A stretch of 64,000 nucleotides of DNA from Arcobacter nitrofigilis DSM 7299. Lineage in GTDB: Bacteria; Campylobacterota; Campylobacteria; Campylobacterales; Arcobacteraceae. The notes beneath the pieces are model-generated. The model worked only from the letters and a program-made list of their open reading frames with translations. It made no database searches and was not told the DNA's origin. Where the stretch lies: assembly GCF_000092245.1 (NCBI RefSeq), contig NC_014166.1, positions 2,852,001 through 2,916,000 of the forward strand, read 5' to 3'. Of the stretch, positions 1-64,000 are shown piece by piece. Position 1 is the stretch's first letter, and every line of letters begins with the position of its first letter. Both the position numbers and the translations under genes were made by a program.

Positions 1-347
1 ATATCTTTTATTTTTGAAATATTACGTGCACCCACAACAAAATCAACATAAGGAGCTCTTTTAATAATATCTTTTCCTAAATGTGATGCCGTACAACCAC
101 AAACACCAATTTTAGCTCCATCTTTTTTCTTAGCATTAAACTGCCCTATTTCCGAAAAAAGTTTTTGCACTGGCTTTTCTCTTACTGAACAAGTATTGAT
201 AATAATAAGATCTGCATCTTCCATATTATCAGTTGTTTTATAATCTTTATACTTTTCTAGCTCAGCAATTATGTGTTGACTATCAGTATCATTCATCTGA
301 CAACCAAGCGTTTGTATAAATAATTTTTTAGATTCTTCTTTACTCAT
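1..347 (-). CDS. miaB: tRNA-2-methylthio-N6-dimethylallyladenosine synthase MiaB, N-terminal part (partial)
   Basis: Radical-SAM methylthiotransferase that adds the 2-methylthio group to i6A37 of tRNA. Only about 115 N-terminal residues lie in the window; the rest runs off the left edge. Translating the minus strand from the ATG at 347 gives the methylthiotransferase N-domain with its three cluster-binding cysteines in the contexts LGCQMN, NTCSVR and CGCTAS. The motifs are specific to the MiaB/RimO family, and the QMND/TCSVRE wording is that of MiaB rather than RimO (a true RimO lies at 38324-39664). The next upstream gene on the same strand, HP0268-like, starts only about 20 bases away, so the two probably form one transcript. 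Confidence 0.93.
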
Positions 348-365
348 TATAATTTCACTTTAGAA

Positions 366-608
366 TTAAAGTGCATGTACCTCATACATATACTCATCCT
401 CAGCTAAACCGTATTTTACTTCTCTAAAATATACATTGAACCCTTCACCTTCTAAGCCATCTACTAATGCCATCATATCTTTATGTGAATTATCTTTATC
501 AAAATAAAATATTTTTTCCCCAAGCTCTTTTAACTCTTCGACTATCTTATCAATTTTTACTTTTTTTGGTTTTTCATTCAATTCGTTTCTTGCGAACAAT
601 AATTCCAT
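366..608 (-). CDS. HP0268-family small protein (putative nuclease)
   Basis: An 80-residue protein that resembles H. pylori HP0268 in length and in the block FYFDKDNSHKDMM near the middle (HP0268 has a similar FYFxxxNxHKDM stretch). HP0268 has been described as a small Smr-like fold with nicking-endonuclease and ribonuclease activity; whether this homologue shares that is inference. In H. pylori the gene also lies next to miaB (HP0269), and the same order is seen here, which supports the assignment. It begins with ATG and sits 18 bases upstream of the miaB start on the same strand, so co-transcription is likely. No signal peptide or membrane segment. Confidence 0.8.
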   Translation of the reverse strand: MELLFARNELNEKPKKVKIDKIVEELKELGEKIFYFDKDNSHKDMMALVDGLEGEGFNVYFREVKYGLAEDEYMYEVHAL

Positions 609-688
609 TTCTATAAGCCTTTTATGTTTAAATTTAACTATATATTTTATCTTAAAGTTACTTTTATTTTTATAAAAGAAGTTTTAGA

Positions 689-694
689 TATAAT
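689..694 (+). promoter_or_regulatory. Predicted sigma-70 -10 element upstream of nusA
   Basis: TATAAT in the context TTTTAGATATAAT, preceded by T-rich DNA, about 63 bases before the nusA start. This extended form (T-run, GATATAAT) recurs before ilvC, tgt, gatC and dprA in this window and matches the usual Campylobacterota vegetative promoter, which lacks a clear -35 box. Confidence 0.65.
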
Positions 695-756
695 ATTGTT
701 CTACATTCACATTGAAAATCACAAAATTTTAGTTCAATGTTAAAAAAAGGTTATAA

Positions 757-1932
757 ATGGATAAGATAATTGATATATTAGATTCTATTGCTTATGAAAA
801 AGGGATTAAATCTGAGCATGTTGAAACTGCGTTAAAAGAGGCATTAATTAAAACTGGTGAAAAAATGGTTGACCATACTTTAATTTTTGATGCAGAAATT
901 GATAGAAAAAATAAAAGACTAAAACTTTTTCAAAAAATTGAAGTTATAAAAGATGATGACAAAAGACTTCAAGGTGAAGAAGTTGATCAATATAACAACA
1001 TTATAAACCCTGAAAATTTTATTGCTTTAAGCGAAGCAAAAGAGATTGATGCAGACTTAGATATTGGAGATTTTTTAGATTATGATTTAGAGTTTGAAAA
1101 TATGGGAAGAAATGCTGCAACAATTCTTCATAATAATTTTGAATACAGACTTCAAAGATATATAGAAGAAAATCTAGTATCAAAATATAAATCTAAAATC
1201 GGAAAAATCATCAACGGATCAGTTACAAGAGTTGATAGAGCTGAAAATACTTTTGTTGAAATTGGCGAAGTAAAAGGTATGCTTACTAGAAAAAGCAGAA
1301 TAAAAGGTGAAACTTTTAAAGTTGGTGATAACTTAAAAGCTGTTGTAAAAGCTGTAACAATTGATAAAACAAATGGTTTAATTATTGAATTATCAAGAAC
1401 AAGTCCAAAATTCCTTGAAGCACTTTTAGCCCTAGAAGTTCCTGAACTAAAAGATGAAAGAATCACAATAGAAGCAAGTGCTAGAATCCCAGGTAGTAGA
1501 GCTAAGATAGCACTTTCTACTATGGATCCTCAAATAGATCCTATTGGTTCTGTTGTTGGTGTTAAGGGTGTTAGAATAACAGCAGTTAGTCAACAATTAC
1601 ATGGGGAAAATATTGATTGTGTTGAATATTCAACTATTCCTGAAATGTTTGTAGCACGTGCTTTAAGTCCAGCTATTATTAAAAGTGTTCAAATTATTAA
1701 ATCTGAAAAATATGATGAAAAAGATAAAGCAATTGTTACAATCTTAAGTGACCAAAAATCAAAAGCGATTGGAAAATCAGGTTTAAATATTAGACTTGCT
1801 TCAATGCTTACAAAATGTGAAATTGAACTTGTTGAAATTGGTGATAATACACAAAGTGCTGAAGGTTCAACAGAAATTCCAAATGATGAAAAAAGAAAAG
1901 ATACTTCAGAATTAGAGGCTTTATTTAAATAA
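757..1932 (+). CDS. nusA: Transcription termination/antitermination factor NusA
   Basis: Binds RNA polymerase and nascent RNA and modulates pausing, termination and antitermination. The 391-residue protein shows the N-terminal polymerase-binding domain (about 1-125), an S1 domain (about 148-212), KH1 with the GVKGVR motif near 268-273, and KH2 with GKSG at 339-342. It ends in a short acidic tail and lacks the C-terminal acidic repeats of E. coli NusA, as is usual for Campylobacterota. The start is ATG after the ribosome site AAAAAGG. The stop codon overlaps the cysS start by one base (TAATG), so the two genes are translationally coupled. Confidence 0.97.
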   Translation: MDKIIDILDSIAYEKGIKSEHVETALKEALIKTGEKMVDHTLIFDAEIDRKNKRLKLFQKIEVIKDDDKRLQGEEVDQYNNIINPENFIALSEAKEIDADLDIGDFLDYDLEFENMGRNAATILHNNFEYRLQRYIEENLVSKYKSKIGKIINGSVTRVDRAENTFVEIGEVKGMLTRKSRIKGETFKVGDNLKAVVKAVTIDKTNGLIIELSRTSPKFLEALLALEVPELKDERITIEASARIPGSRAKIALSTMDPQIDPIGSVVGVKGVRITAVSQQLHGENIDCVEYSTIPEMFVARALSPAIIKSVQIIKSEKYDEKDKAIVTILSDQKSKAIGKSGLNIRLASMLTKCEIELVEIGDNTQSAEGSTEIPNDEKRKDTSELEALFK

Positions 1933-3335
1933 TGGACAAAATATTCATTTATGACTCTGTAAAAAAAGAGAAAGTTTTATTTGAACCAATAGTTGAAAAC
2001 CAAGCGAAAATATACGTTTGTGGACCAACAGTTTATGATGATTCCCATCTTGGACATGCCAGAAGTGCAATAGCTTTTGACATGTTACATAGAGTCTTAA
2101 AGGCAAATGGTCTTAATGTAACTATGACAAAAAATTTCACAGATATTGATGATAAAATCATAAAAAAAATGAATGAATCATCAAGATCTTTAGAAGATAT
2201 AACAACTCAATATATAAATGCATACAAAGCTGATATGCACTCACTTAATATCTTAGACAATACCCTTGAACCAAAAGCAACCCAAAACCTTGAAGCCATG
2301 ATAGAGATGATAAATGACCTAATCTCTAAAGACATTGCATATATAATCGATGATGGTGTTTATTTTGATGTATCAAAAGATAACTCTTATGGAAATATTT
2401 CAAAAAGAGCAAGTGATGAAAACTCAATTGCTAGAGTTGAAGTAAATACTCAAAAAAGAAATTCATCTGATTTTGCCCTATGGAAGTTTGAAAAAGCAAA
2501 TGATGTATCATATGAAGCTAGCTTTGGAAAAGGTCGTCCAGGATGGCATATAGAGTGTAGTGCTATGATTCAAAAGCATTTAGCATACAAAGATAAAGAT
2601 TATCAAATAGATATTCATGGAGGTGGTGCTGATTTACTTTTCCCTCACCATGAAAATGAAGCTGCACAAACTAGATGTTCTTCACATAAAGAATTGGCAA
2701 AATATTGGATGCACAATGGTTTTGTAACTATTGATGGAGAAAAGATGAGTAAATCACTTGGAAACTCTTTTTTCCTTAAAGATATTTTGAAATCTTATAG
2801 TGGTGAAGTTGTAAGATTTTATTTACTAACAGCTCATTATAGAACAGATTTTAACTTCAACGAAGAGGATTTAATCTCATCTAAAAAAAGACTTGATAAA
2901 TATTATAGAGTGAAAAAAAGAGTTTATGGAAGTGCTGCATCAGCTGCAAATAGCGAATTTAAAGCAAAAGTTTTAAATGCTTTAAATGATGACATAAATA
3001 GCTCAAAAGCTATCTCTATAATTGATGATATGATAAATAATGCAAATGATAAATTAGACAAAAACCCAAAAGATAAAAATCTAAAAAAAGAGTTAATTGC
3101 AAACTTTGAATTTATAAATGAGATTTTAGGAATATGTTTTAATGATGCCTATGAATACTTCCAGTTTGGCATAAATGAAGATACAAAAAACAAAATAGAA
3201 GAACTAATAAACAAACGAACTGAAGCTAAAAAACAAAAAGATTTTGCCACTGCTGATAGTGTTAGAGATGAACTAATAGCCTTAGGAATATCTGTTATGG
3301 ATACGCCAAATGGTGTGGTTTGGGAGAAGTTATAA
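1932..3335 (+). CDS. cysS: Cysteinyl-tRNA synthetase
   Basis: Charges tRNA-Cys with cysteine in the cytoplasm. The 467-residue protein is full length for the family. Class I signatures are visible: HLGH (HIGH motif) at residues 39-42 and KMSKS at 271-275. Candidate zinc ligands are Cys30 (VCGPTVYD), Cys209 (GWHIEC) and the HHENE region near 240. The anticodon-binding helical domain fills the C-terminus. It overlaps nusA by one base and shares its promoter. A hairpin spans its stop codon, and the next gene on the right is convergent. Confidence 0.97.
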   Translation: MDKIFIYDSVKKEKVLFEPIVENQAKIYVCGPTVYDDSHLGHARSAIAFDMLHRVLKANGLNVTMTKNFTDIDDKIIKKMNESSRSLEDITTQYINAYKADMHSLNILDNTLEPKATQNLEAMIEMINDLISKDIAYIIDDGVYFDVSKDNSYGNISKRASDENSIARVEVNTQKRNSSDFALWKFEKANDVSYEASFGKGRPGWHIECSAMIQKHLAYKDKDYQIDIHGGGADLLFPHHENEAAQTRCSSHKELAKYWMHNGFVTIDGEKMSKSLGNSFFLKDILKSYSGEVVRFYLLTAHYRTDFNFNEEDLISSKKRLDKYYRVKKRVYGSAASAANSEFKAKVLNALNDDINSSKAISIIDDMINNANDKLDKNPKDKNLKKELIANFEFINEILGICFNDAYEYFQFGINEDTKNKIEELINKRTEAKKQKDFATADSVRDELIALGISVMDTPNGVVWEKL

Positions 3336-3341
3336 ACTTCT
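3325..3341. terminator. Hairpin over the cysS stop codon, possible bidirectional terminator
   Basis: Inverted repeat AGAAGTT-ATA-AACTTCT with 7-bp arms. It contains the cysS TAA and ends 2 bases before the stop of the convergent EF-hand gene. It lacks a long T-run, so terminator strength is uncertain. Confidence 0.4.
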
Positions 3342-3342
3342 T

Positions 3343-4308
3343 CTAAACCCTATAATCAACACTGCTAATAACTCCCGCTTCACCATTTTCTTTCAAAAAC
3401 ATTGAACTTTGTCCTCCATTTACTGAAGATACATTTGCTAAGTAAATTGCTCCAATTCCTGAATTAGCTAAAGTTACTAGTGAACTTTCACCATTTGCTT
3501 TCTTTTCCCAAACTCTTAAGTCATTGAAAACAGAATCATTTTCATCAATCCAACCATTTCCATCTTCATCATATTTGCTTAATTCTTTGAAGCCATCATC
3601 TGTATTTACACCAAAAAGTTCACTTCCATCATCAACTTTATTATTTCCATTTTTATCTATTGCTAAATAACTTGCATTATTCTGTAGTTTTGATATATCA
3701 TTACTGTTCTTATCTTTATTTACATCAAATTCAAAGCCCATATCTCTTGGTACTTCACTTGTATCTCTTCCATCTTTTTTCATATCAATAGAAAATGGAT
3801 TATCTCCTTTTCCATAGGCATTTATTTTGGTTTCATTTCTTTTATAAAACTCATTTGAATAAGAAAGACTAAGATTTATTTTAAACTCTCCATTTGATGT
3901 TTTTATAGTAGCTTGTGAACTAAAATCAATAGTTGTCTTTTCATAATACTCTTCTACACTTTCATATGAAAATCCCCAATCTTGGTTAGTACCCTTTGAG
4001 TATGGATTATCTGGCACATCAATTTTACTAGAAGAATCATTTGGGTACAAACTAATTTTTTGATTACCTTGCAATAAATTATTTAATAATTGTTCTATTA
4101 TTCTTTTTTTAATTGTATCTGCAACAGATAAATCTGCTTCACTATTAAAGACCAATTTTTTAGGATCAATATTTACTGACAAATCTTTATTATCATCTGG
4201 ATTTTCTGTTTTTGTAAAAGAACTAGCGCTTGTATGTTTCTCATATTTTTGTACAAAAGAACTACTTGCTTGTAAATTTACTTCGTATGAGTCTATTTTC
4301 ATCTTCAA
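3343..4308 (-). CDS. EF-hand-like calcium-binding protein of unknown role
   Basis: A 321-residue protein with no signal peptide or membrane helix, so cytoplasmic or exported by a signal-independent route. The first 100 residues are Ser/Lys/Asp-rich and low in complexity. The C-terminal half has two calcium-loop-like segments, DKNGNNKVDDGSE and DEDGNGWIDENDS, each with the D-x-[DN]-x-[DN] spacing of EF-hand loops, around residues 220-260. The segment DGSELFGVNTDDGFKELSKYDEDGNG resembles a pattern found in many proteobacterial proteins with calcium-dependent or secreted domains, but I do not recognise a named family with a known job. It stands alone between the convergent cysS and the terminator of the rpsR operon. 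Confidence 0.75.
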   Translation of the reverse strand: MKMKIDSYEVNLQASSSFVQKYEKHTSASSFTKTENPDDNKDLSVNIDPKKLVFNSEADLSVADTIKKRIIEQLLNNLLQGNQKISLYPNDSSSKIDVPDNPYSKGTNQDWGFSYESVEEYYEKTTIDFSSQATIKTSNGEFKINLSLSYSNEFYKRNETKINAYGKGDNPFSIDMKKDGRDTSEVPRDMGFEFDVNKDKNSNDISKLQNNASYLAIDKNGNNKVDDGSELFGVNTDDGFKELSKYDEDGNGWIDENDSVFNDLRVWEKKANGESSLVTLANSGIGAIYLANVSSVNGGQSSMFLKENGEAGVISSVDYRV

Positions 4309-4397
4309 TCCTTTTATCTATATTTAAGAATTGTACAATGCTTATCATTAATATTTCGTTAAAAAAACTTTTTAGTTTATGTAGAGTTTTGGGCATA

Positions 4398-4432
4398 AAA
4401 AAAGGAAAGAAGATAAACTTCTTTCCTTTTTT
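4398..4432 (-). terminator. Rho-independent terminator of the rpsF-ssb-rpsR operon
   Basis: Stem GGAAAGAAG (4404-4412) with CTTCTTTCC (4418-4426), 5-base loop, flanked by A6-7 on one side and T6 on the other. On the minus strand it follows rpsR and ends in a T-run. The symmetry means it could also stop rightward transcription. Confidence 0.88.
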
Positions 4433-4449
4433 AAAGTGTTAACTAATAC

Positions 4450-4707
4450 TTATCTTGCGTATGCAGCATCAGTAAGGTTTTTAGTATCAACAATATATGG
4501 AACTAATGCCATATGTCTAGCTCTTTTGATTGCTAATTCTACCATCTCTTGAGCTCTTTTAGAATTTCCAGTAAGTCTTCTAGGCATAATTTTACCTCTT
4601 TCACTCATAGAAATTTTTAAGATTTCAGTGTTTTTATAATCAATGAAATCAATTTTCATCTCAGTATATTTACAATATTTTTTTCCGTATTTTCTTCTCT
4701 CAGCCAT
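4450..4707 (-). CDS. rpsR: Small ribosomal subunit protein bS18
   Basis: Structural protein of the 30S platform, binding as a heterodimer with S6. The 85-residue protein has the family core [16 protein letters not shown] followed by a basic helix and the [11 protein letters not shown] stretch. It is the last gene of the rpsF-ssb-rpsR operon, 15 bases after ssb, the order normal in bacteria. A strong terminator follows it. Start is ATG, giving [14 protein letters not shown]. Confidence 0.97.
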
Positions 4708-4722
4708 TTTATTATCCTCTTT

Positions 4723-5250
4723 CTAGAACGGTATTTCGTCTTCGTCTATATCGATTTCTGGTATTTTATAACTGCTGTTTTCAGTTGTAGTTTTAATACC
4801 ACCTTGAGCGTAGCTGTTTTGAGCTGGTTGCTGCGGTTGATTGTACTGATTACTAGCTGGTTGTTGAGTTTGTGGTTGAGAATACTCACCTTCATACCCA
4901 GTATTAGCACCATTTTGTGAATCAGATTTTGAATCTAACATTTTCATCGTATCAACTCTTAAAGAGTGTCTACTTCTGTTAGTTCCATCTTGTGCAGTCC
5001 ATTGTTCAAAAACAAGTCTTCCTTCTAATAATACTTTAGAGCCTTTTCGTAAATATTGATTGGCAACCTCAGCACTTCTATTAAATATGTTGAAATCTAA
5101 AAAACAAACTTCATCTTTCTTTTCACCAGTACTAGTCTTATAATTATAAGATGTTGCAATTGCACCTTTTGCTATTGCTGCACCACTTGGTAAATATCTC
5201 AATTCAATATCTCGTGTAAGATTTCCTATCATAACTACTTTATTATACAT
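4723..5250 (-). CDS. ssb: Single-stranded DNA-binding protein
   Basis: Binds and protects ssDNA in replication, repair and recombination. The 175-residue protein has the OB-fold N-terminus (MYNKVVMIGNLTRDIELRY through about residue 110), a Gln/Asn/Pro-rich flexible linker (about 115-160) and the conserved acidic tip ending in DEIPF (consensus DDDIPF), which recruits partner proteins. It lies between rpsF and rpsR as usual, and so is probably co-expressed with the ribosomal proteins. Confidence 0.97.
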   Translation of the reverse strand: MYNKVVMIGNLTRDIELRYLPSGAAIAKGAIATSYNYKTSTGEKKDEVCFLDFNIFNRSAEVANQYLRKGSKVLLEGRLVFEQWTAQDGTNRSRHSLRVDTMKMLDSKSDSQNGANTGYEGEYSQPQTQQPASNQYNQPQQPAQNSYAQGGIKTTTENSSYKIPEIDIDEDEIPF

Positions 5251-5270
5251 TTACGGCTCCTTTTATAAAA

Positions 5271-5633
5271 TTATGCCTTTGCAGCAGACTTTTTAGCTGC
5301 TTCATCACTTAGTTTAGTCCAAGCAGTAACTTCTTTTTTACTCTCATATTTAATGAAAATAAATCTAATGATGTTTTCATTAATTCTATAATTTCTTTCT
5401 AATTCTAAGATAGAAGTTGTTGGTGCTCTAAAGTACATTACATAGTAATGACCTCTTTTATGTTTCTCGATTTCGTAAGCTAGTTGTCTAGTTCCCATAT
5501 CATCAAAAGATACGATTTCTCCACCATTTTTCTCGATGTTAGCTTTCACTAACTCAATCTGTGCTACAGTTTCTTCTTCAGTCATTGTAGGCTTTACAAT
5601 AAACATTGTTTCATAATGTTTTATTCTTGACAT
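5271..5633 (-). CDS. rpsF: Small ribosomal subunit protein bS6
   Basis: Ribosomal protein S6, partner of S18 on the 30S platform. The 120-residue sequence has the family opening ([17 protein letters not shown]), the GTRQLAYEI block and the [10 protein letters not shown] strand. The C-terminal tail is Lys/Ala-rich. It is the first gene of rpsF-ssb-rpsR, with the ribosome site AAAGGAG before the ATG. Its leader holds a small GC-rich stem-loop (see the leader entry) that may allow feedback by the S6:S18 complex. Confidence 0.97.
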
Positions 5634-5651
5634 TCATTCTCCTTTTAGTTT

Positions 5652-5690
5652 TCGCCGGTATTATTAAAAATATCAGCAAGGTTTTTGTAA
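5652..5690 (-). promoter_or_regulatory. Stem-loop in the rpsF leader, candidate S6:S18 autoregulatory motif
   Basis: In the 68-base leader, read on the minus strand, TTGCTG can pair with CGGCGA, enclosing a TATT/AATA stem and an internal loop that leads into CCG. A bulged stem with a conserved CCG is the published hallmark of the S6:S18-binding leader of rpsF mRNAs. The pairing includes G-U pairs and was done by eye, so this is a candidate only. Confidence 0.3.
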
Positions 5691-5701
5691 AGTCTGAGAT
5701 T

Positions 5702-6685
5702 TTATCTAAGTTTGTCTGAAAATTTTCTTAGACTTGCTTGAATATATGCATTATGGTCTGGAATTTTTGAACTTTTTAAATCCAATTCCAAATCATTTAG
5801 AAAATTAAACAACTCTAAAAAGAGTTCTGGCTTTATTTTTATAGCTAATTTTGTCTTCTTTTCCCAAATATTTTGGGGAGGAATATATCCTAATATCTCT
5901 TTAGGATTTGGAGTTCCTATTGTTCTTGAATATGAACTTATCATAAAAAGTTGATGTAAAAAAGCTCCAATTTGAGTTAATAAATTTATCTCATTCATTC
6001 CCTCTTCAAGTAAGAAATGCAAATCTCTTTTTACTAATTGTCCACTTAATAAATTAAACAAAAAATCTTCTAAGGAGACTGATCCAATACCAAAACAATG
6101 AATTTCAACAAGTTTTGAAGAGATAGATTCTTCATTTAAAATAGCTAATTTTTTTAAGTCATTTACACTCAAGTTCAAATCACTTCTATGCATAAAATAC
6201 AAATGATTTAAAGCAGATACTTCATACTTCAACCCCAAAGCTCTAGCCTCAGTTTCAAGTATTTGAATAGCTTCTCCTGGATATGGGGTAAACATTCTTA
6301 CGCTTACACTATTGTTTTTAGTTGTAAAATATCCACCCATAGTTTTAAAATCACCATCACCCATGCACGCAAATATTACTTTTGAGTCTTTATTTATATT
6401 ACAAGCTTCTATTAACTCTGTAGTCTCATTTTTATTTAGTTTTTTATTTAATTTTATAAGCAAAATATTTCTACTTGCAAAAAGAGATGATTGTAAAAGT
6501 TTATTTTTCACATATTTAAAATCAAAATCATCAAAATAGACTTTTTCTATCTCTTCTCCAGCTGCAACACTCGTAGCTACAAGATTTGCATATTTTTCTA
6601 CTAAGTAATCACTTTGCCCATAAAACATATATGCGCAAAACTCTTTATTAGCTCTTAATAATCCATCAAACTCTTTTTTATACAT
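5702..6685 (-). CDS. holA: DNA polymerase III delta subunit (clamp-loader)
   Basis: Wrench subunit of the clamp loader that opens the beta clamp. The 327-residue protein follows the divergent Campylobacterota HolA pattern: an N-terminal P-loop-less AAA+ domain (FYGQSDYLVEKYANLV near the start, then DDFDF and LLIKLNKKL), a middle domain with LNHLYFMHRSDLNLSVNDLKKL, and an all-helical C-terminal collar. The ATG lies inside the 3' end of rnr (8-base overlap), so translation is coupled. It sits upstream of rpsF on the same strand, 68 bases away. Confidence 0.9.
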   Translation of the reverse strand: MYKKEFDGLLRANKEFCAYMFYGQSDYLVEKYANLVATSVAAGEEIEKVYFDDFDFKYVKNKLLQSSLFASRNILLIKLNKKLNKNETTELIEACNINKDSKVIFACMGDGDFKTMGGYFTTKNNSVSVRMFTPYPGEAIQILETEARALGLKYEVSALNHLYFMHRSDLNLSVNDLKKLAILNEESISSKLVEIHCFGIGSVSLEDFLFNLLSGQLVKRDLHFLLEEGMNEINLLTQIGAFLHQLFMISSYSRTIGTPNPKEILGYIPPQNIWEKKTKLAIKIKPELFLELFNFLNDLELDLKSSKIPDHNAYIQASLRKFSDKLR

Positions 6686-8534
6686 TTTTTATTGTTCCAA
6701 CTATATTTTTACTAATCACATCACTTGATTTTATTGTTACTTTTATTTTAAGAAAAAGTTTTTCACCTCTGTAGTTATCCAAATGAATTCTAAGTCCTGG
6801 CATATCTTTATAGAATTTTGCAATTCCTCTTTCTATATCTACTATTTGTGCTTTAAACTCTTCTCCAATATGATTTTTAGCCCATCTTGCATATTTTCTA
6901 TCTTCATAATCCCAAACAAGTTGGTCTACTTTTCTCTCATTTGCAGATATGTGTTCACAAATATCATCAATACTCTCTGGTACTTTTTTAATTTTTAGCA
7001 TTCGGTGAAGAACTAAATCTGAATATCTTCTAATGGGACTTGTAAAGTGTGAGTAAGAATCAAATCCTAATCCAAAGTGACCTAGGTTTTTAGATGAATA
7101 TTTTGCTTGGGATTGAGATTTTATTATCAAATCATTTATCTCTTCTATTAAAACACTATTTTTTGCCTTTGCTTGAATATGGGTGATTGTCTCATGAACA
7201 GATGATTTTACTTCTGCTTTTATTCCAAGTAAATTTACCTCATCAACTAGTTTTGATAAAGATTGGAAAGATGGTTCTTCGTGAATTCTAAAGATTCCAA
7301 CATTGCTTAGTTTTTTACTAGCTTCTATATTTGCTAATAACATACACTCTTCTATTAATTGATGAGAAGCTGTTGACTCTTCTACAGAAATTCCTTCTAA
7401 TTCTAAATTATGATTTAATTTTTGTCTATACTCTTTGCTTATAAAATCATAACCCTTTTGTAATCTTTTTGCTCTTATTTTTTTAGTAATTTCATACAAA
7501 GGAATCAAATAATCAAAAATCTCTTTTTCTGTTTCATTGTATTTATCTAAGTGTCCTTCTATTACCCTATCAATTCTTCCATAAGAGAATTTCTTATGTG
7601 ATTTAATTATTGCTTCAAAAAGTTCTGATTTGATTATTTCATAATCTTTATCTAAATATATTTTAAAAACATAAGAGTATCTATCAACATTCTCTTTAAG
7701 TGAGCACATCTCTTCACTTAAACTGGGAGGAAGCATAGGTAAAACTTTATTTGGTAGATAAATAGAAGTTGATTTTTGTAAGGCTTGTTTATCAAGTTCA
7801 CTATTCTCTTTTACAAAGTATGATACATCTGCAATAGCAACGTAAAGTATATTTTCTTTTACATCAAAATAAATAGCATCATCATGATCCTTTGCACTTG
7901 CTGGATCTATAGTTGTAAATGGCAGAGCTGTTAAATCAACTCTTTCATTTTTATCATTCATCTTTGCATCAACATCTAAATGCTTTTCCAATCTTATAAG
8001 TTCATCATATAAAAACAATGAAATATATTGGTCGACTTTTGGGTCTTGTATATTTCCAACATCTTTTTCTATTTCAAATGTTTTGCTGTTTATTACATAA
8101 ATATTTCCATTTGTAAAAGAGCTAAAATCTATTTTAAGTTCTAACTTTATTCCCTCTTTTACACTAAATACTTCACCTTCATTTACATAAACTAAAAGGG
8201 AAGTTGCATGGGTATATAATACTTTTTCAACTTTTGCTTTAAATGAAGACCTTGGATTAAAAACTCTTTTTACTAAAATCAAGTCATTATTATAAGCACC
8301 CTTCAAATCATCGATATCCAATTTTAGATTTTTGTGTTCATTATCCAAATCACTCAAAGAGGCAAATTTATTTTTTATTTTTACAATTCCTACTCTATAC
8401 TTTGAATTAAGTTTATATGTACCATTTTCATAAGTTACAATATCATCTTTTATAAATGGTTCTAAATACTCTTTTTCATTTTGCGTAAAATCTTCACTGC
8501 CAGATATAACTTTTCTAAAAATAGTTTGAATCAA
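6678..8534 (-). CDS. rnr: Ribonuclease R family exoribonuclease (RNB)
   Basis: Processive 3'-5' exoribonuclease acting in RNA decay and quality control. The 618-residue protein is shorter than E. coli RNase R (813) but normal for Campylobacterota. It has cold-shock-like N-terminal segments, the RNB catalytic block (TIDPASAKDHDDAIYFDV, the Asp cluster that binds Mg, about residues 210-230), and the SPIRRYSDLVLHR motif near the C-terminal third. The C-terminal S1 region is short and the Lys-rich tail is missing. The start is a TTG preceded by AGGA with 7-base spacing; no ATG in frame fits better. It overlaps holA by 8 bases. Confidence 0.93.
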   Translation of the reverse strand: MIQTIFRKVISGSEDFTQNEKEYLEPFIKDDIVTYENGTYKLNSKYRVGIVKIKNKFASLSDLDNEHKNLKLDIDDLKGAYNNDLILVKRVFNPRSSFKAKVEKVLYTHATSLLVYVNEGEVFSVKEGIKLELKIDFSSFTNGNIYVINSKTFEIEKDVGNIQDPKVDQYISLFLYDELIRLEKHLDVDAKMNDKNERVDLTALPFTTIDPASAKDHDDAIYFDVKENILYVAIADVSYFVKENSELDKQALQKSTSIYLPNKVLPMLPPSLSEEMCSLKENVDRYSYVFKIYLDKDYEIIKSELFEAIIKSHKKFSYGRIDRVIEGHLDKYNETEKEIFDYLIPLYEITKKIRAKRLQKGYDFISKEYRQKLNHNLELEGISVEESTASHQLIEECMLLANIEASKKLSNVGIFRIHEEPSFQSLSKLVDEVNLLGIKAEVKSSVHETITHIQAKAKNSVLIEEINDLIIKSQSQAKYSSKNLGHFGLGFDSYSHFTSPIRRYSDLVLHRMLKIKKVPESIDDICEHISANERKVDQLVWDYEDRKYARWAKNHIGEEFKAQIVDIERGIAKFYKDMPGLRIHLDNYRGEKLFLKIKVTIKSSDVISKNIVGTIKNV

Positions 8535-8606
8535 AATTTGTCCTAATTTTCTTTTATTTAAGTATACATTATATAACTCTTTTATTTACATTTAGGTTAC
8601 TTTTGA

Positions 8607-9664
<1,058 letters not shown>

Positions 9665-9668
9665 TTTT

Positions 9669-9693
9669 AAAGTAAGGTTTTAAACCTTACTTT
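9669..9693 (+). terminator. Perfect palindrome after ilvC
   Basis: Two 12-base arms, AAAGTAAGGTTT and AAACCTTACTTT, with one central T, starting 4 bases after the ilvC stop. As RNA it gives a 9-bp stem with a short loop and a T-rich end. The next gene runs in the same direction 15 bases later. Confidence 0.65.
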
Positions 9694-9707
9694 AATGTTC
9701 TATCTTA

Positions 9708-10874
9708 ATGGCGAAAAGAAAACCCCAAAGACGTAAAAAAGCTAGTAAAAAAACCTATAAATTTTCTACAATAAATAAATTTTTAGCCCTATTACTATTT
9801 TCTTTACTAGTAACCTTAACAGCATATTTTATTCTTTTAAAAAATCATAATGATAAAGTAAATGAATCAACAAAAATACAAAAAGAGAAAATAAAGCATG
9901 CCGATGAAAATAATATTGATAAAATCATTGAAGAGTATAAAAAAACTGCAAAAAATACTATAGTTGATAAATACGAAGAATATAACAAAGAGTTTGAAAA
10001 TGAATACATTCATCCAATCGAACCTCAAAAAAAAGAAGCTGATTTAAAAGAAAAAAATGAAGAAATACAATCTGTAGAAAAAAAAGTTTTCCCAGAAAAT
10101 AAACAAACCTTAGAAAAACAAAATGCACAACAAAAACCACTTCTACCAGCCTTAGAAGAAGGAATGATCCATAAAGAAGTTGAAAAGAATAAAGAAAAGA
10201 TTGTAACTAAAAGCTCTAATAAACCAAAACTTTCAATTGTAATTGATGATGTTACTCTTCAATCTCAAATAAATCGTATCAAAGATATTGGATACACTAT
10301 TAATATATCTTTAATGCCTCCCACAAAAGGACATAAAAACTCTGCTCGTATTGCAAAAAATTTACCCTTTGCGTTGGTTCATTTTCCATTACAAGCTGGG
10401 ATTACTAGTATTAAATTTGAAGAACAAAATACACTAAAAGTGGGTGACTCTTATGAAAAAATTGAAAAAAGAGTTGCACAAATTAGAAAATGGTATCCAA
10501 AAATAAAATATACAAATAATCATACAGGAAGTGTTTTTACTTCTGATAAAACATCAATGGAATATTTAATAAAAGCTCTTAAAAAATATAATTTCCAATT
10601 TATAGATAGTAGAACAACTTCCCATAGTGTAGTAAGAGAAGTAACTAAAGAGTTTGGAATGCCATATATTGCTAGAAATATATTTTTAGATAATAATAAA
10701 GACTTTAACTATATTCAAAACCAACTAAAAAAAGCTATAAGAATAGCAAAAAAAACAGGTTCAGCAATAGCTATTGGGCATCCCTATCCTATTACTATGG
10801 AAGTATTAAAAAAGTCTAAATACCTATTAAAAGATTTAGATTTAGTATATATAAATAAATTGCCTATACACTAA
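9708..10874 (+). CDS. Divergent polysaccharide deacetylase family protein (YibQ/DUF610-like)
   Basis: A 388-residue membrane-anchored protein. The N-terminus is very Lys/Arg-rich, followed by one membrane helix (about residues 26-46). A long Lys/Glu-rich coiled or disordered spacer (about 50-165) precedes a C-terminal NodB-like barrel beginning at KPKLSIVIDDV (about 173). In the family the fold of carbohydrate deacetylases is kept but the substrate is unknown; IDD, HFPLQA and NNHTGS here match that divergent branch. The topology places the catalytic domain in the periplasm, where it may act on peptidoglycan or other glycans (inference). It begins 43 bases after ilvC. Confidence 0.85.
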   Translation: MAKRKPQRRKKASKKTYKFSTINKFLALLLFSLLVTLTAYFILLKNHNDKVNESTKIQKEKIKHADENNIDKIIEEYKKTAKNTIVDKYEEYNKEFENEYIHPIEPQKKEADLKEKNEEIQSVEKKVFPENKQTLEKQNAQQKPLLPALEEGMIHKEVEKNKEKIVTKSSNKPKLSIVIDDVTLQSQINRIKDIGYTINISLMPPTKGHKNSARIAKNLPFALVHFPLQAGITSIKFEEQNTLKVGDSYEKIEKRVAQIRKWYPKIKYTNNHTGSVFTSDKTSMEYLIKALKKYNFQFIDSRTTSHSVVREVTKEFGMPYIARNIFLDNNKDFNYIQNQLKKAIRIAKKTGSAIAIGHPYPITMEVLKKSKYLLKDLDLVYINKLPIH

Positions 10875-10884
10875 ATATTCTTTA

Positions 10885-11367
10885 TTACTTTGTAAAAACA
10901 AAACTCTTTGGGATAGCTGGACAATTACCAATTATGGAAAAATCAGTTCCACGACCATTTTGTAATTGTTTCATATTTATGCCTAAAGCTGTAGTTTTAT
11001 CTTTTGTTTTTGATTTTTCATCCCTAAAAACCCATACTTCATAAAAATAAGGATTATCATGTAATACAACTCTTTTCTCAACTAAATCAAATTCTGTATA
11101 ATCACACTTAAGATAAATATTTCTCATAATATCATTAAATAATACTTCTGAAGAGACTATACTTTTCCCCTTTTCTCCTCTTATTTTTGTATTAGAATAA
11201 TAGCTTGCCCTATTAGTATCTTTGTACTTTACAAATTCATATGGTTGATTTGTATTCTCAATTTTTTTATTCATAGATGAAATAGCAGTATTCTGCAAAC
11301 TATTAGAACAACCAGTAAAAAAAGTAATCATACATAATAATCCCATGTTAAAAATAACATTTTTCAA
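10885..11367 (-). CDS. Small lipoprotein of unknown function
   Basis: A 160-residue protein with a lipoprotein signal: a hydrophobic N-terminus ending in the lipobox FTGC (Cys20), so the mature protein is lipid-anchored. The rest is a soluble mixed alpha/beta domain with no motif I recognise. It stands alone, convergent with the deacetylase gene (10 bases apart) and upstream of nothing obvious. A leader ribosome site (AAGGAG) precedes the ATG. Function cannot be assigned. Confidence 0.75.
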   Translation of the reverse strand: MKNVIFNMGLLCMITFFTGCSNSLQNTAISSMNKKIENTNQPYEFVKYKDTNRASYYSNTKIRGEKGKSIVSSEVLFNDIMRNIYLKCDYTEFDLVEKRVVLHDNPYFYEVWVFRDEKSKTKDKTTALGINMKQLQNGRGTDFSIIGNCPAIPKSFVFTK

Positions 11368-11505
11368 AATAGCTCCTTATAAGTGGTACTTTAATTGTAC
11401 TATCAATAGTTTTAAAGATTTAAGATTATTATTAATTTTTACTTATTATATTTATATCTGTTTTAAAGTGAGTATATTAAAAGAAATAGGAAATAGTCCT
11501 ACTTC

Positions 11506-13374
11506 TTAAAATTTTTTATTACCTAAATCTGAAACCATCTCTTTTGCTATGGAATCAGTTTTTAATGCAATACTTTTAGTTTGAGCTGCAATACTTGCAT
11601 TTTTTTGTGTTTGTTTGTCTAATAAATTAACTGCATCATTTATTTGAAAGATACCTTGTTCTTGCTCTTTTGAAGCTTTTGCAATATCTTGAATGATATC
11701 AGTTGTTTTGCCTATATTTATTAATAGTTCTTCATAACCTATACTCATCTTGTCACTAATAGTTTTTCCATATGTTGCTTTTGATGTCGCTTGTTGAACT
11801 ATATTTTTTATCTCTCTTGCTGCTTCGGCACTTCTTGTTGCCAAGTTTCTTACTTCCCCCGCAACAACTGCAAATCCTTTTCCAGCCTCACCTGCAGTTG
11901 CTGCTTCTACTGCTGCATTAAGACTTAAAATATTTGTTTGGAATGCAATTTGATCAATTACACCTATTGCTTCATTTATAGTATTAACTTGTTGTGAAAT
12001 CTCAGTCATAGCCAAACTTGTATCTTTTGATAACTCTTGTCCTTCTTTTACAGAGATATTAACTTCATTGGCAAAATTTGACATTTGAATTACATTGTTT
12101 GAATTACTTTTTACTGTTGCTGTAATCTCTTCTAAAGCGGCTGCTGTTTCTTCTAGTGAAGCAGCAGCTTCGTTAGAACTTATATTTAAATCATTAACAT
12201 TTTGGATTAAAGATGCTGAAGAACTTTCTAATATTTTCCCTACACTTAATGATTGACTTAATAAAGTTGAAATAACTTCTCCTAATTTATTTATTGCAAT
12301 AGAAACTTCTGAATATGCATCTGGAACCTTTGCTCTAAAATCATGATTTTTATAACTTTCTAAAACATCTAAAAGAACAGGGATATTTTTTGCAATCGTT
12401 TTTTCTAAATCATTTTGCATACTTGTTAAAATCTCTTTTAATTCAATCAATGATTTTGTCTGAGTACTTTTATCAATTTTAGCTACAAGATTACCAGCAC
12501 CAATCTCTTTTGCAAATCTTGCAATATCTTTTACAAACTCATCATCTTCTTTAATTGATAATTCAACTATATGTATATTTGTATTAATTGTTTTTGCCAT
12601 TTCACCTAATTCATCTTTAGTATCTAAATCTATCATTGATGAATTAGCGCTTTTTTTATTTAAAAAATCAAAAAAGTCTTCAAGTCCAGTTCTAACTTTA
12701 TTTACTGATTTAACAATTTGATTAGAAATTAAAAAAGCTATTAATACTCCAATTATCAAAGATACAATTAATACAGAAATCATAACATATGAAAAACTAC
12801 TTGCTACTGCTCTAGCTTTTGGTGTTGCTATTTGATTTTTATTTTCTTCATAATCTATAAACTCATTTATTTCATTTAACCAAGTTCTTAAATTACCTTT
12901 TGCATGTGTTATCAATAAATCTTTTGCTTCTTCATCTTTATTATTACTTTTTAATTCAATAATTTTGGATATTAAAGGAAGAGTTTTAGCTTCTGTTTCA
13001 TTGATTCTTTCTAAAATCTCTTTTTCTTTATCATCTACATTTAAACCTTTATCAAATATTTCTTTTAAAGGTTTTGCTGATTCTATATAATAAGCTTCCA
13101 ACCTTTTTATATTTGCATATGATGTTTTAAATAATTCATCATCTTTATTTTTTGCTAATACTAAGTCTCTAATTGCAATTGCTCTATCATGAACACTTCC
13201 TCTAAAATTTATAGCATACCTTTGTTTTATAGAATTTACTTCTACAATTTGATTCAAGGTATTATCAATAAAATTTACTTTGAAAATACTAATAATAGTA
13301 ATAATGATAATAATTGTTATCATAACAAAGAAACCTGAGTAAAGCTTTTTTGAAATTGTCATGTTTTTAAACAT
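11506..13374 (-). CDS. Methyl-accepting chemotaxis protein
   Basis: A 622-residue transmembrane chemoreceptor. The first helix is at about residues 12-32, followed by a helical periplasmic domain of the four-helix-bundle type (about 33-190), the second helix at about 192-215, and a HAMP-like region. The cytoplasmic coiled coil contains the kinase-contact hairpin near IDQIAFQTNILSLNAAVEAATAGEAGKGFAVVAGEVRNLA. Ala- and Glu-rich helices on either side carry likely methylation sites (AAASLEETAAALEEI). No pentapeptide tether for CheR is present at the C-terminus (GNKKF). It stands alone; the ligand is unknown. The following amino-acid transport genes face away from it. Confidence 0.95.
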   Translation of the reverse strand: MFKNMTISKKLYSGFFVMITIIIIITIISIFKVNFIDNTLNQIVEVNSIKQRYAINFRGSVHDRAIAIRDLVLAKNKDDELFKTSYANIKRLEAYYIESAKPLKEIFDKGLNVDDKEKEILERINETEAKTLPLISKIIELKSNNKDEEAKDLLITHAKGNLRTWLNEINEFIDYEENKNQIATPKARAVASSFSYVMISVLIVSLIIGVLIAFLISNQIVKSVNKVRTGLEDFFDFLNKKSANSSMIDLDTKDELGEMAKTINTNIHIVELSIKEDDEFVKDIARFAKEIGAGNLVAKIDKSTQTKSLIELKEILTSMQNDLEKTIAKNIPVLLDVLESYKNHDFRAKVPDAYSEVSIAINKLGEVISTLLSQSLSVGKILESSSASLIQNVNDLNISSNEAAASLEETAAALEEITATVKSNSNNVIQMSNFANEVNISVKEGQELSKDTSLAMTEISQQVNTINEAIGVIDQIAFQTNILSLNAAVEAATAGEAGKGFAVVAGEVRNLATRSAEAAREIKNIVQQATSKATYGKTISDKMSIGYEELLINIGKTTDIIQDIAKASKEQEQGIFQINDAVNLLDKQTQKNASIAAQTKSIALKTDSIAKEMVSDLGNKKF

Positions 13375-13575
13375 ATATCCTCCATAAGATAATTTTTATC
13401 TTTTAATAAAATTTTTCTAATTATATACATCTTCTCTTAATTTATATTTAAAAATAATTATTTATATATAATGTAGTCATTACTATAAGCTTAAATACCT
13501 AATATTTAAACCAACATCTAACCATAAAATAAGTTTTTAATAGAGATAATATAACAAAACTTAAAAGGTAGTCAT

Positions 13576-14382
13576 ATGAAAAAACTTCTATTTGCAATCT
13601 TATCATCATTACTTGTATTTATTTTAGCAGGCTGTGGAGAAAATGAAAAAGAACAAAAAAGTGAAAAAAAGGTTTTAAAAGTCGGTATGGAATTAGCTTA
13701 TCCCCCTTTTGAAATGAGTGACAAAGATGGAAATCCATCTGGTGTTTCTGTTGACTTTGCAAAAGCCTTAGGTAAATACCTTGGACGTGATGTTGTTATT
13801 GAAAATATTGCTTGGGATGGTTTAATACCATCATTAAAAACTGGTAAAATAGATTTAATAATCTCTTCTATGACTATTACAGATGAAAGAAAAAAATCAA
13901 TTGATTTTTCTATTCCTTACGCCCAATCATCTTTAGCAATCTTAGCAAACAAAGATTCTGGTATTAAATCAATTGATGATTTAAATGTAAAAGGGAAAAC
14001 TGTTGCAGTTAAAAAAGGTTCTACTGGACATATTTATGCTAAAGAGCATTTACCAAATGCAAATGTACTTGTATTTGATAAAGAAGCTGCTTGTGTACTT
14101 GAAGTTGTTCAAGGTAAAGCTGATGGATTTATTTATGATCAATTAACTATTTATAAAAACTATGCAAAACATATGGATACAACTGTTCCTTTATTACAAC
14201 CATTCCAAAAAGATTTTGAATATTGGGGTGTGGCACTTAAAAAAGGAAGTCCTTTAAAAGCTGATGTTGATGCCTTTATTAAAAAAGCAAAAGAAGATGG
14301 TACTTTTGATAAACTTGCAAATAAATATTTAAGTGATGCAAAAAAGACTTTTGATAAACTGAATATTCCATTCTTTTTTTAG
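13576..14382 (+). CDS. Amino-acid ABC transporter substrate-binding lipoprotein
   Basis: A 268-residue periplasmic binding protein of the polar amino-acid family. Signal peptide with lipobox LAGC (Cys20). The mature domain opens with LKVGMELAYPPFEMSDKDG, the typical first strand and ligand loop, and contains GLIPSLKTGKIDLIISSMTIT and the DGFIYDQ hinge segment. An acidic or polar amino acid is the likely ligand but cannot be decided here. The TAG stop is followed, in the same reading frame, by the permease; the two genes form one unit. No ATP-binding subunit gene is adjacent. Confidence 0.93.
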   Translation: MKKLLFAILSSLLVFILAGCGENEKEQKSEKKVLKVGMELAYPPFEMSDKDGNPSGVSVDFAKALGKYLGRDVVIENIAWDGLIPSLKTGKIDLIISSMTITDERKKSIDFSIPYAQSSLAILANKDSGIKSIDDLNVKGKTVAVKKGSTGHIYAKEHLPNANVLVFDKEAACVLEVVQGKADGFIYDQLTIYKNYAKHMDTTVPLLQPFQKDFEYWGVALKKGSPLKADVDAFIKKAKEDGTFDKLANKYLSDAKKTFDKLNIPFFF

Positions 14383-14391
14383 GAAATTATT

Positions 14392-15183
14392 ATTAAACTA
14401 AAAGAGTTATTTATCCATGAACTAGGATATAAAAAAAAGAAAAAATTAAAACCAATAATTTATCTTTTTAACCTAGTTCTACTTATATTTGTTGTTGTCA
14501 TAACATTTTATTTCATGTTTAAAAATGTGTCCTACACATTTAACTGGGATAGTGTTTATGAATATAGACAAAAATTTATTGATGGTTTTATTATGACTAT
14601 CATAATATCTTTTTTCGCTCTTATTTTAAGTTTTATAATTGGTCTTTTTTTTACTTATGCCCAAAACTCAAAACTTCTAGTATTGCGATTTTTTTCTAGA
14701 TTTTATATTGAGATTATAAGAGGAACTCCTCTTTTAGTTCAGATTCTAATTTTCTTTTATGTATTTGCAAATAACTTAGGCTTTGAAAATAGATATATAG
14801 TTGGAACTATCATTTTAGCACTATTTGCAGGGGCTTATGTATGTGAGATAATAAGAGGAGCAATAGAATCAATTGAAATTGAACAATTTGAGACAGGTCT
14901 AAGTTTAGGAATGACAAATTATCAGATATATAGATATATAATCTTTCCCCAAGCCTTTAACAGAATGTTACCAGCACTAACAGGGCAATTTGCCTCTATA
15001 ATAAAAGACTCTTCTCTTCTATCAATTATCTCTATTAGTGAATTTACAATGAATGCCCAAGAAGTAAATGCTTATACCTATTCAACATTTGAAAGCTATA
15101 TTCCCTTAGCTATTGGGTACTTAATTCTTACTTATCCAATCTCTTATTACACTAAAAAACTTGAAAATAATGTACAAAAATAG
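14392..15183 (+). CDS. Amino-acid ABC transporter permease, probable ATT start
   Basis: HisM/GlnP-type membrane subunit. The core begins with FIDGFIMTIIISFFALILSFIIG and holds the EAA-loop signature EIEQFETGLSLGMTNYQIYRYIIFPQAF, which contacts the ATPase. From ATG 14515 the protein would have 222 residues, but the same frame stays open back to the upstream TAG and encodes a basic stretch (GYKKKKKLKP) plus an extra membrane helix (PIIYLFNLVLLIFVVVITFYFM). There is no ATG, GTG or TTG in that part. ATT at 14392 has AGGAAA 7 bases upstream; ATG 14515 has no ribosome site. I therefore chose ATT (263 residues). Translation could be coupled to the binding protein gene. Confidence 0.75.
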   Translation: MKLKELFIHELGYKKKKKLKPIIYLFNLVLLIFVVVITFYFMFKNVSYTFNWDSVYEYRQKFIDGFIMTIIISFFALILSFIIGLFFTYAQNSKLLVLRFFSRFYIEIIRGTPLLVQILIFFYVFANNLGFENRYIVGTIILALFAGAYVCEIIRGAIESIEIEQFETGLSLGMTNYQIYRYIIFPQAFNRMLPALTGQFASIIKDSSLLSIISISEFTMNAQEVNAYTYSTFESYIPLAIGYLILTYPISYYTKKLENNVQK

Positions 15184-15211
15184 ATTTTAGACATCAAAGT
15201 TTATCTTATGA

Positions 15212-15217
15212 TATAAT
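15212..15217 (+). promoter_or_regulatory. Predicted -10 element upstream of dprA
   Basis: TATAAT in the context TTATGATATAATAAT, 27 bases before the dprA ATG, with ribosome site AGGAG following. Confidence 0.6.
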
Positions 15218-15243
15218 AATTTATATTATTATTTAGGAGTAAG

Positions 15244-16017
15244 ATGAATTCTATAATTGATTTTGAAATACCCGAATTACAAAACCTAGCAAAGCCAATA
15301 AAGACCTTGTTTTATAAAGGTAATACCAAACTACTAAAAAAGCCAAAAATATCCATTGTGGGCACCAGAAGAACATTAAACTATACACAATTTACCACAC
15401 ACCAATTAGCAACAAAACTCTCCCTTGCTGGAAATTGTATTGTAAGTGGTGGAGCAATTGGAGTCGATACTATTTCACACAGAGCTGCGGGAGTAAATAA
15501 TACTATTTTAGTAAGCCCATGTGGAATAAACTATAGGTATCCTGCAATAAATAAAAAGATTATAGAAGAGATAGAACAACAAGGTCTAGTACTTAGTTCC
15601 TTTGATGAAGATTTCAAAGCCACAAGATACAGCTTTGTATTAAGAAATGAGATAGTTGTTGCTTTAGGTGATATTTTAATTGTAGCACAAGCTGATTTAA
15701 ATAGTGGAAGTCTAAGAAGTGTTGAATATGCTTTAAAAATGCAAAAAGAGATTTTTGTACTGCCCCATAGAATAAATGAAAGCCAAGGAACAACTCTATT
15801 GGCAAAAAAAGGTTTGGCAAAAATTATTTATGATATAGATGAATTTGTAGAACAATATACAAGAACACCTATACAAAAAGAAAAAGATAACTTTTTAGAA
15901 TATTGTAAAAAAAACCCAACTTATGAAGAGGCTATTTTTAGATATCACTCTTTAGTGTATGAATATGAATTAAGTGGGAAGATTGAAGTAAAAAATGGCT
16001 TTATTACTCTTACTTAA
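15244..16017 (+). CDS. dprA: DNA-processing protein DprA
   Basis: Loads RecA on incoming single-stranded DNA during natural transformation. The 257-residue protein is the short Campylobacterota form: the extended Rossmann fold with VGTRRTLNYT near residue 40, SGGAIGVDTISHRAA near 80 (consensus SGxAxGID), ALGDILIVAQADLNSGSLRSVEYAL (consensus for nucleic-acid contacts) and the ending PxRINESQGTTLLAKKG. A winged-helix C-terminal domain is not evident. It stands alone, with its own promoter, and is convergent with nhaA (1 base between stops). Confidence 0.95.
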   Translation: MNSIIDFEIPELQNLAKPIKTLFYKGNTKLLKKPKISIVGTRRTLNYTQFTTHQLATKLSLAGNCIVSGGAIGVDTISHRAAGVNNTILVSPCGINYRYPAINKKIIEEIEQQGLVLSSFDEDFKATRYSFVLRNEIVVALGDILIVAQADLNSGSLRSVEYALKMQKEIFVLPHRINESQGTTLLAKKGLAKIIYDIDEFVEQYTRTPIQKEKDNFLEYCKKNPTYEEAIFRYHSLVYEYELSGKIEVKNGFITLT

Positions 16018-16018
16018 T

Positions 16019-17200
16019 TTATACTCCACAAACTTTTTTTGGTTTTGCAAATCGTAAAATCAGATAACCAAAAATCCCAGAAAAAAGTGAACCAATCAAA
16101 ATAGCTAGTCTATCAGTATAAAAATATCTTGTGTCATCTACAAAGGCTAAGGAATCAATAAACAAACTCATAGTAAATCCAATACCTGTTAAAACTGCTA
16201 TTCCGTAAATTTGAAGCCAACTTGTGCATTTTGGGATATTTGCAAGTTTTAGTTTTACTGCTATAAAACTAAACATGAAAACACCTAATTGTTTACCAAA
16301 AAATAGTCCCAACATAATACCAAGGGGAACACCATGAGTCATTTTAGTAAAATCAATTTCCCTTAAATCGACTCCCGCATTTACAAAAGCAAATAGTGGT
16401 AAAATAAAAAAAGCAACCCAATTATGTAAATTATGTTCCATATGTCTAACAGGAGAGTTTACTTTATCATCAGTTTTTGTTTTAAGTGGAATAGCAAAAG
16501 CTAAAATAATCCCTGCTAAAGTTGCATGAACTCCTGATTTTAGAACTGTAACCCACAATATAATTCCAACAATAAAATATAAAGAAATAGTTGAAATACC
16601 CATACGATTCATCACAAATAAAACAAAAATTATAAATAATGATACATATAAAACTTCAACTGATAAGTTTGAGGTATAAAATAAAGCTATGATTACAATC
16701 GCACCAATATCATCAATAATTGCTAATGCCATTAAAAATATTTTTAAAGAGACAGGTACTCTTTTTCCAAGTAGTGATAATATACCAAGGGAAAATGCAA
16801 TATCTGTAGCTGTTGGTATTGCCCACCCATTTAAAGCATTAGAATCATTTTGATTAAAAAAGAAGTATATCAAAGCAGGACAAAGCATCCCTCCAAGAGC
16901 AGCAAAAGCTGGCAGGGATATTTTAGACCAAGAAGAGAGATGTCCTTGTAGCAATTCTCTTTTTATTTCTAAACCTACAACTAAAAAGAATAAAGCCATA
17001 AGTCCATCATTTATCCACAAATAAAGTGGCTTATCTATGACTAAATCATTAACAGCAACATGAATAGGAATATGTAAAAAACTGTAGTAATATTCAGAAA
17101 GAAAAGAGTTTCTTAAAAGCAAAGCAAGGATAGTCACAAAGATAAGAATAATTCCTGATGATGTTTCACTCTTCATAAAATTATTAACTAAAATCTTCAT
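16019..17200 (-). CDS. nhaA: Na+/H+ antiporter NhaA
   Basis: Exports Na+ in exchange for H+ across the inner membrane. The 393-residue protein has about 12 hydrophobic helices, the family blocks VGLEIKRELLQGHLSSW, PTATDIAFSLGIL (the paired discontinuous helices) and ALAIIDDIGAIVIIALFYT, which contains the two adjacent Asp residues of the ion-binding site (Asp163/164 in E. coli). HATLAGIILAFAIPL near residue 220 is also typical. It follows murC on the same strand with 15 bases between. A functional NhaA suits a marine or salty habitat but is not proof. Confidence 0.97.
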   Translation of the reverse strand: MKILVNNFMKSETSSGIILIFVTILALLLRNSFLSEYYYSFLHIPIHVAVNDLVIDKPLYLWINDGLMALFFLVVGLEIKRELLQGHLSSWSKISLPAFAALGGMLCPALIYFFFNQNDSNALNGWAIPTATDIAFSLGILSLLGKRVPVSLKIFLMALAIIDDIGAIVIIALFYTSNLSVEVLYVSLFIIFVLFVMNRMGISTISLYFIVGIILWVTVLKSGVHATLAGIILAFAIPLKTKTDDKVNSPVRHMEHNLHNWVAFFILPLFAFVNAGVDLREIDFTKMTHGVPLGIMLGLFFGKQLGVFMFSFIAVKLKLANIPKCTSWLQIYGIAVLTGIGFTMSLFIDSLAFVDDTRYFYTDRLAILIGSLFSGIFGYLILRFAKPKKVCGV

Positions 17201-17215
17201 ATCTATCCTTTTGAA

Positions 17216-18526
17216 TTATTTAACTATATTCCTTAATTGATAAGTTATATCTCCAGCACCAACACCTACAACTATGCCTTCATTATATGTTTTTAAAACT
17301 TTATTATCTTTTATAATATCAATTGCACAATTTTTTGCAAGTATTTTATCAGCAAAAATTGGATTGTATTGTTTAAATGTTTCAGCAAAATCTATCTCTA
17401 AAACATGCTCCCCAGGAATAGTCCAAATAGGTAATATTACCAATTCATCACATCCTTTAAAACATCTTTTAAAACCTTCAAGGTTATCAAATGTTCGGCT
17501 ATATTTGTGTGGTTGCCAGATGATTACTCTTTTTTTAAGATTTTTAAGATTATCATAAAGCTCAACTGATTTTATAGTAGCTTCTATTTCTGTTGGATGG
17601 TGTGCATAATCATCTATTAAAACAAATTTTTCACACTTTTGCAAAATATCAAATCTTTTTTTAATTCCCTTATAGTTTTTAAGATTTGTTCTTATTTGTT
17701 CAACATCAAGCTCATTTAAAGCAGCTAATACAGCTAAAGAAGTATTAACAGCAATATGATAACCAAAACCCCAAACTTCAAAATATCCCAAATCTTTTAG
17801 CTCAAATTTAGTATAAGGTTCATCATCTTGTAAAATATAAGAGATATTTTTTATATCAACACTTGGATAAAGTTCAGTTGCATCCTCTATGCCAAGTTTT
17901 TTAATATATTCATCTTCTGCATTTATAACTTTTTTTGTTCCAAGATTTATGAACTTTTTGTATGTATCAAAAAATTTCTCATAATCATAATTATAATATT
18001 CCATATGCTCAGGTTCAGCATTTGTAACAATTGAACAATAAGGATTTGAAAGTATAAAGCTAGCATCACTCTCATCAGCTTCAAAGGCTACTATTCCATT
18101 TTTGTATCTAAAGTTTGAACCAAAATCTTTTGATATAGCTCCAATAATTGCAGTACAATCTAAAATAGAAGCTAAAATAGATGTAGTAGTTGACTTTCCA
18201 TGAGCTCCTGCTACACAATAATTCTTTCTATCTCCAAGAACTATTGGCAAAGCCTCTTTTCTTGATAATGTTCTTATTTGTCTAATTCTTGATTCTATTA
18301 ATTCAAGATTTTCATCGGTTACTGCTGCTGAATATATTACTATCTCTGGATCTTTTATATTTGAAGCACTTTGGGGAGAATAAACTTTTACTCCTTCAGC
18401 CTTTAATTCATCTGTAATTGGTGTTTCTTTCATATCAGAACCACTAACTTCATGACCACTATGTTTTAAAAATCTTGCTAAGGCAGAAAGACCTATTCCA
18501 CCAATTCCTATAAAATGTATTCTCAT
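17216..18526 (-). CDS. murC: UDP-N-acetylmuramate--L-alanine ligase
   Basis: Adds the first amino acid, L-Ala, to UDP-MurNAc in peptidoglycan synthesis. The 436-residue protein has the MurC Rossmann opening HFIGIGGIGLSALARFLKHSGHEVSGSD, the ATP loop GAHGKSTTTSILASIL near residue 108, and DDYAHHPTEIEATIKSVE, the MurC C-terminal signature. It lies at the end of a minus-strand group (DapC-like, hypothetical, murC, nhaA), with a 1-base gap from the hypothetical upstream. Confidence 0.97.
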   Translation of the reverse strand: MRIHFIGIGGIGLSALARFLKHSGHEVSGSDMKETPITDELKAEGVKVYSPQSASNIKDPEIVIYSAAVTDENLELIESRIRQIRTLSRKEALPIVLGDRKNYCVAGAHGKSTTTSILASILDCTAIIGAISKDFGSNFRYKNGIVAFEADESDASFILSNPYCSIVTNAEPEHMEYYNYDYEKFFDTYKKFINLGTKKVINAEDEYIKKLGIEDATELYPSVDIKNISYILQDDEPYTKFELKDLGYFEVWGFGYHIAVNTSLAVLAALNELDVEQIRTNLKNYKGIKKRFDILQKCEKFVLIDDYAHHPTEIEATIKSVELYDNLKNLKKRVIIWQPHKYSRTFDNLEGFKRCFKGCDELVILPIWTIPGEHVLEIDFAETFKQYNPIFADKILAKNCAIDIIKDNKVLKTYNEGIVVGVGAGDITYQLRNIVK

Positions 18527-18527
18527 C

Positions 18528-19106
18528 TTAGTCCAACAAATATTTTAAATTTTCATATTCTGTTTCTAAAATAGCACTATTCTCTTCTAAAAACTCTTTT
18601 GTTTTAAAATTAAATGAAACAATAAAATAACCATATTTTTCATCTACAGCAGTTGTTGAATTATTTACATTTTCTTCATAAAACTTATCCAAATCAAAAT
18701 CTTTTGAACAAGCAATCAAGTGCACATTTAAAGCATTACATAAAAGTTCATCTTCTATAATATTTGATAAAACAAAAAATAGCTCTTTTGCACCCTTTAG
18801 GTCATTATAACTCCATTTTTCAATAGCATGCTCATAAAATGCTCTAGTGTAATAAAGTCCATCACTTTCTAAAGTTATTTTTTTACCACTATTTACTATA
18901 TCCTCAACATTTTCAAAAGAGATTTTTAAAATATTTTCATAAACAGTATTTATCTTTTCTTCATCTAAGTCCAAAATCAATAAAGAATCTAAAACTTCAT
19001 AAAGCGCAGAGATATTTTTACTCTCTATTGCATCATCTTTTGTTTTTTCTAAATAATTCAAAAACTCTGGGTTTGTTCTAGCTTCGTGTAACTCTTCGTT
19101 AGTCAT
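18528..19106 (-). CDS. Hypothetical protein, acidic and helical
   Basis: A 192-residue protein rich in Glu, Leu and Asn with predicted helical character throughout and no signal peptide or membrane segment. It opens MTNEELHEARTNPEFLNYLEKTKDD and repeats short helix pairs, which suggests an alpha-solenoid-like fold (inference). It overlaps the aminotransferase gene by 8 bases upstream and is 1 base from murC downstream, so it belongs to a cell-wall-precursor operon. I do not recognise the family. Confidence 0.75.
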   Translation of the reverse strand: MTNEELHEARTNPEFLNYLEKTKDDAIESKNISALYEVLDSLLILDLDEEKINTVYENILKISFENVEDIVNSGKKITLESDGLYYTRAFYEHAIEKWSYNDLKGAKELFFVLSNIIEDELLCNALNVHLIACSKDFDLDKFYEENVNNSTTAVDEKYGYFIVSFNFKTKEFLEENSAILETEYENLKYLLD

Positions 19107-20229
19107 TCATAAAATCCTTCAATCTATTTAATACCTCTTTAGTTTTTTGTTCATTTTCAACTAAGGCAATTCTTACATAACCTTGTCCTATCCCTTCTCT
19201 TCCTAAGAAACTTCCAGGTAATACTTTTATATTTTTTTCTTTATATAATCTTTTAGTAAATTCCAATTCATCACCAACTTTTAACCAAATATAAAAAGTC
19301 GCTTGTGGCATATCAAGTCCCAAAATCTCATGCGCCAATTCAAAATTCTTTTTATAAGTATCTCTAAAAACTTGCACATGCTCTTGCTCACTCCAAGCAG
19401 TTGCAGCTGCATATTGTAAAGGAATAGGTGCTGCACACCCTATATATGTTCTATACTTCATATAATCTTTTAAAATCTCTGCATCACCTGCAATAAACCC
19501 ACTTCTCAAGCCTGGTGCACTACTTCTTTTTGAAATAGAGTTAAGAACAAGTACATTTTTAAACTCACTATTTCCTGCATAAATACTTGCTTCTAAAAGT
19601 GAGCAGGGTTTGTTTTTTTCATCAAAATATATTTCAGAATAACACTCATCATTTATCAAAACAAAATCAAATTCTAAAGCTTTTTTAACCCACAAAGACA
19701 ATTCTTCTTTACTCATATTTGCAGCTGTTGGGTTATTTGGATAATTTAATACTACTAAATCACACTTTTTTAGTGTCTCATCATCTAAAATTGCTTTATA
19801 ATCATTCTCTTTAGTTAAATTAATATGGACAACTTCTGCCCTACTTGCAATTGCAGCACCTTCATATATTTGATAAAAAGGGTTTGTAAAAGCAATTGTT
19901 GGATTAGTTTTGTCAAACAAATAAAACTGCGGAAAATTAAATAAAACTTCCCTTGTACCAAAACAAGGAATAATATTATTTTCTTCTAATTTTACATCAA
20001 ATCTTTTATTTACAAACTCCATCATTGCTTGCTTTAAAAAACTTTCACCAGCAGTTTTTGGATAATTTCTTAAAAATTTAGTATGATTAGCTAAACTGTC
20101 TTGGATAAATTGTGGTGTTTCAAACTGAGGTTCACCAATAGTTAATGCACTCGCTTCGTATGAGCTATTTGGCTCAATTCCATCTAATAATTCATTTAAT
20201 TTCTCAAAAGGATATTTTTCAAATACCAT
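19099..20229 (-). CDS. dapC: Succinyldiaminopimelate aminotransferase-like (DapC), PLP class I
   Basis: Fold-type I aminotransferase of 376 residues. The PLP lysine sits in LNSISKRSSAPGLRSGF (S-x-S-K near residue 230), with NYPNNPTAANMS and the DECYSEIYF segment supplying other cofactor contacts. In Campylobacterota a closely similar enzyme is annotated as the succinyl-DAP transaminase of the lysine/meso-DAP route. Position just upstream of murC fits that role, since DAP is a peptidoglycan precursor. Another substrate cannot be excluded by sequence alone. It overlaps the following gene by 8 bases. Confidence 0.82.
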   Translation of the reverse strand: MVFEKYPFEKLNELLDGIEPNSSYEASALTIGEPQFETPQFIQDSLANHTKFLRNYPKTAGESFLKQAMMEFVNKRFDVKLEENNIIPCFGTREVLFNFPQFYLFDKTNPTIAFTNPFYQIYEGAAIASRAEVVHINLTKENDYKAILDDETLKKCDLVVLNYPNNPTAANMSKEELSLWVKKALEFDFVLINDECYSEIYFDEKNKPCSLLEASIYAGNSEFKNVLVLNSISKRSSAPGLRSGFIAGDAEILKDYMKYRTYIGCAAPIPLQYAAATAWSEQEHVQVFRDTYKKNFELAHEILGLDMPQATFYIWLKVGDELEFTKRLYKEKNIKVLPGSFLGREGIGQGYVRIALVENEQKTKEVLNRLKDFMND

Positions 20230-20242
20230 CTCTTACCTTTTT

Positions 20243-21667
20243 TTAGTTTTCTATTACTGGGATTAATAGTTGATTGTTTTCTTTTATATCAAAAGACAAT
20301 AAATCAGAATTTGTATAAAAAAGTTTATTAAGTTTTCTTCTTAAAAACATATCTTTTTTTAAAGGTAAAATCTGAAGTATATTTTTTTGATTTTTTAGCT
20401 CTCTTATAGGATTTTTTTCTTTAGAAATAATCTCAACTTTTTGTCCAAATATTTTTGCCAAATTTTCAAAGTGATCTAAAATATATGACTTATCGGATTG
20501 TCCAGTTGGATCCATATTAAATATTTTTGTTTTTAGTTTTAATTGACTTGAAACATCAAATATTATTGGAGAGATTTGTTCATATGATTTTGTATCATTT
20601 AATAAAATTATACTATTTTTTATCGTAGTTATATCACCTAAACCAGCTTTTAAAATAGGAATTCGAAGATCAACTAGTTTAGAGATTCCCTCTTTATTTT
20701 TAAATAATTCATATGAAATCATCATAAGGCCAATATCAAATGTCCTTAAATCTTTTTTCAATAATGCATCAAAGCCCAAATTTCCATAATCTATTTCAAT
20801 AATAAGATTATTAACTTCACCTAATTCATTTTTAATAAAACCCATCAAATCAACAGTTGTGGGTCTTGTAATTCTTAATATAAGTTTTTGGTTTTTTATT
20901 ACTTGATTTAGATATTTTACTTCTACCACACACTTTTTAACGGTTTCTACAGATTGTAAATATAAATCTAAATACAAATACAAGTTATGTCCAAATGGCA
21001 TAGGAAATTGCCCTTGAGTTTTTCCTATTGCATTATATACTTGCATTAAAACTTCAGGTTTTCCTATTACTAAAATCACATCATTTGGTTTTAGAATAAG
21101 TGAAGGTTTGATTTTTATCATTTGTTGTTTTCGATAAAGACCAAAAATTTTCCACTCTCTTTGTTCGATTGAGCCTATATATCTGTAAGCATATGAGCTA
21201 CCAAATGGAATTCTTATTTCCATTATCTCACCTTGTTTTAAGCCAATATTTTGGGCAACAACTGGGATATTTGGAAGCCTTTCAACCATTCCATTTGCAA
21301 GAACATCTATTCCCTTATAAATATTTATGTGTTGGTCAGAAAGGTCAATTCCCCAATAATCCAAAATACTCATTTGCATTTTTGGTTTTTCTTCTTTTAT
21401 GTTTTTTATTACATTTAACATCTCATCTTTTGAGTTAAGTGCAATAAGAGCTTGGGCATGGATATCTTTATCTAATACCATTGCAAGTTTTGATTTAGAA
21501 GTTGGATCAAACTTAAAAAATGTAAAATTTGAAGGTCTTTTTTCAGGAATGATAGCTTCATTCATGTAAACAACATCATATGAGTTATCACCGGTATTTG
21601 TCTCCATTATTCTTTGAAGAAGTTTTTTAGCAACAATACCATCTAATATAATTAATATCTTTTTCAT
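20243..21667 (-). CDS. COG3400 family protein with TrkA_C (RCK_C) region
   Basis: A 474-residue cytoplasmic protein without membrane helices. The N-terminus (MKKILIILDGIVAKKLLQRI) is a Rossmann-like RCK fold. A region near residues 145-215 (GEIMEIRIPFGSSYAYRYIGSI through LKPNDVILVIGKPEVL) is a typical TrkA_C ligand domain. The rest is a second alpha/beta half. COG3400 proteins are found widely in Campylobacterota; a link with potassium channels or transport is suggested by the domain, but no channel gene is adjacent. It precedes the DapC-like gene by 13 bases. Confidence 0.75.
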   Translation of the reverse strand: MKKILIILDGIVAKKLLQRIMETNTGDNSYDVVYMNEAIIPEKRPSNFTFFKFDPTSKSKLAMVLDKDIHAQALIALNSKDEMLNVIKNIKEEKPKMQMSILDYWGIDLSDQHINIYKGIDVLANGMVERLPNIPVVAQNIGLKQGEIMEIRIPFGSSYAYRYIGSIEQREWKIFGLYRKQQMIKIKPSLILKPNDVILVIGKPEVLMQVYNAIGKTQGQFPMPFGHNLYLYLDLYLQSVETVKKCVVEVKYLNQVIKNQKLILRITRPTTVDLMGFIKNELGEVNNLIIEIDYGNLGFDALLKKDLRTFDIGLMMISYELFKNKEGISKLVDLRIPILKAGLGDITTIKNSIILLNDTKSYEQISPIIFDVSSQLKLKTKIFNMDPTGQSDKSYILDHFENLAKIFGQKVEIISKEKNPIRELKNQKNILQILPLKKDMFLRRKLNKLFYTNSDLLSFDIKENNQLLIPVIEN

Positions 21668-21702
21668 TAAGATATTATATCTAAAACTTCTAAAGATTAA
21701 TT

Positions 21703-22560
21703 TTATTTACTTTTGAGTTTAAAATACTCCAGATAAAAATCATTTAAGTCTTGAAGTTTTGGATCATCATTTTTAAAAAAATATATTTTTTTTACATTTG
21801 CAAATGCAAATATTTTTAACTTATCTTTATTATTTCCGAAATCTTTATTCATAATATTTGAAAACTCATAAAACCCCTTACTCAAATCTTTTCTAGCAAA
21901 ACCAATAGCAGTTAAAAAAATCTGTTTTGACTTTTTTATTATTTTAACTTGTCTCTTTATTTGAGGGTTTATTTTAACCATAGAGTTATATAAATCTTTT
22001 GTAACAACAGAAATACAATCTTTTTTAAAAAATACTTCTAATAAATTTTTACTTGCTTTTTGCTCATTTTTTAACTTTTTCAATGTATTTACTTTATTCT
22101 TATAAGTCAAATACTCTAGCCAAATCTTTTGTGAGGCATCATTATAATAGATATTTTTAATAGTCGAACTATCAAGATTAGATTCTGCATTTATATTTTT
22201 TATTAAATAATATTGGTCAAATATTTCATCAGATTGGCTCATTCCCCATGAATAATCTTTATATTTATCAATAAATTTTTTATTTTTATAATAAAACTCT
22301 GGGTCAATAACTATATTAGTGACCTTTTTATTTACATAGTCATTTAATAGTTTTTTACCATCTTCATAAAATTTTACTTTAAAGTTATGTCCATATGACT
22401 TATTTGTTATTTGTTTTAAAAAAACTTTTACTGCAATTTCTGCTTTATTTTTGTCTTCAAAAATTTTATTATATAAAATACCAACTGTTATACTTTCTTG
22501 GGCAAATAAAGTTGTTGAAAAAATAAGTATAAAAACTATTTTTTTAAATATTTTATTCAA
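21703..22560 (-). CDS. PhnD-like phosphate/phosphonate-type periplasmic binding protein
   Basis: A periplasmic binding-protein-like sequence of about 285 residues. The likely start is TTG at 22560, which gives LNKIFKKIVFILIFSTTLFAQ, a normal signal peptide; an ATG 60 bases further up would add a basic segment before the signal and overlap the kinase gene by 68 bases. The mature part begins ESITVGILYNKIFEDKNKAEI and has the order of strands seen in the PhnD/SsuA/transferrin superfamily. It overlaps the kinase stop by 8 bases. No transporter partner is present, so it may serve as the sensing partner of the kinase (inference). Confidence 0.75.
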   Translation of the reverse strand: MNKIFKKIVFILIFSTTLFAQESITVGILYNKIFEDKNKAEIAVKVFLKQITNKSYGHNFKVKFYEDGKKLLNDYVNKKVTNIVIDPEFYYKNKKFIDKYKDYSWGMSQSDEIFDQYYLIKNINAESNLDSSTIKNIYYNDASQKIWLEYLTYKNKVNTLKKLKNEQKASKNLLEVFFKKDCISVVTKDLYNSMVKINPQIKRQVKIIKKSKQIFLTAIGFARKDLSKGFYEFSNIMNKDFGNNKDKLKIFAFANVKKIYFFKNDDPKLQDLNDFYLEYFKLKSK

Positions 22561-24067
22561 AAGTATTCTTTTTAATTGGTAAACTAATAGTAAAAACTGC
22601 ACCTTCCTTACTATTTTCAACTTCTAATTTACCATGCATATTTTGTTCTATTATGACCTTTGACATATACAGCCCTATCCCTGTTCCTTGGCTTTTGTGT
22701 TTAGTTGTAAAATAAGGATCAAAGATTTTTTTAATTACATTATTTTTTATTCCACCAGCATTATCTTCTATTCTTAAGCATACATAATTATCTTTTTCAA
22801 AAGAATAAATTTTTATTTTAGGTTCTTTTATTTTATTTAATATAACTGCATCTTTTGCATTAGATAAAATATTTAGTAAAGCTTGTGAATACTCATTTGA
22901 TATTCCATATGCTTTTTTATCTGTAGTATAATTTTTTTCTACTTTTATAAAATGAAATTCAAAAGTATCTTTTACTAAACGTAAAGAATCTTCAACCTTT
23001 TGTTTTATATTAAAATACTCTTTTTCTTTATCTTCTTTAAAAAAGTTTCTAAAATCATCAATTGTTTTTGATAAATAATTAGATGAATTAATTATTCCAG
23101 TAAGTTTTTCTACTTCTGCTTTTTTATCTTCGTTTATGCCAAGTTCTTTAATTAGTTTCATTCCACTTGCTGCTGTTGTAATTACAGAGAGTGGTTGTCT
23201 CCATTGATGTGCAATATTTCCAATCATTTCACCCATTGCTGCTAGTCTTGATTGTTGAATTAATAAAGCTTCTCGTCTAAAGCCTTTTTGGATCTCACTT
23301 TTCAATTGTTTATTTGATTTTTTTAATTCTTTATGTGAAAGTTCTATTTTTTGGAGCATATGATTAAAAGAGTTTGCTAATTCTCCAAGCTCATCATTAC
23401 TTTTATAATTACTTCTAAGTTCAAATTGACCTTTTGCAATGTTTTTTGTAATCTCATTTAGATGAATAATGGGCTCAGCAAATAGTTTTGCAATAAAATA
23501 TGATAAACAAATAATTATAAAAAGAATTAATAAAAAAAACATTATAAAGTTACCATACATATTTTCCAATAACTTATTATACTTATCCAAAGAGACACTA
23601 ATATGTAACCAACCCCATTTCGTATCAGAAAAAATTATTGGAAAAACATAATGAAATACTTTTTCTTTTAATATTGGTGAATATATTATTTTATAGCTAG
23701 GTTGATCTTTTTCTAAGTTTGTATAAGTATCATCAATCTTATTTTCATACGACCAGGTATCTCTTTTTATTACATAGTTTTTTTCATTTGTTTTTGAAAA
23801 TATTATTGATTTTATACTTTTATCTTTTTCCATAAAGTTTTTTGAATAATCTAATATTTTATAACCATCATTCAAAATGATTCCATCAGTATTTACATAA
23901 ACGATTATATTAGCTATAGAATTAGCTTCTAAACTCAAAGATTTTATAATCTCTTTTTTTTGACTAAAAAACATATATATATAAAAAATAAAACTAAAAA
24001 GCATTATTGTTAGAAATATCACTTTAAAAATTTTGACTAAAATTTTTTTATTTTTAAAAAAAACCAC
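22553..24067 (-). CDS. Membrane sensor histidine kinase
   Basis: A 504-residue kinase with two membrane helices (about 12-32 and 173-195) around a periplasmic sensor of about 140 residues, then HAMP (EPIIHLNEITKNIAKGQFELR), a coiled coil, and a HisKA/HATPase core. The phospho-acceptor is His287 in IAHQWRQPLSVI, the H-box common in Campylobacterota. N-box NILSNAKDA, G1 DNAGG and G2 GTGIGLYMSK are intact. The start is GTG after AAAGGGG. It follows the TolC-like gene by 10 bases and overlaps the PhnD-like gene. No response regulator is adjacent. Confidence 0.93.
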   Translation of the reverse strand: MVFFKNKKILVKIFKVIFLTIMLFSFIFYIYMFFSQKKEIIKSLSLEANSIANIIVYVNTDGIILNDGYKILDYSKNFMEKDKSIKSIIFSKTNEKNYVIKRDTWSYENKIDDTYTNLEKDQPSYKIIYSPILKEKVFHYVFPIIFSDTKWGWLHISVSLDKYNKLLENMYGNFIMFFLLILFIIICLSYFIAKLFAEPIIHLNEITKNIAKGQFELRSNYKSNDELGELANSFNHMLQKIELSHKELKKSNKQLKSEIQKGFRREALLIQQSRLAAMGEMIGNIAHQWRQPLSVITTAASGMKLIKELGINEDKKAEVEKLTGIINSSNYLSKTIDDFRNFFKEDKEKEYFNIKQKVEDSLRLVKDTFEFHFIKVEKNYTTDKKAYGISNEYSQALLNILSNAKDAVILNKIKEPKIKIYSFEKDNYVCLRIEDNAGGIKNNVIKKIFDPYFTTKHKSQGTGIGLYMSKVIIEQNMHGKLEVENSKEGAVFTISLPIKKNTFE

Positions 24068-24077
24068 CTAACCCCTT

Positions 24078-25535
24078 TTATAATTTATTGCTAATTTCTT
24101 TTCCAACTAATTTATCAATTGTAGCTAATGATATCAAATAATTATGAACACTTTTTAAATATTGTGTTTTTACAAATACTTCCATAAGCTGAGATTGCAC
24201 TAAATCACTAGCTTGTACCATCTCAAATTTATAAGCATCAAAATTCATTTTACTACTTTCATCAGCTATTTCTGAAGATTCTTTTAAATTCATTATTTCT
24301 TTATAACCATAAGAACTTTTCAAAAATTCATTTTTTAACTGTACCGCAATCATATTTTCTATTAAATATTTTTGTTCATTTATTACTTTTTTATCAATTT
24401 TACTCTCTAGAATTTTATTTTTTGTTTTAAAACCATTAAATAAAGGTATTTTTACTACAACACCTAAACTCCACCTATTTTTATCATCTTGACTTAAATA
24501 TCCATATTTATACGAGTTATAAGTATGACTTACGTTAGCAAAAAGGTTCACTATTGGGTAGTTTTCAGATTTTACTTCTTTGATTTTTTCATCTTTGATT
24601 TTTAAAGCTAAATTGATACTATTTATATCAGGATTTAGAGTACTTGCTTGTTCAATAAGTTTTTGTATATTATTTTTCTGTTCTAAAATTTTTGATTTAT
24701 CATAAATAATTTTTATTTTGTCATCATATTCTAAGCCAACCAAACTTCCAATAGCACTTTCTAACATTTTTTTATTAAGCTCTAATTTTATTAAACTTGA
24801 TTTTAATAGGGAATTTAACAGTCTTATATTTAAATAATCTGTTCTTTTAATTTTTAAATCTGTTCCTTTTTCTAAAAACTCTTTTGTTAAATCTTCACTT
24901 AATTTCATATTTTTATAAATACTATTAAATAATTTATACAATTCATCAGTTATGATATATCCATAAAAATATTGTTTTACATCAAATACAATATTATTCT
25001 CATCTCTAACTATTGCTTCTTTTTTAACATATTTATTTAACCTTGCTTGTTCAATTATAGAAGATATTTTTCCACCTGTATAAACTGGATAATTAAATTC
25101 AACTTGACCTCTTACCGTATCTCTTCCCTTTGCAACTGTATCAATATCTGCATTTAAGGTACCTGCTGGAAATGCACTTGCAGGTTGTGAACTAATAGCT
25201 GCTTGTTTCGCATCTCTAGTTGCTCCTGCAGGTATTGACAAAGTATTTGCCAAGGCAAACATTTTAGTTGTTTCAGAAGATAAAGTAAAAACCCCTCTTT
25301 GTTCAAATACAGTATCTCTATCATCTCTATTTGCATATAATATTGTATCTATTGTTGGATAATTTGTACTTAGAGCTTGATTGTATTGAGCCTTTGCAAT
25401 TTCAAGGTTAAACCTTGAAATTTTATTCAATCCATTATTTTGCAAAGCTAAGTCAATGGCTTGTTGTAAGTTCAAAGTAATCTCTTTTGAATAAACACTA
25501 GAGATAAAAAAAACACATAAAATAATCATCTTCAT
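24078..25535 (-). CDS. TolC-family outer-membrane efflux protein
   Basis: A 485-residue outer-membrane protein. The signal peptide is the first ~17 residues (MKMIILCVFFISSVYS), followed by EITLNLQQAIDLALQNN, the typical opening of the OEP/TolC repeat, and long helices with alternating hydrophobic residues. TolC proteins form trimeric exit ducts for RND, ABC or MFS pumps, but no pump or adaptor gene lies here. Instead it is the first gene of a unit with the sensor kinase and PhnD-like protein, an unusual combination. Confidence 0.9.
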   Translation of the reverse strand: MKMIILCVFFISSVYSKEITLNLQQAIDLALQNNGLNKISRFNLEIAKAQYNQALSTNYPTIDTILYANRDDRDTVFEQRGVFTLSSETTKMFALANTLSIPAGATRDAKQAAISSQPASAFPAGTLNADIDTVAKGRDTVRGQVEFNYPVYTGGKISSIIEQARLNKYVKKEAIVRDENNIVFDVKQYFYGYIITDELYKLFNSIYKNMKLSEDLTKEFLEKGTDLKIKRTDYLNIRLLNSLLKSSLIKLELNKKMLESAIGSLVGLEYDDKIKIIYDKSKILEQKNNIQKLIEQASTLNPDINSINLALKIKDEKIKEVKSENYPIVNLFANVSHTYNSYKYGYLSQDDKNRWSLGVVVKIPLFNGFKTKNKILESKIDKKVINEQKYLIENMIAVQLKNEFLKSSYGYKEIMNLKESSEIADESSKMNFDAYKFEMVQASDLVQSQLMEVFVKTQYLKSVHNYLISLATIDKLVGKEISNKL

Positions 25536-25629
25536 AAAATAATAACCTTCTTTAAAAAATTATTATATTAGCATAATAATAATTAGACTTTAAAATCAAT
25601 ACTAAAATACTTGTTAATTTAACTTTAGA

Positions 25630-25635
25630 TATAAT
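25630..25635 (+). promoter_or_regulatory. Predicted -10 element upstream of tgt
   Basis: TATAAT in CTTTAGATATAATCACC, 28 bases before the tgt ATG, with ribosome site AAAAGGAAAA following. Confidence 0.65.
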
Positions 25636-25662
25636 CACCTTTTTAAAAGGAAAATAATTATA

Positions 25663-26793
25663 ATGCAGTTTAAAATAGATGGAAAATCTTTTCACAAAAC
25701 AAGAGCTTGTACAATTAAAACAGCTCACAGTACAATACAAACACCAGTATTTATGCCAGTTGGAACTCAAGCTACTGTAAAAGCTTTAGATGCTAATGAT
25801 ATGCTTAGCCTTGGTGCAAAAATTATTCTAGGAAATACTTATCACTTATACTTACGACCAGGAAGTGAGATAATCAAAAAGTTTGGAGGACTTCACGGCT
25901 TTTCGAAATTTCCAAACTCTTTTTTAACTGATTCTGGTGGCTTTCAAGCTTTTTCATTGGGAGATAATTCAAAACCAGATGAAAATGGAATAATGTTTAA
26001 ATCTCACCATGATGGTAGTAAACACTATTTTACACCTGAAAGTGTTCTTGATACTCAATATGAACTTGGAAGCGATATCATGATGATATTAGATGATTTG
26101 GTTGCTTTGCCAAATACAAAAGAGAGAATTAAAAAATCGATTGAAAGAACTACCGATTGGGCAGAAAAAGCAATCACTTATCATAAAAGCCAACAAGAAA
26201 AAGGTATAGGAATAAATCAAAATATCTTTGCCATAATTCAAGGTGGAACAGACAAAGAGTTTAGAAAACTAAGTGCCACACAACTTTGTGCATTAACTGA
26301 CTTTGATGGTTTTGCAATAGGAGGGCTAAGTGTTGGTGAACCAAATGCTGCTATGTACGAAACAGTTGAATGGACAACAGATTTTATGCCTGAAGATAAA
26401 CCTAGATACCTTATGGGTGTTGGAACACCAGAAGATTTAATAGAAAATATCGAACGTGGTGTTGATATGTTTGATTGTGTAATGCCCACAAGAAATGCAA
26501 GAAATGGTTCATTATTTACAACTTATGGAAAAATAGCAATTAAAAATGCAAAATTTAAAGAAGATGCTGAACCAATAGACAAAGCATGTGAATGTTACAC
26601 TTGTAAAAACTTTACAAAAGCATACTTAAATCACTTATTTAGAGCAGGTGAAATTACTTATTATAGACTTGCAACATTGCATAATATCCACTACTATTTA
26701 ACTCTTATGAGAGAAGCTAGAGAGGCAATTTTAGCTGATAATTGGGTAGAGTTTAAAAAAGAGTTTTATAAAAAAAGAGGCATTGAGATTTAG
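25663..26793 (+). CDS. tgt: tRNA-guanine transglycosylase (queuine/preQ1)
   Basis: Exchanges guanine 34 for preQ1 in tRNAs for Asp, Asn, His and Tyr. The 376-residue protein is full length. It shows [14 protein letters not shown] (with the catalytic Asp in LTDSGGF), [12 protein letters not shown], the [32 protein letters not shown] block with the second catalytic Asp, and the zinc site C-x-C-x2-C ([10 protein letters not shown]) with a downstream His. It has its own promoter and stands apart from other queuosine genes. Confidence 0.98.
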
Positions 26794-26825
26794 TCTCATT
26801 AACCCCAGACAAAACTCTTTTTAGA

Positions 26826-26831
26826 TATAAT
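26826..26831 (+). promoter_or_regulatory. Predicted -10 element upstream of gatC
   Basis: TATAAT in TTTTTAGATATAATCC, 66 bases before the gatC ATG. The leader then contains two palindromes. Confidence 0.65.
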
Positions 26832-26864
26832 CCAAAAAATTGAAAATAGATAAATATTTCAGGT

Positions 26865-26890
26865 CCCTTTTAAAGGGCACCTTTTAAAGG
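26865..26890 (+). repeat. Tandem short palindromes in the gatC leader
   Basis: CCCTTTTAAAGGG (26865-26877) and CCTTTTAAAGG (26880-26890) share the 11-mer CCTTTTAAAGG at a 14-base period. Each can fold on itself or pair with the other. The second overlaps AAAGGA, the gatC ribosome site, 7 bases before the ATG. Confidence 0.7.
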
Positions 26891-26896
26891 AAAAAA

Positions 26897-27187
26897 ATGA
26901 CTATTGATGATACTACAATTGATAAATTAGCAAAACTTTCTAGTTTAGAAATTGATGAAAATAAAAGAGAATCACTAAAAAATGAATTGGGTGATATTAT
27001 TAATTTCGTTGAAAATTTAAATGAAATTGATGTAAGCCATATCGATGCAACATTTACAACTGTTGAGGGTGGAACACCACTTAGAGAAGATATTGCTAAC
27101 CAAGATTTAGATATGTCAAAACATATACTTTCACATGCACCAAAAAGTGAAAATGGATACTTTATAGTTCCAAAAATAATTGAATAA
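26897..27187 (+). CDS. gatC: Asp-tRNA(Asn)/Glu-tRNA(Gln) amidotransferase subunit C
   Basis: Small structural subunit of GatCAB, which converts misacylated Glu-tRNA(Gln) and Asp-tRNA(Asn). The 96-residue protein opens with IDKLAKLSSLEIDENKRESLKNELGDIINFVENLNEIDVSHID, the family pattern, and the DxLREDI-like segment (PLREDI). gatA and gatB are not adjacent, which is common in this phylum. The ArsC-like gene follows 6 bases later, so the two are co-transcribed. Confidence 0.95.
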   Translation: MTIDDTTIDKLAKLSSLEIDENKRESLKNELGDIINFVENLNEIDVSHIDATFTTVEGGTPLREDIANQDLDMSKHILSHAPKSENGYFIVPKIIE

Positions 27188-27193
27188 GGCCTT

Positions 27194-27538
27194 TTGATGA
27201 TAACTGTTTATGGAATCAAAACATGTGGAAGTGTACAAAAAGCACTAAAATTTTTCAAAGAGAATAATATAGAAGTGGATTTTTTTGATTTTAAAAAAGA
27301 GACTCCAAGTGCTCAAAAGGTAAAAATATGGAGCCAAAAAGCTGATATAAATATACTTTTTAATTCAAAAGGAACAAAATACAAAACTCTTCAATTAAAA
27401 GAGTTAAACTTAGATGCCAATGGTAAATATGAATGGTTATGTAAAGAGCCAATGCTTTTTAAAAGACCAGTTATAGAGTTTGATGATAAACTTATTGTAG
27501 CTTTTGATGAAGAACTTTATAAAAAGACTTTTTTATAA
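27194..27538 (+). CDS. ArsC/Spx-family thioredoxin-fold protein (YffB-like)
   Basis: A 114-residue ArsC-family protein. It has the family start ITVYGIKTCGSVQKALKFF with a single Cys at residue 11, and the second conserved block KRPVIEFDDKLIVAFDEE near the C-terminus. It lacks the arsenate-binding Arg triad and a second Cys at Cys+3, so it resembles the YffB/Spx branch rather than true arsenate reductase. Function is unknown. The first codons read ATG ATG ACT in the normal window of ribosome site spacing; the stop is embedded in a perfect hairpin. Confidence 0.82.
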   Translation: MMITVYGIKTCGSVQKALKFFKENNIEVDFFDFKKETPSAQKVKIWSQKADINILFNSKGTKYKTLQLKELNLDANGKYEWLCKEPMLFKRPVIEFDDKLIVAFDEELYKKTFL

Positions 27539-27546
27539 GTCTTTTT
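27521..27546. terminator. Perfect 10-bp hairpin over the ArsC-like stop codon
   Basis: AAAAAGACTT and AAGTCTTTTT with a 6-base loop TTTTAT. It includes the stop codon and lies 5 bases from the stop of the convergent gene. A-run and T-run flanks make it a likely bidirectional terminator. Confidence 0.8.
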
Positions 27547-27551
27547 ATAGG

Positions 27552-27884
27552 CTAAGCTAAATAATTATGCTCTACACAAGTTTCACAAGAGATAATATCT
27601 TCATACATAACTTTTTGTAATTTCAGATCTTTAAACTCTTTTGAAATTATTTCAATAGCTTCATTATTAGCTGAATATATTAGAGATCTACCCTCGTTAT
27701 TATTTACATAAACAATATCTTTTGTCTGTTCTAAGATATTATTTATGTGTTTCTCCCAATACTCTAAAAGTTCTTTATTATCACCAAGTTCATCATATTT
27801 GATATCCCATTGCAAACATAAATCAGGTAACAAAGCACAAGTTTTCTTATCAAAAAAGTCTAATGTTATACCCCATAGTTCCAT
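27552..27884 (-). CDS. Hypothetical protein with C-terminal CxxC
   Basis: A 110-residue soluble protein of unknown family. It opens MELWGITLDFFDKKTCALLPDLCLQW and ends with an SCETCVEHNYLA segment containing a C-x2-C pair; two further Cys lie near the N-terminus (residues 16 and 23), so a metal site or disulphide is possible (inference). It is convergent with the ArsC-like gene and has an ATG start with a nearby GGAG (AAAGGAGATT). No function can be assigned. Confidence 0.7.
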   Translation of the reverse strand: MELWGITLDFFDKKTCALLPDLCLQWDIKYDELGDNKELLEYWEKHINNILEQTKDIVYVNNNEGRSLIYSANNEAIEIISKEFKDLKLQKVMYEDIISCETCVEHNYLA

Positions 27885-27981
27885 AAAAAATCTCCTTTAT
27901 TATTATTCTAATCCATTAAACTTAAAAATATGAAAATTTTAAAAGTACTTATTTGTTTTCAGTTTCTATATTTTATCTAAT

Positions 27982-29010
27982 TTAATCTATACTTAAAATA
28001 GGTTTATCTTTTACATTAAAGGTCTCTACTATAAACTCATTGTTCATATGCGTTACTAAAATATATGATTCTTGATTATCTTTATTTTTTAGCATAAAAG
28101 AGGTATCTTTATCAACTACAATTTCATCAAAACCTAATGGTTTATATTGCTTTATTAAATCCTCTTTTAATTGCTCATAAGTGGTTTCATATCTATCATC
28201 AATAATCATTTTAAAGCTATTTTCATTATCAATAAATTCTATCTCATTTAACTTCTCTTGGGTTTCAATAATAGGCTGTTTGGAAATTATATATTCATAA
28301 GTCACAGATAAAAAACCAATAGTAAATACTGTTACAAAAATATTTAATAGTGAATATAAGATACTCAAATCAGAAGAGATCAAAGCCATAAGAAACTTAA
28401 TTACCAACCCATAAACAAAACTAACAACAGTAGCAAAAAGAATAGGGAAAATAATGACCATCATAAAAACTAATAATTTATAGTTTTTTGATAAAGCAAG
28501 AGCATCCCCAAAATCTAAGGGCTTATCAATAGCAATTGAAGGGAAGATTAGAGATATTCTTGAAGTAATCATTCCAATAAAACCTACAAGAACTACAACA
28601 ACTAATATATTGTAAAAATATGCAACATTAGAGCCAAAGAAGCCTTGAATAAACTTACCAATAAACAGGGAAATAAAATATACTAAAAAAAATACTAAGG
28701 CCATAAGTAAACCTAAGCCAATACCTTTTAAAATAAAACTTATTTCCCTTTGACCAAATTTGTAAACACCCCATTTAGGTGTCTCTTCTTCACTTAAAAG
28801 TAGTATTCTATGTACATTTATAGACATAACAATTGTCACCAAAAAAGATAGTGCAGTTAAGATATAAAAAGTACTTTTACTTATCATTATATGAGTACTG
28901 TAGTATTCAATAATAGATAATATAAGGAAAGGTATAAACAAAGCTCTCATTAAAATATACTTTTTCTCAAAAAGTAAATCTAGCGTTCTTTTAATAATCT
29001 CTTTGTACAT
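27982..29010 (-). CDS. Multi-pass membrane protein with C-terminal soluble domain
   Basis: A 342-residue protein. About six hydrophobic helices fill residues 17-245, then a ~95-residue soluble domain follows (EIEFIDNENSFKMIIDDRYETTYEQLKEDL...). The C-terminal part has alternating beta and helix and may be cytoplasmic. I recognise no catalytic motif. It ends the minus-strand run that starts with serB and tal; aroG-type DAHP synthase lies 21 bases upstream. Confidence 0.75.
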   Translation of the reverse strand: MYKEIIKRTLDLLFEKKYILMRALFIPFLILSIIEYYSTHIMISKSTFYILTALSFLVTIVMSINVHRILLLSEEETPKWGVYKFGQREISFILKGIGLGLLMALVFFLVYFISLFIGKFIQGFFGSNVAYFYNILVVVVLVGFIGMITSRISLIFPSIAIDKPLDFGDALALSKNYKLLVFMMVIIFPILFATVVSFVYGLVIKFLMALISSDLSILYSLLNIFVTVFTIGFLSVTYEYIISKQPIIETQEKLNEIEFIDNENSFKMIIDDRYETTYEQLKEDLIKQYKPLGFDEIVVDKDTSFMLKNKDNQESYILVTHMNNEFIVETFNVKDKPILSID

Positions 29011-29031
29011 ACTCTTTCCTTTTTTGAAGTT

Positions 29032-30384
29032 TTATCTTCTAGCTTCCTTTAAAGTTTCAGCAATCATAAATGATAATTCTAAGGCTTGATCTGCATTTAA
29101 TCTTGGGTCACATTGTGTATGATATCTACTTGCAAGTCCCTCTTGAGTAATAGCAGAACTTGTACTTCCTGTACACTCAGTTACATTTTGTCCTGTCATT
29201 TCAAGGTGAATTCCACCTGCAACTGTACCTTGGGCACTATGTATTTGGAAGAATTGTTTTACTTCATTTAAAATCGATTCAAAATCTCTTGTTTTGTATC
29301 CATTATCAGTTTTTATTGTATTGCCATGCATAGGATCACTTGACCATAATACATTTTTACCCTCAGCTTTTACTCTTTTTAATAAGTTTGGATAGATATC
29401 ACCTATCTTTTGGGCACCCATTCTAACAATAAGATTTAATCTTCCAGCTTCATTTTCAGGATTTAAAGCATCAATTAATCTAATTAATTCATCCTCTTTC
29501 ATAGAAGGTCCTACTTTACATCCTATAGGATTCTTGATACCTCTAAAGTACTCTAAATGTGCACCATCTAATTCTCTTGTTCTATCACCTATCCATAACA
29601 TATGAGCAGAACAATCATACCAATCACCAGTTAAAGAATCTCTTCTTGTAAGTGCTTCCTCATAATTTAATAAAAGTGCTTCATGTGAAGTATAAAGGGT
29701 AGTTTGACTTAGTTGTTGTGTATTTTCTGATGTAATTCCACAAGCATTCATGAAAGCTAAAGTTTCAGAAATCTTATTTGCTAAATCATCATATTTTACA
29801 CCTAAAGTGTGATCTTTGATAAAATCTAAATTCCACTCATGGACTTGTTGTAAATCTGCCATTCCCCCTCGTAAAAATGCTCTTAAAAGATTTAGTGTAG
29901 CTGCACTTTGGTTATAAGCTTTTAAAAGTTTTTTAGGCTTTGGTAATCTTGATTTTTCATCAAATTTAACAGAATTTACTATATCTCCTCTATATGAAGG
30001 AAGAGCAAGTCCATCAATATTTTCAAAGTCATCACTTCTTGGTTTTGCAAATTGACCTGCTATTCTTCCCACTTTCACAACTGGACAACCACCAGAAAAA
30101 GTTAAAACAATAGCCATTTGCATCATTACTTTAAATAAATCTTTAATATTATTTGCATTGAATGCATCAAATGATTCTGCACAATCTCCACCTTGAAGTA
30201 AAAAAGCTTTTCCTGCTACAACATCGGCTAGTTTGCTTTTTAAGTTTCTAGCTTCCCCTGCAAAGATTAAAGGAGGATAAGAAGCTAACTCTTTTTCCAC
30301 TTTAGTAAGTTTTTCTAAATCATTATATGTTGGTTGTTGTTTTATTGGAAAATCTCTCCAAGATTTTGGATTCCAGTTATTCAT
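29032..30384 (-). CDS. 3-deoxy-7-phosphoheptulonate synthase, class II
   Basis: First step of the shikimate pathway: condenses PEP and erythrose-4-phosphate. The 450-residue protein is the class II (plant-type) enzyme, shown by [29 protein letters not shown], the metal-ligand segment [11 protein letters not shown], and [13 protein letters not shown] near the C-terminus. Campylobacterota often use this class. It follows tal by 28 bases on the same strand, and tal makes or uses erythrose-4-phosphate, so a functional link is plausible. Confidence 0.96.
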
Positions 30385-30412
30385 ACTCTTTACCTTTTTT
30401 ATATTTTAATTA

Positions 30413-31405
30413 TTACGCTTTTAATTTTGATAAAAGCTCTTCAAATGATACTTTAAATGCTTCTAAACCATCACTTAATAGTGTCTCATATATCTCATTT
30501 GTATCAATACCATGTTTTGTAAGCATTTTGAAAAATTCATCACACTCATCTTCAGTGATTATTTTGCTAGGTTCCGTACTACCACTTTGTACATAGTCTT
30601 CAATAGTAGCCAAAGGGGCAGTATTTACACTATTTGGATAAAGTAAATTATCCACATAATAAGTTGATGGTAATTCATCACCTTTTACACCAGTACTAGC
30701 AAAAAGTGTTCTTATATTATCATTATGGAATTTATTTATTTCATGATAACATTTTACAGCATTTATAATACCTAATTTGGCTTTTTCTATACCTTTTGCT
30801 CCAAACTTATTATCACACAATCTATCAAATCTTGATACAAAAATAGAAATAACAGCCTTTGATTCTGTAATTGATTTTTCCATACCTCTATTTAAGGCAT
30901 TTGCACAACTAATAGCTTGTTCTGGTGAAAAGATTAGTGTTGCATTTACATTTATACCTTGTGAAGCTAATTCTTCCATGGCTTTATATCCAGCTTTTGT
31001 TGCAGGAACTTTAATCATTACATTATCATATGCAATTGTTTTATAAAGTCTAATTCCCTCTTCAATAGTACCCTCAGCATCATCACTAAGTGTTGGGTCA
31101 ACTTCTAGTGAGATAAATCCATCATCACTATCATTTTTATTCATAGGCTCTAGTATCTCAGCTGCTCTTTTAATATCAGTCATAGCTACTTCTTCATAAA
31201 TAGTCTTAGCTGTATTTACTTGTAAAATTCCTAATTGTTGTTTATATGCAACAGAGTTTGAAATTGATGATGCAAAAATAGCAGGATTTGATGTAGCACC
31301 TTGAATAACTTCATCTTTTACCAAATCTTGAAATTGATTTTCTAAAAAATCTCTTTCAATAAAATCACACCATAGCGAAAAATTTATATCTTCTTTTAAA
31401 CTCAT
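30413..31405 (-). CDS. tal: Transaldolase
   Basis: Exchanges a three-carbon unit between sedoheptulose-7-P and glyceraldehyde-3-P in the non-oxidative pentose phosphate pathway. The 330-residue protein has QGATSNPAIFASS (substrate pocket), VMIKVPAT, which contains the Schiff-base Lys, and GINVNATLIFSPEQA. It is of the longer, Campylobacterota-type. It lies 28 bases upstream of the class II DAHP synthase gene. Confidence 0.96.
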   Translation of the reverse strand: MSLKEDINFSLWCDFIERDFLENQFQDLVKDEVIQGATSNPAIFASSISNSVAYKQQLGILQVNTAKTIYEEVAMTDIKRAAEILEPMNKNDSDDGFISLEVDPTLSDDAEGTIEEGIRLYKTIAYDNVMIKVPATKAGYKAMEELASQGINVNATLIFSPEQAISCANALNRGMEKSITESKAVISIFVSRFDRLCDNKFGAKGIEKAKLGIINAVKCYHEINKFHNDNIRTLFASTGVKGDELPSTYYVDNLLYPNSVNTAPLATIEDYVQSGSTEPSKIITEDECDEFFKMLTKHGIDTNEIYETLLSDGLEAFKVSFEELLSKLKA

Positions 31406-31500
31406 TTTAACTCCTTTTAATAGTCCCTAACAATAGAAACCTTTTCTTTTAATACCTCTTTTAGTGATGAAAAAATTCAACCCCTAAAGAGACAAATCCT

Positions 31501-31526
31501 AAAAGCGTTCTAAGACGCTATTTTTT
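31501..31526. terminator. Hairpin between serB and tal
   Basis: AGCGT (31504-31508) and ACGCT (31515-31519) with a 6-base loop, A4 on the left and T6 on the right. It can act on the minus strand after serB (short T-run) or on the plus strand. Confidence 0.5.
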
Positions 31527-32145
31527 AAATATGTTCCAAGATTTGTGTTAAATCTTTTGTATCAACAATGATATTTGCCTCTTTTTTCAAAATATCTTTT
31601 GCACAAAAAGCAACTCTTTTGTCTGCATATGGAAACATCGATACATCATTTGCTCCATCTCCTGCAACTAGTGTATTCTCTTTTGAAACGCCTAACATTG
31701 CTTGAACTCTTTGTATCATATCACCTTTAGAAAAACCAAACATCATATCCCCACCAACAAGTCCAGTTAGAATCCCATTTTTATGATGTAAGATATTTGA
31801 AAAATCTGCATCAAGTCCAAGTTTCTCTTTAGCAGGAGTTGTTCCTATTCTAAAGCCACCTGAAAAACATACAACCTTGTATCCCTTCTCTTTTAGTTTT
31901 GCAACTGTTTCCATTGCTCCTGGCATAAGTGGTAGACTTTTACAAATATCTACAGCCAAAGAGTTTTCTAAGCCTTTTAATAAAGCCACTCTTTCAATGA
32001 GTGATTCAAAAAAGTCCAATCTTCCAGCCATGGCTTCTTCTGTGATTTTTGCAACTTTCTCTTCAAGACCTAAAGGTTTTGCTAGAAAATCAATAGTTTC
32101 TCCATCCATCAAAGTTGAATCAAAATCAAATACAGCTAATTTCAT
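31525..32145 (-). CDS. serB: Phosphoserine phosphatase
   Basis: Haloacid-dehalogenase-type hydrolase making L-serine from phosphoserine. The 206-residue protein has the DxDxT motif as DFDSTLMDGE at residue 7, the SGGFRIG loop with the conserved Ser, and GDGANDVSMF near residue 165 binding Mg. It lacks the ACT domain of the longer E. coli SerB, as usual in this group. It is separated from tal by a hairpin and from ruvX by a divergent promoter region. Confidence 0.95.
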   Translation of the reverse strand: MKLAVFDFDSTLMDGETIDFLAKPLGLEEKVAKITEEAMAGRLDFFESLIERVALLKGLENSLAVDICKSLPLMPGAMETVAKLKEKGYKVVCFSGGFRIGTTPAKEKLGLDADFSNILHHKNGILTGLVGGDMMFGFSKGDMIQRVQAMLGVSKENTLVAGDGANDVSMFPYADKRVAFCAKDILKKEANIIVDTKDLTQILEHI

Positions 32146-32255
32146 CGTTTATCCTACTCATATATCATTGTTTATATTTTTAAAAAAGATATATATTACC
32201 AAAATTATACTAAAATGATTACTTTACGGTTTCAAAGTAAAGATAAGGAAAATGA

Positions 32256-32636
32256 TTGAAATTAGCATCTATTGATATAGGATTAAAGAGAATTGGCGTA
32301 GCTTTAAGCCTTACAAAGACCATAGTTACCCCACAAACAGCCATTTTAAGAAAAAATAGAAATCAAGCTTCAAATGATGTTGATAATTTTTTAAAAGAGT
32401 GGGAAATAGAGAAACTTATTGTTGGCTTTCCAAGTTCAAGTGATGATATGCAAAAAAGAGTAAAACACTTCGTAAATCTTCTAAAATTTGAAGGAGAGAT
32501 TGTTTTCCAAGAAGAGAATATGAGTTCCATAGAAGCAGAAGAGCTAATGAAAGGTGATATCAAATACAAAAGGGATGGAAGAGTTGATTCCCTTGCAGCT
32601 AAAATAATACTTGAGAGATATTTGGCAAAAAATTAA
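32256..32636 (+). CDS. ruvX: Holliday-junction resolvase-like protein RuvX (YqgF)
   Basis: A 126-residue RNase H-like nuclease, implicated in 16S rRNA 5' maturation or Holliday-junction processing. SIDIGLKRIGVALS is the first acidic motif; VGFPSSSDDMQKRVKHFVNLL and DSLAAKIILERYL the others. The start is a TTG with AAGGAA 6 bases upstream; an ATG a few bases earlier is in another frame and stops after seven codons. A promoter-like TATACT lies upstream. Confidence 0.94.
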   Translation: MKLASIDIGLKRIGVALSLTKTIVTPQTAILRKNRNQASNDVDNFLKEWEIEKLIVGFPSSSDDMQKRVKHFVNLLKFEGEIVFQEENMSSIEAEELMKGDIKYKRDGRVDSLAAKIILERYLAKN

Positions 32637-32670
32637 TTATAGAAAATTTCTAATTTTTAAAATCTCTCTT

Positions 32671-32723
32671 GTGCCCTTTTAGGGCCACGCTTTGTTACTT
32701 TTTTCAACGATAAAATAAGTAAC
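32671..32723. repeat. Two adjacent hairpins resembling a dispersed intergenic repeat
   Basis: GCCCT-TTT-AGGGC (32673-32685) within GTGCCCTTTTAGGGCCAC, then GTTACTT (32694-32700) pairing with AAGTAAC (32717-32723). The composition (locally GC-rich GTGCCC, CTTTGTTACTTTTTTC) differs from the surroundings and recalls intergenic repeats seen in many proteobacteria. The gap 32637-32837 holds nothing else that I can support. Confidence 0.5.
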
Positions 32724-32837
32724 CAAAAAATCTGTTTTCAATTGCTATCGCTAAGGTTATCTTTCATTAGTATAATTATTTTATTATGAGATTAAGTAAA
32801 TTCTACTATTCATTTTTCTCATTATTTGTCCCAGATT

Positions 32838-33164
32838 TTAGTAATATTTTTCAATATCAATAGTTTCTATATTGCATTTGGGACAAATACCTTTTTCTAA
32901 ATCTGAAAAGAAATATGTTTTTTTACATTCTGGACATTTTGTGTACTCAACAGTATTTCTTTTATTTCTTTCCTTAAACTTAAGAATAATGCCTATTATA
33001 ATAAAAAAAGAACCTAAAATATAACCCAAATTATCATACTGAATATTTACTCCACCCATTGGCATTCCAGGGGATACTCCTATATTTTTAGAAAAAAATG
33101 ACACTACCCCTGATATAATAAATATTGTTGAAGTTTTTGTTAATACTTTCATTTTATTATCCAA
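32838..33164 (-). CDS. Small membrane protein with a C-terminal zinc ribbon
   Basis: A 108-residue protein with two hydrophobic segments (about residues 10-28 and 45-63) and a C-terminal ribbon CPECKKTYFFSDLEKGICPKC, i.e. C-x2-C-x13-C-x2-C. The cluster is likely to bind zinc on the cytoplasmic face. No recognised family or function. It is followed by the LpoB-like gene downstream on neither strand in a clear operon, as it is the last gene of the minus run after LpoB (19-base gap). Confidence 0.72.
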   Translation of the reverse strand: MDNKMKVLTKTSTIFIISGVVSFFSKNIGVSPGMPMGGVNIQYDNLGYILGSFFIIIGIILKFKERNKRNTVEYTKCPECKKTYFFSDLEKGICPKCNIETIDIEKYY

Positions 33165-33183
33165 TTACTTCTTTCTTATCTCC

Positions 33184-33795
33184 CTACCAAGTCACAGTAT
33201 CATTTGAGCCAATTTTTCCTATAACTACCTCATCTTCCCAAGTTACAAGTCCAGTTTTAATATCTGTTAGTGAAAGTTGAAAATAGTATTCAACTATTTG
33301 CTCATCTCTATTTGCTTTTGCTGTTCTTTGTAAAATACTTCCTGATAATGAAAGACTAGGTGCATAAAGTGTATTTTTTTGTATTGTAGTACTTTTTTTG
33401 AACTCATCATTATTTCTTAGTTTTCTAGTATCTTGAGCTAAATCATCCCTTTGAGTTCCAACAGCTGATGTAAGTATTGCTTTTCCTGAGTTTAATATTG
33501 CTATTCCTAACTTTTTAGTTAAAAATTTTACATCAAACCTTTGAGTAGTATCATTTACAATATCACTCATCATAACTACGCTTTTTCCCCCACCACTTTT
33601 ATCTAAAGCACCACTTGATAACAATGATTTAGCCATATCACTAGCTGCTTTTTCAAAATCTTGTCTATCAATTCCCATAGTTACAATTGAAGATTTTGGA
33701 GAATTTTCTGGTAAATACTCAGGTTTATGAGTACAACCTGCAAAAAATATTGTTCCCATAAATAGTGTTGAAATTATTAGTTTTTTATTTTTCAT
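33184..33795 (-). CDS. LpoB-like penicillin-binding-protein activator lipoprotein
   Basis: A 203-residue lipoprotein. The lipobox FAGC (Cys21) follows a signal helix; the domain runs as in LpoB/YcfM: QDFEKAASDMAKSLLSSGAL, VVMMSDIVNDTTQRFDVKFLT, then LYAPSLSLSGSI and LSLTDIKTGLVTWEDEVVIGK. In enterobacteria LpoB activates PBP1B across the periplasm; here the partner is unknown. It lies directly downstream of the YcfL-like gene (8 bases), as in E. coli, and of a COG3014 protein. Confidence 0.88.
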   Translation of the reverse strand: MKNKKLIISTLFMGTIFFAGCTHKPEYLPENSPKSSIVTMGIDRQDFEKAASDMAKSLLSSGALDKSGGGKSVVMMSDIVNDTTQRFDVKFLTKKLGIAILNSGKAILTSAVGTQRDDLAQDTRKLRNNDEFKKSTTIQKNTLYAPSLSLSGSILQRTAKANRDEQIVEYYFQLSLTDIKTGLVTWEDEVVIGKIGSNDTVTW

Positions 33796-33803
33796 TTTTT
33801 TCC

Positions 33804-34247
33804 TTAATTTTGATATTCATAATGGCTACTATCTTTTCTTTGTTCATCATCTCTACTTGTATCTTGTACTCTTATTACAAAATCTTTGATTTGATTTGAA
33901 GGGGATACGCCATTAATAGTAAAATCCCTATTCTCTTCCACTGTTGCCATTTTCCATTTAGATAAAATTGTTTTTACAATAAAACCATTTTTATCTATCC
34001 AATCTATCTTATAAGCTACATTTCTATTCATATAAGTTGTATTTTTAAATCTAGCTTGTACAACCCAAAAGCCATCACTTTTTTGAAAATAGTTTAGTTT
34101 TTCAAGCTTTAACCAGCTATCCAAAGCTTTATCTATTACTATGTGTGAGTCATCGCTTATTTTAGGCTCAACTTTTACTTCTTTTTGTGCACACCCACTA
34201 AAAAGCATAACACTTATTATTGTAATAATCAAATATATCTTTTTCAT
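33804..34247 (-). CDS. YcfL-family (DUF1425) lipoprotein
   Basis: A 147-residue lipoprotein with lipobox FSGC (Cys19). The domain matches DUF1425/YcfL: GFWVVQARFKNTTYMNRNVAYKIDWIDKNGFIV is typical for a beta-sandwich that probably modulates the adjacent LpoB-like protein. It sits 9 bases after the COG3014 gene and 8 before the LpoB-like gene. The YcfL-LpoB neighbourhood is conserved between very distant proteobacteria. Confidence 0.82.
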   Translation of the reverse strand: MKKIYLIITIISVMLFSGCAQKEVKVEPKISDDSHIVIDKALDSWLKLEKLNYFQKSDGFWVVQARFKNTTYMNRNVAYKIDWIDKNGFIVKTILSKWKMATVEENRDFTINGVSPSNQIKDFVIRVQDTSRDDEQRKDSSHYEYQN

Positions 34248-34256
34248 AAATCTCCT

Positions 34257-35591
34257 TTAAAATAAAATCTTATGAATTATATTATTTCCTATGACTTGTG
34301 ATTTTACATAAATTAATGCATTTTTATCATTAGGAATAAAAACTTCTTTTATAATTTTACCTTCATTATTTTTAATTTCAATTGGTTTTCCATCAAGTTT
34401 TACCCTTAAACTTTGAAAATTCTTAGGTAAAGCAGTCCAGGACCTCACATCAGCTCTATTTGTAAAGCTTTGATATAAAAATCCTAAGAACCCAGCTAAA
34501 GGACTAGAATCATTGAGTTGTTTTTGGGTAATCGTTTTTGTAATTGTATTTGCTATTGCCTCGCTTAAAATAGCTGGAAATCTTTTTTTAAATTCTGTTT
34601 TTATTACATTATCCATATTACAAACTTCTGTTGTATCTTTTCCATTAATATCTAAATAAGCATATGAACTACTTCTTTCAACAATTTTTGGCAAAGCAAT
34701 ACCTGTATATATGACATTTCTTGAAAATATAAATAAAGGAATATCAATTCTTATCTCATCTTTTATCATTCCTTGCCCATTTTCATATATAATCCAAGCA
34801 TATTTTTCTTTTGATTCTCTCAAAGATGAATCAAGATATTTATTACTAAGTTTATAGTCACTTTTTATTTGCTTATTTGATGGTTGCATTTCCATAGACT
34901 CTTTTAATAAATCCCTTGCCTTAACTGTATCTCCATCTAATAAAAAATATACTCCAGCCATATAGGTTGTAAAAGGATTTATAAAATCAGGATATGCTTT
35001 AAAATCATTTAACAAACTATCATATTGTTTATATACAGTATCTTCTGCTTCTTTGTTCTCTTTTTCTAAATTCGCCTCTTTTTTTTGTATCTCACTTCTA
35101 AAATAATCTTTTGCTCTTCTTTGTCTATCCAAAGCTCTATTAAACTCTACTCTTGTATTTGCACTATCATGTAAACTTGCGTAATTTAAAGCTTTATAAG
35201 TATTTACCATCACTTTTTCATAAATATTTCCCTCATACTCATTTGCATTATTATTTACTAAAATACTTTTTGAAGCCTCTAAGGTATTATCAAAAATTGT
35301 GTCTTCATCTACTGTTTGTTTATACTTCTCTTCTGCTTCATCAAAAAATCCATTACTTTTTTTATATGCAAAACAATTTCTTGCCAATGAACCACCTTGA
35401 ATACCCCAAAGTATTGGGTCATCATTATCTTTTATCTTTTCTTCTATTTGAGTATAATCACAATTTTTTGATTCTAAGTTATTATCAAAAGTATTCATAC
35501 TATCTTGATAACCACTTATAGCTGCACACCCACAAAAAGAAAATACAAATATAGTATTAAAAAAAAGTTTTATACACTCTTTTTTTTTCAT
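34257..35591 (-). CDS. COG3014 family lipoprotein
   Basis: A 444-residue protein. A signal peptide ends with CGCAAISGYQ, giving a lipoprotein cysteine around residue 20. Helical repeats with TPR-like character (FKAYPDFINPFTTYMAGVYFLLDGDTVKARDLLKESMEMQP) are seen around residues 190-245, followed by a beta-rich C-terminal part. COG3014 proteins are commonly encoded with YcfL and LpoB-like lipoproteins, as here. They probably work together on a peptidoglycan synthase (inference). The gene is the first of the three lipoprotein genes and follows acpS by 2 bases. Confidence 0.82.
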   Translation of the reverse strand: MKKKECIKLFFNTIFVFSFCGCAAISGYQDSMNTFDNNLESKNCDYTQIEEKIKDNDDPILWGIQGGSLARNCFAYKKSNGFFDEAEEKYKQTVDEDTIFDNTLEASKSILVNNNANEYEGNIYEKVMVNTYKALNYASLHDSANTRVEFNRALDRQRRAKDYFRSEIQKKEANLEKENKEAEDTVYKQYDSLLNDFKAYPDFINPFTTYMAGVYFLLDGDTVKARDLLKESMEMQPSNKQIKSDYKLSNKYLDSSLRESKEKYAWIIYENGQGMIKDEIRIDIPLFIFSRNVIYTGIALPKIVERSSSYAYLDINGKDTTEVCNMDNVIKTEFKKRFPAILSEAIANTITKTITQKQLNDSSPLAGFLGFLYQSFTNRADVRSWTALPKNFQSLRVKLDGKPIEIKNNEGKIIKEVFIPNDKNALIYVKSQVIGNNIIHKILF

Positions 35592-35593
35592 AA

Positions 35594-35944
35594 TTAATTT
35601 TTCTCTAAAGCTACAACAGCTATTGCAAAACCAGTATCATGGGTAATAGAAAGGTGGGCACTTTTTATTGAAAAGTTATCTATAACTTTTTGTGAGAAAG
35701 TTATAAGAGGAGCATTTTTAACTGTTTTTGAAATAATAATATCATGAAAACCGCACTCTGCTCCTATTCCACAAGCAAGAGCCTTACTTGCAGCCTCTTT
35801 TGCAGCCCAAAAACCAGCAGCAGTTTCAACTTTTTTTATTAAATCTATTTCACTTTTATTTAAAAATCTTTCATAAGCTTTATTACCAAACTTTTCATAC
35901 AGCTTTTCAATTCTTTTTATACTTACTACATCTATCCCAATCAT
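35594..35944 (-). CDS. acpS: Holo-[acyl-carrier-protein] synthase
   Basis: Transfers phosphopantetheine from CoA to acyl carrier protein. The 116-residue protein has the two family motifs: MIGIDVVSIKRIEKLYEKFG with the Mg-binding Asp, and FWAAKEAASKAL with the second acidic residue; SLSITHDTGFAIA-like text (HLSITHDTGFAIAVVAL) ends the fold. It starts the minus-strand run containing the three lipoprotein genes. Confidence 0.95.
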   Translation of the reverse strand: MIGIDVVSIKRIEKLYEKFGNKAYERFLNKSEIDLIKKVETAAGFWAAKEAASKALACGIGAECGFHDIIISKTVKNAPLITFSQKVIDNFSIKSAHLSITHDTGFAIAVVALEKN

Positions 35945-36103
35945 TTTTAACCTAAATATTTATTCTTAATTTATTAATTGTATAATTCTATCTTAATTTT
36001 ATAAACAAGATTTTAATTATATTTATATTTTCATAAATAGCCTAAAATAATATAACAAATGCTAAAATACTTTTTTATATAAAATCCCTAGGAGATAGAA
36101 GAA

Positions 36104-37063
36104 TTGAAATTACTAATAAACAAGCTTTTGTACTTATTAATCATGCTTTTTATTATTAGTCTAATATCTTTTTTAGCTATACATCTTGCTCCTAATTCAT
36201 TTTTTGCAAGTGGAGATTTAAATCCAAACATCACAGAAGAGTCAATCAAACACTTAAAGTCTATTTATGGCTTAGATAAACCACTTTATGTGCAATATTT
36301 TTCTTGGCTTTTTGCAATATTTCATCTTGATTTTGGCATCTCTTTTAGCTCAGGAGAAATGGTTAAAAATGAGATTTTAAATAGAATCCCAATAACACTT
36401 GCTTTAAATATTACCTCTATGATTTTTATATTTATATTATCACTTTATTTAGGTATTAAATCAGCTCTAAATAAATCAACTTTTTTTGATAAATTTACTG
36501 GTCAACTTTCACTTTTAAGTTTCTCTATGCCCTCTTTTTATTTAGCACTACTTGGTGTTTTAATTTTTGCAGTTAATTTTGAAGTTCTACCTATATCTGG
36601 ATTGCATAGTGTAAAAGATGATGGAAGTTTTACTTACTATTTAGATTTTGCAAAACATTTAGTTTTACCAATATTTATAATTGTTTTTGGGGGAATTGGA
36701 AGTTTAACTTTATACATAAGATCACTTACAATAGAGATACTAAAAAGTGACTATATCTTTTTTGCCAAAGCTAGAGGATTAAGCAAAAAACAAATTTTGA
36801 GATACTATATTTTACCAAATCTATACCCACCAGTTATTACAATACTTGGATTATCACTTCCAGGAATTATTGGTGGGTCTGTTATACTTGAAACAATATT
36901 TTCAATAGATGGAATGGGCTTACTATTTTTTCATAGTGCCTTAGCCCATGATTATCCAGTTATTATGGGAATACTTATTATTGGAGCATTTCTAACCCTT
37001 CTTGGAAATATGTTTGCTGATTTAGTTTTACTAAAACTCAATCCAAATTTTGATACAAAATAA
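36104..37063 (+). CDS. Dipeptide/oligopeptide ABC transporter permease, DppB/OppB type
   Basis: A 319-residue membrane protein of the DppB/OppB family. LLYLLIMLFIISLISFLAIHLAPNSFF is the first helix, and the EAA loop reads ARGLSKKQILRYYILPNLYPPVITILGLSLPGIIGGSVILETIFSIDGMG. About six helices are visible. The start is TTG with AGGAG upstream. No second permease, binding protein or ATPase is adjacent; the next gene is panC. The cognate parts must lie elsewhere or have been lost. Confidence 0.92.
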   Translation: MKLLINKLLYLLIMLFIISLISFLAIHLAPNSFFASGDLNPNITEESIKHLKSIYGLDKPLYVQYFSWLFAIFHLDFGISFSSGEMVKNEILNRIPITLALNITSMIFIFILSLYLGIKSALNKSTFFDKFTGQLSLLSFSMPSFYLALLGVLIFAVNFEVLPISGLHSVKDDGSFTYYLDFAKHLVLPIFIIVFGGIGSLTLYIRSLTIEILKSDYIFFAKARGLSKKQILRYYILPNLYPPVITILGLSLPGIIGGSVILETIFSIDGMGLLFFHSALAHDYPVIMGILIIGAFLTLLGNMFADLVLLKLNPNFDTK

Positions 37064-37131
37064 AAAGAGTAAAAAAAAGTAATTAAAGACAAAGGTTCCT
37101 TTAACCTAGGAACTAATTTAAAGGAGATTTA

Positions 37132-37956
37132 TTGAAAATAATTAATACTATAGAAGAGTTACAAACTATTAGAAAAGAGTTAAAAGGAACAATTGGTTTT
37201 GTTCCAACTATGGGTGCTTTACATGAAGGACACATTTCACTTATAAAAAATGCAAGAATAAATAATGACATTGTAATAGTTTCGATTTTTCTAAATCCAA
37301 CACAATTTTTACCAAATGAAGACTTAGATAAATATCCTAAAAAAGATGCAGCAGATAAAAGAATCTGTGAACTTTGTAAAGTAGATTATCTGTTTATGCC
37401 AGATGTTAATTCTATGTATCAAAGCAATGATGAGATTTCCATAAAAGCTCCTAAAATAACTGGTTTTATACTCGAAGGAGAAAAAAGACCTGGGCACTTT
37501 GATGGTGTATTACAAGTAGTTTTAAAACTATTTAATTTAGTTCAACCTTCAAATGCATACTTTGGAAAAAAGGATGCTCAACAACTTTCCCTAATCTCAC
37601 AAATGGTTAAAAATCTTTTTTTACCTATAAATATAGTTGAATGTGACATTATAAGAGAAGCAGATGGTCTTGCAATGAGTTCAAGAAATATTTATTTATC
37701 AGCTGAAGAGAGAAAAGAAGCACTAGCAATTTCAAAATCTTTAAATATGACAATTATTGCTGTTACAAAAGGTGAAAGAGATGCCCAAACAATAAAAACA
37801 AAAATGAAAGAAATAATGTCAAATCTAGATGTAGAGTATATAGCAATAGTAAATAGAAATTTTGAAGAGATTCAAACAATAGAAGTAAAAAATACAATCA
37901 TACTAATTGCATGTAAAGTTGGGGATACAAGACTTATCGATAATATGTGGATATAA
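37132..37956 (+). CDS. panC: Pantothenate synthetase
   Basis: Condenses pantoate and beta-alanine with ATP, in pantothenate/CoA synthesis. The 274-residue protein has [19 protein letters not shown] (HIGH-like motif), [43 protein letters not shown] and [14 protein letters not shown]. The start is a TTG after AAAGGAG. It ends inside a long palindrome shared with the convergent small membrane protein gene. Confidence 0.96.
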
Positions 37957-37977
37957 ACTCTTTTAAGAGTTTATATC
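37950..37977. terminator. 28-base palindrome over the stop codons of panC and the DUF2892-like gene
   Basis: GATATAAACTCTT-TT-AAGAGTTTATATC, 13-bp perfect arms. It contains both convergent stop codons (panC TAA, minus-strand TAA). It is likely to act in both directions. Confidence 0.75.
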
Positions 37978-38153
37978 GTACATTTTTTGCTTATTATACA
38001 TAAAGGACAAAAGTTAGTAAGTCCTGCTAATAAAGGCAATATACCTAAATAAAACCAAGCAATCCCAGTATATAATCCTGCTAAGATTAAAATTACACCT
38101 ATGGCAATTCTAAATTTTCTACAAAAAAGTTTTATTTTATCAAATTTATTCAT
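37971..38153 (-). CDS. Small two-helix membrane protein (DUF2892/YgaP-C-like)
   Basis: A 60-residue protein with two hydrophobic helices separated by a short turn (FRIAIGVILILAGLYTGI and FYLGILPLLAGLTNFCPLC), a Lys-rich N-terminus and a Cys-rich end (C-P-L-C and a further Cys). This matches the DUF2892 family of small inner-membrane proteins, seen also as the C-terminal part of YgaP-type rhodaneses. Role unknown. It shares its terminator with panC. Confidence 0.78.
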   Translation of the reverse strand: MNKFDKIKLFCRKFRIAIGVILILAGLYTGIAWFYLGILPLLAGLTNFCPLCIISKKCTI

Positions 38154-38293
38154 TCCAAAATCCTTATTTAGATAAGTTATACTTATTTAAAATTATACAT
38201 ATTATGACCATATTTGTCAAATTTAATTATAATTATTTATTATAATTAAATATTATGATTTTCTATATTTTTGATAAATTCAAACTATTATGC

Positions 38294-38299
38294 TAAAAT
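38294..38299 (+). promoter_or_regulatory. Predicted -10 element upstream of rimO
   Basis: TAAAAT in TTATGCTAAAATTCC (extended TGC), 24 bases before the rimO ATG. Spacing fits a short leader. Confidence 0.55.
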
Positions 38300-38323
38300 T
38301 CCAAAAAAACTAATAGGTTATAT

Positions 38324-39664
38324 ATGAAATTTTCAACACAAAATCCCAAGAAGTCACTACACTTAGTAAGCCTTGGTTGTACTAAAAATTTAGTTGATTC
38401 TGAAATTATGCTTGGTAAACTAAAAGATTATGCAATTTCAAACAATGCAGAGACCTCTGATGTAATTATTGTAAATACATGTGGTTTTATTGATAGTGCA
38501 AAAGAAGAGAGTATAAATACAATTCTTAACTTACATGAACAAAGAAAAAAAGATTCAGTTTTAGTTATGGCTGGATGTTTAAGTGAAAGATACAAAGAAG
38601 AGTTACAAAAAGAGTTACCAGAGATCGATATTTTTACAGGAGTTGGAGATTATGACAAAATCGATACACTTGTAAATGAAAAAAGAAGTGGCTTTACAAA
38701 TGAAGTATTTTTATTAAATGAGACAAATGATAGAGTTATCACTGGTTCAAACTACCATGCTTATATCAAACTGTCTGAAGGGTGTAATCAAGTTTGTTCA
38801 TTTTGTGCTATTCCTTCATTTAAAGGAAAACTTCACTCTAGAACCTTAGAATCACTTGTTAAAGAGGTAAAAAATCTTGTAGCCCAAGGTTTTTATGATT
38901 TTTCTTTTGTTTCACAAGATAGCTCATCTTTTTTAAGAGATTTAAATATCAATGATGGATTAGAAAGACTTGTTAATGAAGTAGAAAAAATAGAAGGAAT
39001 CAAAAGTGCCAGAATTTTATACCTTTATCCATCTACAACAACTCTATCACTTATCAAAAAAATTGAGCAATCAAAAGTATTTGAAAACTACTTTGATATG
39101 CCATTGCAACATATAAGCTCTAAGGTGCTTAAAATCATGAAAAGAGGTAAAGGAGTAGAAAAGCTTAAGGAACTTATGAGTGCCATGAGAAACACTCCTA
39201 ACTCCTTTGTAAGAACTACTTTTATTGCAGGTCATCCAGGTGAAACACAAGAAGACTTTGAAGAGTTATGCTCTTACGTAGAAGAGTATGGTTTTGATAG
39301 GGCAAATGTATTTTCATATTCTGATGAAGATGGAACTACTGCCTATGAACTAGATGGAAAAGTAGATCAAGAGACTATTGATAAAAGAGCTGAAATTTTA
39401 GGGGAAATAATTCAAAGAAAAACGTTAGAGTCTTTGGAAAAAGAGATTGGACAAATAGTAGATGTATATATTGATGGGGAAAGTGAAGAACATGAATATT
39501 TACTTAGTGCTAGAAAAACAATTTGGGCACCTGAAATTGATGGAGAAATTTACATCAATGATAATGAAACAGGAAAAGAATTAACAGTAGGAAAATCATA
39601 CCAAGTAAAAATAAGTGAATTGGCAGGTGATAAACTACTTGGAACAGCAATTAAAGAGATTTAA
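38324..39664 (+). CDS. rimO: Ribosomal protein S12 methylthiotransferase RimO
   Basis: Radical-SAM enzyme that modifies an Asp of ribosomal protein S12. The 446-residue protein has the N-terminal MTTase domain (SLGCTKNLVDSEIMLG, NTCGFIDSAKEESI, AGCLSERY) and the radical-SAM Cys triad C-x3-C-x2-C in EGCNQVCSFCAIPSFKGK. TRAM-like C-terminal domain (VDVYIDGESEEHEYLLSARKTIWAPEIDGEIYIND). It is the RimO and not MiaB branch because of GCTKNLVDSE. It overlaps tilS by one base (TAATGA-type), so coupled. Confidence 0.97.
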   Translation: MKFSTQNPKKSLHLVSLGCTKNLVDSEIMLGKLKDYAISNNAETSDVIIVNTCGFIDSAKEESINTILNLHEQRKKDSVLVMAGCLSERYKEELQKELPEIDIFTGVGDYDKIDTLVNEKRSGFTNEVFLLNETNDRVITGSNYHAYIKLSEGCNQVCSFCAIPSFKGKLHSRTLESLVKEVKNLVAQGFYDFSFVSQDSSSFLRDLNINDGLERLVNEVEKIEGIKSARILYLYPSTTTLSLIKKIEQSKVFENYFDMPLQHISSKVLKIMKRGKGVEKLKELMSAMRNTPNSFVRTTFIAGHPGETQEDFEELCSYVEEYGFDRANVFSYSDEDGTTAYELDGKVDQETIDKRAEILGEIIQRKTLESLEKEIGQIVDVYIDGESEEHEYLLSARKTIWAPEIDGEIYINDNETGKELTVGKSYQVKISELAGDKLLGTAIKEI

Positions 39665-40638
39665 TGATTAAATTTAATATCAATACCACTAAAAATCTTT
39701 TAGCATTTTCAGGTGGTATTGATTCTTCTGCCCTTTTCTTTTTACTCTTAAATGAAAATATTCCTTTTGATATTGCAATTGTTAATTATAATCAAAGAGA
39801 ACAATCAAAAGATGAAGTTGCCTATGCAAAAGAGTTAGCTAATAAATACAATAAAAAATGCTTTTTAAAAGAAGCAGTATTGACAAATAATTCTAACTTC
39901 GAAAAAGAAGCAAGAGATATAAGATATGACTTTTTTGATAAGATAATCAAAGAGTATGATTATGATACCTTAATCACAGCACATCAACTAAATGACAAAT
40001 TAGAGTGGTTTATGATGCAACTAAGCAAAGGTGCTGGACTAGTTGAATTAATTGGATTAGAAGAAAAAACACAAAAAGATAACTATGTTATTTATAGACC
40101 TCTTCTTGAACTCTCAAAAGAAGAACTTCAAATATTTTTACAAAAGAATAATCATAAATATTTTATTGATGAGTCTAATTATGATGAAAAATATAAAAGA
40201 AACTATTTTAGAAAGAACTTTGTAAATGAATTGATAAAAGAGTACAAGGATGGTATTAAGAATAGTTTCAAATATTTAAAAAATGATATTGAATCTCTAA
40301 ATTTAAATCATGAAGCCATTTATAAACATGAAGATTTAGAAATCTTTACAAATCACCAAGATGAAAATCTAAATATTAAAATAATAGATAAATCCTTAAA
40401 AAGAAGAGGAATACTTTTATCTAATGCACAAAGAAATGAAATAATTAGGCAAAGGGAAATAACAATATCTGATAAAATAAATATCTCTATTTCAAATGAA
40501 TATATCTACATCTGCCCAAAAGTTATAAATACGATGGATAAAAAGTTTAAAGAAATTTGTAGAGTACTTAAAATTCCAAAAAATATTAGAGCATATCTTT
40601 TTGAAAAGGATATTGAAGTAAAAGAGTTATTTATTTAA
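39664..40638 (+). CDS. tilS: tRNA(Ile)-lysidine synthetase
   Basis: Forms lysidine at C34 of tRNA-Ile(CAU), essential for AUA decoding. The 324-residue protein has the PP-loop SGGIDSSALFFLLL near residue 17, and the conserved ARDIRYDFF block and RNYFRKNF. It lacks the longer C-terminal domain of E. coli TilS, as in related genomes. It starts inside the rimO stop codon and ends 12 bases inside the convergent small gene downstream. Confidence 0.93.
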   Translation: MIKFNINTTKNLLAFSGGIDSSALFFLLLNENIPFDIAIVNYNQREQSKDEVAYAKELANKYNKKCFLKEAVLTNNSNFEKEARDIRYDFFDKIIKEYDYDTLITAHQLNDKLEWFMMQLSKGAGLVELIGLEEKTQKDNYVIYRPLLELSKEELQIFLQKNNHKYFIDESNYDEKYKRNYFRKNFVNELIKEYKDGIKNSFKYLKNDIESLNLNHEAIYKHEDLEIFTNHQDENLNIKIIDKSLKRRGILLSNAQRNEIIRQREITISDKINISISNEYIYICPKVINTMDKKFKEICRVLKIPKNIRAYLFEKDIEVKELFI

Positions 40639-40896
40639 AAACTTTTTCATCTGAGAAATAGATTTCATCTGTTCTAAAATATTTTCTCTGTGAGTAAATA
40701 AAAAATTAGCATTTTTAAAAAGTAATTCTCTTAATTTTAAAAGTTCTTCATGGGATAATTCAAAGTCAGTAATATTTGTAGTAGTTAAATAAGTTTCAGT
40801 CCAAGACCTTAAGCCTTCTGCTCTTTCTTCTTCATCTAAAGAATCAACATAAGTTAATCTCTTTAGTGCTTCTAAAGACCAGTCTCGTCTTTCCAT
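40627..40896 (-). CDS. Hypothetical protein, possible flagellar export chaperone (FliT-like position)
   Basis: An 89-residue helical protein rich in Leu, Glu, Lys. It overlaps fliS by 25 bases and tilS by 12, so it is translated from the end of the flagellar unit. Small helical proteins after fliS are often FliT-type chaperones, but I see no clear FliT signature, only length and position. It begins with MERRDWSLEALKRLTYVDSLDEEERAEGLRSWTETYL. Called hypothetical. Confidence 0.65.
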   Translation of the reverse strand: MERRDWSLEALKRLTYVDSLDEEERAEGLRSWTETYLTTTNITDFELSHEELLKLRELLFKNANFLFTHRENILEQMKSISQMKKFLNK

Positions 40897-41228
40897 GCTT
40901 CTATTAGACCTTGAGTTACTTTTTTAACTTGGTGTATTAAATTTACATTATCATTAATGCCTGATGTAAAAAGTGTCTCTATTTGATAAAGATATAAACC
41001 ATCTAAATAATGAGCAATATCTCCCCCATCGAAATCTAATATATTTCTAAGTTCATCAAAAATTGCGATTGATTTGTTAATATAAATAAATTTTTCTTCA
41101 ACATCTCCATTTTCCATTGCTTCTTCTGCAAAAGATAGATATCTCAATAATCCCTCATAAAGCTTTAGTATTAAAACATAAGGATCATTACTAACTGCAT
41201 TTTGTTGATTATAAACCTCTATTCCCAC
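40872..41228 (-). CDS. fliS: Flagellar export chaperone FliS
   Basis: Cytoplasmic chaperone for flagellin. The 118-residue protein has the FliS features: N-terminal NAVSNDPYVLILKLYEGLLRYLSFAEEAMENGDVEEKFIYINKSIAIFDELRNIL, and helix ends with GDIAHYLDGLYLYQ. It lies after fliD, as in many bacteria, and overlaps the following small gene by 25 bases. Confidence 0.95.
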   Translation of the reverse strand: MGIEVYNQQNAVSNDPYVLILKLYEGLLRYLSFAEEAMENGDVEEKFIYINKSIAIFDELRNILDFDGGDIAHYLDGLYLYQIETLFTSGINDNVNLIHQVKKVTQGLIEAWKDETGL

Positions 41229-41279
41229 AAATCATCTCCATTTTTTTATACATAGGAGTATAGTATATTCAAACTTAAA

Positions 41280-42881
41280 TTACTTAGAAGTGCTTTGTTT
41301 AATCATCATCTCCAAACTAGAAAATTGAGAATTAAACTGATTTATAATTACCCCATATGCCGAAAATTGATTTGCAAGTTGAGAATACTTTGAATCTAAA
41401 CTCTCTGTCTCTTTTGTCAATTGCATATCAAGTTCTTTCTTTCTTGATGTCATATTATCTTCATATGTAGTTATAGCACCATCAGTACCATCCATAGCAT
41501 CAACTATTGTTTTTAATTGTGTACCAAAGCCCTCTTTCTCAGCAGTTCCTATAAATAAATCTTTTAGATTATCAAAATCATCACTAACTGCTTTATTAAA
41601 ATCACTTTCATTTAATGAATAATTACCACTTTTATCAACTTCTAGTCCAAAATTAAATAGATTTAAACTACCTTCTTTAACAGGGTTTCCATCTGTACCA
41701 TCATTACTATCTTGACCATAATTTTTAAACATCATACTTTTTATTTGAGATAGTACATCCCTTAATGTTGATCTATCTTGTATTTTTGAATCACCTGAAT
41801 AAAGTTCAGCATCGATTGATTTAGATAAAGTATTAAATTTATCAATAAAATCTTTAAACAATGTCGCTATTTGTGATTTGTCTTTTTCAATAGAAATAGA
41901 TGAGTCCCCAACTTTAGAAGCAGAGATCTTCAATCCACCATCAACAGTTACAACATTTGAAGAAACATCATAATCAACACCATCAATTTTTGCTTTCAAA
42001 TTTTGTGCAGTTAAGGTGTGATTCTCATTGGTTAAATTTAAGCCTAAATCATCATTTGTAACTTCAACTGCACCTCCATCACTTTTTTTAATTATTACTT
42101 TACCATTGGCATCAATTGATGCATCAAATGAAGCATTATCATTAATTCTTGAAATAAATTCACTATTTGTTTCAGTACCATTAGTAGTAAAAGTTGTTCC
42201 ATTTAAAGTTAATGATAAATTAGCAGCTGGAACTGTTCCTGAAGCAATTGTTGAACTAGAAATAAAATTATTAAGCCCTAAATCAGAACCAGTTTGAGTT
42301 ATACTTAAAGCATTATCAACACCTGAATCTTCACTTTTTATAACCATTCTATAAGAATCTGTTCCTACTGCTTCTATTGAAGCATTTAATTTTGAACTCA
42401 AATTAATCTTATCAGCTACTTCTTGATATGTTTTATTAAAAGTTGAATACTCAACTCCATTTATTGTTATCATAGAGCCTGATGTAGTTGAAATTATTGC
42501 ATCTTTATCAGTAAATGTTGAAGTTTGATAAACATCCCTTTGGGCAATTTGACTTACACTTACATTTGTAGTTCCTGTATTTAATTTGCTTGCATCAACA
42601 GCATCAAAAACTACAGAATCACCTGTAGTTGTAGCTGATTTCTGATTGAAAGCATTTACTCCACCTATTGCAAATAAATCAAAGGGTTTAATTGCATCAA
42701 GTACATCCTGAACTTGTAATTTAATATTTGCAACTTTTACACCTTCTTCATCCAAGTCTTTTAAACTTGTTTCAATAGGTTCTACTGTAGCTTTTCTCTC
42801 TGCTGCTTTTAATTTATCAATTAACTCTTGATTTAAAGAAGAAGCTTGCCCTGTTCCTAATCCTAATACACCCTCAGCCAT
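41280..42881 (-). CDS. fliD: Flagellar hook-associated protein 2 (filament cap)
   Basis: A 533-residue FliD that forms the cap at the filament tip. It opens MAEGVLGLGTGQASSLNQELIDKLKAAERK, the typical FliD N-terminal helix, and ends with a coiled coil MTSRKKELDMQLTKETESLDSKYSQLANQFSAYGVIINQFNSQFSSLEMMIKQS. The middle is beta-rich and Ser/Thr/Asp-rich as expected. It lies between flgK and fliS. Confidence 0.95.
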   Translation of the reverse strand: MAEGVLGLGTGQASSLNQELIDKLKAAERKATVEPIETSLKDLDEEGVKVANIKLQVQDVLDAIKPFDLFAIGGVNAFNQKSATTTGDSVVFDAVDASKLNTGTTNVSVSQIAQRDVYQTSTFTDKDAIISTTSGSMITINGVEYSTFNKTYQEVADKINLSSKLNASIEAVGTDSYRMVIKSEDSGVDNALSITQTGSDLGLNNFISSSTIASGTVPAANLSLTLNGTTFTTNGTETNSEFISRINDNASFDASIDANGKVIIKKSDGGAVEVTNDDLGLNLTNENHTLTAQNLKAKIDGVDYDVSSNVVTVDGGLKISASKVGDSSISIEKDKSQIATLFKDFIDKFNTLSKSIDAELYSGDSKIQDRSTLRDVLSQIKSMMFKNYGQDSNDGTDGNPVKEGSLNLFNFGLEVDKSGNYSLNESDFNKAVSDDFDNLKDLFIGTAEKEGFGTQLKTIVDAMDGTDGAITTYEDNMTSRKKELDMQLTKETESLDSKYSQLANQFSAYGVIINQFNSQFSSLEMMIKQSTSK

Positions 42882-42891
42882 AATTTACTCC

Positions 42892-45633
42892 TTATCTCTT
42901 GATTCCAAGAAGAGTTTTTAACATTTCATCAACAGTTGTTATCATTTTTGCATTTGCAGAATATGCTGATTGAAATTTTATTAAATTAATCATCTCTTCA
43001 TCATTATCAACTTTTGTTACTAAATCATATGAATTATTCATAGATTCGCTAACTGCCTTTTGAGTCTCAACTGTAGAGTCACTACTCTCTTTATCCCTTG
43101 ATATATTTATTCTAAGATTTTGCATATATCCTGAAAAAGAAGTGGTTTCTGTATCACTTGAAACTTTATCATTTGATTTATCTTGTCCATAACCCAAAAA
43201 TGAAATATTTTCACTCCATTGATTACTTGCTAAATAATCATAGTCTTTTTGTTTTAAGGAACCTACAACATCAGAATTAAACTTCATTGTTCTTACACTA
43301 GAACCACTAAATAAATCTATATCATCAGCAACTCTTATATCACTGTCCGTTGCGATTTCACCATTTACATAAGTTCCATCATCATTTTTAATATAACTTG
43401 AAGTCATATCAACAAAAGTTTTTGCAAAAGCATCTAATGCATCTTTGTATTCTTGAAATTTGTTTTTCCCAGAATCAGTAGTTAAATTTTCTACTATTGC
43501 TTTTAACTTTCCACTTGTAAGAGTTATTGGTTGATCAAGAGAAGTTATACTTACAGCAGAATTTGCCAAATCACTTCTTTTCTCATTTTTATAAATAGAA
43601 TTTGAAACAACTCCTTCTTTATTATTTATAACTATACTTGATGTCATAGTAACAGGTGTTAAACCACTAGGTGCAGCATTATCTGTTATTGAAAAACTAT
43701 ATGTTTGATCTGTATTAACAGGAGCTAGATTATTTGTATCTGTAGTAAAGCTAAAACTCTTAATACCAGGTGGAATAGTTATTTCTCCAGTTTGGGCATC
43801 ATAAGTTATAGAATCAGGTATAAATTTAGGTGTCAAATCAAAATAACTACCAGTATCATCACTAAAAGATACTTTCATTACTTGTGCTGTTGTTGTCGTA
43901 TTTTTCAATTCAACAGTATGTGTAATACTACTTCCATCAACTGCACTTAAACTTTTTATAGAACTAACTTGTGTTGTTCCACTAGCTTGTGTAGCTCCTG
44001 TAGCTGGATTAACAGTAGGAATTGCACTAACTAACGGATTCGAATTTGTATTTTCCGTTGAAACTTCAAAACTTTGTGTTATATCTTTACCATCATTTAC
44101 AACATTAAGTACAGAAGTAATATTACTAGTATTTGACCCACTTGTTTCTGTTAAAGATAAAGTATATTCTTGATTAACTCCAAATAAAGCAGCTGCAGCT
44201 TCAGGACTTCCTGCTTCACCTTCAGCTGAATTAAGAGTTATAGAAAATGAATCTATCCCTGCAGGAACTGTAAGTTTTTTTGTACTAGCATTATAAGTAA
44301 CACTTGGTGGAACAAACGTTGGCACAGCTCCTGATGTTGAAGGATTACTCGATAAATCAATATCAAAAACTTCAGAAGATGTTGTAGTTGCCCCTAAATT
44401 TACTGTGTGAGTTAAACTTAAGCCATCATCTGCAATTTTACTCTCAATTGAAACTGAATTATTATTAATTACTGGGCTAACTGTAACTGTACCTTGATTT
44501 ATAGAGTATGGTTCTTCTGTAAAAGTAACTCTACTGTCAAATTTACCTTCAATCCCTGGAGTTTTTGATTCAACGAGTAAAAACATATCTTGACTATTAA
44601 TAGTAGATTTATTGCCATATTTATCAACATCATAGGTACCATTATAAGCTTTTACTTTTTCTGCTAAAGGTGAATTATTAATTTTATGAATAAGTGCTCT
44701 TACATAATTAGTCTCATCTACTTTTACAACTTGATCTTGCCCGTCACCATTAAGGTCAAAGACCATTGTTTCACCATATTCTACACTAACTGAGTTTTTA
44801 TTATCTAATTCAAAAGTAATTACATCTTCTTCATCAAAAGTATCATTAGGACCTAAAATACTGCTTTTACTTCCTTCTTCTGTAATATATCTATCTATTT
44901 GTGCTTTATTATCTTCACCGACTTTTAGTTTAGATATCATTGTATTTGAAACAACTGTTGTATTACCAATTTTTAATTCATAAAAGTCAGGATCTCTACT
45001 TACCGTTATATTAGCATATGTTGATATTTGTTTTTCTAATAAATCTCTTTTATCAAGTAGTTCATTAGAAGCATGACCTTGTTTCTTAATTTCTAGATTA
45101 ATATTCTGAATTTGTTCAAGTTTTGAATTAATTTGATTAACATCTTCAGTTAAAGACTGTTGAAAAACAGCTTCTTGATTTTCTATTCCATCATATAAAT
45201 TATTTAAATCATCTACTACTTTTTGCCCAGTAATTTTTAATTGATTTTTATAGACTTCATTATTTGGATTTGCTCTTATACTCTCCATTGTTTGAAAATA
45301 TTTATCTAAATCAGTTGAGAATCCTGCAGTATCTGTTTCTTTAAATACATCTTCAATATTCCCTAACATCGTAGATAATTCTGATTGATAGCTTTCTTTA
45401 GTATTTTGTTTTATAATATTGTCATAAAGATATTCGCTAGTGATTCTAATAGTATTACCAACTGTTACACCACGACCCAATTTACTGCCAGGTAGTTGAT
45501 CTGTTTCACTTGTTTCTACAACTCTTTTTTTATACCCTTCAGTGTTAACATTTGCAATATTATTCATTGTATTTTCAACAGCCGTTTGTGCTGCTTTTAA
45601 ACCTGACTGAGCTATATTTAATGAATCTAGCAT
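42892..45633 (-). CDS. flgK: Flagellar hook-associated protein 1, enlarged with two adhesin-like repeats
   Basis: A 913-residue FlgK, well above the usual 500-700. N-terminal domain MLDSLNIAQSGLKAAQTAVENTMNNIANVNTEGYKK and C-terminal NLIKFQSAYSANAKMITTVDEMLKTLLG form the D0/D1 core. Residues about 395-515 and 558-676 hold two homologous beta-rich repeats with FVPPSVTYNASTKKLTVPAGIDSF and FIPDSITYDAQTGEITIPPGIKSF in matched positions. They resemble Ig-like repeats from large adhesins. They are placed in the surface-exposed part, so they would project outward at the hook-filament junction. Confidence 0.95.
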   Translation of the reverse strand: MLDSLNIAQSGLKAAQTAVENTMNNIANVNTEGYKKRVVETSETDQLPGSKLGRGVTVGNTIRITSEYLYDNIIKQNTKESYQSELSTMLGNIEDVFKETDTAGFSTDLDKYFQTMESIRANPNNEVYKNQLKITGQKVVDDLNNLYDGIENQEAVFQQSLTEDVNQINSKLEQIQNINLEIKKQGHASNELLDKRDLLEKQISTYANITVSRDPDFYELKIGNTTVVSNTMISKLKVGEDNKAQIDRYITEEGSKSSILGPNDTFDEEDVITFELDNKNSVSVEYGETMVFDLNGDGQDQVVKVDETNYVRALIHKINNSPLAEKVKAYNGTYDVDKYGNKSTINSQDMFLLVESKTPGIEGKFDSRVTFTEEPYSINQGTVTVSPVINNNSVSIESKIADDGLSLTHTVNLGATTTSSEVFDIDLSSNPSTSGAVPTFVPPSVTYNASTKKLTVPAGIDSFSITLNSAEGEAGSPEAAAALFGVNQEYTLSLTETSGSNTSNITSVLNVVNDGKDITQSFEVSTENTNSNPLVSAIPTVNPATGATQASGTTQVSSIKSLSAVDGSSITHTVELKNTTTTAQVMKVSFSDDTGSYFDLTPKFIPDSITYDAQTGEITIPPGIKSFSFTTDTNNLAPVNTDQTYSFSITDNAAPSGLTPVTMTSSIVINNKEGVVSNSIYKNEKRSDLANSAVSITSLDQPITLTSGKLKAIVENLTTDSGKNKFQEYKDALDAFAKTFVDMTSSYIKNDDGTYVNGEIATDSDIRVADDIDLFSGSSVRTMKFNSDVVGSLKQKDYDYLASNQWSENISFLGYGQDKSNDKVSSDTETTSFSGYMQNLRINISRDKESSDSTVETQKAVSESMNNSYDLVTKVDNDEEMINLIKFQSAYSANAKMITTVDEMLKTLLGIKR
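43606..43962 (-). repeat. Second adhesin-like repeat within FlgK (residues ~558-676)
   Basis: Encodes IKSLSAVDGSSITHTVEL through ITDNAAPSG...INNKEG. Contains ITYDAQTGEITIPPGIKSFSF, which lines up with the same segment of the first repeat. Boundaries are approximate. Confidence 0.75.
44089..44451 (-). repeat. First adhesin-like repeat within FlgK (residues ~395-515)
   Basis: Encodes SIESKIADDGLSLTHTVNL through ITSVLNVVNDG. Contains VTYNASTKKLTVPAGIDSFSI, which lines up with the second repeat. Boundaries are approximate. Confidence 0.75.
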
Positions 45634-45696
45634 TTGTACCTTCCTTTGGGATAATATCCCTAATTATTACATTACAATTCTTAAAATTAGATTAAA

Positions 45697-46410
45697 TCAG
45701 AAAGGCCAAAGCATTTTTAGTAGTTTTGTTCCCCAAGGTTGATGCATAACATCTTGTTCTTCACCATCTTTTTTATACAAAACTTTTAAATTTGCAATTT
45801 GAGATGACTTTATAGAGTTATCTGGACTTATATCATAAGGCCTAATAACTCCCGAAATTATTATCTCTTGCTTCTGTTCATCTATTAACATCTCTTTAGA
45901 ACCTTTTATATAATAGTTCCCATTTTGATATGTTTCCTCTATTATAACAGAAAGTGTCGTAGAAAAAGATTCATCAGCATTTGCTTTTACTTTTCCTTTG
46001 AAAGAACTATTACTATTGGAGTTAAATTGAACACCCCCAATGCTATTGATCTTATTTGCAACAGATTGAACTGTAGAATTTAAAGGAAGATTATTCCCAG
46101 TAGCTGGAGATATTACTCCACCACCCATTGTTTCAGCACTTGTATTTGTAAGTTCTCTTTTATTACTAGTATTAGAAGTTAAAGACTCATCAATAACTAC
46201 TTGAATTATATCTCCTACTTGTAAGTCTTTTTTATCAGCAAATAAAGAAGGACCTTTTCTAGAATACAAAGAACCCTTATTATATGTAACTTTAGGTTTT
46301 GGTTTAAGTACTTGTGCAGGAGGTTTATCAAATTTTAATTCTTGTTCAACTGGGGCACAAGAGTTTAAAAGAAATGCACATGCTAAAATTAAAAAATATT
46401 TACTTCTCAT
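45697..46410 (-). CDS. flgH: Flagellar L-ring protein FlgH
   Basis: Outer-membrane lipoprotein forming the L ring around the rod. The 237-residue protein has a lipoprotein signal (LNSCAPVEQ, Cys18) and the FlgH core GSLYSRKGPSLFADKKDLQVGDIIQVVIDESLTSNTSNKRELTNTS, QFNSNSNSSFKGKVKANADESFSTTLSVIIEE and NYYIKGSKEMLIDEQKQEIIISGVIRPYDIS. It overlaps the upstream hypothetical by 11 bases. The partner flgI lies 3 kb away. Confidence 0.96.
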   Translation of the reverse strand: MRSKYFLILACAFLLNSCAPVEQELKFDKPPAQVLKPKPKVTYNKGSLYSRKGPSLFADKKDLQVGDIIQVVIDESLTSNTSNKRELTNTSAETMGGGVISPATGNNLPLNSTVQSVANKINSIGGVQFNSNSNSSFKGKVKANADESFSTTLSVIIEETYQNGNYYIKGSKEMLIDEQKQEIIISGVIRPYDISPDNSIKSSQIANLKVLYKKDGEEQDVMHQPWGTKLLKMLWPF

Positions 46411-46819
46411 TAAGTTTACTCTCTATTATATATTTTATATCTATTGCAATTTTTATATTATTCAAATCATTTTTAATCAAAGCTAAAGTGCCATATCTTA
46501 CTTTTAATGCATCCAAATTAGTATCTGTATCACAAACTAAAAGTATTTTATTTTTTACTATTTTTACATCTTGAATATGCTCTTGTCCGACCAATTCAAC
46601 TGCAGTTTCAACTTCCTTATAAATTAATTTTTCAACTTCTTTTGAGTCTTCTTTTTTAATCTCTTCCATACTTTGTTTAGAAGTAGATTTTCCATTATTT
46701 GAAGAGAATTCATCACTCATATGAAAATAATAAGCAGTAAACATAGCAACTAATGCAACTACTGAAATTATTTTCATTACATAATTTTTAGGCCCACTAT
46801 TCTTTACTGTTACTATCAT
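46400..46819 (-). CDS. Hypothetical single-pass membrane protein in the flagellar unit
   Basis: A 139-residue protein with a single hydrophobic helix at about residues 15-32 and a charged, mixed alpha/beta periplasmic part (VEKLIYKEVETAVELVGQEHIQDVKIVKNKILLVCDTDTNLDALKV...). It lies between fliL and flgH (5-base gap to fliL and 11-base overlap with flgH) and is certainly co-expressed with them. I recognise no family; a role in the motor or basal body is inferred only from position. Confidence 0.72.
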   Translation of the reverse strand: MIVTVKNSGPKNYVMKIISVVALVAMFTAYYFHMSDEFSSNNGKSTSKQSMEEIKKEDSKEVEKLIYKEVETAVELVGQEHIQDVKIVKNKILLVCDTDTNLDALKVRYGTLALIKNDLNNIKIAIDIKYIIESKLNEK

Positions 46820-46824
46820 TTTTA

Positions 46825-47355
46825 TTACTTAATAACAAAAGTTGTAAATAAAACTTCTTTAACACTATTTTTTTGTATATCAGAATTTGTAGCTGTTGCT
46901 TCATTTAAAACTTTATTTATTTCATCAACTAATTCATCTTTTAATAAAGCTTTCCCTCCAACTGTTAAAAGTTCTTCTGAACTTCTAGCACTTATTTGAG
47001 AGATAACAACATCGACTATTTCTGCTTTATATGACTCAACTATTGATTCAATTGCAGGGTCGTTACTTTTTATAGTAAAAGAGAGTTTCATAAGTTTTTC
47101 TCTACCTTTTGCATTAGTAATATTTAATACTAAATCATTAATCGCAGCTTTATACATCTCTTTTGAGTTATTTACTTCTTTTTTTCCTAACTCTTGCATA
47201 GCTTTTTCTTCTTGTGGATTAAATACACCTTGAGAATATAAAAAATATCCTCCTCCAATTACTGCTAATAATAAAACAACAATTAGAGCAATAAGCACTA
47301 TCATCAAGCCTTTTCCACCACTTTTAGGTTTTTCTTCTACAACTTCTTCAGCCAT
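46825..47355 (-). CDS. fliL: Flagellar basal-body-associated protein FliL
   Basis: Single-pass inner-membrane protein that surrounds or stabilises the stators. The 176-residue protein has a Lys/Glu N-terminus, a helix at about residues 14-36 (GLMIVLIALIVVLLLAVIGGGYF) and a periplasmic stomatin-like FliL domain (DLVLNITNAKGREKLMKLSFTIKS). It overlaps the MotE-like gene by 1 base. Confidence 0.93.
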   Translation of the reverse strand: MAEEVVEEKPKSGGKGLMIVLIALIVVLLLAVIGGGYFLYSQGVFNPQEEKAMQELGKKEVNNSKEMYKAAINDLVLNITNAKGREKLMKLSFTIKSNDPAIESIVESYKAEIVDVVISQISARSSEELLTVGGKALLKDELVDEINKVLNEATATNSDIQKNSVKEVLFTTFVIK

Positions 47356-47849
47356 TATTTCCCTTTCTTACTTTCATCAACTACTGAATAATTTTGAAGT
47401 TTTTCAGTAATCTTCGAAGCATTTTTTATAGTCATTGATTTCATTATTTGTGTGACTTTTGCTTCTTTTAATTTCAAGATTATATCAAAAACATCTTCAA
47501 TTTTTCCATCATCTATCAATTTATTAAATATTTCAGCTGCGTTTTTAGGTTTCATTGCATTATATATTTTCGAAGTCTTTGTAACAACTTCTCCTTTTAT
47601 ATCTTTTAACAGTAGTTGATTTTTATCGTATATATCTTGAATATTTTTCTTTTCAGTTTTAATTTTAGCTAATAAAGCATCTAGTTCTTGCTTTCTTGTT
47701 TTATATTCAGCTTCTTTTGTTGTATAAAATTGATTTAACTCTTTTTTTAACTCTATAATCTCTTTTTTCTCTTTTATAAAAGTTCCTGCTGTATCTTCTG
47801 CAAATAAATGTGTCCCTAAAATTAAAACTATTATCAAAAATTTATTCAA
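47355..47849 (-). CDS. MotE-family periplasmic protein (MgtE-N-like)
   Basis: A 164-residue exported protein: signal peptide MNKFLIIVLILGTHLFA, a long Lys/Glu coiled coil (about 20-95), and a C-terminal MgtE intracellular N-like helical domain (IYNAMKPKNAAEIFNKLIDDGKIEDVFDIILKLKEAKVTQIMKSM). That arrangement is the MotE family, which acts in flagellar motor assembly. It lies between the FliJ-like gene and fliL, so it probably connects to the stator or disk structures (inference). Confidence 0.82.
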   Translation of the reverse strand: MNKFLIIVLILGTHLFAEDTAGTFIKEKKEIIELKKELNQFYTTKEAEYKTRKQELDALLAKIKTEKKNIQDIYDKNQLLLKDIKGEVVTKTSKIYNAMKPKNAAEIFNKLIDDGKIEDVFDIILKLKEAKVTQIMKSMTIKNASKITEKLQNYSVVDESKKGK

Positions 47850-47861
47850 TCTGTGTCCTTG

Positions 47862-48266
47862 TTATCCTGTAATATATCTACTTTGTATAAACTCACTTGC
47901 TTGTTCTTCTTCAGCAAGAAGTAATTTTTTGTATAACTCTTTTTTCTCTTCTTTTAATAAATAATCATACTGCTCAGCCTCTTTTTGCAACTGTACAATT
48001 TCTAAATTTACTTTTGTTAATTTTGAAAGTAAAAAGTTTTTTTGAGATTCTAGTTTTTTGGCTTCTCTTCTTAGAGAGTCTTTGTGAATTTCCAAGATCA
48101 TAAAATCTGAAATCGCTCCATGCCTATCAACACTTGTTGTATTTATATTTCTTTTTAAATCATCAATTTGTTCTTCAAACAGTGAAATTGAATTTAGAAG
48201 CTCTGCTTTAAACATTAGTTTTTGATCTGTTTGAGATTTTTTGAGATTAAAAAGTTTTTTTATCAT
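47862..48266 (-). CDS. FliJ-like flagellar export protein
   Basis: A 134-residue coiled-coil protein (Lys/Glu/Leu heptads) without signal peptide. The size and the place directly after fliQ and before the MotE-like gene suggest FliJ, the stalk of the export ATPase, whose sequence is poorly conserved. It overlaps fliQ by 4 bases (ATGA), so translation is coupled. The fliJ assignment rests on coiled coil, size and neighbours, not on a motif. Confidence 0.7.
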   Translation of the reverse strand: MIKKLFNLKKSQTDQKLMFKAELLNSISLFEEQIDDLKRNINTTSVDRHGAISDFMILEIHKDSLRREAKKLESQKNFLLSKLTKVNLEIVQLQKEAEQYDYLLKEEKKELYKKLLLAEEEQASEFIQSRYITG

Positions 48267-48535
48267 CCATTATTCCCATATATTAAAATCATATTCCATA
48301 ACTCTTTAGTATATGTGCTTACATTATCCCCAATCCAAGGCAAAGAAATCAGAATAAAAATAGATACAAAAATAACTTTTGGTACAAAAGATAGTGCTGC
48401 ATCAGAGATTTGGGTTACGGCTTGAAATACAGAAATTAATAATCCAATTACCATACTAACAAGTAAAGAAGGCAAAGCTAATAAAAGAATAATTTTTACT
48501 GTACTTTGTGCAATACCCATTAAATCCATGTTCAT
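48263..48535 (-). CDS. fliQ: Flagellar biosynthesis protein FliQ
   Basis: A 90-residue inner-membrane component of the flagellar type III export gate. Two helices (TVKIILLLALPSLLVSMVIGLLISVFQAVTQI and VPKVIFVSIFILISLPWIG) with the family motif QAVTQISDAALSFVPK. It overlaps the genes on both sides by 4 bases. Confidence 0.96.
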   Translation of the reverse strand: MNMDLMGIAQSTVKIILLLALPSLLVSMVIGLLISVFQAVTQISDAALSFVPKVIFVSIFILISLPWIGDNVSTYTKELWNMILIYGNNG

Positions 48536-49356
48536 TCTTTTATCTTTACGGTTATCTCTAAGGCTTTACTCTCTAATAATTTAGATAAGAACTCTTTTAT
48601 ATCATTAGGATTATCAAGTTTAATACTCATCTCTTTTGCCTTAGTTTCTATTTTCTTTGCAACTTTTGGTTTAATCTCTTTCCCACTAAATACACTCAAA
48701 ATATCATCTTCACTTAATTCATCTAAAGATGTGATATCTTCTAAGTTAATATATTCATCCATATCTTCTAATGAGCTAAGTTGTTCAGTTGACTCTTTAG
48801 GTTCATTTTCAACAATTGCTTCTTCGTTATTTTCAATCATTTCTTCATCTTTATTGATAATTTCTTCTTCATCTTGAGATAATAAATCTTTTAAATCATC
48901 ACTTAATTCATAATCTTCATCTAAATTTTCACTTTCATAAGCATCATTTACAATATTGGTAATAGAATCATGAATTTCTCTTCCTTCATCGGACTCATCA
49001 ATATCATCATCTAAATTTAAATCTTTCATCTTTTTTAAAATATATCTAGAAATATCATGTATTGAATCAACACTAAAATCTTCAATTCCTTTATTTTTAA
49101 GATATTCTTGTTCTATACCATCTTTGGGTTTTAGAAATTTTATTTTTGAATTAATCAGATTTTCTTTTATTATTTTAGCATCATCAATTAAAAAAACATC
49201 ATCACTATTATCTTCAATAAGTTCTTTTAAAGTACTCAGAGATTGAACTTCTTGAATTAAGCCCTTACCTTCTAATTTATAATCAATTAGACTTCTACTT
49301 AATTCATCTTTAATATCTTTTTTAAAATTTTGCTTACCATAAATATAAATATTCAA
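48532..49356 (-). CDS. Acidic hypothetical protein heading the flagellar unit
   Basis: A 274-residue protein. The first ~115 residues (MNIYIYGKQNFKKDIKDEL ... DDVFLIDDAKIIKENLINSKIKFLKP) look like a Rossmann-type or receiver-like fold but lack the paired phospho-acceptor pocket of a real receiver. Residues ~120-225 are extremely Asp/Glu-rich (low complexity), followed by a short helix-rich end. No homologue is recognised. Position as first gene, overlapping fliQ by 4 bases, ties it to flagellar export or number control. Confidence 0.72.
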   Translation of the reverse strand: MNIYIYGKQNFKKDIKDELSRSLIDYKLEGKGLIQEVQSLSTLKELIEDNSDDVFLIDDAKIIKENLINSKIKFLKPKDGIEQEYLKNKGIEDFSVDSIHDISRYILKKMKDLNLDDDIDESDEGREIHDSITNIVNDAYESENLDEDYELSDDLKDLLSQDEEEIINKDEEMIENNEEAIVENEPKESTEQLSSLEDMDEYINLEDITSLDELSEDDILSVFSGKEIKPKVAKKIETKAKEMSIKLDNPNDIKEFLSKLLESKALEITVKIKE

Positions 49357-49446
49357 AGATATTCCTAATTTATTTTTTCATTTATAATATCTAAAATTTA
49401 TATAAATTTAGATAAAATAAATCAATATTTATACGAGGTAAACTAT

Positions 49447-50496
49447 TTGAAATTCATTTTTATATTTTTTTTATTTTTTACATCAATATACGCTCAAACA
49501 ATAAAAGACATTACAAATATTGTCGGAATTAGAGAAAACCAACTCTTAGGTTATGGTTTAGTTGTAGGACTTGCAGGGACTGGTGATAAATCAACTTTTA
49601 CTATGCAAAGTTTACAAAACTTACTTAGAAATTCATATATTAAAATACCAACTTCATCTATTAAATCAAAAAATATTGCAGCTGTTATGGTAACTGCTAT
49701 GCTTCCACCTTTTGCAAGACAAGGGGACAAAATAAAAGTAAAAATTTCTGCTATTGGTGATGCAAAATCAATCAATAATGGTGAGCTTTTATTGACCCAA
49801 TTAAAAGGTGTAGATGGTAATGTTTATGGTCTAGCACAAGGTACAATTATTGCTGATAGAGATAATGAAACTACAGGTATGATTTATGAAGGTGCTATGA
49901 TTGAAAATGAAGTTCCATTTACATTAAGAGATGAAAAAAACTTAACACTAAGTTTAATAAAAGCCTCTGCTACTGATGCAGATATGATTCAAAGAAAAAT
50001 CAATGAAAAGTTTGGTGCTAAAATTGCTTTTGCAGAAGATACAAGAACTGTAACTGTGAAAAAACCACCTAATATTTCTATGGTTAGATTTATAGCCCAA
50101 GTTCAAACTATAAATTTAGATTCAACATTCAAGAAAAGAATTATTATTGATTTAAATAGACAAATGATAATATCAGGAAATGAAGTTCCTATAGGTCCAG
50201 TTACTGTTTCTAAAGATAATTTTATTATACGAATCAAAAAATCAGATTTAAATAATGAACAATGGGATAATGTAGAAGTAAATAAAGGAATGAATATTGG
50301 TGATGACATAGTAATTGCTGACAAACCCATTGTAGATTTAGATAATACTATGATAAATACTAAAGGACAACCCAAAGTTTCTGATTTAGTACGAGCAATG
50401 AAAGTTATGAAACTACCAATGAGTGATATAATTGATACATTAAAGTTAATAAAAGAGTTGGGTGCTCTTGATGCAGAACTTGAGATAAGAGGATAA
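49447..50496 (+). CDS. flgI: Flagellar P-ring protein FlgI
   Basis: Periplasmic P-ring subunit. The 349-residue protein has a signal peptide (MKFIFIFFLFFTSIYA) and the family core IKDITNIVGIRENQLLGYGLVVGLAGTGDKS, AAVMVTAMLPPFARQGDKIKVKISAIGDAKSINNGELLLTQLKGVDGNVYGLAQG, and ends with LIKELGALDAELEIRG. The start is TTG with AGGT upstream. The stop is 3 bases before fliM, so flgI-fliM are co-transcribed. It diverges from the long flagellar unit. Confidence 0.97.
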   Translation: MKFIFIFFLFFTSIYAQTIKDITNIVGIRENQLLGYGLVVGLAGTGDKSTFTMQSLQNLLRNSYIKIPTSSIKSKNIAAVMVTAMLPPFARQGDKIKVKISAIGDAKSINNGELLLTQLKGVDGNVYGLAQGTIIADRDNETTGMIYEGAMIENEVPFTLRDEKNLTLSLIKASATDADMIQRKINEKFGAKIAFAEDTRTVTVKKPPNISMVRFIAQVQTINLDSTFKKRIIIDLNRQMIISGNEVPIGPVTVSKDNFIIRIKKSDLNNEQWDNVEVNKGMNIGDDIVIADKPIVDLDNTMINTKGQPKVSDLVRAMKVMKLPMSDIIDTLKLIKELGALDAELEIRG

Positions 50497-50499
50497 AAG

Positions 50500-51594
50500 A
50501 TGGCAGAATTTTTAAGTCAAGATGAAATTGATGCTCTTTTAGACATAGCCGAACAAGGCGAAGATATTGATAAAACGGCTGAAGAGCCAATAATATCAAA
50601 AGAAAAAAATTATTCAATTTATGACTTTAAAAAACCAAATCGTATCTCAAATGAGCAATTTAAAGCATTCTCAACATTGCATGATAAGATGCTAAGGGAC
50701 CTTATTACTGACCTTTCAGCCATGCTTAGAAAAATAGTTGACATAAAATTATATTCAATTGAACAAATGACTTATGGTGAGTTTATTTTATCAATTCCAC
50801 AGTTAACTTCACTAAATACTTTATCTATAAAACCACTTGATGGAAGAATAGTAATTGAGTGTAATCCTGGTATTTCACATAAAATTATTGCAGAGTTATT
50901 AGGAAGTGGGTCTGTTGCTTCAACTGATAATTTAGATAGAGAATTAACAGAAATTGAAGTTGAGATTTTTGACCACTTCTATAAACTTATTGTCTCACAT
51001 TTATACAAAGCTTGGGATGAAATTACAACCCTAAATTTTAAAATAGAATCTAGGGATACAAATGCAAATGCTATTCAAATCATTTCAGATCATGAAATTG
51101 TTTTACTGGTTGTTTTAGAATTTACAATTGATGAAGAGTCAGGATTTTTATCTATTTGTTACCCTATTTCTTATATAGAAACTTTATTAAATAAAATTGT
51201 TACAAAAATCTTTGCAGAAGGTCGAAATAAAAAAGCGAGTAGAAAAAAAGATATTACAACGTTGATTTCTGGTGCAAAAATGAACATAGAAGCAATTATG
51301 GCTGAAACATTTTTGAAAACTTCAGAAATATTAGATTTAAAAGAAGGAGATGTAATAGTATTTAACAAAAACTCAACATCTGCCACATCTAAACTTTATA
51401 TAAATAAAAAAGAGAAATTTCTAGCAATTAGTGGGCTCTCAAATAATAGAAAAGCTGTTCAAATAAAAGCTAATATTGATCATGAAAAAATGGAAACACT
51501 TGAAACACTAAGAGGAATGAGAGAAGAGAGAATTATAAAAGCTAAAGAGACACAAGATAAGATTGCCCAATTATTATCAGAAAGAGACGACTAA
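50500..51594 (+). CDS. fliM: Flagellar motor switch protein FliM
   Basis: C-ring protein that binds CheY-P and sets rotation direction. The 364-residue protein has the N-terminal CheY-binding segment (FLSQDEIDALLDIA), the middle domain (DKMLRDLITDLSAMLRKIVDIKLYSIEQMTYGEFILSIPQ) and the SpoA C-terminal domain (LDLKEGDVIVFNKN). Start is ATG after GGATAAAAG. It follows flgI closely. The stop is embedded in a hairpin shared with pyrC. Confidence 0.97.
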   Translation: MAEFLSQDEIDALLDIAEQGEDIDKTAEEPIISKEKNYSIYDFKKPNRISNEQFKAFSTLHDKMLRDLITDLSAMLRKIVDIKLYSIEQMTYGEFILSIPQLTSLNTLSIKPLDGRIVIECNPGISHKIIAELLGSGSVASTDNLDRELTEIEVEIFDHFYKLIVSHLYKAWDEITTLNFKIESRDTNANAIQIISDHEIVLLVVLEFTIDEESGFLSICYPISYIETLLNKIVTKIFAEGRNKKASRKKDITTLISGAKMNIEAIMAETFLKTSEILDLKEGDVIVFNKNSTSATSKLYINKKEKFLAISGLSNNRKAVQIKANIDHEKMETLETLRGMREERIIKAKETQDKIAQLLSERDD

Positions 51595-51600
51595 GTCTCT
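51583..51600. terminator. Hairpin over the fliM stop codon
   Basis: AGAGAC (51583-51588) with GTCTCT (51595-51600), containing the fliM TAA. It reaches the stop of the convergent pyrC. T-rich DNA follows but no clean T-run. Confidence 0.45.
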
Positions 51601-52612
51601 TACTTTATACTCCAAGCTAACTTTTGATTATTGTACATAGGTACAACATTTTCACCAAAATCTTCATAAATATTAGGTACAGTAAACTCTTCTTTTACCA
51701 ACGTAATATCTTTTTTTAAAGCTTTAAAGTCATATATCTTTTGGGCGTTTAGGCTTAAAAAAGCATTTAGATTATCTAAACTATCATGTTTCTCAAAAAG
51801 TTCAGCTAAAACTTGCAGAGCAATAGGCGAAGTAAAAACACCAGCTGCACAACCACAAGACTCTTTTTTATGCTTAGGATGTGGAGCAGAATCAGAACCA
51901 AACATAACCTTTGGATTACCAGTAATTGCTGCATTCAATAAAGAATCTCTATCTTCATATCTTTTTGCTATTGGTTTACAAAAAAGGTGTGGTTGAAGCA
52001 TTCCACCTGCTACATCATCTAAAGTTATTATCAAATGGTGTAAAGTAATTGTCGCATATAAATTATCATATTTATCTAATAAATCAACAGCATCTTTAGT
52101 AGTAATGTGTTCCATAATAATTTTCAATTTAGGAAAACTTTTTGCCAAACCTTCATATATTGGCATAAACTCTTTTTCCCTATCCATTACAAATCCATTA
52201 GTTTCACCATGTACACATAAAGGAATACCTAAATCACTCATAGCCTCTAAAGTGGGTCTTAGACTTTGGGCATCTATAGCTGCTACTCCATTTTCTGAGT
52301 TTGTAGTAATTCCAGCAGGATATAGTTTTATACCTATGATTTCATCTTTTACTTCTTCTAAGAATTCCCTTGAATATTCTTGAAAAAACAGAGTCATAAA
52401 AGGTTCAAAAGTATCACCTTTACATGCTTCAAGTATTCTAGACTTATAAGATAATAAAGCCTCTTTTGTTGTAATAGGAGGTACAAGGTTTGGCATAACC
52501 AAAGCACCAGCAAAAGTTTTTGAAGTAAGTGGTCCTACTAATTTTAACATCTCTGCATCTCTTAGATGAAGATGCATATCTAAAGGAGAGTTAAGAGTTA
52601 TTTCTTTACTCA

Positions 52613-52613
<1 letters not shown>
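51600..52613 (-). CDS. pyrC: Dihydroorotase
   Basis: Cyclises carbamoyl aspartate in pyrimidine synthesis. The 337-residue protein is the class II type: metal motif DMHLHLRD at residue 11, carboxylated-Lys region IIGIKLYPAG, CVHGETNG and SDSAPHPKHKK. It overlaps the PII gene by one base (both stop-start), so the unit amt-PII-pyrC is one transcript. Coupling of pyrimidine synthesis to nitrogen control is plausible. Confidence 0.97.
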
Positions 52614-52954
<341 letters not shown>

Positions 52955-53048
52955 TTATCCTTTTTTTGATTCTTATATTTTAACAAAATAATTTTAAATA
53001 AACCTAATCTTTTTAAATCAAGCTTAATTTAGTAGCTTTAGTACAGTT

Positions 53049-54233
53049 TTAAAATGCTCGTTTAAACTCTGGATAGGCTTCAAGTCCACACTCATCTACA
53101 TCCAATCCTTGCATCTCTTCATCTTTCTCTGCTCTTAATGGCACTAGCTTATTAATTACGTATAATACGATAAAAGACGAAATAAAAGCAAATATTCCGA
53201 CAACTACTACACCTTTTAATTGTCCTAAAAATGTTATATTATCTCCATTTGAAGCAAAAATACCAACAGCTAAAGTTCCCCAAATACCATTTAATAAATG
53301 AACTGATAAGGCTCCAACTGGATCATCTAGTTTTAACTTATCAAAAAAACTAACTCCAAAGATTACTAAAACTCCACCAATAGAACCTATTAAAATAGGA
53401 GTATAAATATCATATAAATTTGGACCTGCTGTAATTGCAACTAAACCACCAAGGGCGCCATTTAATACCATTGTAATATCAAGTTTATGATATCTAAAAT
53501 ACATATAAAGACCCACAAGAATTGCTCCTGAAAGACCAGCTGTATTTGTATTCATAATAGTCAAAGCGACAGCATCGGCACTCTGTTTAGAGGCAATTGA
53601 ACCTATGCTTCCTCCATTAAATCCAAACCAACCAATCCATAAAAGAAAAGCACCTAAAGTTACAAGGGGAATATTTGAAGCTGGTATTACTCTAACTCCT
53701 CCTTCTTTTGGATATCTTCCACGTCTAGCACCAATTATTAAAATTGCAGCTAATAATGCCCAACCACCAGTGCTGTGAATAACAGTTGAACCTGCCAAAT
53801 CATACATATTTAAATCTAAAATAGTATTTTTTAACATATCACTTCCCCAAGACCAATTCACAATAATAGGATAAATTAGTGCACCCATAACAATTGTAAA
53901 TAATCCAAGTGGCAATACTTTTGCCCTTTCACTAACTCCTCCTGACATTATATTAATAACTTTCCCAACAAATGCCATTTGAAATAAAAATGCAGCCCAT
54001 TTACTCATACTATCACTTCCGAAATCTCCAAAAGCTACGGAATAACCAACCAATAAAAAAGCAAGTGAAGCTACTGCATAAATCATTGTATTTACCATCA
54101 AAACGGCACTAACGTTTTTAGTACGTACAAGTCCAGCTTCTAGCATTGCAAAACCAGGAACCATAAAAATGATTAAAGTCATTGCAAAAAGTGCAAAAAA
54201 GGTATCAATCACATAAGCGATATTTGCATCCAT
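53049..54233 (-). CDS. amt: Ammonium transporter Amt (first copy)
   Basis: A 394-residue member of the Amt/Mep/Rh family: 11 helices, with GYSVAFGDFGSDSM, FQMAFVGKVINIMSGGVSERAKVLPLG, the paired-His region (DLAGSTVIHSTGGWALLAAIL) and DDPVGALSVHLLNGIWGTLAVG. Transports ammonium into the cell; PII blocks it. It starts the transcript amt-PII-pyrC. Upstream are a T-rich leader and a TTGTATA-N5-TATACAA dyad about 125 bases from the start. N-terminal helix is the first segment; no separate signal peptide obvious. Confidence 0.97.
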   Translation of the reverse strand: MDANIAYVIDTFFALFAMTLIIFMVPGFAMLEAGLVRTKNVSAVLMVNTMIYAVASLAFLLVGYSVAFGDFGSDSMSKWAAFLFQMAFVGKVINIMSGGVSERAKVLPLGLFTIVMGALIYPIIVNWSWGSDMLKNTILDLNMYDLAGSTVIHSTGGWALLAAILIIGARRGRYPKEGGVRVIPASNIPLVTLGAFLLWIGWFGFNGGSIGSIASKQSADAVALTIMNTNTAGLSGAILVGLYMYFRYHKLDITMVLNGALGGLVAITAGPNLYDIYTPILIGSIGGVLVIFGVSFFDKLKLDDPVGALSVHLLNGIWGTLAVGIFASNGDNITFLGQLKGVVVVGIFAFISSFIVLYVINKLVPLRAEKDEEMQGLDVDECGLEAYPEFKRAF

Positions 54234-54357
54234 TATTATCCTTTTTATATTTTTAACAAATTATATATTATGTTATTAATCTTTTATTTGATTAAGTGAA
54301 TGTTTTTTATACACAAATTTAAGTGATTATTTTAGATATTGAGTCAAGTGGAGATTT

Positions 54358-54380
54358 TTTTGTATAATTTATATACAAAA
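54358..54380. promoter_or_regulatory. Dyad site 1 (TTGTATA-N5-TATACAA) upstream of the first amt
   Basis: Perfect 9-base arms TTTTGTATA and TATACAAAA with 5-base spacer ATTTA. It lies between the terminator of the second amt-PII transcript and the first amt start, about 125 bases upstream of the ATG. It matches sites 2 and 3 in arms and spacing. A protein-bound operator is the likely meaning (inference). Confidence 0.72.
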
Positions 54381-54412
54381 CAAAGAAGTGTTAAAGATAA
54401 CACTCTTTGTGT
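54376..54412 (-). terminator. Terminator after the second PII gene
   Basis: On the minus strand, CAAAGAGTGTTA pairs with TAACACTTCTTTG (one bulged base), loop of 4, followed by TTTTGTAT. It closes the amt-PII transcript at 54453-56098. Confidence 0.72.
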
Positions 54413-54452
54413 TTTGTAAAAAGTAATTTTACATTTACTTTTATTTTTAAAA

Positions 54453-54803
<351 letters not shown>

Positions 54804-54868
54804 TTAATATTTTTTCAAAAAATTCATCTTTTATAAAAAGGTAAAAATTCTTACCTTTTTATAAGCAC

Positions 54869-56098
54869 TTATGCTCTTTTAAACTCAGGGTAAGTTTCAA
54901 GACCAGTTTCATGGATATCTAAACCTTGAACTTCAATCTCTTCGCTTACTCTTAATCCAACAATTAGATCTAAAATTTTCCATACTACAAATGAAGCTAT
55001 GAAAACAAATGCACCAACAATAACGATACCTTTTACTTGAGCCATAATTGTAACTTCTGGATTGAAAATACCTACAGCTAAAGTTCCCCAAATACCAGCA
55101 ACTAAGTGAACAGATAATGCACCAACTGGATCATCAATTCTCAATTTATCAAACATAGGAACAGCAAATACAACTAAAGCACCACCAACAATACCTTCAA
55201 TAAATGCAACCATCATACCTAAATCTGGTCCTGCTGTACAAGATACAAGTCCTGCTAAAGCACCATTTAATACCATAGTTAAATCAACTTTTTTGTAAAT
55301 AAGTTGAGTTAAAACTGCAGCCATAATAGCACCTGCACAAGCAGCCATATTTGTATCAGCAACAACTAAAGCAATACCATCAATATCAGCTTTTGAACCT
55401 AGTGCTAATTGAGAACCACCATTAAATCCAAACCATCCCATCCATAAAATGAATGTACCAAGTGTTGCTAATGTTAAATTTGAACCAGGAATTGGTCTAA
55501 CTGAACCATCTTTACCATATTTACCTTTTCTAGCTCCTAAGATAAGAACACCAGCTAAAGCAGCCCATCCACCAACAGAGTGAACAATAGTAGAACCTGC
55601 GAAGTCAGAGAATCCAGCCATAACACCACCTAATTCACTTCCACCCCAAGACCAATGTCCTTGTATAGGATAAATAACACCACTTAAAATCACTGTAAAG
55701 ATTAAGAAAGGCCATAATTTCATTCTCTCTGCAATTGAACCTGAAATAACAGATGCAGCAGTAGCAACGAATACAACTTGGAAGAAGAAATCAGCAGCAG
55801 CAGGATATGCAGCATCAGCAGCTGTTTTCATACTAATTGTTGAGAAACTACCCATGATAGATCCACCATCTCCGTACATTAAGTTGTAACCAACAAAATA
55901 ATACATCATACAAGAAATTGCAAATAACGCAAGATTTTTTGTTAATACTGTAGCATTATTCTTTGATCTTGTTAAACCAGATTCTAACATAGCAAACCCA
56001 GCTGCCATCCACATTACTAGAACTCCCATTATAATAAATAAGAACCCATCAAGAACATATTTTACATCAGCAAAATTTTCCATTTTTTTCCTTTTCAA
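54869..56098 (-). CDS. amt: Ammonium transporter Amt (second copy)
   Basis: A 409-residue Amt. Its N-terminus (MKRKKMENFADVKYVLDGFLFIIMGVLVMWMAAGFAMLESGLTRSKNNATVL) and conserved core (FAGSTIVHSVGGWAALAGVLILGARKGKYG; DDPVGALSVHLVAGIWGTLAVG) are clear. It is longer than the first copy and has a different periplasmic loop. Divergent from the membrane-protein gene at 56233, with dyad site 2 between them. An internal ATG (residue 6) would serve as start equally well, with AAGGAAAA just before it, so MENFADV is possible. Confidence 0.96.
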   Translation of the reverse strand: MKRKKMENFADVKYVLDGFLFIIMGVLVMWMAAGFAMLESGLTRSKNNATVLTKNLALFAISCMMYYFVGYNLMYGDGGSIMGSFSTISMKTAADAAYPAAADFFFQVVFVATAASVISGSIAERMKLWPFLIFTVILSGVIYPIQGHWSWGGSELGGVMAGFSDFAGSTIVHSVGGWAALAGVLILGARKGKYGKDGSVRPIPGSNLTLATLGTFILWMGWFGFNGGSQLALGSKADIDGIALVVADTNMAACAGAIMAAVLTQLIYKKVDLTMVLNGALAGLVSCTAGPDLGMMVAFIEGIVGGALVVFAVPMFDKLRIDDPVGALSVHLVAGIWGTLAVGIFNPEVTIMAQVKGIVIVGAFVFIASFVVWKILDLIVGLRVSEEIEVQGLDIHETGLETYPEFKRA

Positions 56099-56111
56099 AT
56101 TGATATAAGAA

Positions 56112-56117
56112 AGTATA
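56112..56117 (-). promoter_or_regulatory. Predicted -10 element for the second amt
   Basis: TATACT on the minus strand (AGTATA on plus). Centre is about 43.5 bases from the centre of dyad site 2, and the ATG lies 14-30 bases further on. Confidence 0.5.
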
Positions 56118-56146
56118 AAATAATTTGTAAACTTTGGCTAGTCTTA

Positions 56147-56169
56147 ATCTGTATAATTAGTATACAATT
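56147..56169. promoter_or_regulatory. Dyad site 2 (TGTATA-N5-TATACA) in the divergent amt/56233 region
   Basis: TGTATA (56150-56155), spacer ATTAG, TATACA (56161-56166); outer bases match the other sites at 7 of 9 arm positions on one side. It is centred between two divergent -10 boxes. Probably the same operator as sites 1 and 3. Confidence 0.7.
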
Positions 56170-56198
56170 ATGTTTTTTTTTACATTTCATTATAATGC

Positions 56199-56204
56199 TA
56201 TAAT
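56199..56204 (+). promoter_or_regulatory. Predicted extended -10 element upstream of 56233
   Basis: TATAAT in TGCTATAATC (TGn extension), 29 bases before the ATG. Its centre is about 43.5 bases from the centre of dyad site 2, the same distance as the amt -10 on the other side. Confidence 0.6.
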
Positions 56205-56232
56205 CAAAATAACTTAAATAAGGAAAATACAG

Positions 56233-57096
56233 ATGGAAGAATTTTTAACTATATATGACGTAAACAAAGATAAAATCGAAGATTTTATCTTAAACAGTAT
56301 CCATAACTTAGGAAATATAAAAGATTATCAAAAAAGTAACTATGCAAATTTATTTTCTATTTTTCCTTCATTGGAATTGGTTTATACAGTAAATAAAGAC
56401 ACAAAAATACAAAATTCTCCAAACTATTATAAAAAGAGAATAGATAAAAGTGCCAACAATGAAAGTCGCACTTATATCTTAGATAAACTGCATTTCAAAG
56501 ATAAAAACACAGCTTTCTCTTCACCATATATAAGTAGTGCTACAAGAAGTAATTGTATAACTCTTACCATAAAAGAAGAAGATATAATTATTTTTTTAGA
56601 TTTTAAAATAGAGACTTTACTTGAAAGATTAGAATTAATAGAATTAAATAAACCTTTTCACACTCTAACAAAAATATTTTATGGTATGGCTGGATTTTCC
56701 TTAGCATTACTTGCTTTATTTCTTATAATTTATTCACTTGGTTCTTTTTTGACAAGCATGGTTTTACATGGAGATTTTACACTTGATGCAATTTTTAAAC
56801 CAATAATTGCATTAACACTTGGAATAGCAATATTTGATTTGGCTAAAACCATCTTAGAACAAGAAGTATATTTTAAATCTTATTCAAGAAATTCTAAAGT
56901 TGATACTAAAATGGTGACTAAATTCTTAATTACCATTATAATAGCCCTATCAATTGAAGGTTTAATGGTAGTTTTTAAAATAGCAATAGAAAATTACACT
57001 CAAATGATAAATGCCCTTTACTTAATATCTGGTATATCTTTTATAATTATTGCCTTATCAATTTTTATTTATTTAACTTCAAAAAAATATAAATAA
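56233..57096 (+). CDS. Membrane protein with N-terminal PDC/Cache-like domain and four helices
   Basis: A 287-residue protein. The N-terminal ~140 residues have a PDC/Cache-like arrangement (KDYQKSNYANLFSIFPSLELVYTVNKD, then SSPYISSATRSNCITLT) but no N-terminal membrane helix, which is odd for a Cache sensor. Four hydrophobic helices follow at about 150-175, 188-206, 225-245 and 258-280. I cannot assign a function. It precedes the Fis-domain regulator and GlnD and faces amt across dyad site 2, so a link to nitrogen sensing is possible. No catalytic domain is present. Confidence 0.75.
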   Translation: MEEFLTIYDVNKDKIEDFILNSIHNLGNIKDYQKSNYANLFSIFPSLELVYTVNKDTKIQNSPNYYKKRIDKSANNESRTYILDKLHFKDKNTAFSSPYISSATRSNCITLTIKEEDIIIFLDFKIETLLERLELIELNKPFHTLTKIFYGMAGFSLALLALFLIIYSLGSFLTSMVLHGDFTLDAIFKPIIALTLGIAIFDLAKTILEQEVYFKSYSRNSKVDTKMVTKFLITIIIALSIEGLMVVFKIAIENYTQMINALYLISGISFIIIALSIFIYLTSKKYK

Positions 57097-57117
57097 TTGT
57101 ATACTATCTATACAAAA
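57095..57117. promoter_or_regulatory. Dyad site 3 (TTGTATA-N5-TATACAA) just before the Fis-domain gene
   Basis: AATTGTATA, spacer CTATC, TATACAAAA. It lies 15 bases upstream of the ATG and directly before the ribosome site AGAGGA, and a -10-like TATACT lies inside it. Position suggests autoregulation by repression, or control of translation. Confidence 0.72.
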
Positions 57118-57131
57118 TTAAGAGGATAATT

Positions 57132-57881
57132 ATGCAAGAATTCATAGCTTTTTCAGAGATATCTAGAGAAATAAAAAACTCAGCGGAACTTCTTAAGTCC
57201 CTAGATATAAATGCGTTAATAACTGGACAAAAAGGTGTCGGGAAAAAAAGTTTAGCAAAATATATCACACAAGATTCAAACATCTATAGTGCAAAAGCTT
57301 TACAAGAGGATATAAATGATAATGTAATTTCTATTTCTAACTGTACAGTAATAATTGAAAATATTGATGAAATTACAAATATTGATTTATTTATAAACTG
57401 GGTTGAAAATAACTCTATAAAGGTTATTGCCACATCAAAAAAAGATGAGTTAAATGAAAAACTCTCAGATATATTTTCAATAACAATAAATATTCCACCT
57501 TTAGATACAAGAAAAGAGGATATAAAACCATTAGCAAATAAATTTGCTAAAGAAGCAGGTGAGATTTTAGGGATAGAAGAAAAACCTTCTAAACTAATAG
57601 TAAATACCCATGAAAATGCCTACAGTTTAAGAAAATCAATATTTTTCTCTTATCTTTTTGAATCAATTGGTGAAAATGAGATTATGATGCTTTTAGAAAA
57701 CTATATCCTTGATAATATGGATGGAGAAAATGGATATAGGGATTTTGTGTATTTATTTGAAGCACCACTTCTTCGTGCCTCACAAAAGAAATATAAATCT
57801 CAAGTTCAAATGGCAAAAAATCTAGGATTAAATAGAATAACCCTAAGAAAAAAACTAGAGATGCATAAAGAATTAATATGA
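57132..57881 (+). CDS. Degenerate NtrC-like regulator with Fis-type HTH
   Basis: A 249-residue protein with the outline of a sigma-54 activator, but reduced. Walker A GQKGVGKK at 32-39, a weak Walker B (TVIIENIDE, 72-80) and the PPLDTRKEDI segment (122-131, cf. PPLRxRxEDI) are recognisable. The GAFTGA loop needed to contact sigma-54 is absent and there is no receiver domain. The C-terminus (about 205-249, QVQMAKNLGLNRITLRKKLE) is a Fis-type HTH. It overlaps glnD by 4 bases and is preceded by dyad site 3. A transcription regulator of nitrogen genes is likely (inference). Confidence 0.78.
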   Translation: MQEFIAFSEISREIKNSAELLKSLDINALITGQKGVGKKSLAKYITQDSNIYSAKALQEDINDNVISISNCTVIIENIDEITNIDLFINWVENNSIKVIATSKKDELNEKLSDIFSITINIPPLDTRKEDIKPLANKFAKEAGEILGIEEKPSKLIVNTHENAYSLRKSIFFSYLFESIGENEIMMLLENYILDNMDGENGYRDFVYLFEAPLLRASQKKYKSQVQMAKNLGLNRITLRKKLEMHKELI

Positions 57882-60412
57882 TAAATGAGATGAATCTAGA
57901 AGTTGAAGAACTTATAGAAAAAAATGCCAGTGACTTTCAAATATCAAAAGTATTTAAAAAATATATCCAAGAGTATGTAAACTCTATTGATACAAGTATA
58001 GATACAAATGGTGGGAAAGATTTTTTTGTACAACACACAAAAGTCACTGATAAGTTTTTAATCTCACTTTACAAATATATTCTTAGAAAAAATTTTGGTT
58101 CATACCAACCAATGAGTACTTCTATTCCTATTTCTATCATTGCTTTAGGCTCTTACGGAAGAGAACAACTTTGTATTTACTCTGATATAGATTTATTACT
58201 ATTATATGAAGATGTTAAGGGCTATAATATCAAAGATATAATTCAAGAATTTATCACCCTAGCTTGGGACTGTGGATTAAAACTAGGATCTAGAGTTCAT
58301 GAGCTTAATGATGTAGCAGAATCTGTTAAAGAAGATATTACAATCAAAACTGCAATCATAGAATCAAGATTGATTTATGGATCAAAATATTTATGGTTTG
58401 GTTATGAAAATGTCTTAAGTAGAATAAGAAAAACAGACCAACTTCAATTTATCTTAGAAAAAAAACAAGAGCATATGGATAGACTTCTAAAATATCCTTT
58501 AAAGATGGAACCAAACATAAAAGATGGTTATGGAGGTATGAGAGAAGCAAATATGGTCTTTTGGATTGCAAATATAGTTTTTGGAGTTACAAGACTAAGA
58601 CATCTCATGGATAAAGAGTTTACAGAAGAAGAGTACAAAAAATATAGAATATCTTTAGAGTATATTTTTCAAGTGAGAAATCACTTACATAATATTGCAA
58701 AGAAGAAACTTGATACTGTAAACTTTGATATCTTACCAGAATTAAGTACTAAACTTGGATTTAAACATACTCCAAGAAAAACTAAAGAGACTCAAGCTAT
58801 GAATAAAATTTTTGAGTCTTTACATAATATTCACTTTTTTACAAATATTTTAACTAAAAAATTCACAAGAGCTTTAGAGTTTAAAAATCAAAATTATGAT
58901 TTAGTTAGAGAGAATAGATTTAAAAAGAATCTTTTTATCTATGAAGGGAAAATATATACTTCTTATTTCAATAAACCAAAAACTCTAACTGCATTTTTAA
59001 AAGAACTTATATCTTTACCAATAAGTGTAGAAAGATTTGATCAATCATATGTTTATTATGCTAGTAAAACTATCTTGCCACAAAAGCAGACAAAAGAGCA
59101 TAAACTATTATTAAGAAGACTTCTTTTTAAAGAGTCTTTATATCCAATAATAAAACTTCTTTACAATGCAAGAATATTTGAATCAATATTCCCCATCACT
59201 AAAAAAATAATAAATCAACCACAATTTGATGGATACCATGAACTTCCTGTTGATGTACATTCTATAAAAACATTAAAACATCTAAGTGATATAAAAGATG
59301 AATTTGTTAAAGAGTTGTATGATAGCTTTGATAAAACAGAACAATCAATAGTAAAAATTGCAACATTTTTTCATGACGTAGGAAAAGGTAGAATTACTGA
59401 TCATCATATTGCAGGAGAAAAACTATTTAGAAATATGGCAAATGGGCTTAGTTTTAAAGCAGAACACACTCAAGTTATAGCAAAACTAATAAGATATCAC
59501 AATATGATGAGTAAAGTTGCTACAAGTGAAGATATATACTCTGAGAAGGTTATTAGAAATTTTTCAGGATTAGTTCAAAACAAAAAATTCCTAGATATGT
59601 TATTTGTTTTAACTTATGGGGATATTTCTGCTGTTGGTAAAAATATCTACAAAAGTTCAACTTCAACACTATTAAAAGAGTTATATCACCAAACTTTATA
59701 TGCCTTTGAAAATACTACCTTACTAACTGAGAGTTCAAGAAGAATTGCAAAAATAAATAGTATCAAAAAACTAAAACAATATAATGATTTACCTCCAATA
59801 CTAAAGAAAAAAATAACATATATTGCCTCAAATCAAATCTTCTTACAGCTTAAAGCTGCTGATATTTTAGACTTAGTACTTAAAGCAAAAGAAGTGGAAA
59901 CTTATACTTATAAGATATTAAATGACAAAGCCCTAACAATAAGAATAATAAGAAAGATTCCTTTAAACTTGGGTTATTTACTTGGTAAATTGGAATTTTT
60001 AGATATTTCGGTTATGAATATTTTTAAACTTTTTGATGATAAAAAATGTTTCGAAATTCAATTTACAGAAAAAGTCGAAGATGGTGATTTATTACATATA
60101 GAAGAGATTATTAATGCCTCTTTTGATATGAGTAAAAGACTAAATCTAAAACAACCTGTTATTCTAAAAAATGAGGTTGAAGTAAATTGTAATCATACTT
60201 CATATTTAGCAAGTATGAGAATAAATGCTATAAATCAAAAAGGTTTATTAGCATACATTACAAAAATCTTTGATGACTTTGGTGTAGAAATAGAGAGTGC
60301 AAAACTATCATTAAACAAAAAAAGAGTAAGAGATCTATTTTTAATTGAAAAGAATGGTAATTTTAGTGTTAATTCTGAGAAAATTGTAGAAATGATTTGT
60401 AGTAACGACTAA
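57878..60412 (+). CDS. glnD: [Protein-PII] uridylyltransferase/uridylyl-removing enzyme
   Basis: Uridylylates PII on the T-loop Tyr under nitrogen limitation and removes it when nitrogen is rich. The 844-residue protein has the nucleotidyltransferase motif GSYGREQLCIYSDIDLL (residues 91-106, Asp103/Asp105), the GlnD-specific helical middle, an HD domain (FFHDVGKGRITDHHIAGEK near residue 495) for removal, and ACT domain(s) at the C-terminus (from about 775). It starts within the Fis-domain gene (ATGA overlap). Two PII targets with Tyr51 are encoded a few kilobases away. Confidence 0.96.
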   Translation: MINEMNLEVEELIEKNASDFQISKVFKKYIQEYVNSIDTSIDTNGGKDFFVQHTKVTDKFLISLYKYILRKNFGSYQPMSTSIPISIIALGSYGREQLCIYSDIDLLLLYEDVKGYNIKDIIQEFITLAWDCGLKLGSRVHELNDVAESVKEDITIKTAIIESRLIYGSKYLWFGYENVLSRIRKTDQLQFILEKKQEHMDRLLKYPLKMEPNIKDGYGGMREANMVFWIANIVFGVTRLRHLMDKEFTEEEYKKYRISLEYIFQVRNHLHNIAKKKLDTVNFDILPELSTKLGFKHTPRKTKETQAMNKIFESLHNIHFFTNILTKKFTRALEFKNQNYDLVRENRFKKNLFIYEGKIYTSYFNKPKTLTAFLKELISLPISVERFDQSYVYYASKTILPQKQTKEHKLLLRRLLFKESLYPIIKLLYNARIFESIFPITKKIINQPQFDGYHELPVDVHSIKTLKHLSDIKDEFVKELYDSFDKTEQSIVKIATFFHDVGKGRITDHHIAGEKLFRNMANGLSFKAEHTQVIAKLIRYHNMMSKVATSEDIYSEKVIRNFSGLVQNKKFLDMLFVLTYGDISAVGKNIYKSSTSTLLKELYHQTLYAFENTTLLTESSRRIAKINSIKKLKQYNDLPPILKKKITYIASNQIFLQLKAADILDLVLKAKEVETYTYKILNDKALTIRIIRKIPLNLGYLLGKLEFLDISVMNIFKLFDDKKCFEIQFTEKVEDGDLLHIEEIINASFDMSKRLNLKQPVILKNEVEVNCNHTSYLASMRINAINQKGLLAYITKIFDDFGVEIESAKLSLNKKRVRDLFLIEKNGNFSVNSEKIVEMICSND

Positions 60413-60419
60413 AAGTCGT
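60405..60419. terminator. Hairpin over the glnD stop codon
   Basis: ACGACT-AAA-AGTCGT, 6-bp arms, including the glnD TAA and ending 5 bases before the stop of the convergent dsbD. There is no clear T-run, so terminator activity is uncertain. Confidence 0.45.
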
Positions 60420-60423
60420 ACTA

Positions 60424-62166
60424 CTAAAAATGTTTATTAAGTATTTCTAAAAACTCTTTTGAATTTTTATATCCAACTATTTTTGATGCATTTATCTCAT
60501 TATTATCTTTATCCCAAAAGATTATTCCAGGAGGTCCAATAATGCTAAACTTCTTTTGTAACTCTTTATCATCTTGGTTATTATCTGTCACATCAGCTTG
60601 AAGAAGAGTAAAACCTTTTAGCTTTTGTATAACTTGTGCATCTTTAAAAGTAGTCGCTTCAAACTCTTTACAAGCCACACACCAATCAGCATAAAAATCC
60701 AACATAACTGGTTTATCTGATTTTTTTATTTCAGCTTCTAACTCTTGCAGATTTTTAATTCTTTTAAATGTAATTCCTGCTTGACTTGCAGAAACAACTT
60801 TACTTGAAGTAAATTTTTCTAAAGGATTTAACACATTTGTTGCTCCACTTACAGCACCAACAAAAGTCAAAACTCCATATATCAAAATAACTAAAGTAAT
60901 AAGTTTCATTAAAATATGTTCATATAGTTTTAAATAAAGCGCTGTTCCTAAAAACAGTAGTGCCCATAAATACATAACAATAATTGGTTCAAGTACTCTA
61001 TCTAACATCCAAATAGCAATAGCTAACATTACAATTCCAAAGATTCTTGTAATATTTTCCATCCAGCCACCAGGTTTTGGCATAAATCTACCAGCCCCAA
61101 GTCCAATTAAAAGTAATGGCACTCCCATTCCAAGGCTTAGTACAAATAAAGCAGCACCACCTAAAACGGCATTTCCAGTTTGTCCAATATAAACTAAAGC
61201 ACCTGCAAGTGGAGGAGCAACACAAGGTCCTACAATAAGAGCTGATAAAAATCCCATTATTGCTATCCCAAAGACTCCTTGTTTTTCTTTTCCTTCAGTT
61301 GTTTTATTTATTTTATTTTGAATACTTTGTGGTAATTCTAATTTAAAATACCCAAACATTGAAAAAGCTAAAGCTATAAAAATAGCTGCAAATGCACTTA
61401 ATACATAAGGATTTTGGAGAGCCACTTGTAAGTTTGCTCCAAAAAGTCCTGCAATTATTCCAGCAATTGTATATGCAAAAGACATAGAAATCACATAAAC
61501 TAAAGATAAAAAGAAACCTCTTTTTGTAGTTAATTGTTCATTTTGCCCAGCTTTTACAATAATAGAAGATAAAATAGGAATCATAGGGAAAACACAAGGC
61601 GTTAAAGATAATAAAAGTCCAAATCCAAAAAATGTAAGCAAAATAATAAAGGAATTACCATCTTTTAAACTATTTGCAATGGTATCTGTTTCATTTAAAT
61701 CATTACTACTTTTGGTAGAACTAGTTGAACTAGTAGTACTTTGAGCTACAAAATCATCTGGTATTTTCACGAGAGTTGTTTTACTCATAGGAGCATAACA
61801 AAGTCCAGCTTTTGAGCAACCTTGAAAGTTTAATTCAATCTCATACTCTTTTGCATCAACTTTAGATTTTAATAGTGAAAATGGAACATCAATATTTAAA
61901 TTATGTAAGTAAATTATATACTCTTCATAAGGTATTGGTTTTGGTAAAACTAATTCTTTTGTTATATCAATTTCTTGAGGTTTTTTAATTTTAACACTTA
62001 CTTTATTGGCATATAAATATATCTCTTTACCTAAATCAAGATTTATATTTAAACTGTTATTTCTAGTTTCAAAACTCTCTTTAAATGCTTCACTAGGAGA
62101 TAAAAAAGCCTCTTGAGCAGCAAAAAGGTAAATAAAACTAAAAAGTAAAAAAACTAGTTTTTTCAT
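60424..62166 (-). CDS. dsbD: Thiol:disulfide interchange protein DsbD
   Basis: Carries electrons from cytoplasmic thioredoxin to periplasmic thiol proteins. The 580-residue protein has a signal peptide, an N-terminal DsbD-alpha immunoglobulin-like domain with CSKAGLCYAPM, an eight-helix membrane domain with the two essential Cys contexts TPCVFPMIPIL and GPCVAPPLAGA, and a C-terminal thioredoxin-like domain with YADWCVACKEFE. It lies 11 bases after the periplasmic thioredoxin gene, its likely substrate. Confidence 0.96.
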   Translation of the reverse strand: MKKLVFLLFSFIYLFAAQEAFLSPSEAFKESFETRNNSLNINLDLGKEIYLYANKVSVKIKKPQEIDITKELVLPKPIPYEEYIIYLHNLNIDVPFSLLKSKVDAKEYEIELNFQGCSKAGLCYAPMSKTTLVKIPDDFVAQSTTSSTSSTKSSNDLNETDTIANSLKDGNSFIILLTFFGFGLLLSLTPCVFPMIPILSSIIVKAGQNEQLTTKRGFFLSLVYVISMSFAYTIAGIIAGLFGANLQVALQNPYVLSAFAAIFIALAFSMFGYFKLELPQSIQNKINKTTEGKEKQGVFGIAIMGFLSALIVGPCVAPPLAGALVYIGQTGNAVLGGAALFVLSLGMGVPLLLIGLGAGRFMPKPGGWMENITRIFGIVMLAIAIWMLDRVLEPIIVMYLWALLFLGTALYLKLYEHILMKLITLVILIYGVLTFVGAVSGATNVLNPLEKFTSSKVVSASQAGITFKRIKNLQELEAEIKKSDKPVMLDFYADWCVACKEFEATTFKDAQVIQKLKGFTLLQADVTDNNQDDKELQKKFSIIGPPGIIFWDKDNNEINASKIVGYKNSKEFLEILNKHF

Positions 62167-62177
62167 CTAATATCCTA

Positions 62178-62543
62178 TTATTTTAATAAATATTTATTAA
62201 CATTACTATTTATATCACTAACACTTTGTATACCAACGATAGATTTTACTATCTTACCATTTTTGATATATAAAACAGTAGGAATACTTTCAACTCCATA
62301 TTTAGTTACAAGTTCTCTTTGTGCATCAATATCTACTTTATAAATAGTTACTTCATCTGGTTTAGTATCAGCATATTCATTTATATTTTTACCAACAATT
62401 TTACAAGGTGGACACCATGAAGCATAAAAATCCACAATAACATTTTTATCTTTTATTTTTTCTGCCATATTATCTACTGTTAAATGTTCAAATGCAAATA
62501 AACTAGTAACAAATAGAGATAATACAATTATAAATTTTTTCAT
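62178..62543 (-). CDS. Periplasmic thioredoxin-like protein
   Basis: A 121-residue thioredoxin-fold protein. Signal peptide MKKFIIVLSLFVTSLFAF, then the active site YASWCPPCK near residue 47 and the cis-Pro segment ESIPTVLYIKNGK. WCPPC is a reducing-type site, so it may keep periplasmic cysteines reduced or act in cytochrome c maturation. It is upstream of dsbD, which would supply electrons. Confidence 0.92.
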   Translation of the reverse strand: MKKFIIVLSLFVTSLFAFEHLTVDNMAEKIKDKNVIVDFYASWCPPCKIVGKNINEYADTKPDEVTIYKVDIDAQRELVTKYGVESIPTVLYIKNGKIVKSIVGIQSVSDINSNVNKYLLK

Positions 62544-62668
62544 ATCAATTCCTTTTGTGCAATTATAGTAAAAAAGTGTGTAAATATTGTTTAGTCAATT
62601 AACTTTTATATAATACTTTATTATAAGAATTCTTTATGTAAGATTGAAAAAAATTATTAGGATTTATA

Positions 62669-63025
62669 ATGAATAACATTTTAAAAAATGTCCATCCACA
62701 AGACATAGAACCTTTCATAGATGAAAATACACCAATCATAGATATTAGAAGAGAAGATGAATTTATAGCAACTGGAATAATAAAAGGTGCACATAAATTA
62801 ACTTTTTTTAATGAATATGGACAACATGATTTAGAAAAATGGCTAAAAGAGTTTAAAGAAATTGTAAAAGACAAAAAAGATAAGTTTATTTTAGTTTGTG
62901 CCCATGCAAATAGAACAAAAACTGTAGGTGATTTTTTAGCAAATAAATTATCTTATGAAAATGCTTACCACTTAGAAGGTGGAATGGCCTTGTGGTTATC
63001 ACAAGGTAAAGAAGTAGTTTTTTAA
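62669..63025 (+). CDS. Rhodanese-like sulfurtransferase
   Basis: A 118-residue single-domain rhodanese. PIIDIRREDEFIATGIIKGAHKL is the family opening (CH2A motif type) and VCAHANRTKTVGDFL contains the active-site Cys in the loop CAHANRT. HLEGGMALWLSQGKEV ends the fold. No signal peptide, so cytoplasmic. A terminator follows. The physiological substrate is unknown. Confidence 0.92.
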   Translation: MNNILKNVHPQDIEPFIDENTPIIDIRREDEFIATGIIKGAHKLTFFNEYGQHDLEKWLKEFKEIVKDKKDKFILVCAHANRTKTVGDFLANKLSYENAYHLEGGMALWLSQGKEVVF

Positions 63026-63050
63026 AAGAAGCCAAGAATTTTGGCTCTTT
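63024..63050. terminator. Terminator after the rhodanese gene
   Basis: AGCCAA (63030-63035) with TTGGCT (63041-63046), 5-base loop, A-run before and CTTTTATT after. It lies between convergent stops at 63025 and 63053. Confidence 0.75.
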
Positions 63051-63052
63051 TA

Positions 63053-63268
63053 TTATTTTTTAGCTTTTTGTAAAACTTCGATTACTTCTTCTAAGTTTGC
63101 ATAAGGAATATGAGATTTCCACTCAACATTTTCACCATTTAGTGAAATACCAATACTAACAACATCATCAGTACCTTTTCCATAAGGCTCAGTAATATTA
63201 GAAATAAATATCTTACCTTTTTTTGTTCCTGCCAATTGAATTTCAGCCAATTCTGTAGTTGTAGACAT
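63053..63268 (-). CDS. Hypothetical 71-residue protein
   Basis: A small soluble protein beginning MSTTTELAEIQLAGTKKGKIFISNIT, with alternating beta strands and a C-terminal helix (YANLEEVIEVLQKAKK). No motif or family that I recognise. It has an ATG start with a ribosome site (AAAGGAAAAG) upstream, and shares a terminator region with the rhodanese gene. It lies downstream of psd on the same strand but 82 bases apart. Confidence 0.75.
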   Translation of the reverse strand: MSTTTELAEIQLAGTKKGKIFISNITEPYGKGTDDVVSIGISLNGENVEWKSHIPYANLEEVIEVLQKAKK

Positions 63269-63350
63269 ATCTTTTCCTTTTGTTTGATTTATAACATTTT
63301 ACAAAAATAAACTTTTAGAATGTTAAACTTAGTTATTATAACTTAGTTTT

Positions 63351-64000
63351 TTATTTTTTACTAATACTAGACCCAAATAAGATTTTTTGATTTGTTAGGT
63401 TTTTTAGTTTGATACTACCTTTTTCCCAAATCATTACTACTGTTGAGCCCATTTTAAAGTAACCTAAACATTCACCTTTTTTAATATTTAAATCTTCATA
63501 TTCATAAACTTTTATCTCTTTTGCATCAACATTAGTTTCAACAGCACTTTCAAATTCAAATACCATTTGCCCTACATTTAAAGCCCCAACAAATACCATA
63601 TAAAAAAGTTTTTTGTTTTTATCAATACACTCTAAAATAACTCTTTCATTTTGACAAAACAGATCAATCTCTTTATTTAGATACTTTAAATTTACTGGAT
63701 ATAATTTACCAGGTACGTGAATAAGTTTACTTACATTAAAATCACATGGAGCATGATATCTGTGATAATCTTTTGGTGAAAGATAAAAGTTCATAAAACT
63801 TCCATCAATAACTTTTTCTAAATTATCTTTTTTTACATGATATGTTAATAACTCTTCAACATTATATTCCATACCTTTTATTTGTAATAAAGTATCTTTT
63901 TTCAAAGCCCCACACTCTGTTATTAAAGAATCAGTTGGTGAAATAATCAAATCATCATCCAACTCTATTTCCCTTTGAATTGCTAGTTCTCTTGTGAATA
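63351..64000 (-). CDS. psd: Phosphatidylserine decarboxylase (partial, 5' end beyond window)
   Basis: Makes phosphatidylethanolamine. At least 216 residues are visible; the frame is open to the window edge (…TRELAIQREIELDDDLIISPTDSLI), so the N-terminus is missing. YHRYHAPCDFNVSKLIHVPGKLYPVN is the core, and the self-cleavage motif reads MGST (E. coli LGST), which gives the pyruvoyl group after Ser, in FKMGSTVVMIW. The rest matches the type I bacterial enzyme. A TTG at 63962 is internal and not the start. Confidence 0.94.
   Translation of the reverse strand, partial: FTRELAIQREIELDDDLIISPTDSLITECGALKKDTLLQIKGMEYNVEELLTYHVKKDNLEKVIDGSFMNFYLSPKDYHRYHAPCDFNVSKLIHVPGKLYPVNLKYLNKEIDLFCQNERVILECIDKNKKLFYMVFVGALNVGQMVFEFESAVETNVDAKEIKVYEYEDLNIKKGECLGYFKMGSTVVMIWEKGSIKLKNLTNQKILFGSSISKK

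Follow-up and report, generated by a model that had tools for sequence, protein, structure and literature searches.

FlgK with an extra outer domain, domain insertions in flagellin and adhesion by FliD are already known. The FlgK of Burkholderia pseudomallei (4ut1) is enlarged by an additional outer domain, D3, which continues from D2 and has the fold of D2 (PMC5691160). In giant flagellins and flagellinolysin, domains have been inserted or duplicated in the outer part of an axial protein of the flagellum, in this case flagellin, which is present in thousands of copies (PMC6248924, PMC5595980). FliD, the filament cap, is a hook-associated protein described as an adhesin, and in H. pylori it has the extra outer domains D4/D5 (PMC8306008). 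An earlier note on the present DNA held that a hook-associated adhesin would be new, which is too strong in view of FliD. In the literature searched (most subscription journals lie outside it), nothing on point was found for FlgK as an adhesin or for FlgK with LapA/Calx-beta modules. Nor did the papers found describe recurrent use of one FlgK insertion site in Arcobacteraceae; both absences are weak evidence.

The FlgK reported here differs from each of these cases. Its insert lies in the equivalent of domain D1b and is related by sequence to adhesin repeats, and no extra domain continuing from D2, as in Burkholderia, was found. It is a junction protein of 11 copies rather than a flagellin, and a junction protein rather than a cap; no relation between the extra domains of FliD and the FlgK insert has been shown. 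Compared with the FlgKs of C. jejuni (5xbj/9gsx) and Salmonella (9go6), it shares the D0/D1 helices and both conserved ends (VIA Z 26.8 for the model against 5xbj and 27.4 against 9go6), but its D1b equivalent is longer by ~300 residues, and the whole protein has 913 aa where theirs have 608 and 553.

FlgK and its insertion

The window (the whole stretch of DNA analysed, 64,000 nucleotides) covers bases 2852001-2916000 of a genome that consists of one 3.19 Mb contig and has Arcobacter-like relatives. It contains the following features.

42892..45633, (-) strand: flgK, hook-associated protein 1 (hook-filament junction), 913 aa; TIGR02492 241.3 bits; Flg_bb_rod, FlgK_D1 and Flg_bbr_C in order
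43594..44502, (-) strand: whole FlgK insertion, residues ~378-680 (~300 residues), missing from ordinary Arcobacteraceae FlgK
44083..44451, (-) strand: repeat domain A, residues 395-517, predicted Ig-like, putatively LapA/Calx-beta-type; self-repeat; adhesin-repeat profile match 44227-44436; predicted beta strands 395-512
43963..44082, (-) strand: linker between domains A and B, residues 518-557; low-confidence model, pLDDT <50 for 513-553
43606..43962, (-) strand: repeat domain B, residues 558-676, predicted Ig-like, putatively LapA/Calx-beta-type; self-repeat; adhesin-repeat profile match 43672-43944; model pLDDT 78.5, pTM 0.74
41280..42881, (-) strand: fliD (filament cap, HAP2), 533 aa, with FliD_N and FliD_C; immediately downstream of flgK
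40872..41228, (-) strand: 118-aa ORF, putative FliS from its position downstream of fliD and its sequence

The length of 913 residues given in the earlier note is correct, and the protein passes the cut-off of the full-length NCBIfam FlgK profile TIGR02492 (170.75 bits). Its domains also place it in FlgK, with Flg_bb_rod at the N-terminus, the FlgK_D1 helices, and Flg_bbr_C at the C-terminus; helices are predicted at residues 2-27, 67-204, and 833-911.

FlgK matches were present in 92 of the 104 genomes of the family, and nearly all of those outside the genus span only residues 1-~375 and ~678-913. When 49 FlgKs were aligned, the ordinary ones proved to be 607-652 aa long, and residues ~378-680 are carried by just the three sequences of the same genus. 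Beyond the family, the FlgK-domain frames listed for the phylum are mostly 600-650 codons, with some of ~450-490 and a few of 720-735. Comparison of FlgK length and repeats among relatives, proposed in the earlier note, confines the insert to three genomes of one genus (the window's genome and two others), all of which have kept it together with its repeat. The segment is missing from every aligned FlgK outside the genus, which rules out ordinary D2/D3 domains. The earlier description of two segments inserted between conserved ends was right about the insertion; its span was too small, as the insertion really covers ~378-680, and the site appears to be inside the D1b-equivalent outer beta domain. 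In five genomes (G053, G056, G067, G068, and G001), the best FlgK match had E values of 1e-26 to 1e-52, far poorer than those of relatives, and these may possibly be divergent or replaced flagellar sets.

Placement of the insert on the junction ring can be estimated from homology and the model. Residues 223 and 285 of C. jejuni FlgK correspond to residues 215 and 701 of the window's protein (profile positions; the second alignment is weak by sequence), and the helix order in the model agrees (helix 190-204, then beta structure, then helices 709-717 and 725-745). Because it is flanked by these equivalents, the insert is assigned to the counterpart of D1b (residues 214-289 in C. jejuni), with the alpha4 equivalent on one side and the alpha6/7 equivalent on the other, and the D2 equivalent falls at ~746-832. 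In the ring model of C. jejuni, the outside is made up of D1b and D2 (PMC5691160). The insert would thus map to the outer side of the ring, in agreement with the protrusion at the hook-filament junction that had been predicted. With 11 FlgK per ring (PMC12221982), each flagellum would carry 22 extra Ig-like domains on the outside of its junction.

Tandem domains and giant adhesin repeats

The FlgK insert contains a tandem duplication. The two segments align with each other as the earlier note had seen: residues 395-517 against 558-673 gave a local alignment score of 172, while 1000 shuffles had a mean of 45 and a maximum of 81, with none reaching 172. The aligned stretch includes FVPPSVTYNASTKKLTVPAGIDSF in domain A and FIPDSITYDAQTGEITIPPGIKSF in domain B, and profile-profile comparison of the domains gave 40% identity over 96 columns (P 2.9e-15). 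The same repeat is found in the two other genomes of the genus, with scores of 172 and 127 that no shuffle reached.

AlphaFold2 predicted both domains as Ig-like beta-sandwiches, which bears out the Ig-like nature first suspected from the sequence; the scores listed above for domain B are from a model of that domain alone. Fold searches (Foldseek/VIA) returned many Ig-like proteins at Z 7-9, including adhesins and pilins, and CALX-CBD1 (3ead) was among them (Z 7.3, 102 residues). These matches are fold-level support only, because the Ig-like fold is common and unspecific, and they are no proof of function. Foldseek with the whole FlgK model was discarded as functional evidence, as its non-flagellar matches were generic tandem Ig-like proteins.

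LapA/Calx-beta-type repeats (PF20579, PF03160) are found in giant RTX/type I-secreted adhesins, and in many genomes of the family, proteins of 2000-8000 codons are filled with such repeats. A profile built from the six domains of the genus (two per FlgK, three genomes) matched, outside FlgK, repeat proteins of 1.7-5 kaa in relatives (E 1e-8 to 1e-5). These include a 4991-codon frame in genome G005 (13 matches, best E 1.4e-8), and further matches were in frames of genomes G012, G102, G062, G235, G341, and G389. The repeats of these giant proteins, when aligned, have the form VEGEDLVYTVTLTN...PTFSDGVTY...GTITVPAGVTSFTVTVPTIDD...GTIIDND, and Pfam relates them to Calx-beta and LapA. A reverse profile was made solely of giant secreted-protein repeats from other genomes. 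In the window's genome, it matched domain B (window 43672-43944) at E 9.9e-9 and domain A (window 44227-44436) at E 2.2e-7. In each of the three genomes of the genus it gave exactly two matches at E up to 1, both of them to the FlgK domains, and it clearly picked only the three FlgKs of the genus among the 49. This result is the strongest evidence for a link to adhesin repeats, and the reciprocal profiles agree with the resemblance to large secreted adhesins proposed earlier.

Scores against shuffled sequences were uneven between the two domains. Against the foreign repeats, they scored 32 and 35 bits, and the maximum in 4000 shuffled copies was 12.6. Because these repeats had been picked for resemblance to the insert, a second set of broader scope makes the fairer test; with this set, domain B scored 19.1 bits, above the shuffle maximum of 13.5, but domain A scored 8.4 bits, inside the shuffle range, which counts against our reading. 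Identity of the FlgK domains to adhesin repeats is ~22-31%. Pfam and NCBIfam scans gave no accepted match to the FlgK inserts, a further point against it: Pfam scores were below every cut-off, those of PF20579 and PF03160 included, and the LapA model omits FlgK in the window's genome. Some of the giant adhesin repeats used for the profile likewise miss the Pfam cut-offs. Taken with the reciprocal matches, a relationship of the insert domains to LapA/Calx-beta-type adhesin repeats is supported at the level of sequence profiles.

The FlgK domains and these repeats are alike in their reciprocal matches, ITVPAGVTSFTVTV core motif, predicted Ig-like fold, and tandem arrangement, but FlgK has two copies only, larger loops, and few of the acidic positions. 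The adhesin repeats keep, with few or no exceptions, a set of acidic residues that are putative Ca2+ ligands: DD following the core strand, E, and a terminal DND. In the FlgK domains, DD is replaced by N/E and a gap, or by G/Q; two E positions are P/L and Q/H; and the first D of DND is N or I, although the C-terminal columns are less surely aligned. A whole RTX adhesin has a retention module, many repeats in a long array, RTX, and a type I secretion signal at its C-terminus. This protein does not fit that description, as it has two repeats only and is FlgK at both ends. The domains would be exported within FlgK by the flagellar system, in contrast to those of giant adhesins. The window's genome also encodes two giant LapA-domain repeat proteins, at G000:C1:1440000-1454000 (L063) and 2519000-2535000 (L064), in frames of 1574 and 2821 codons; neither contains repeats that match the FlgK insert.

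Origin of the insert and insertions in related FlgKs

Purifying selection acts on the insert: its dN/dS is 0.16 and 0.29, compared with 0.15-0.27 for the FlgK core. The earlier note suggested domain transfer from an RTX-type adhesin. As a recent event this is not supported, given the low identity, a composition with no sharp anomaly in GC or GC3, and the failure to find a donor: a scan of 84,980 genomes returned only a contig of Arcobacter sp. BM504, which is a genome of the same genus, and viral contigs had no match to the insert. A copy of another protein in the same genome was also rejected. The insert matched nothing but itself in its own genome (E up to 10), it had no match to the genome's two LapA-containing giant proteins or its flagellins, and blastp of the inserts against its own hook-region and FlgL-like ORFs found none.

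Insertions are also found in other FlgKs of the Arcobacteraceae. In genus g9, five FlgKs (L012, L040, L034, L039, and L041; 714-870 aa) are interrupted at the position that the window's insert occupies; their Flagellin_IN-like inserts, ~110 or ~266 aa long, are related to one another but not to that of the window. Elsewhere in the family, an insert follows residue 267 in three FlgKs and residue 765 in another. One of these, in genome G054 (L042:1504-3774), has a 139-aa insert after window-equivalent residue 267. This insert and a surface repeat of a large flagellin (L094, 873-codon frame) in G063, which belongs to the same genus as G054, have 45% identity over 142 aa (E 1e-28); FlgK and flagellin thus share a surface module there. 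By these alignments, the outer face of FlgK appears as an insertion hotspot in related proteins.

Simple enlargement of FlgK along with flagellin was rejected. Long FlgK and large flagellin are weakly associated (Fisher p 0.28; Spearman 0.32 with p 0.03, before any correction for phylogeny), and other genera combine a large flagellin with an ordinary FlgK, or the reverse. The inserts do not simply track flagellin or filament size, which counts against the structural reading given below. In the window's genome, outside the window (G000:C1:2938500-2944500, L091), two tandem flagellin genes encode ~500 aa, compared with ~290 in most relatives. In a genome of the same genus (G033:C4:208500-213500, L093), one of two flagellin genes is present as two frames of 239 + 261 codons, possibly from a frameshift or an assembly error. 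No match to FlgE_D2 turned up in the 12 genomes searched for it.

Role of the insert at the junction

Repeats of the extender type in studied RTX adhesins act as spacers for ligand-binding domains, and Ca2+ in their linkers stiffens them (PMC7493085). We think it probable that a tandem Ig-like pair of the giant-adhesin repeat class was inserted in the ancestor of the genus into the outer D1b-type beta domain of an otherwise normal junction subunit, lost most of the acidic residues that are invariant in its class, and was kept by purifying selection as a structural element. The pair from each of the 11 subunits would serve as spacer or collar arms that enlarge the outer surface of the junction beside hook and filament. 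An outward spacer or collar is preferred because the adhesin relatives are extenders and the acidic residues have been replaced. Docking of the C. jejuni FlgK ring on the hook counts against it, since the ring was almost hidden by FlgE (PMC5691160).

Direct binding of a surface or host ligand would make FlgK both junction protein and adhesin, as the earlier note proposed. The repeat class is common to giant secreted adhesin-like proteins, Foldseek/VIA list beta-sandwiches of adhesins and pilins (e.g., GspB, ACE, and CNA), and the hook-associated FliD is a known adhesin (PMC8306008). Yet the repeats to which the insert is related are extenders and do not themselves bind ligands (PMC7493085), Z values of 7-9 to beta-sandwich folds are common and show no function, only 11 FlgK copies sit near the base of each flagellum, and Pfam and NCBIfam scans matched no ligand-binding family. 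With the acidic residues mostly gone as well, the claim that FlgK doubles as an adhesin was not upheld; adhesion by the insert is possible but, in our estimate, unlikely.

The outer D1b loop may instead accept almost any domain, so that the insert is a tolerated decoration with no selected role; unrelated inserts at the same site and two others in relatives would fit this, as would the fact that most relatives manage without one. Retention of the insert in 3/3 genomes with dN/dS near that of the FlgK core makes this, too, a doubtful explanation. Outer location and lineage-specific inserts are equally what would be expected if the insert masked or altered an exposed junction surface, as in antigenic or phage-receptor variation, but it evolves no faster than the core within the genus, and we regard this as very improbable. 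A broader and rather improbable proposal is that the FlgK outer face is a general display platform in Arcobacteraceae, with modules moving repeatedly among giant adhesins, flagellins, and FlgK, and the adhesin-type pair giving the junction a binding function here.

The usual picture is of junction proteins as unchanging connectors, with flagellin as the variable surface. In this one family, the outer domain of the junction protein appears to have taken foreign modules several times independently, one class of them common to giant adhesins and another common to flagellin. An adaptable FlgK surface thereby becomes directly testable, and these proteins may be a natural model for domains displayed on a defined 11-copy ring.
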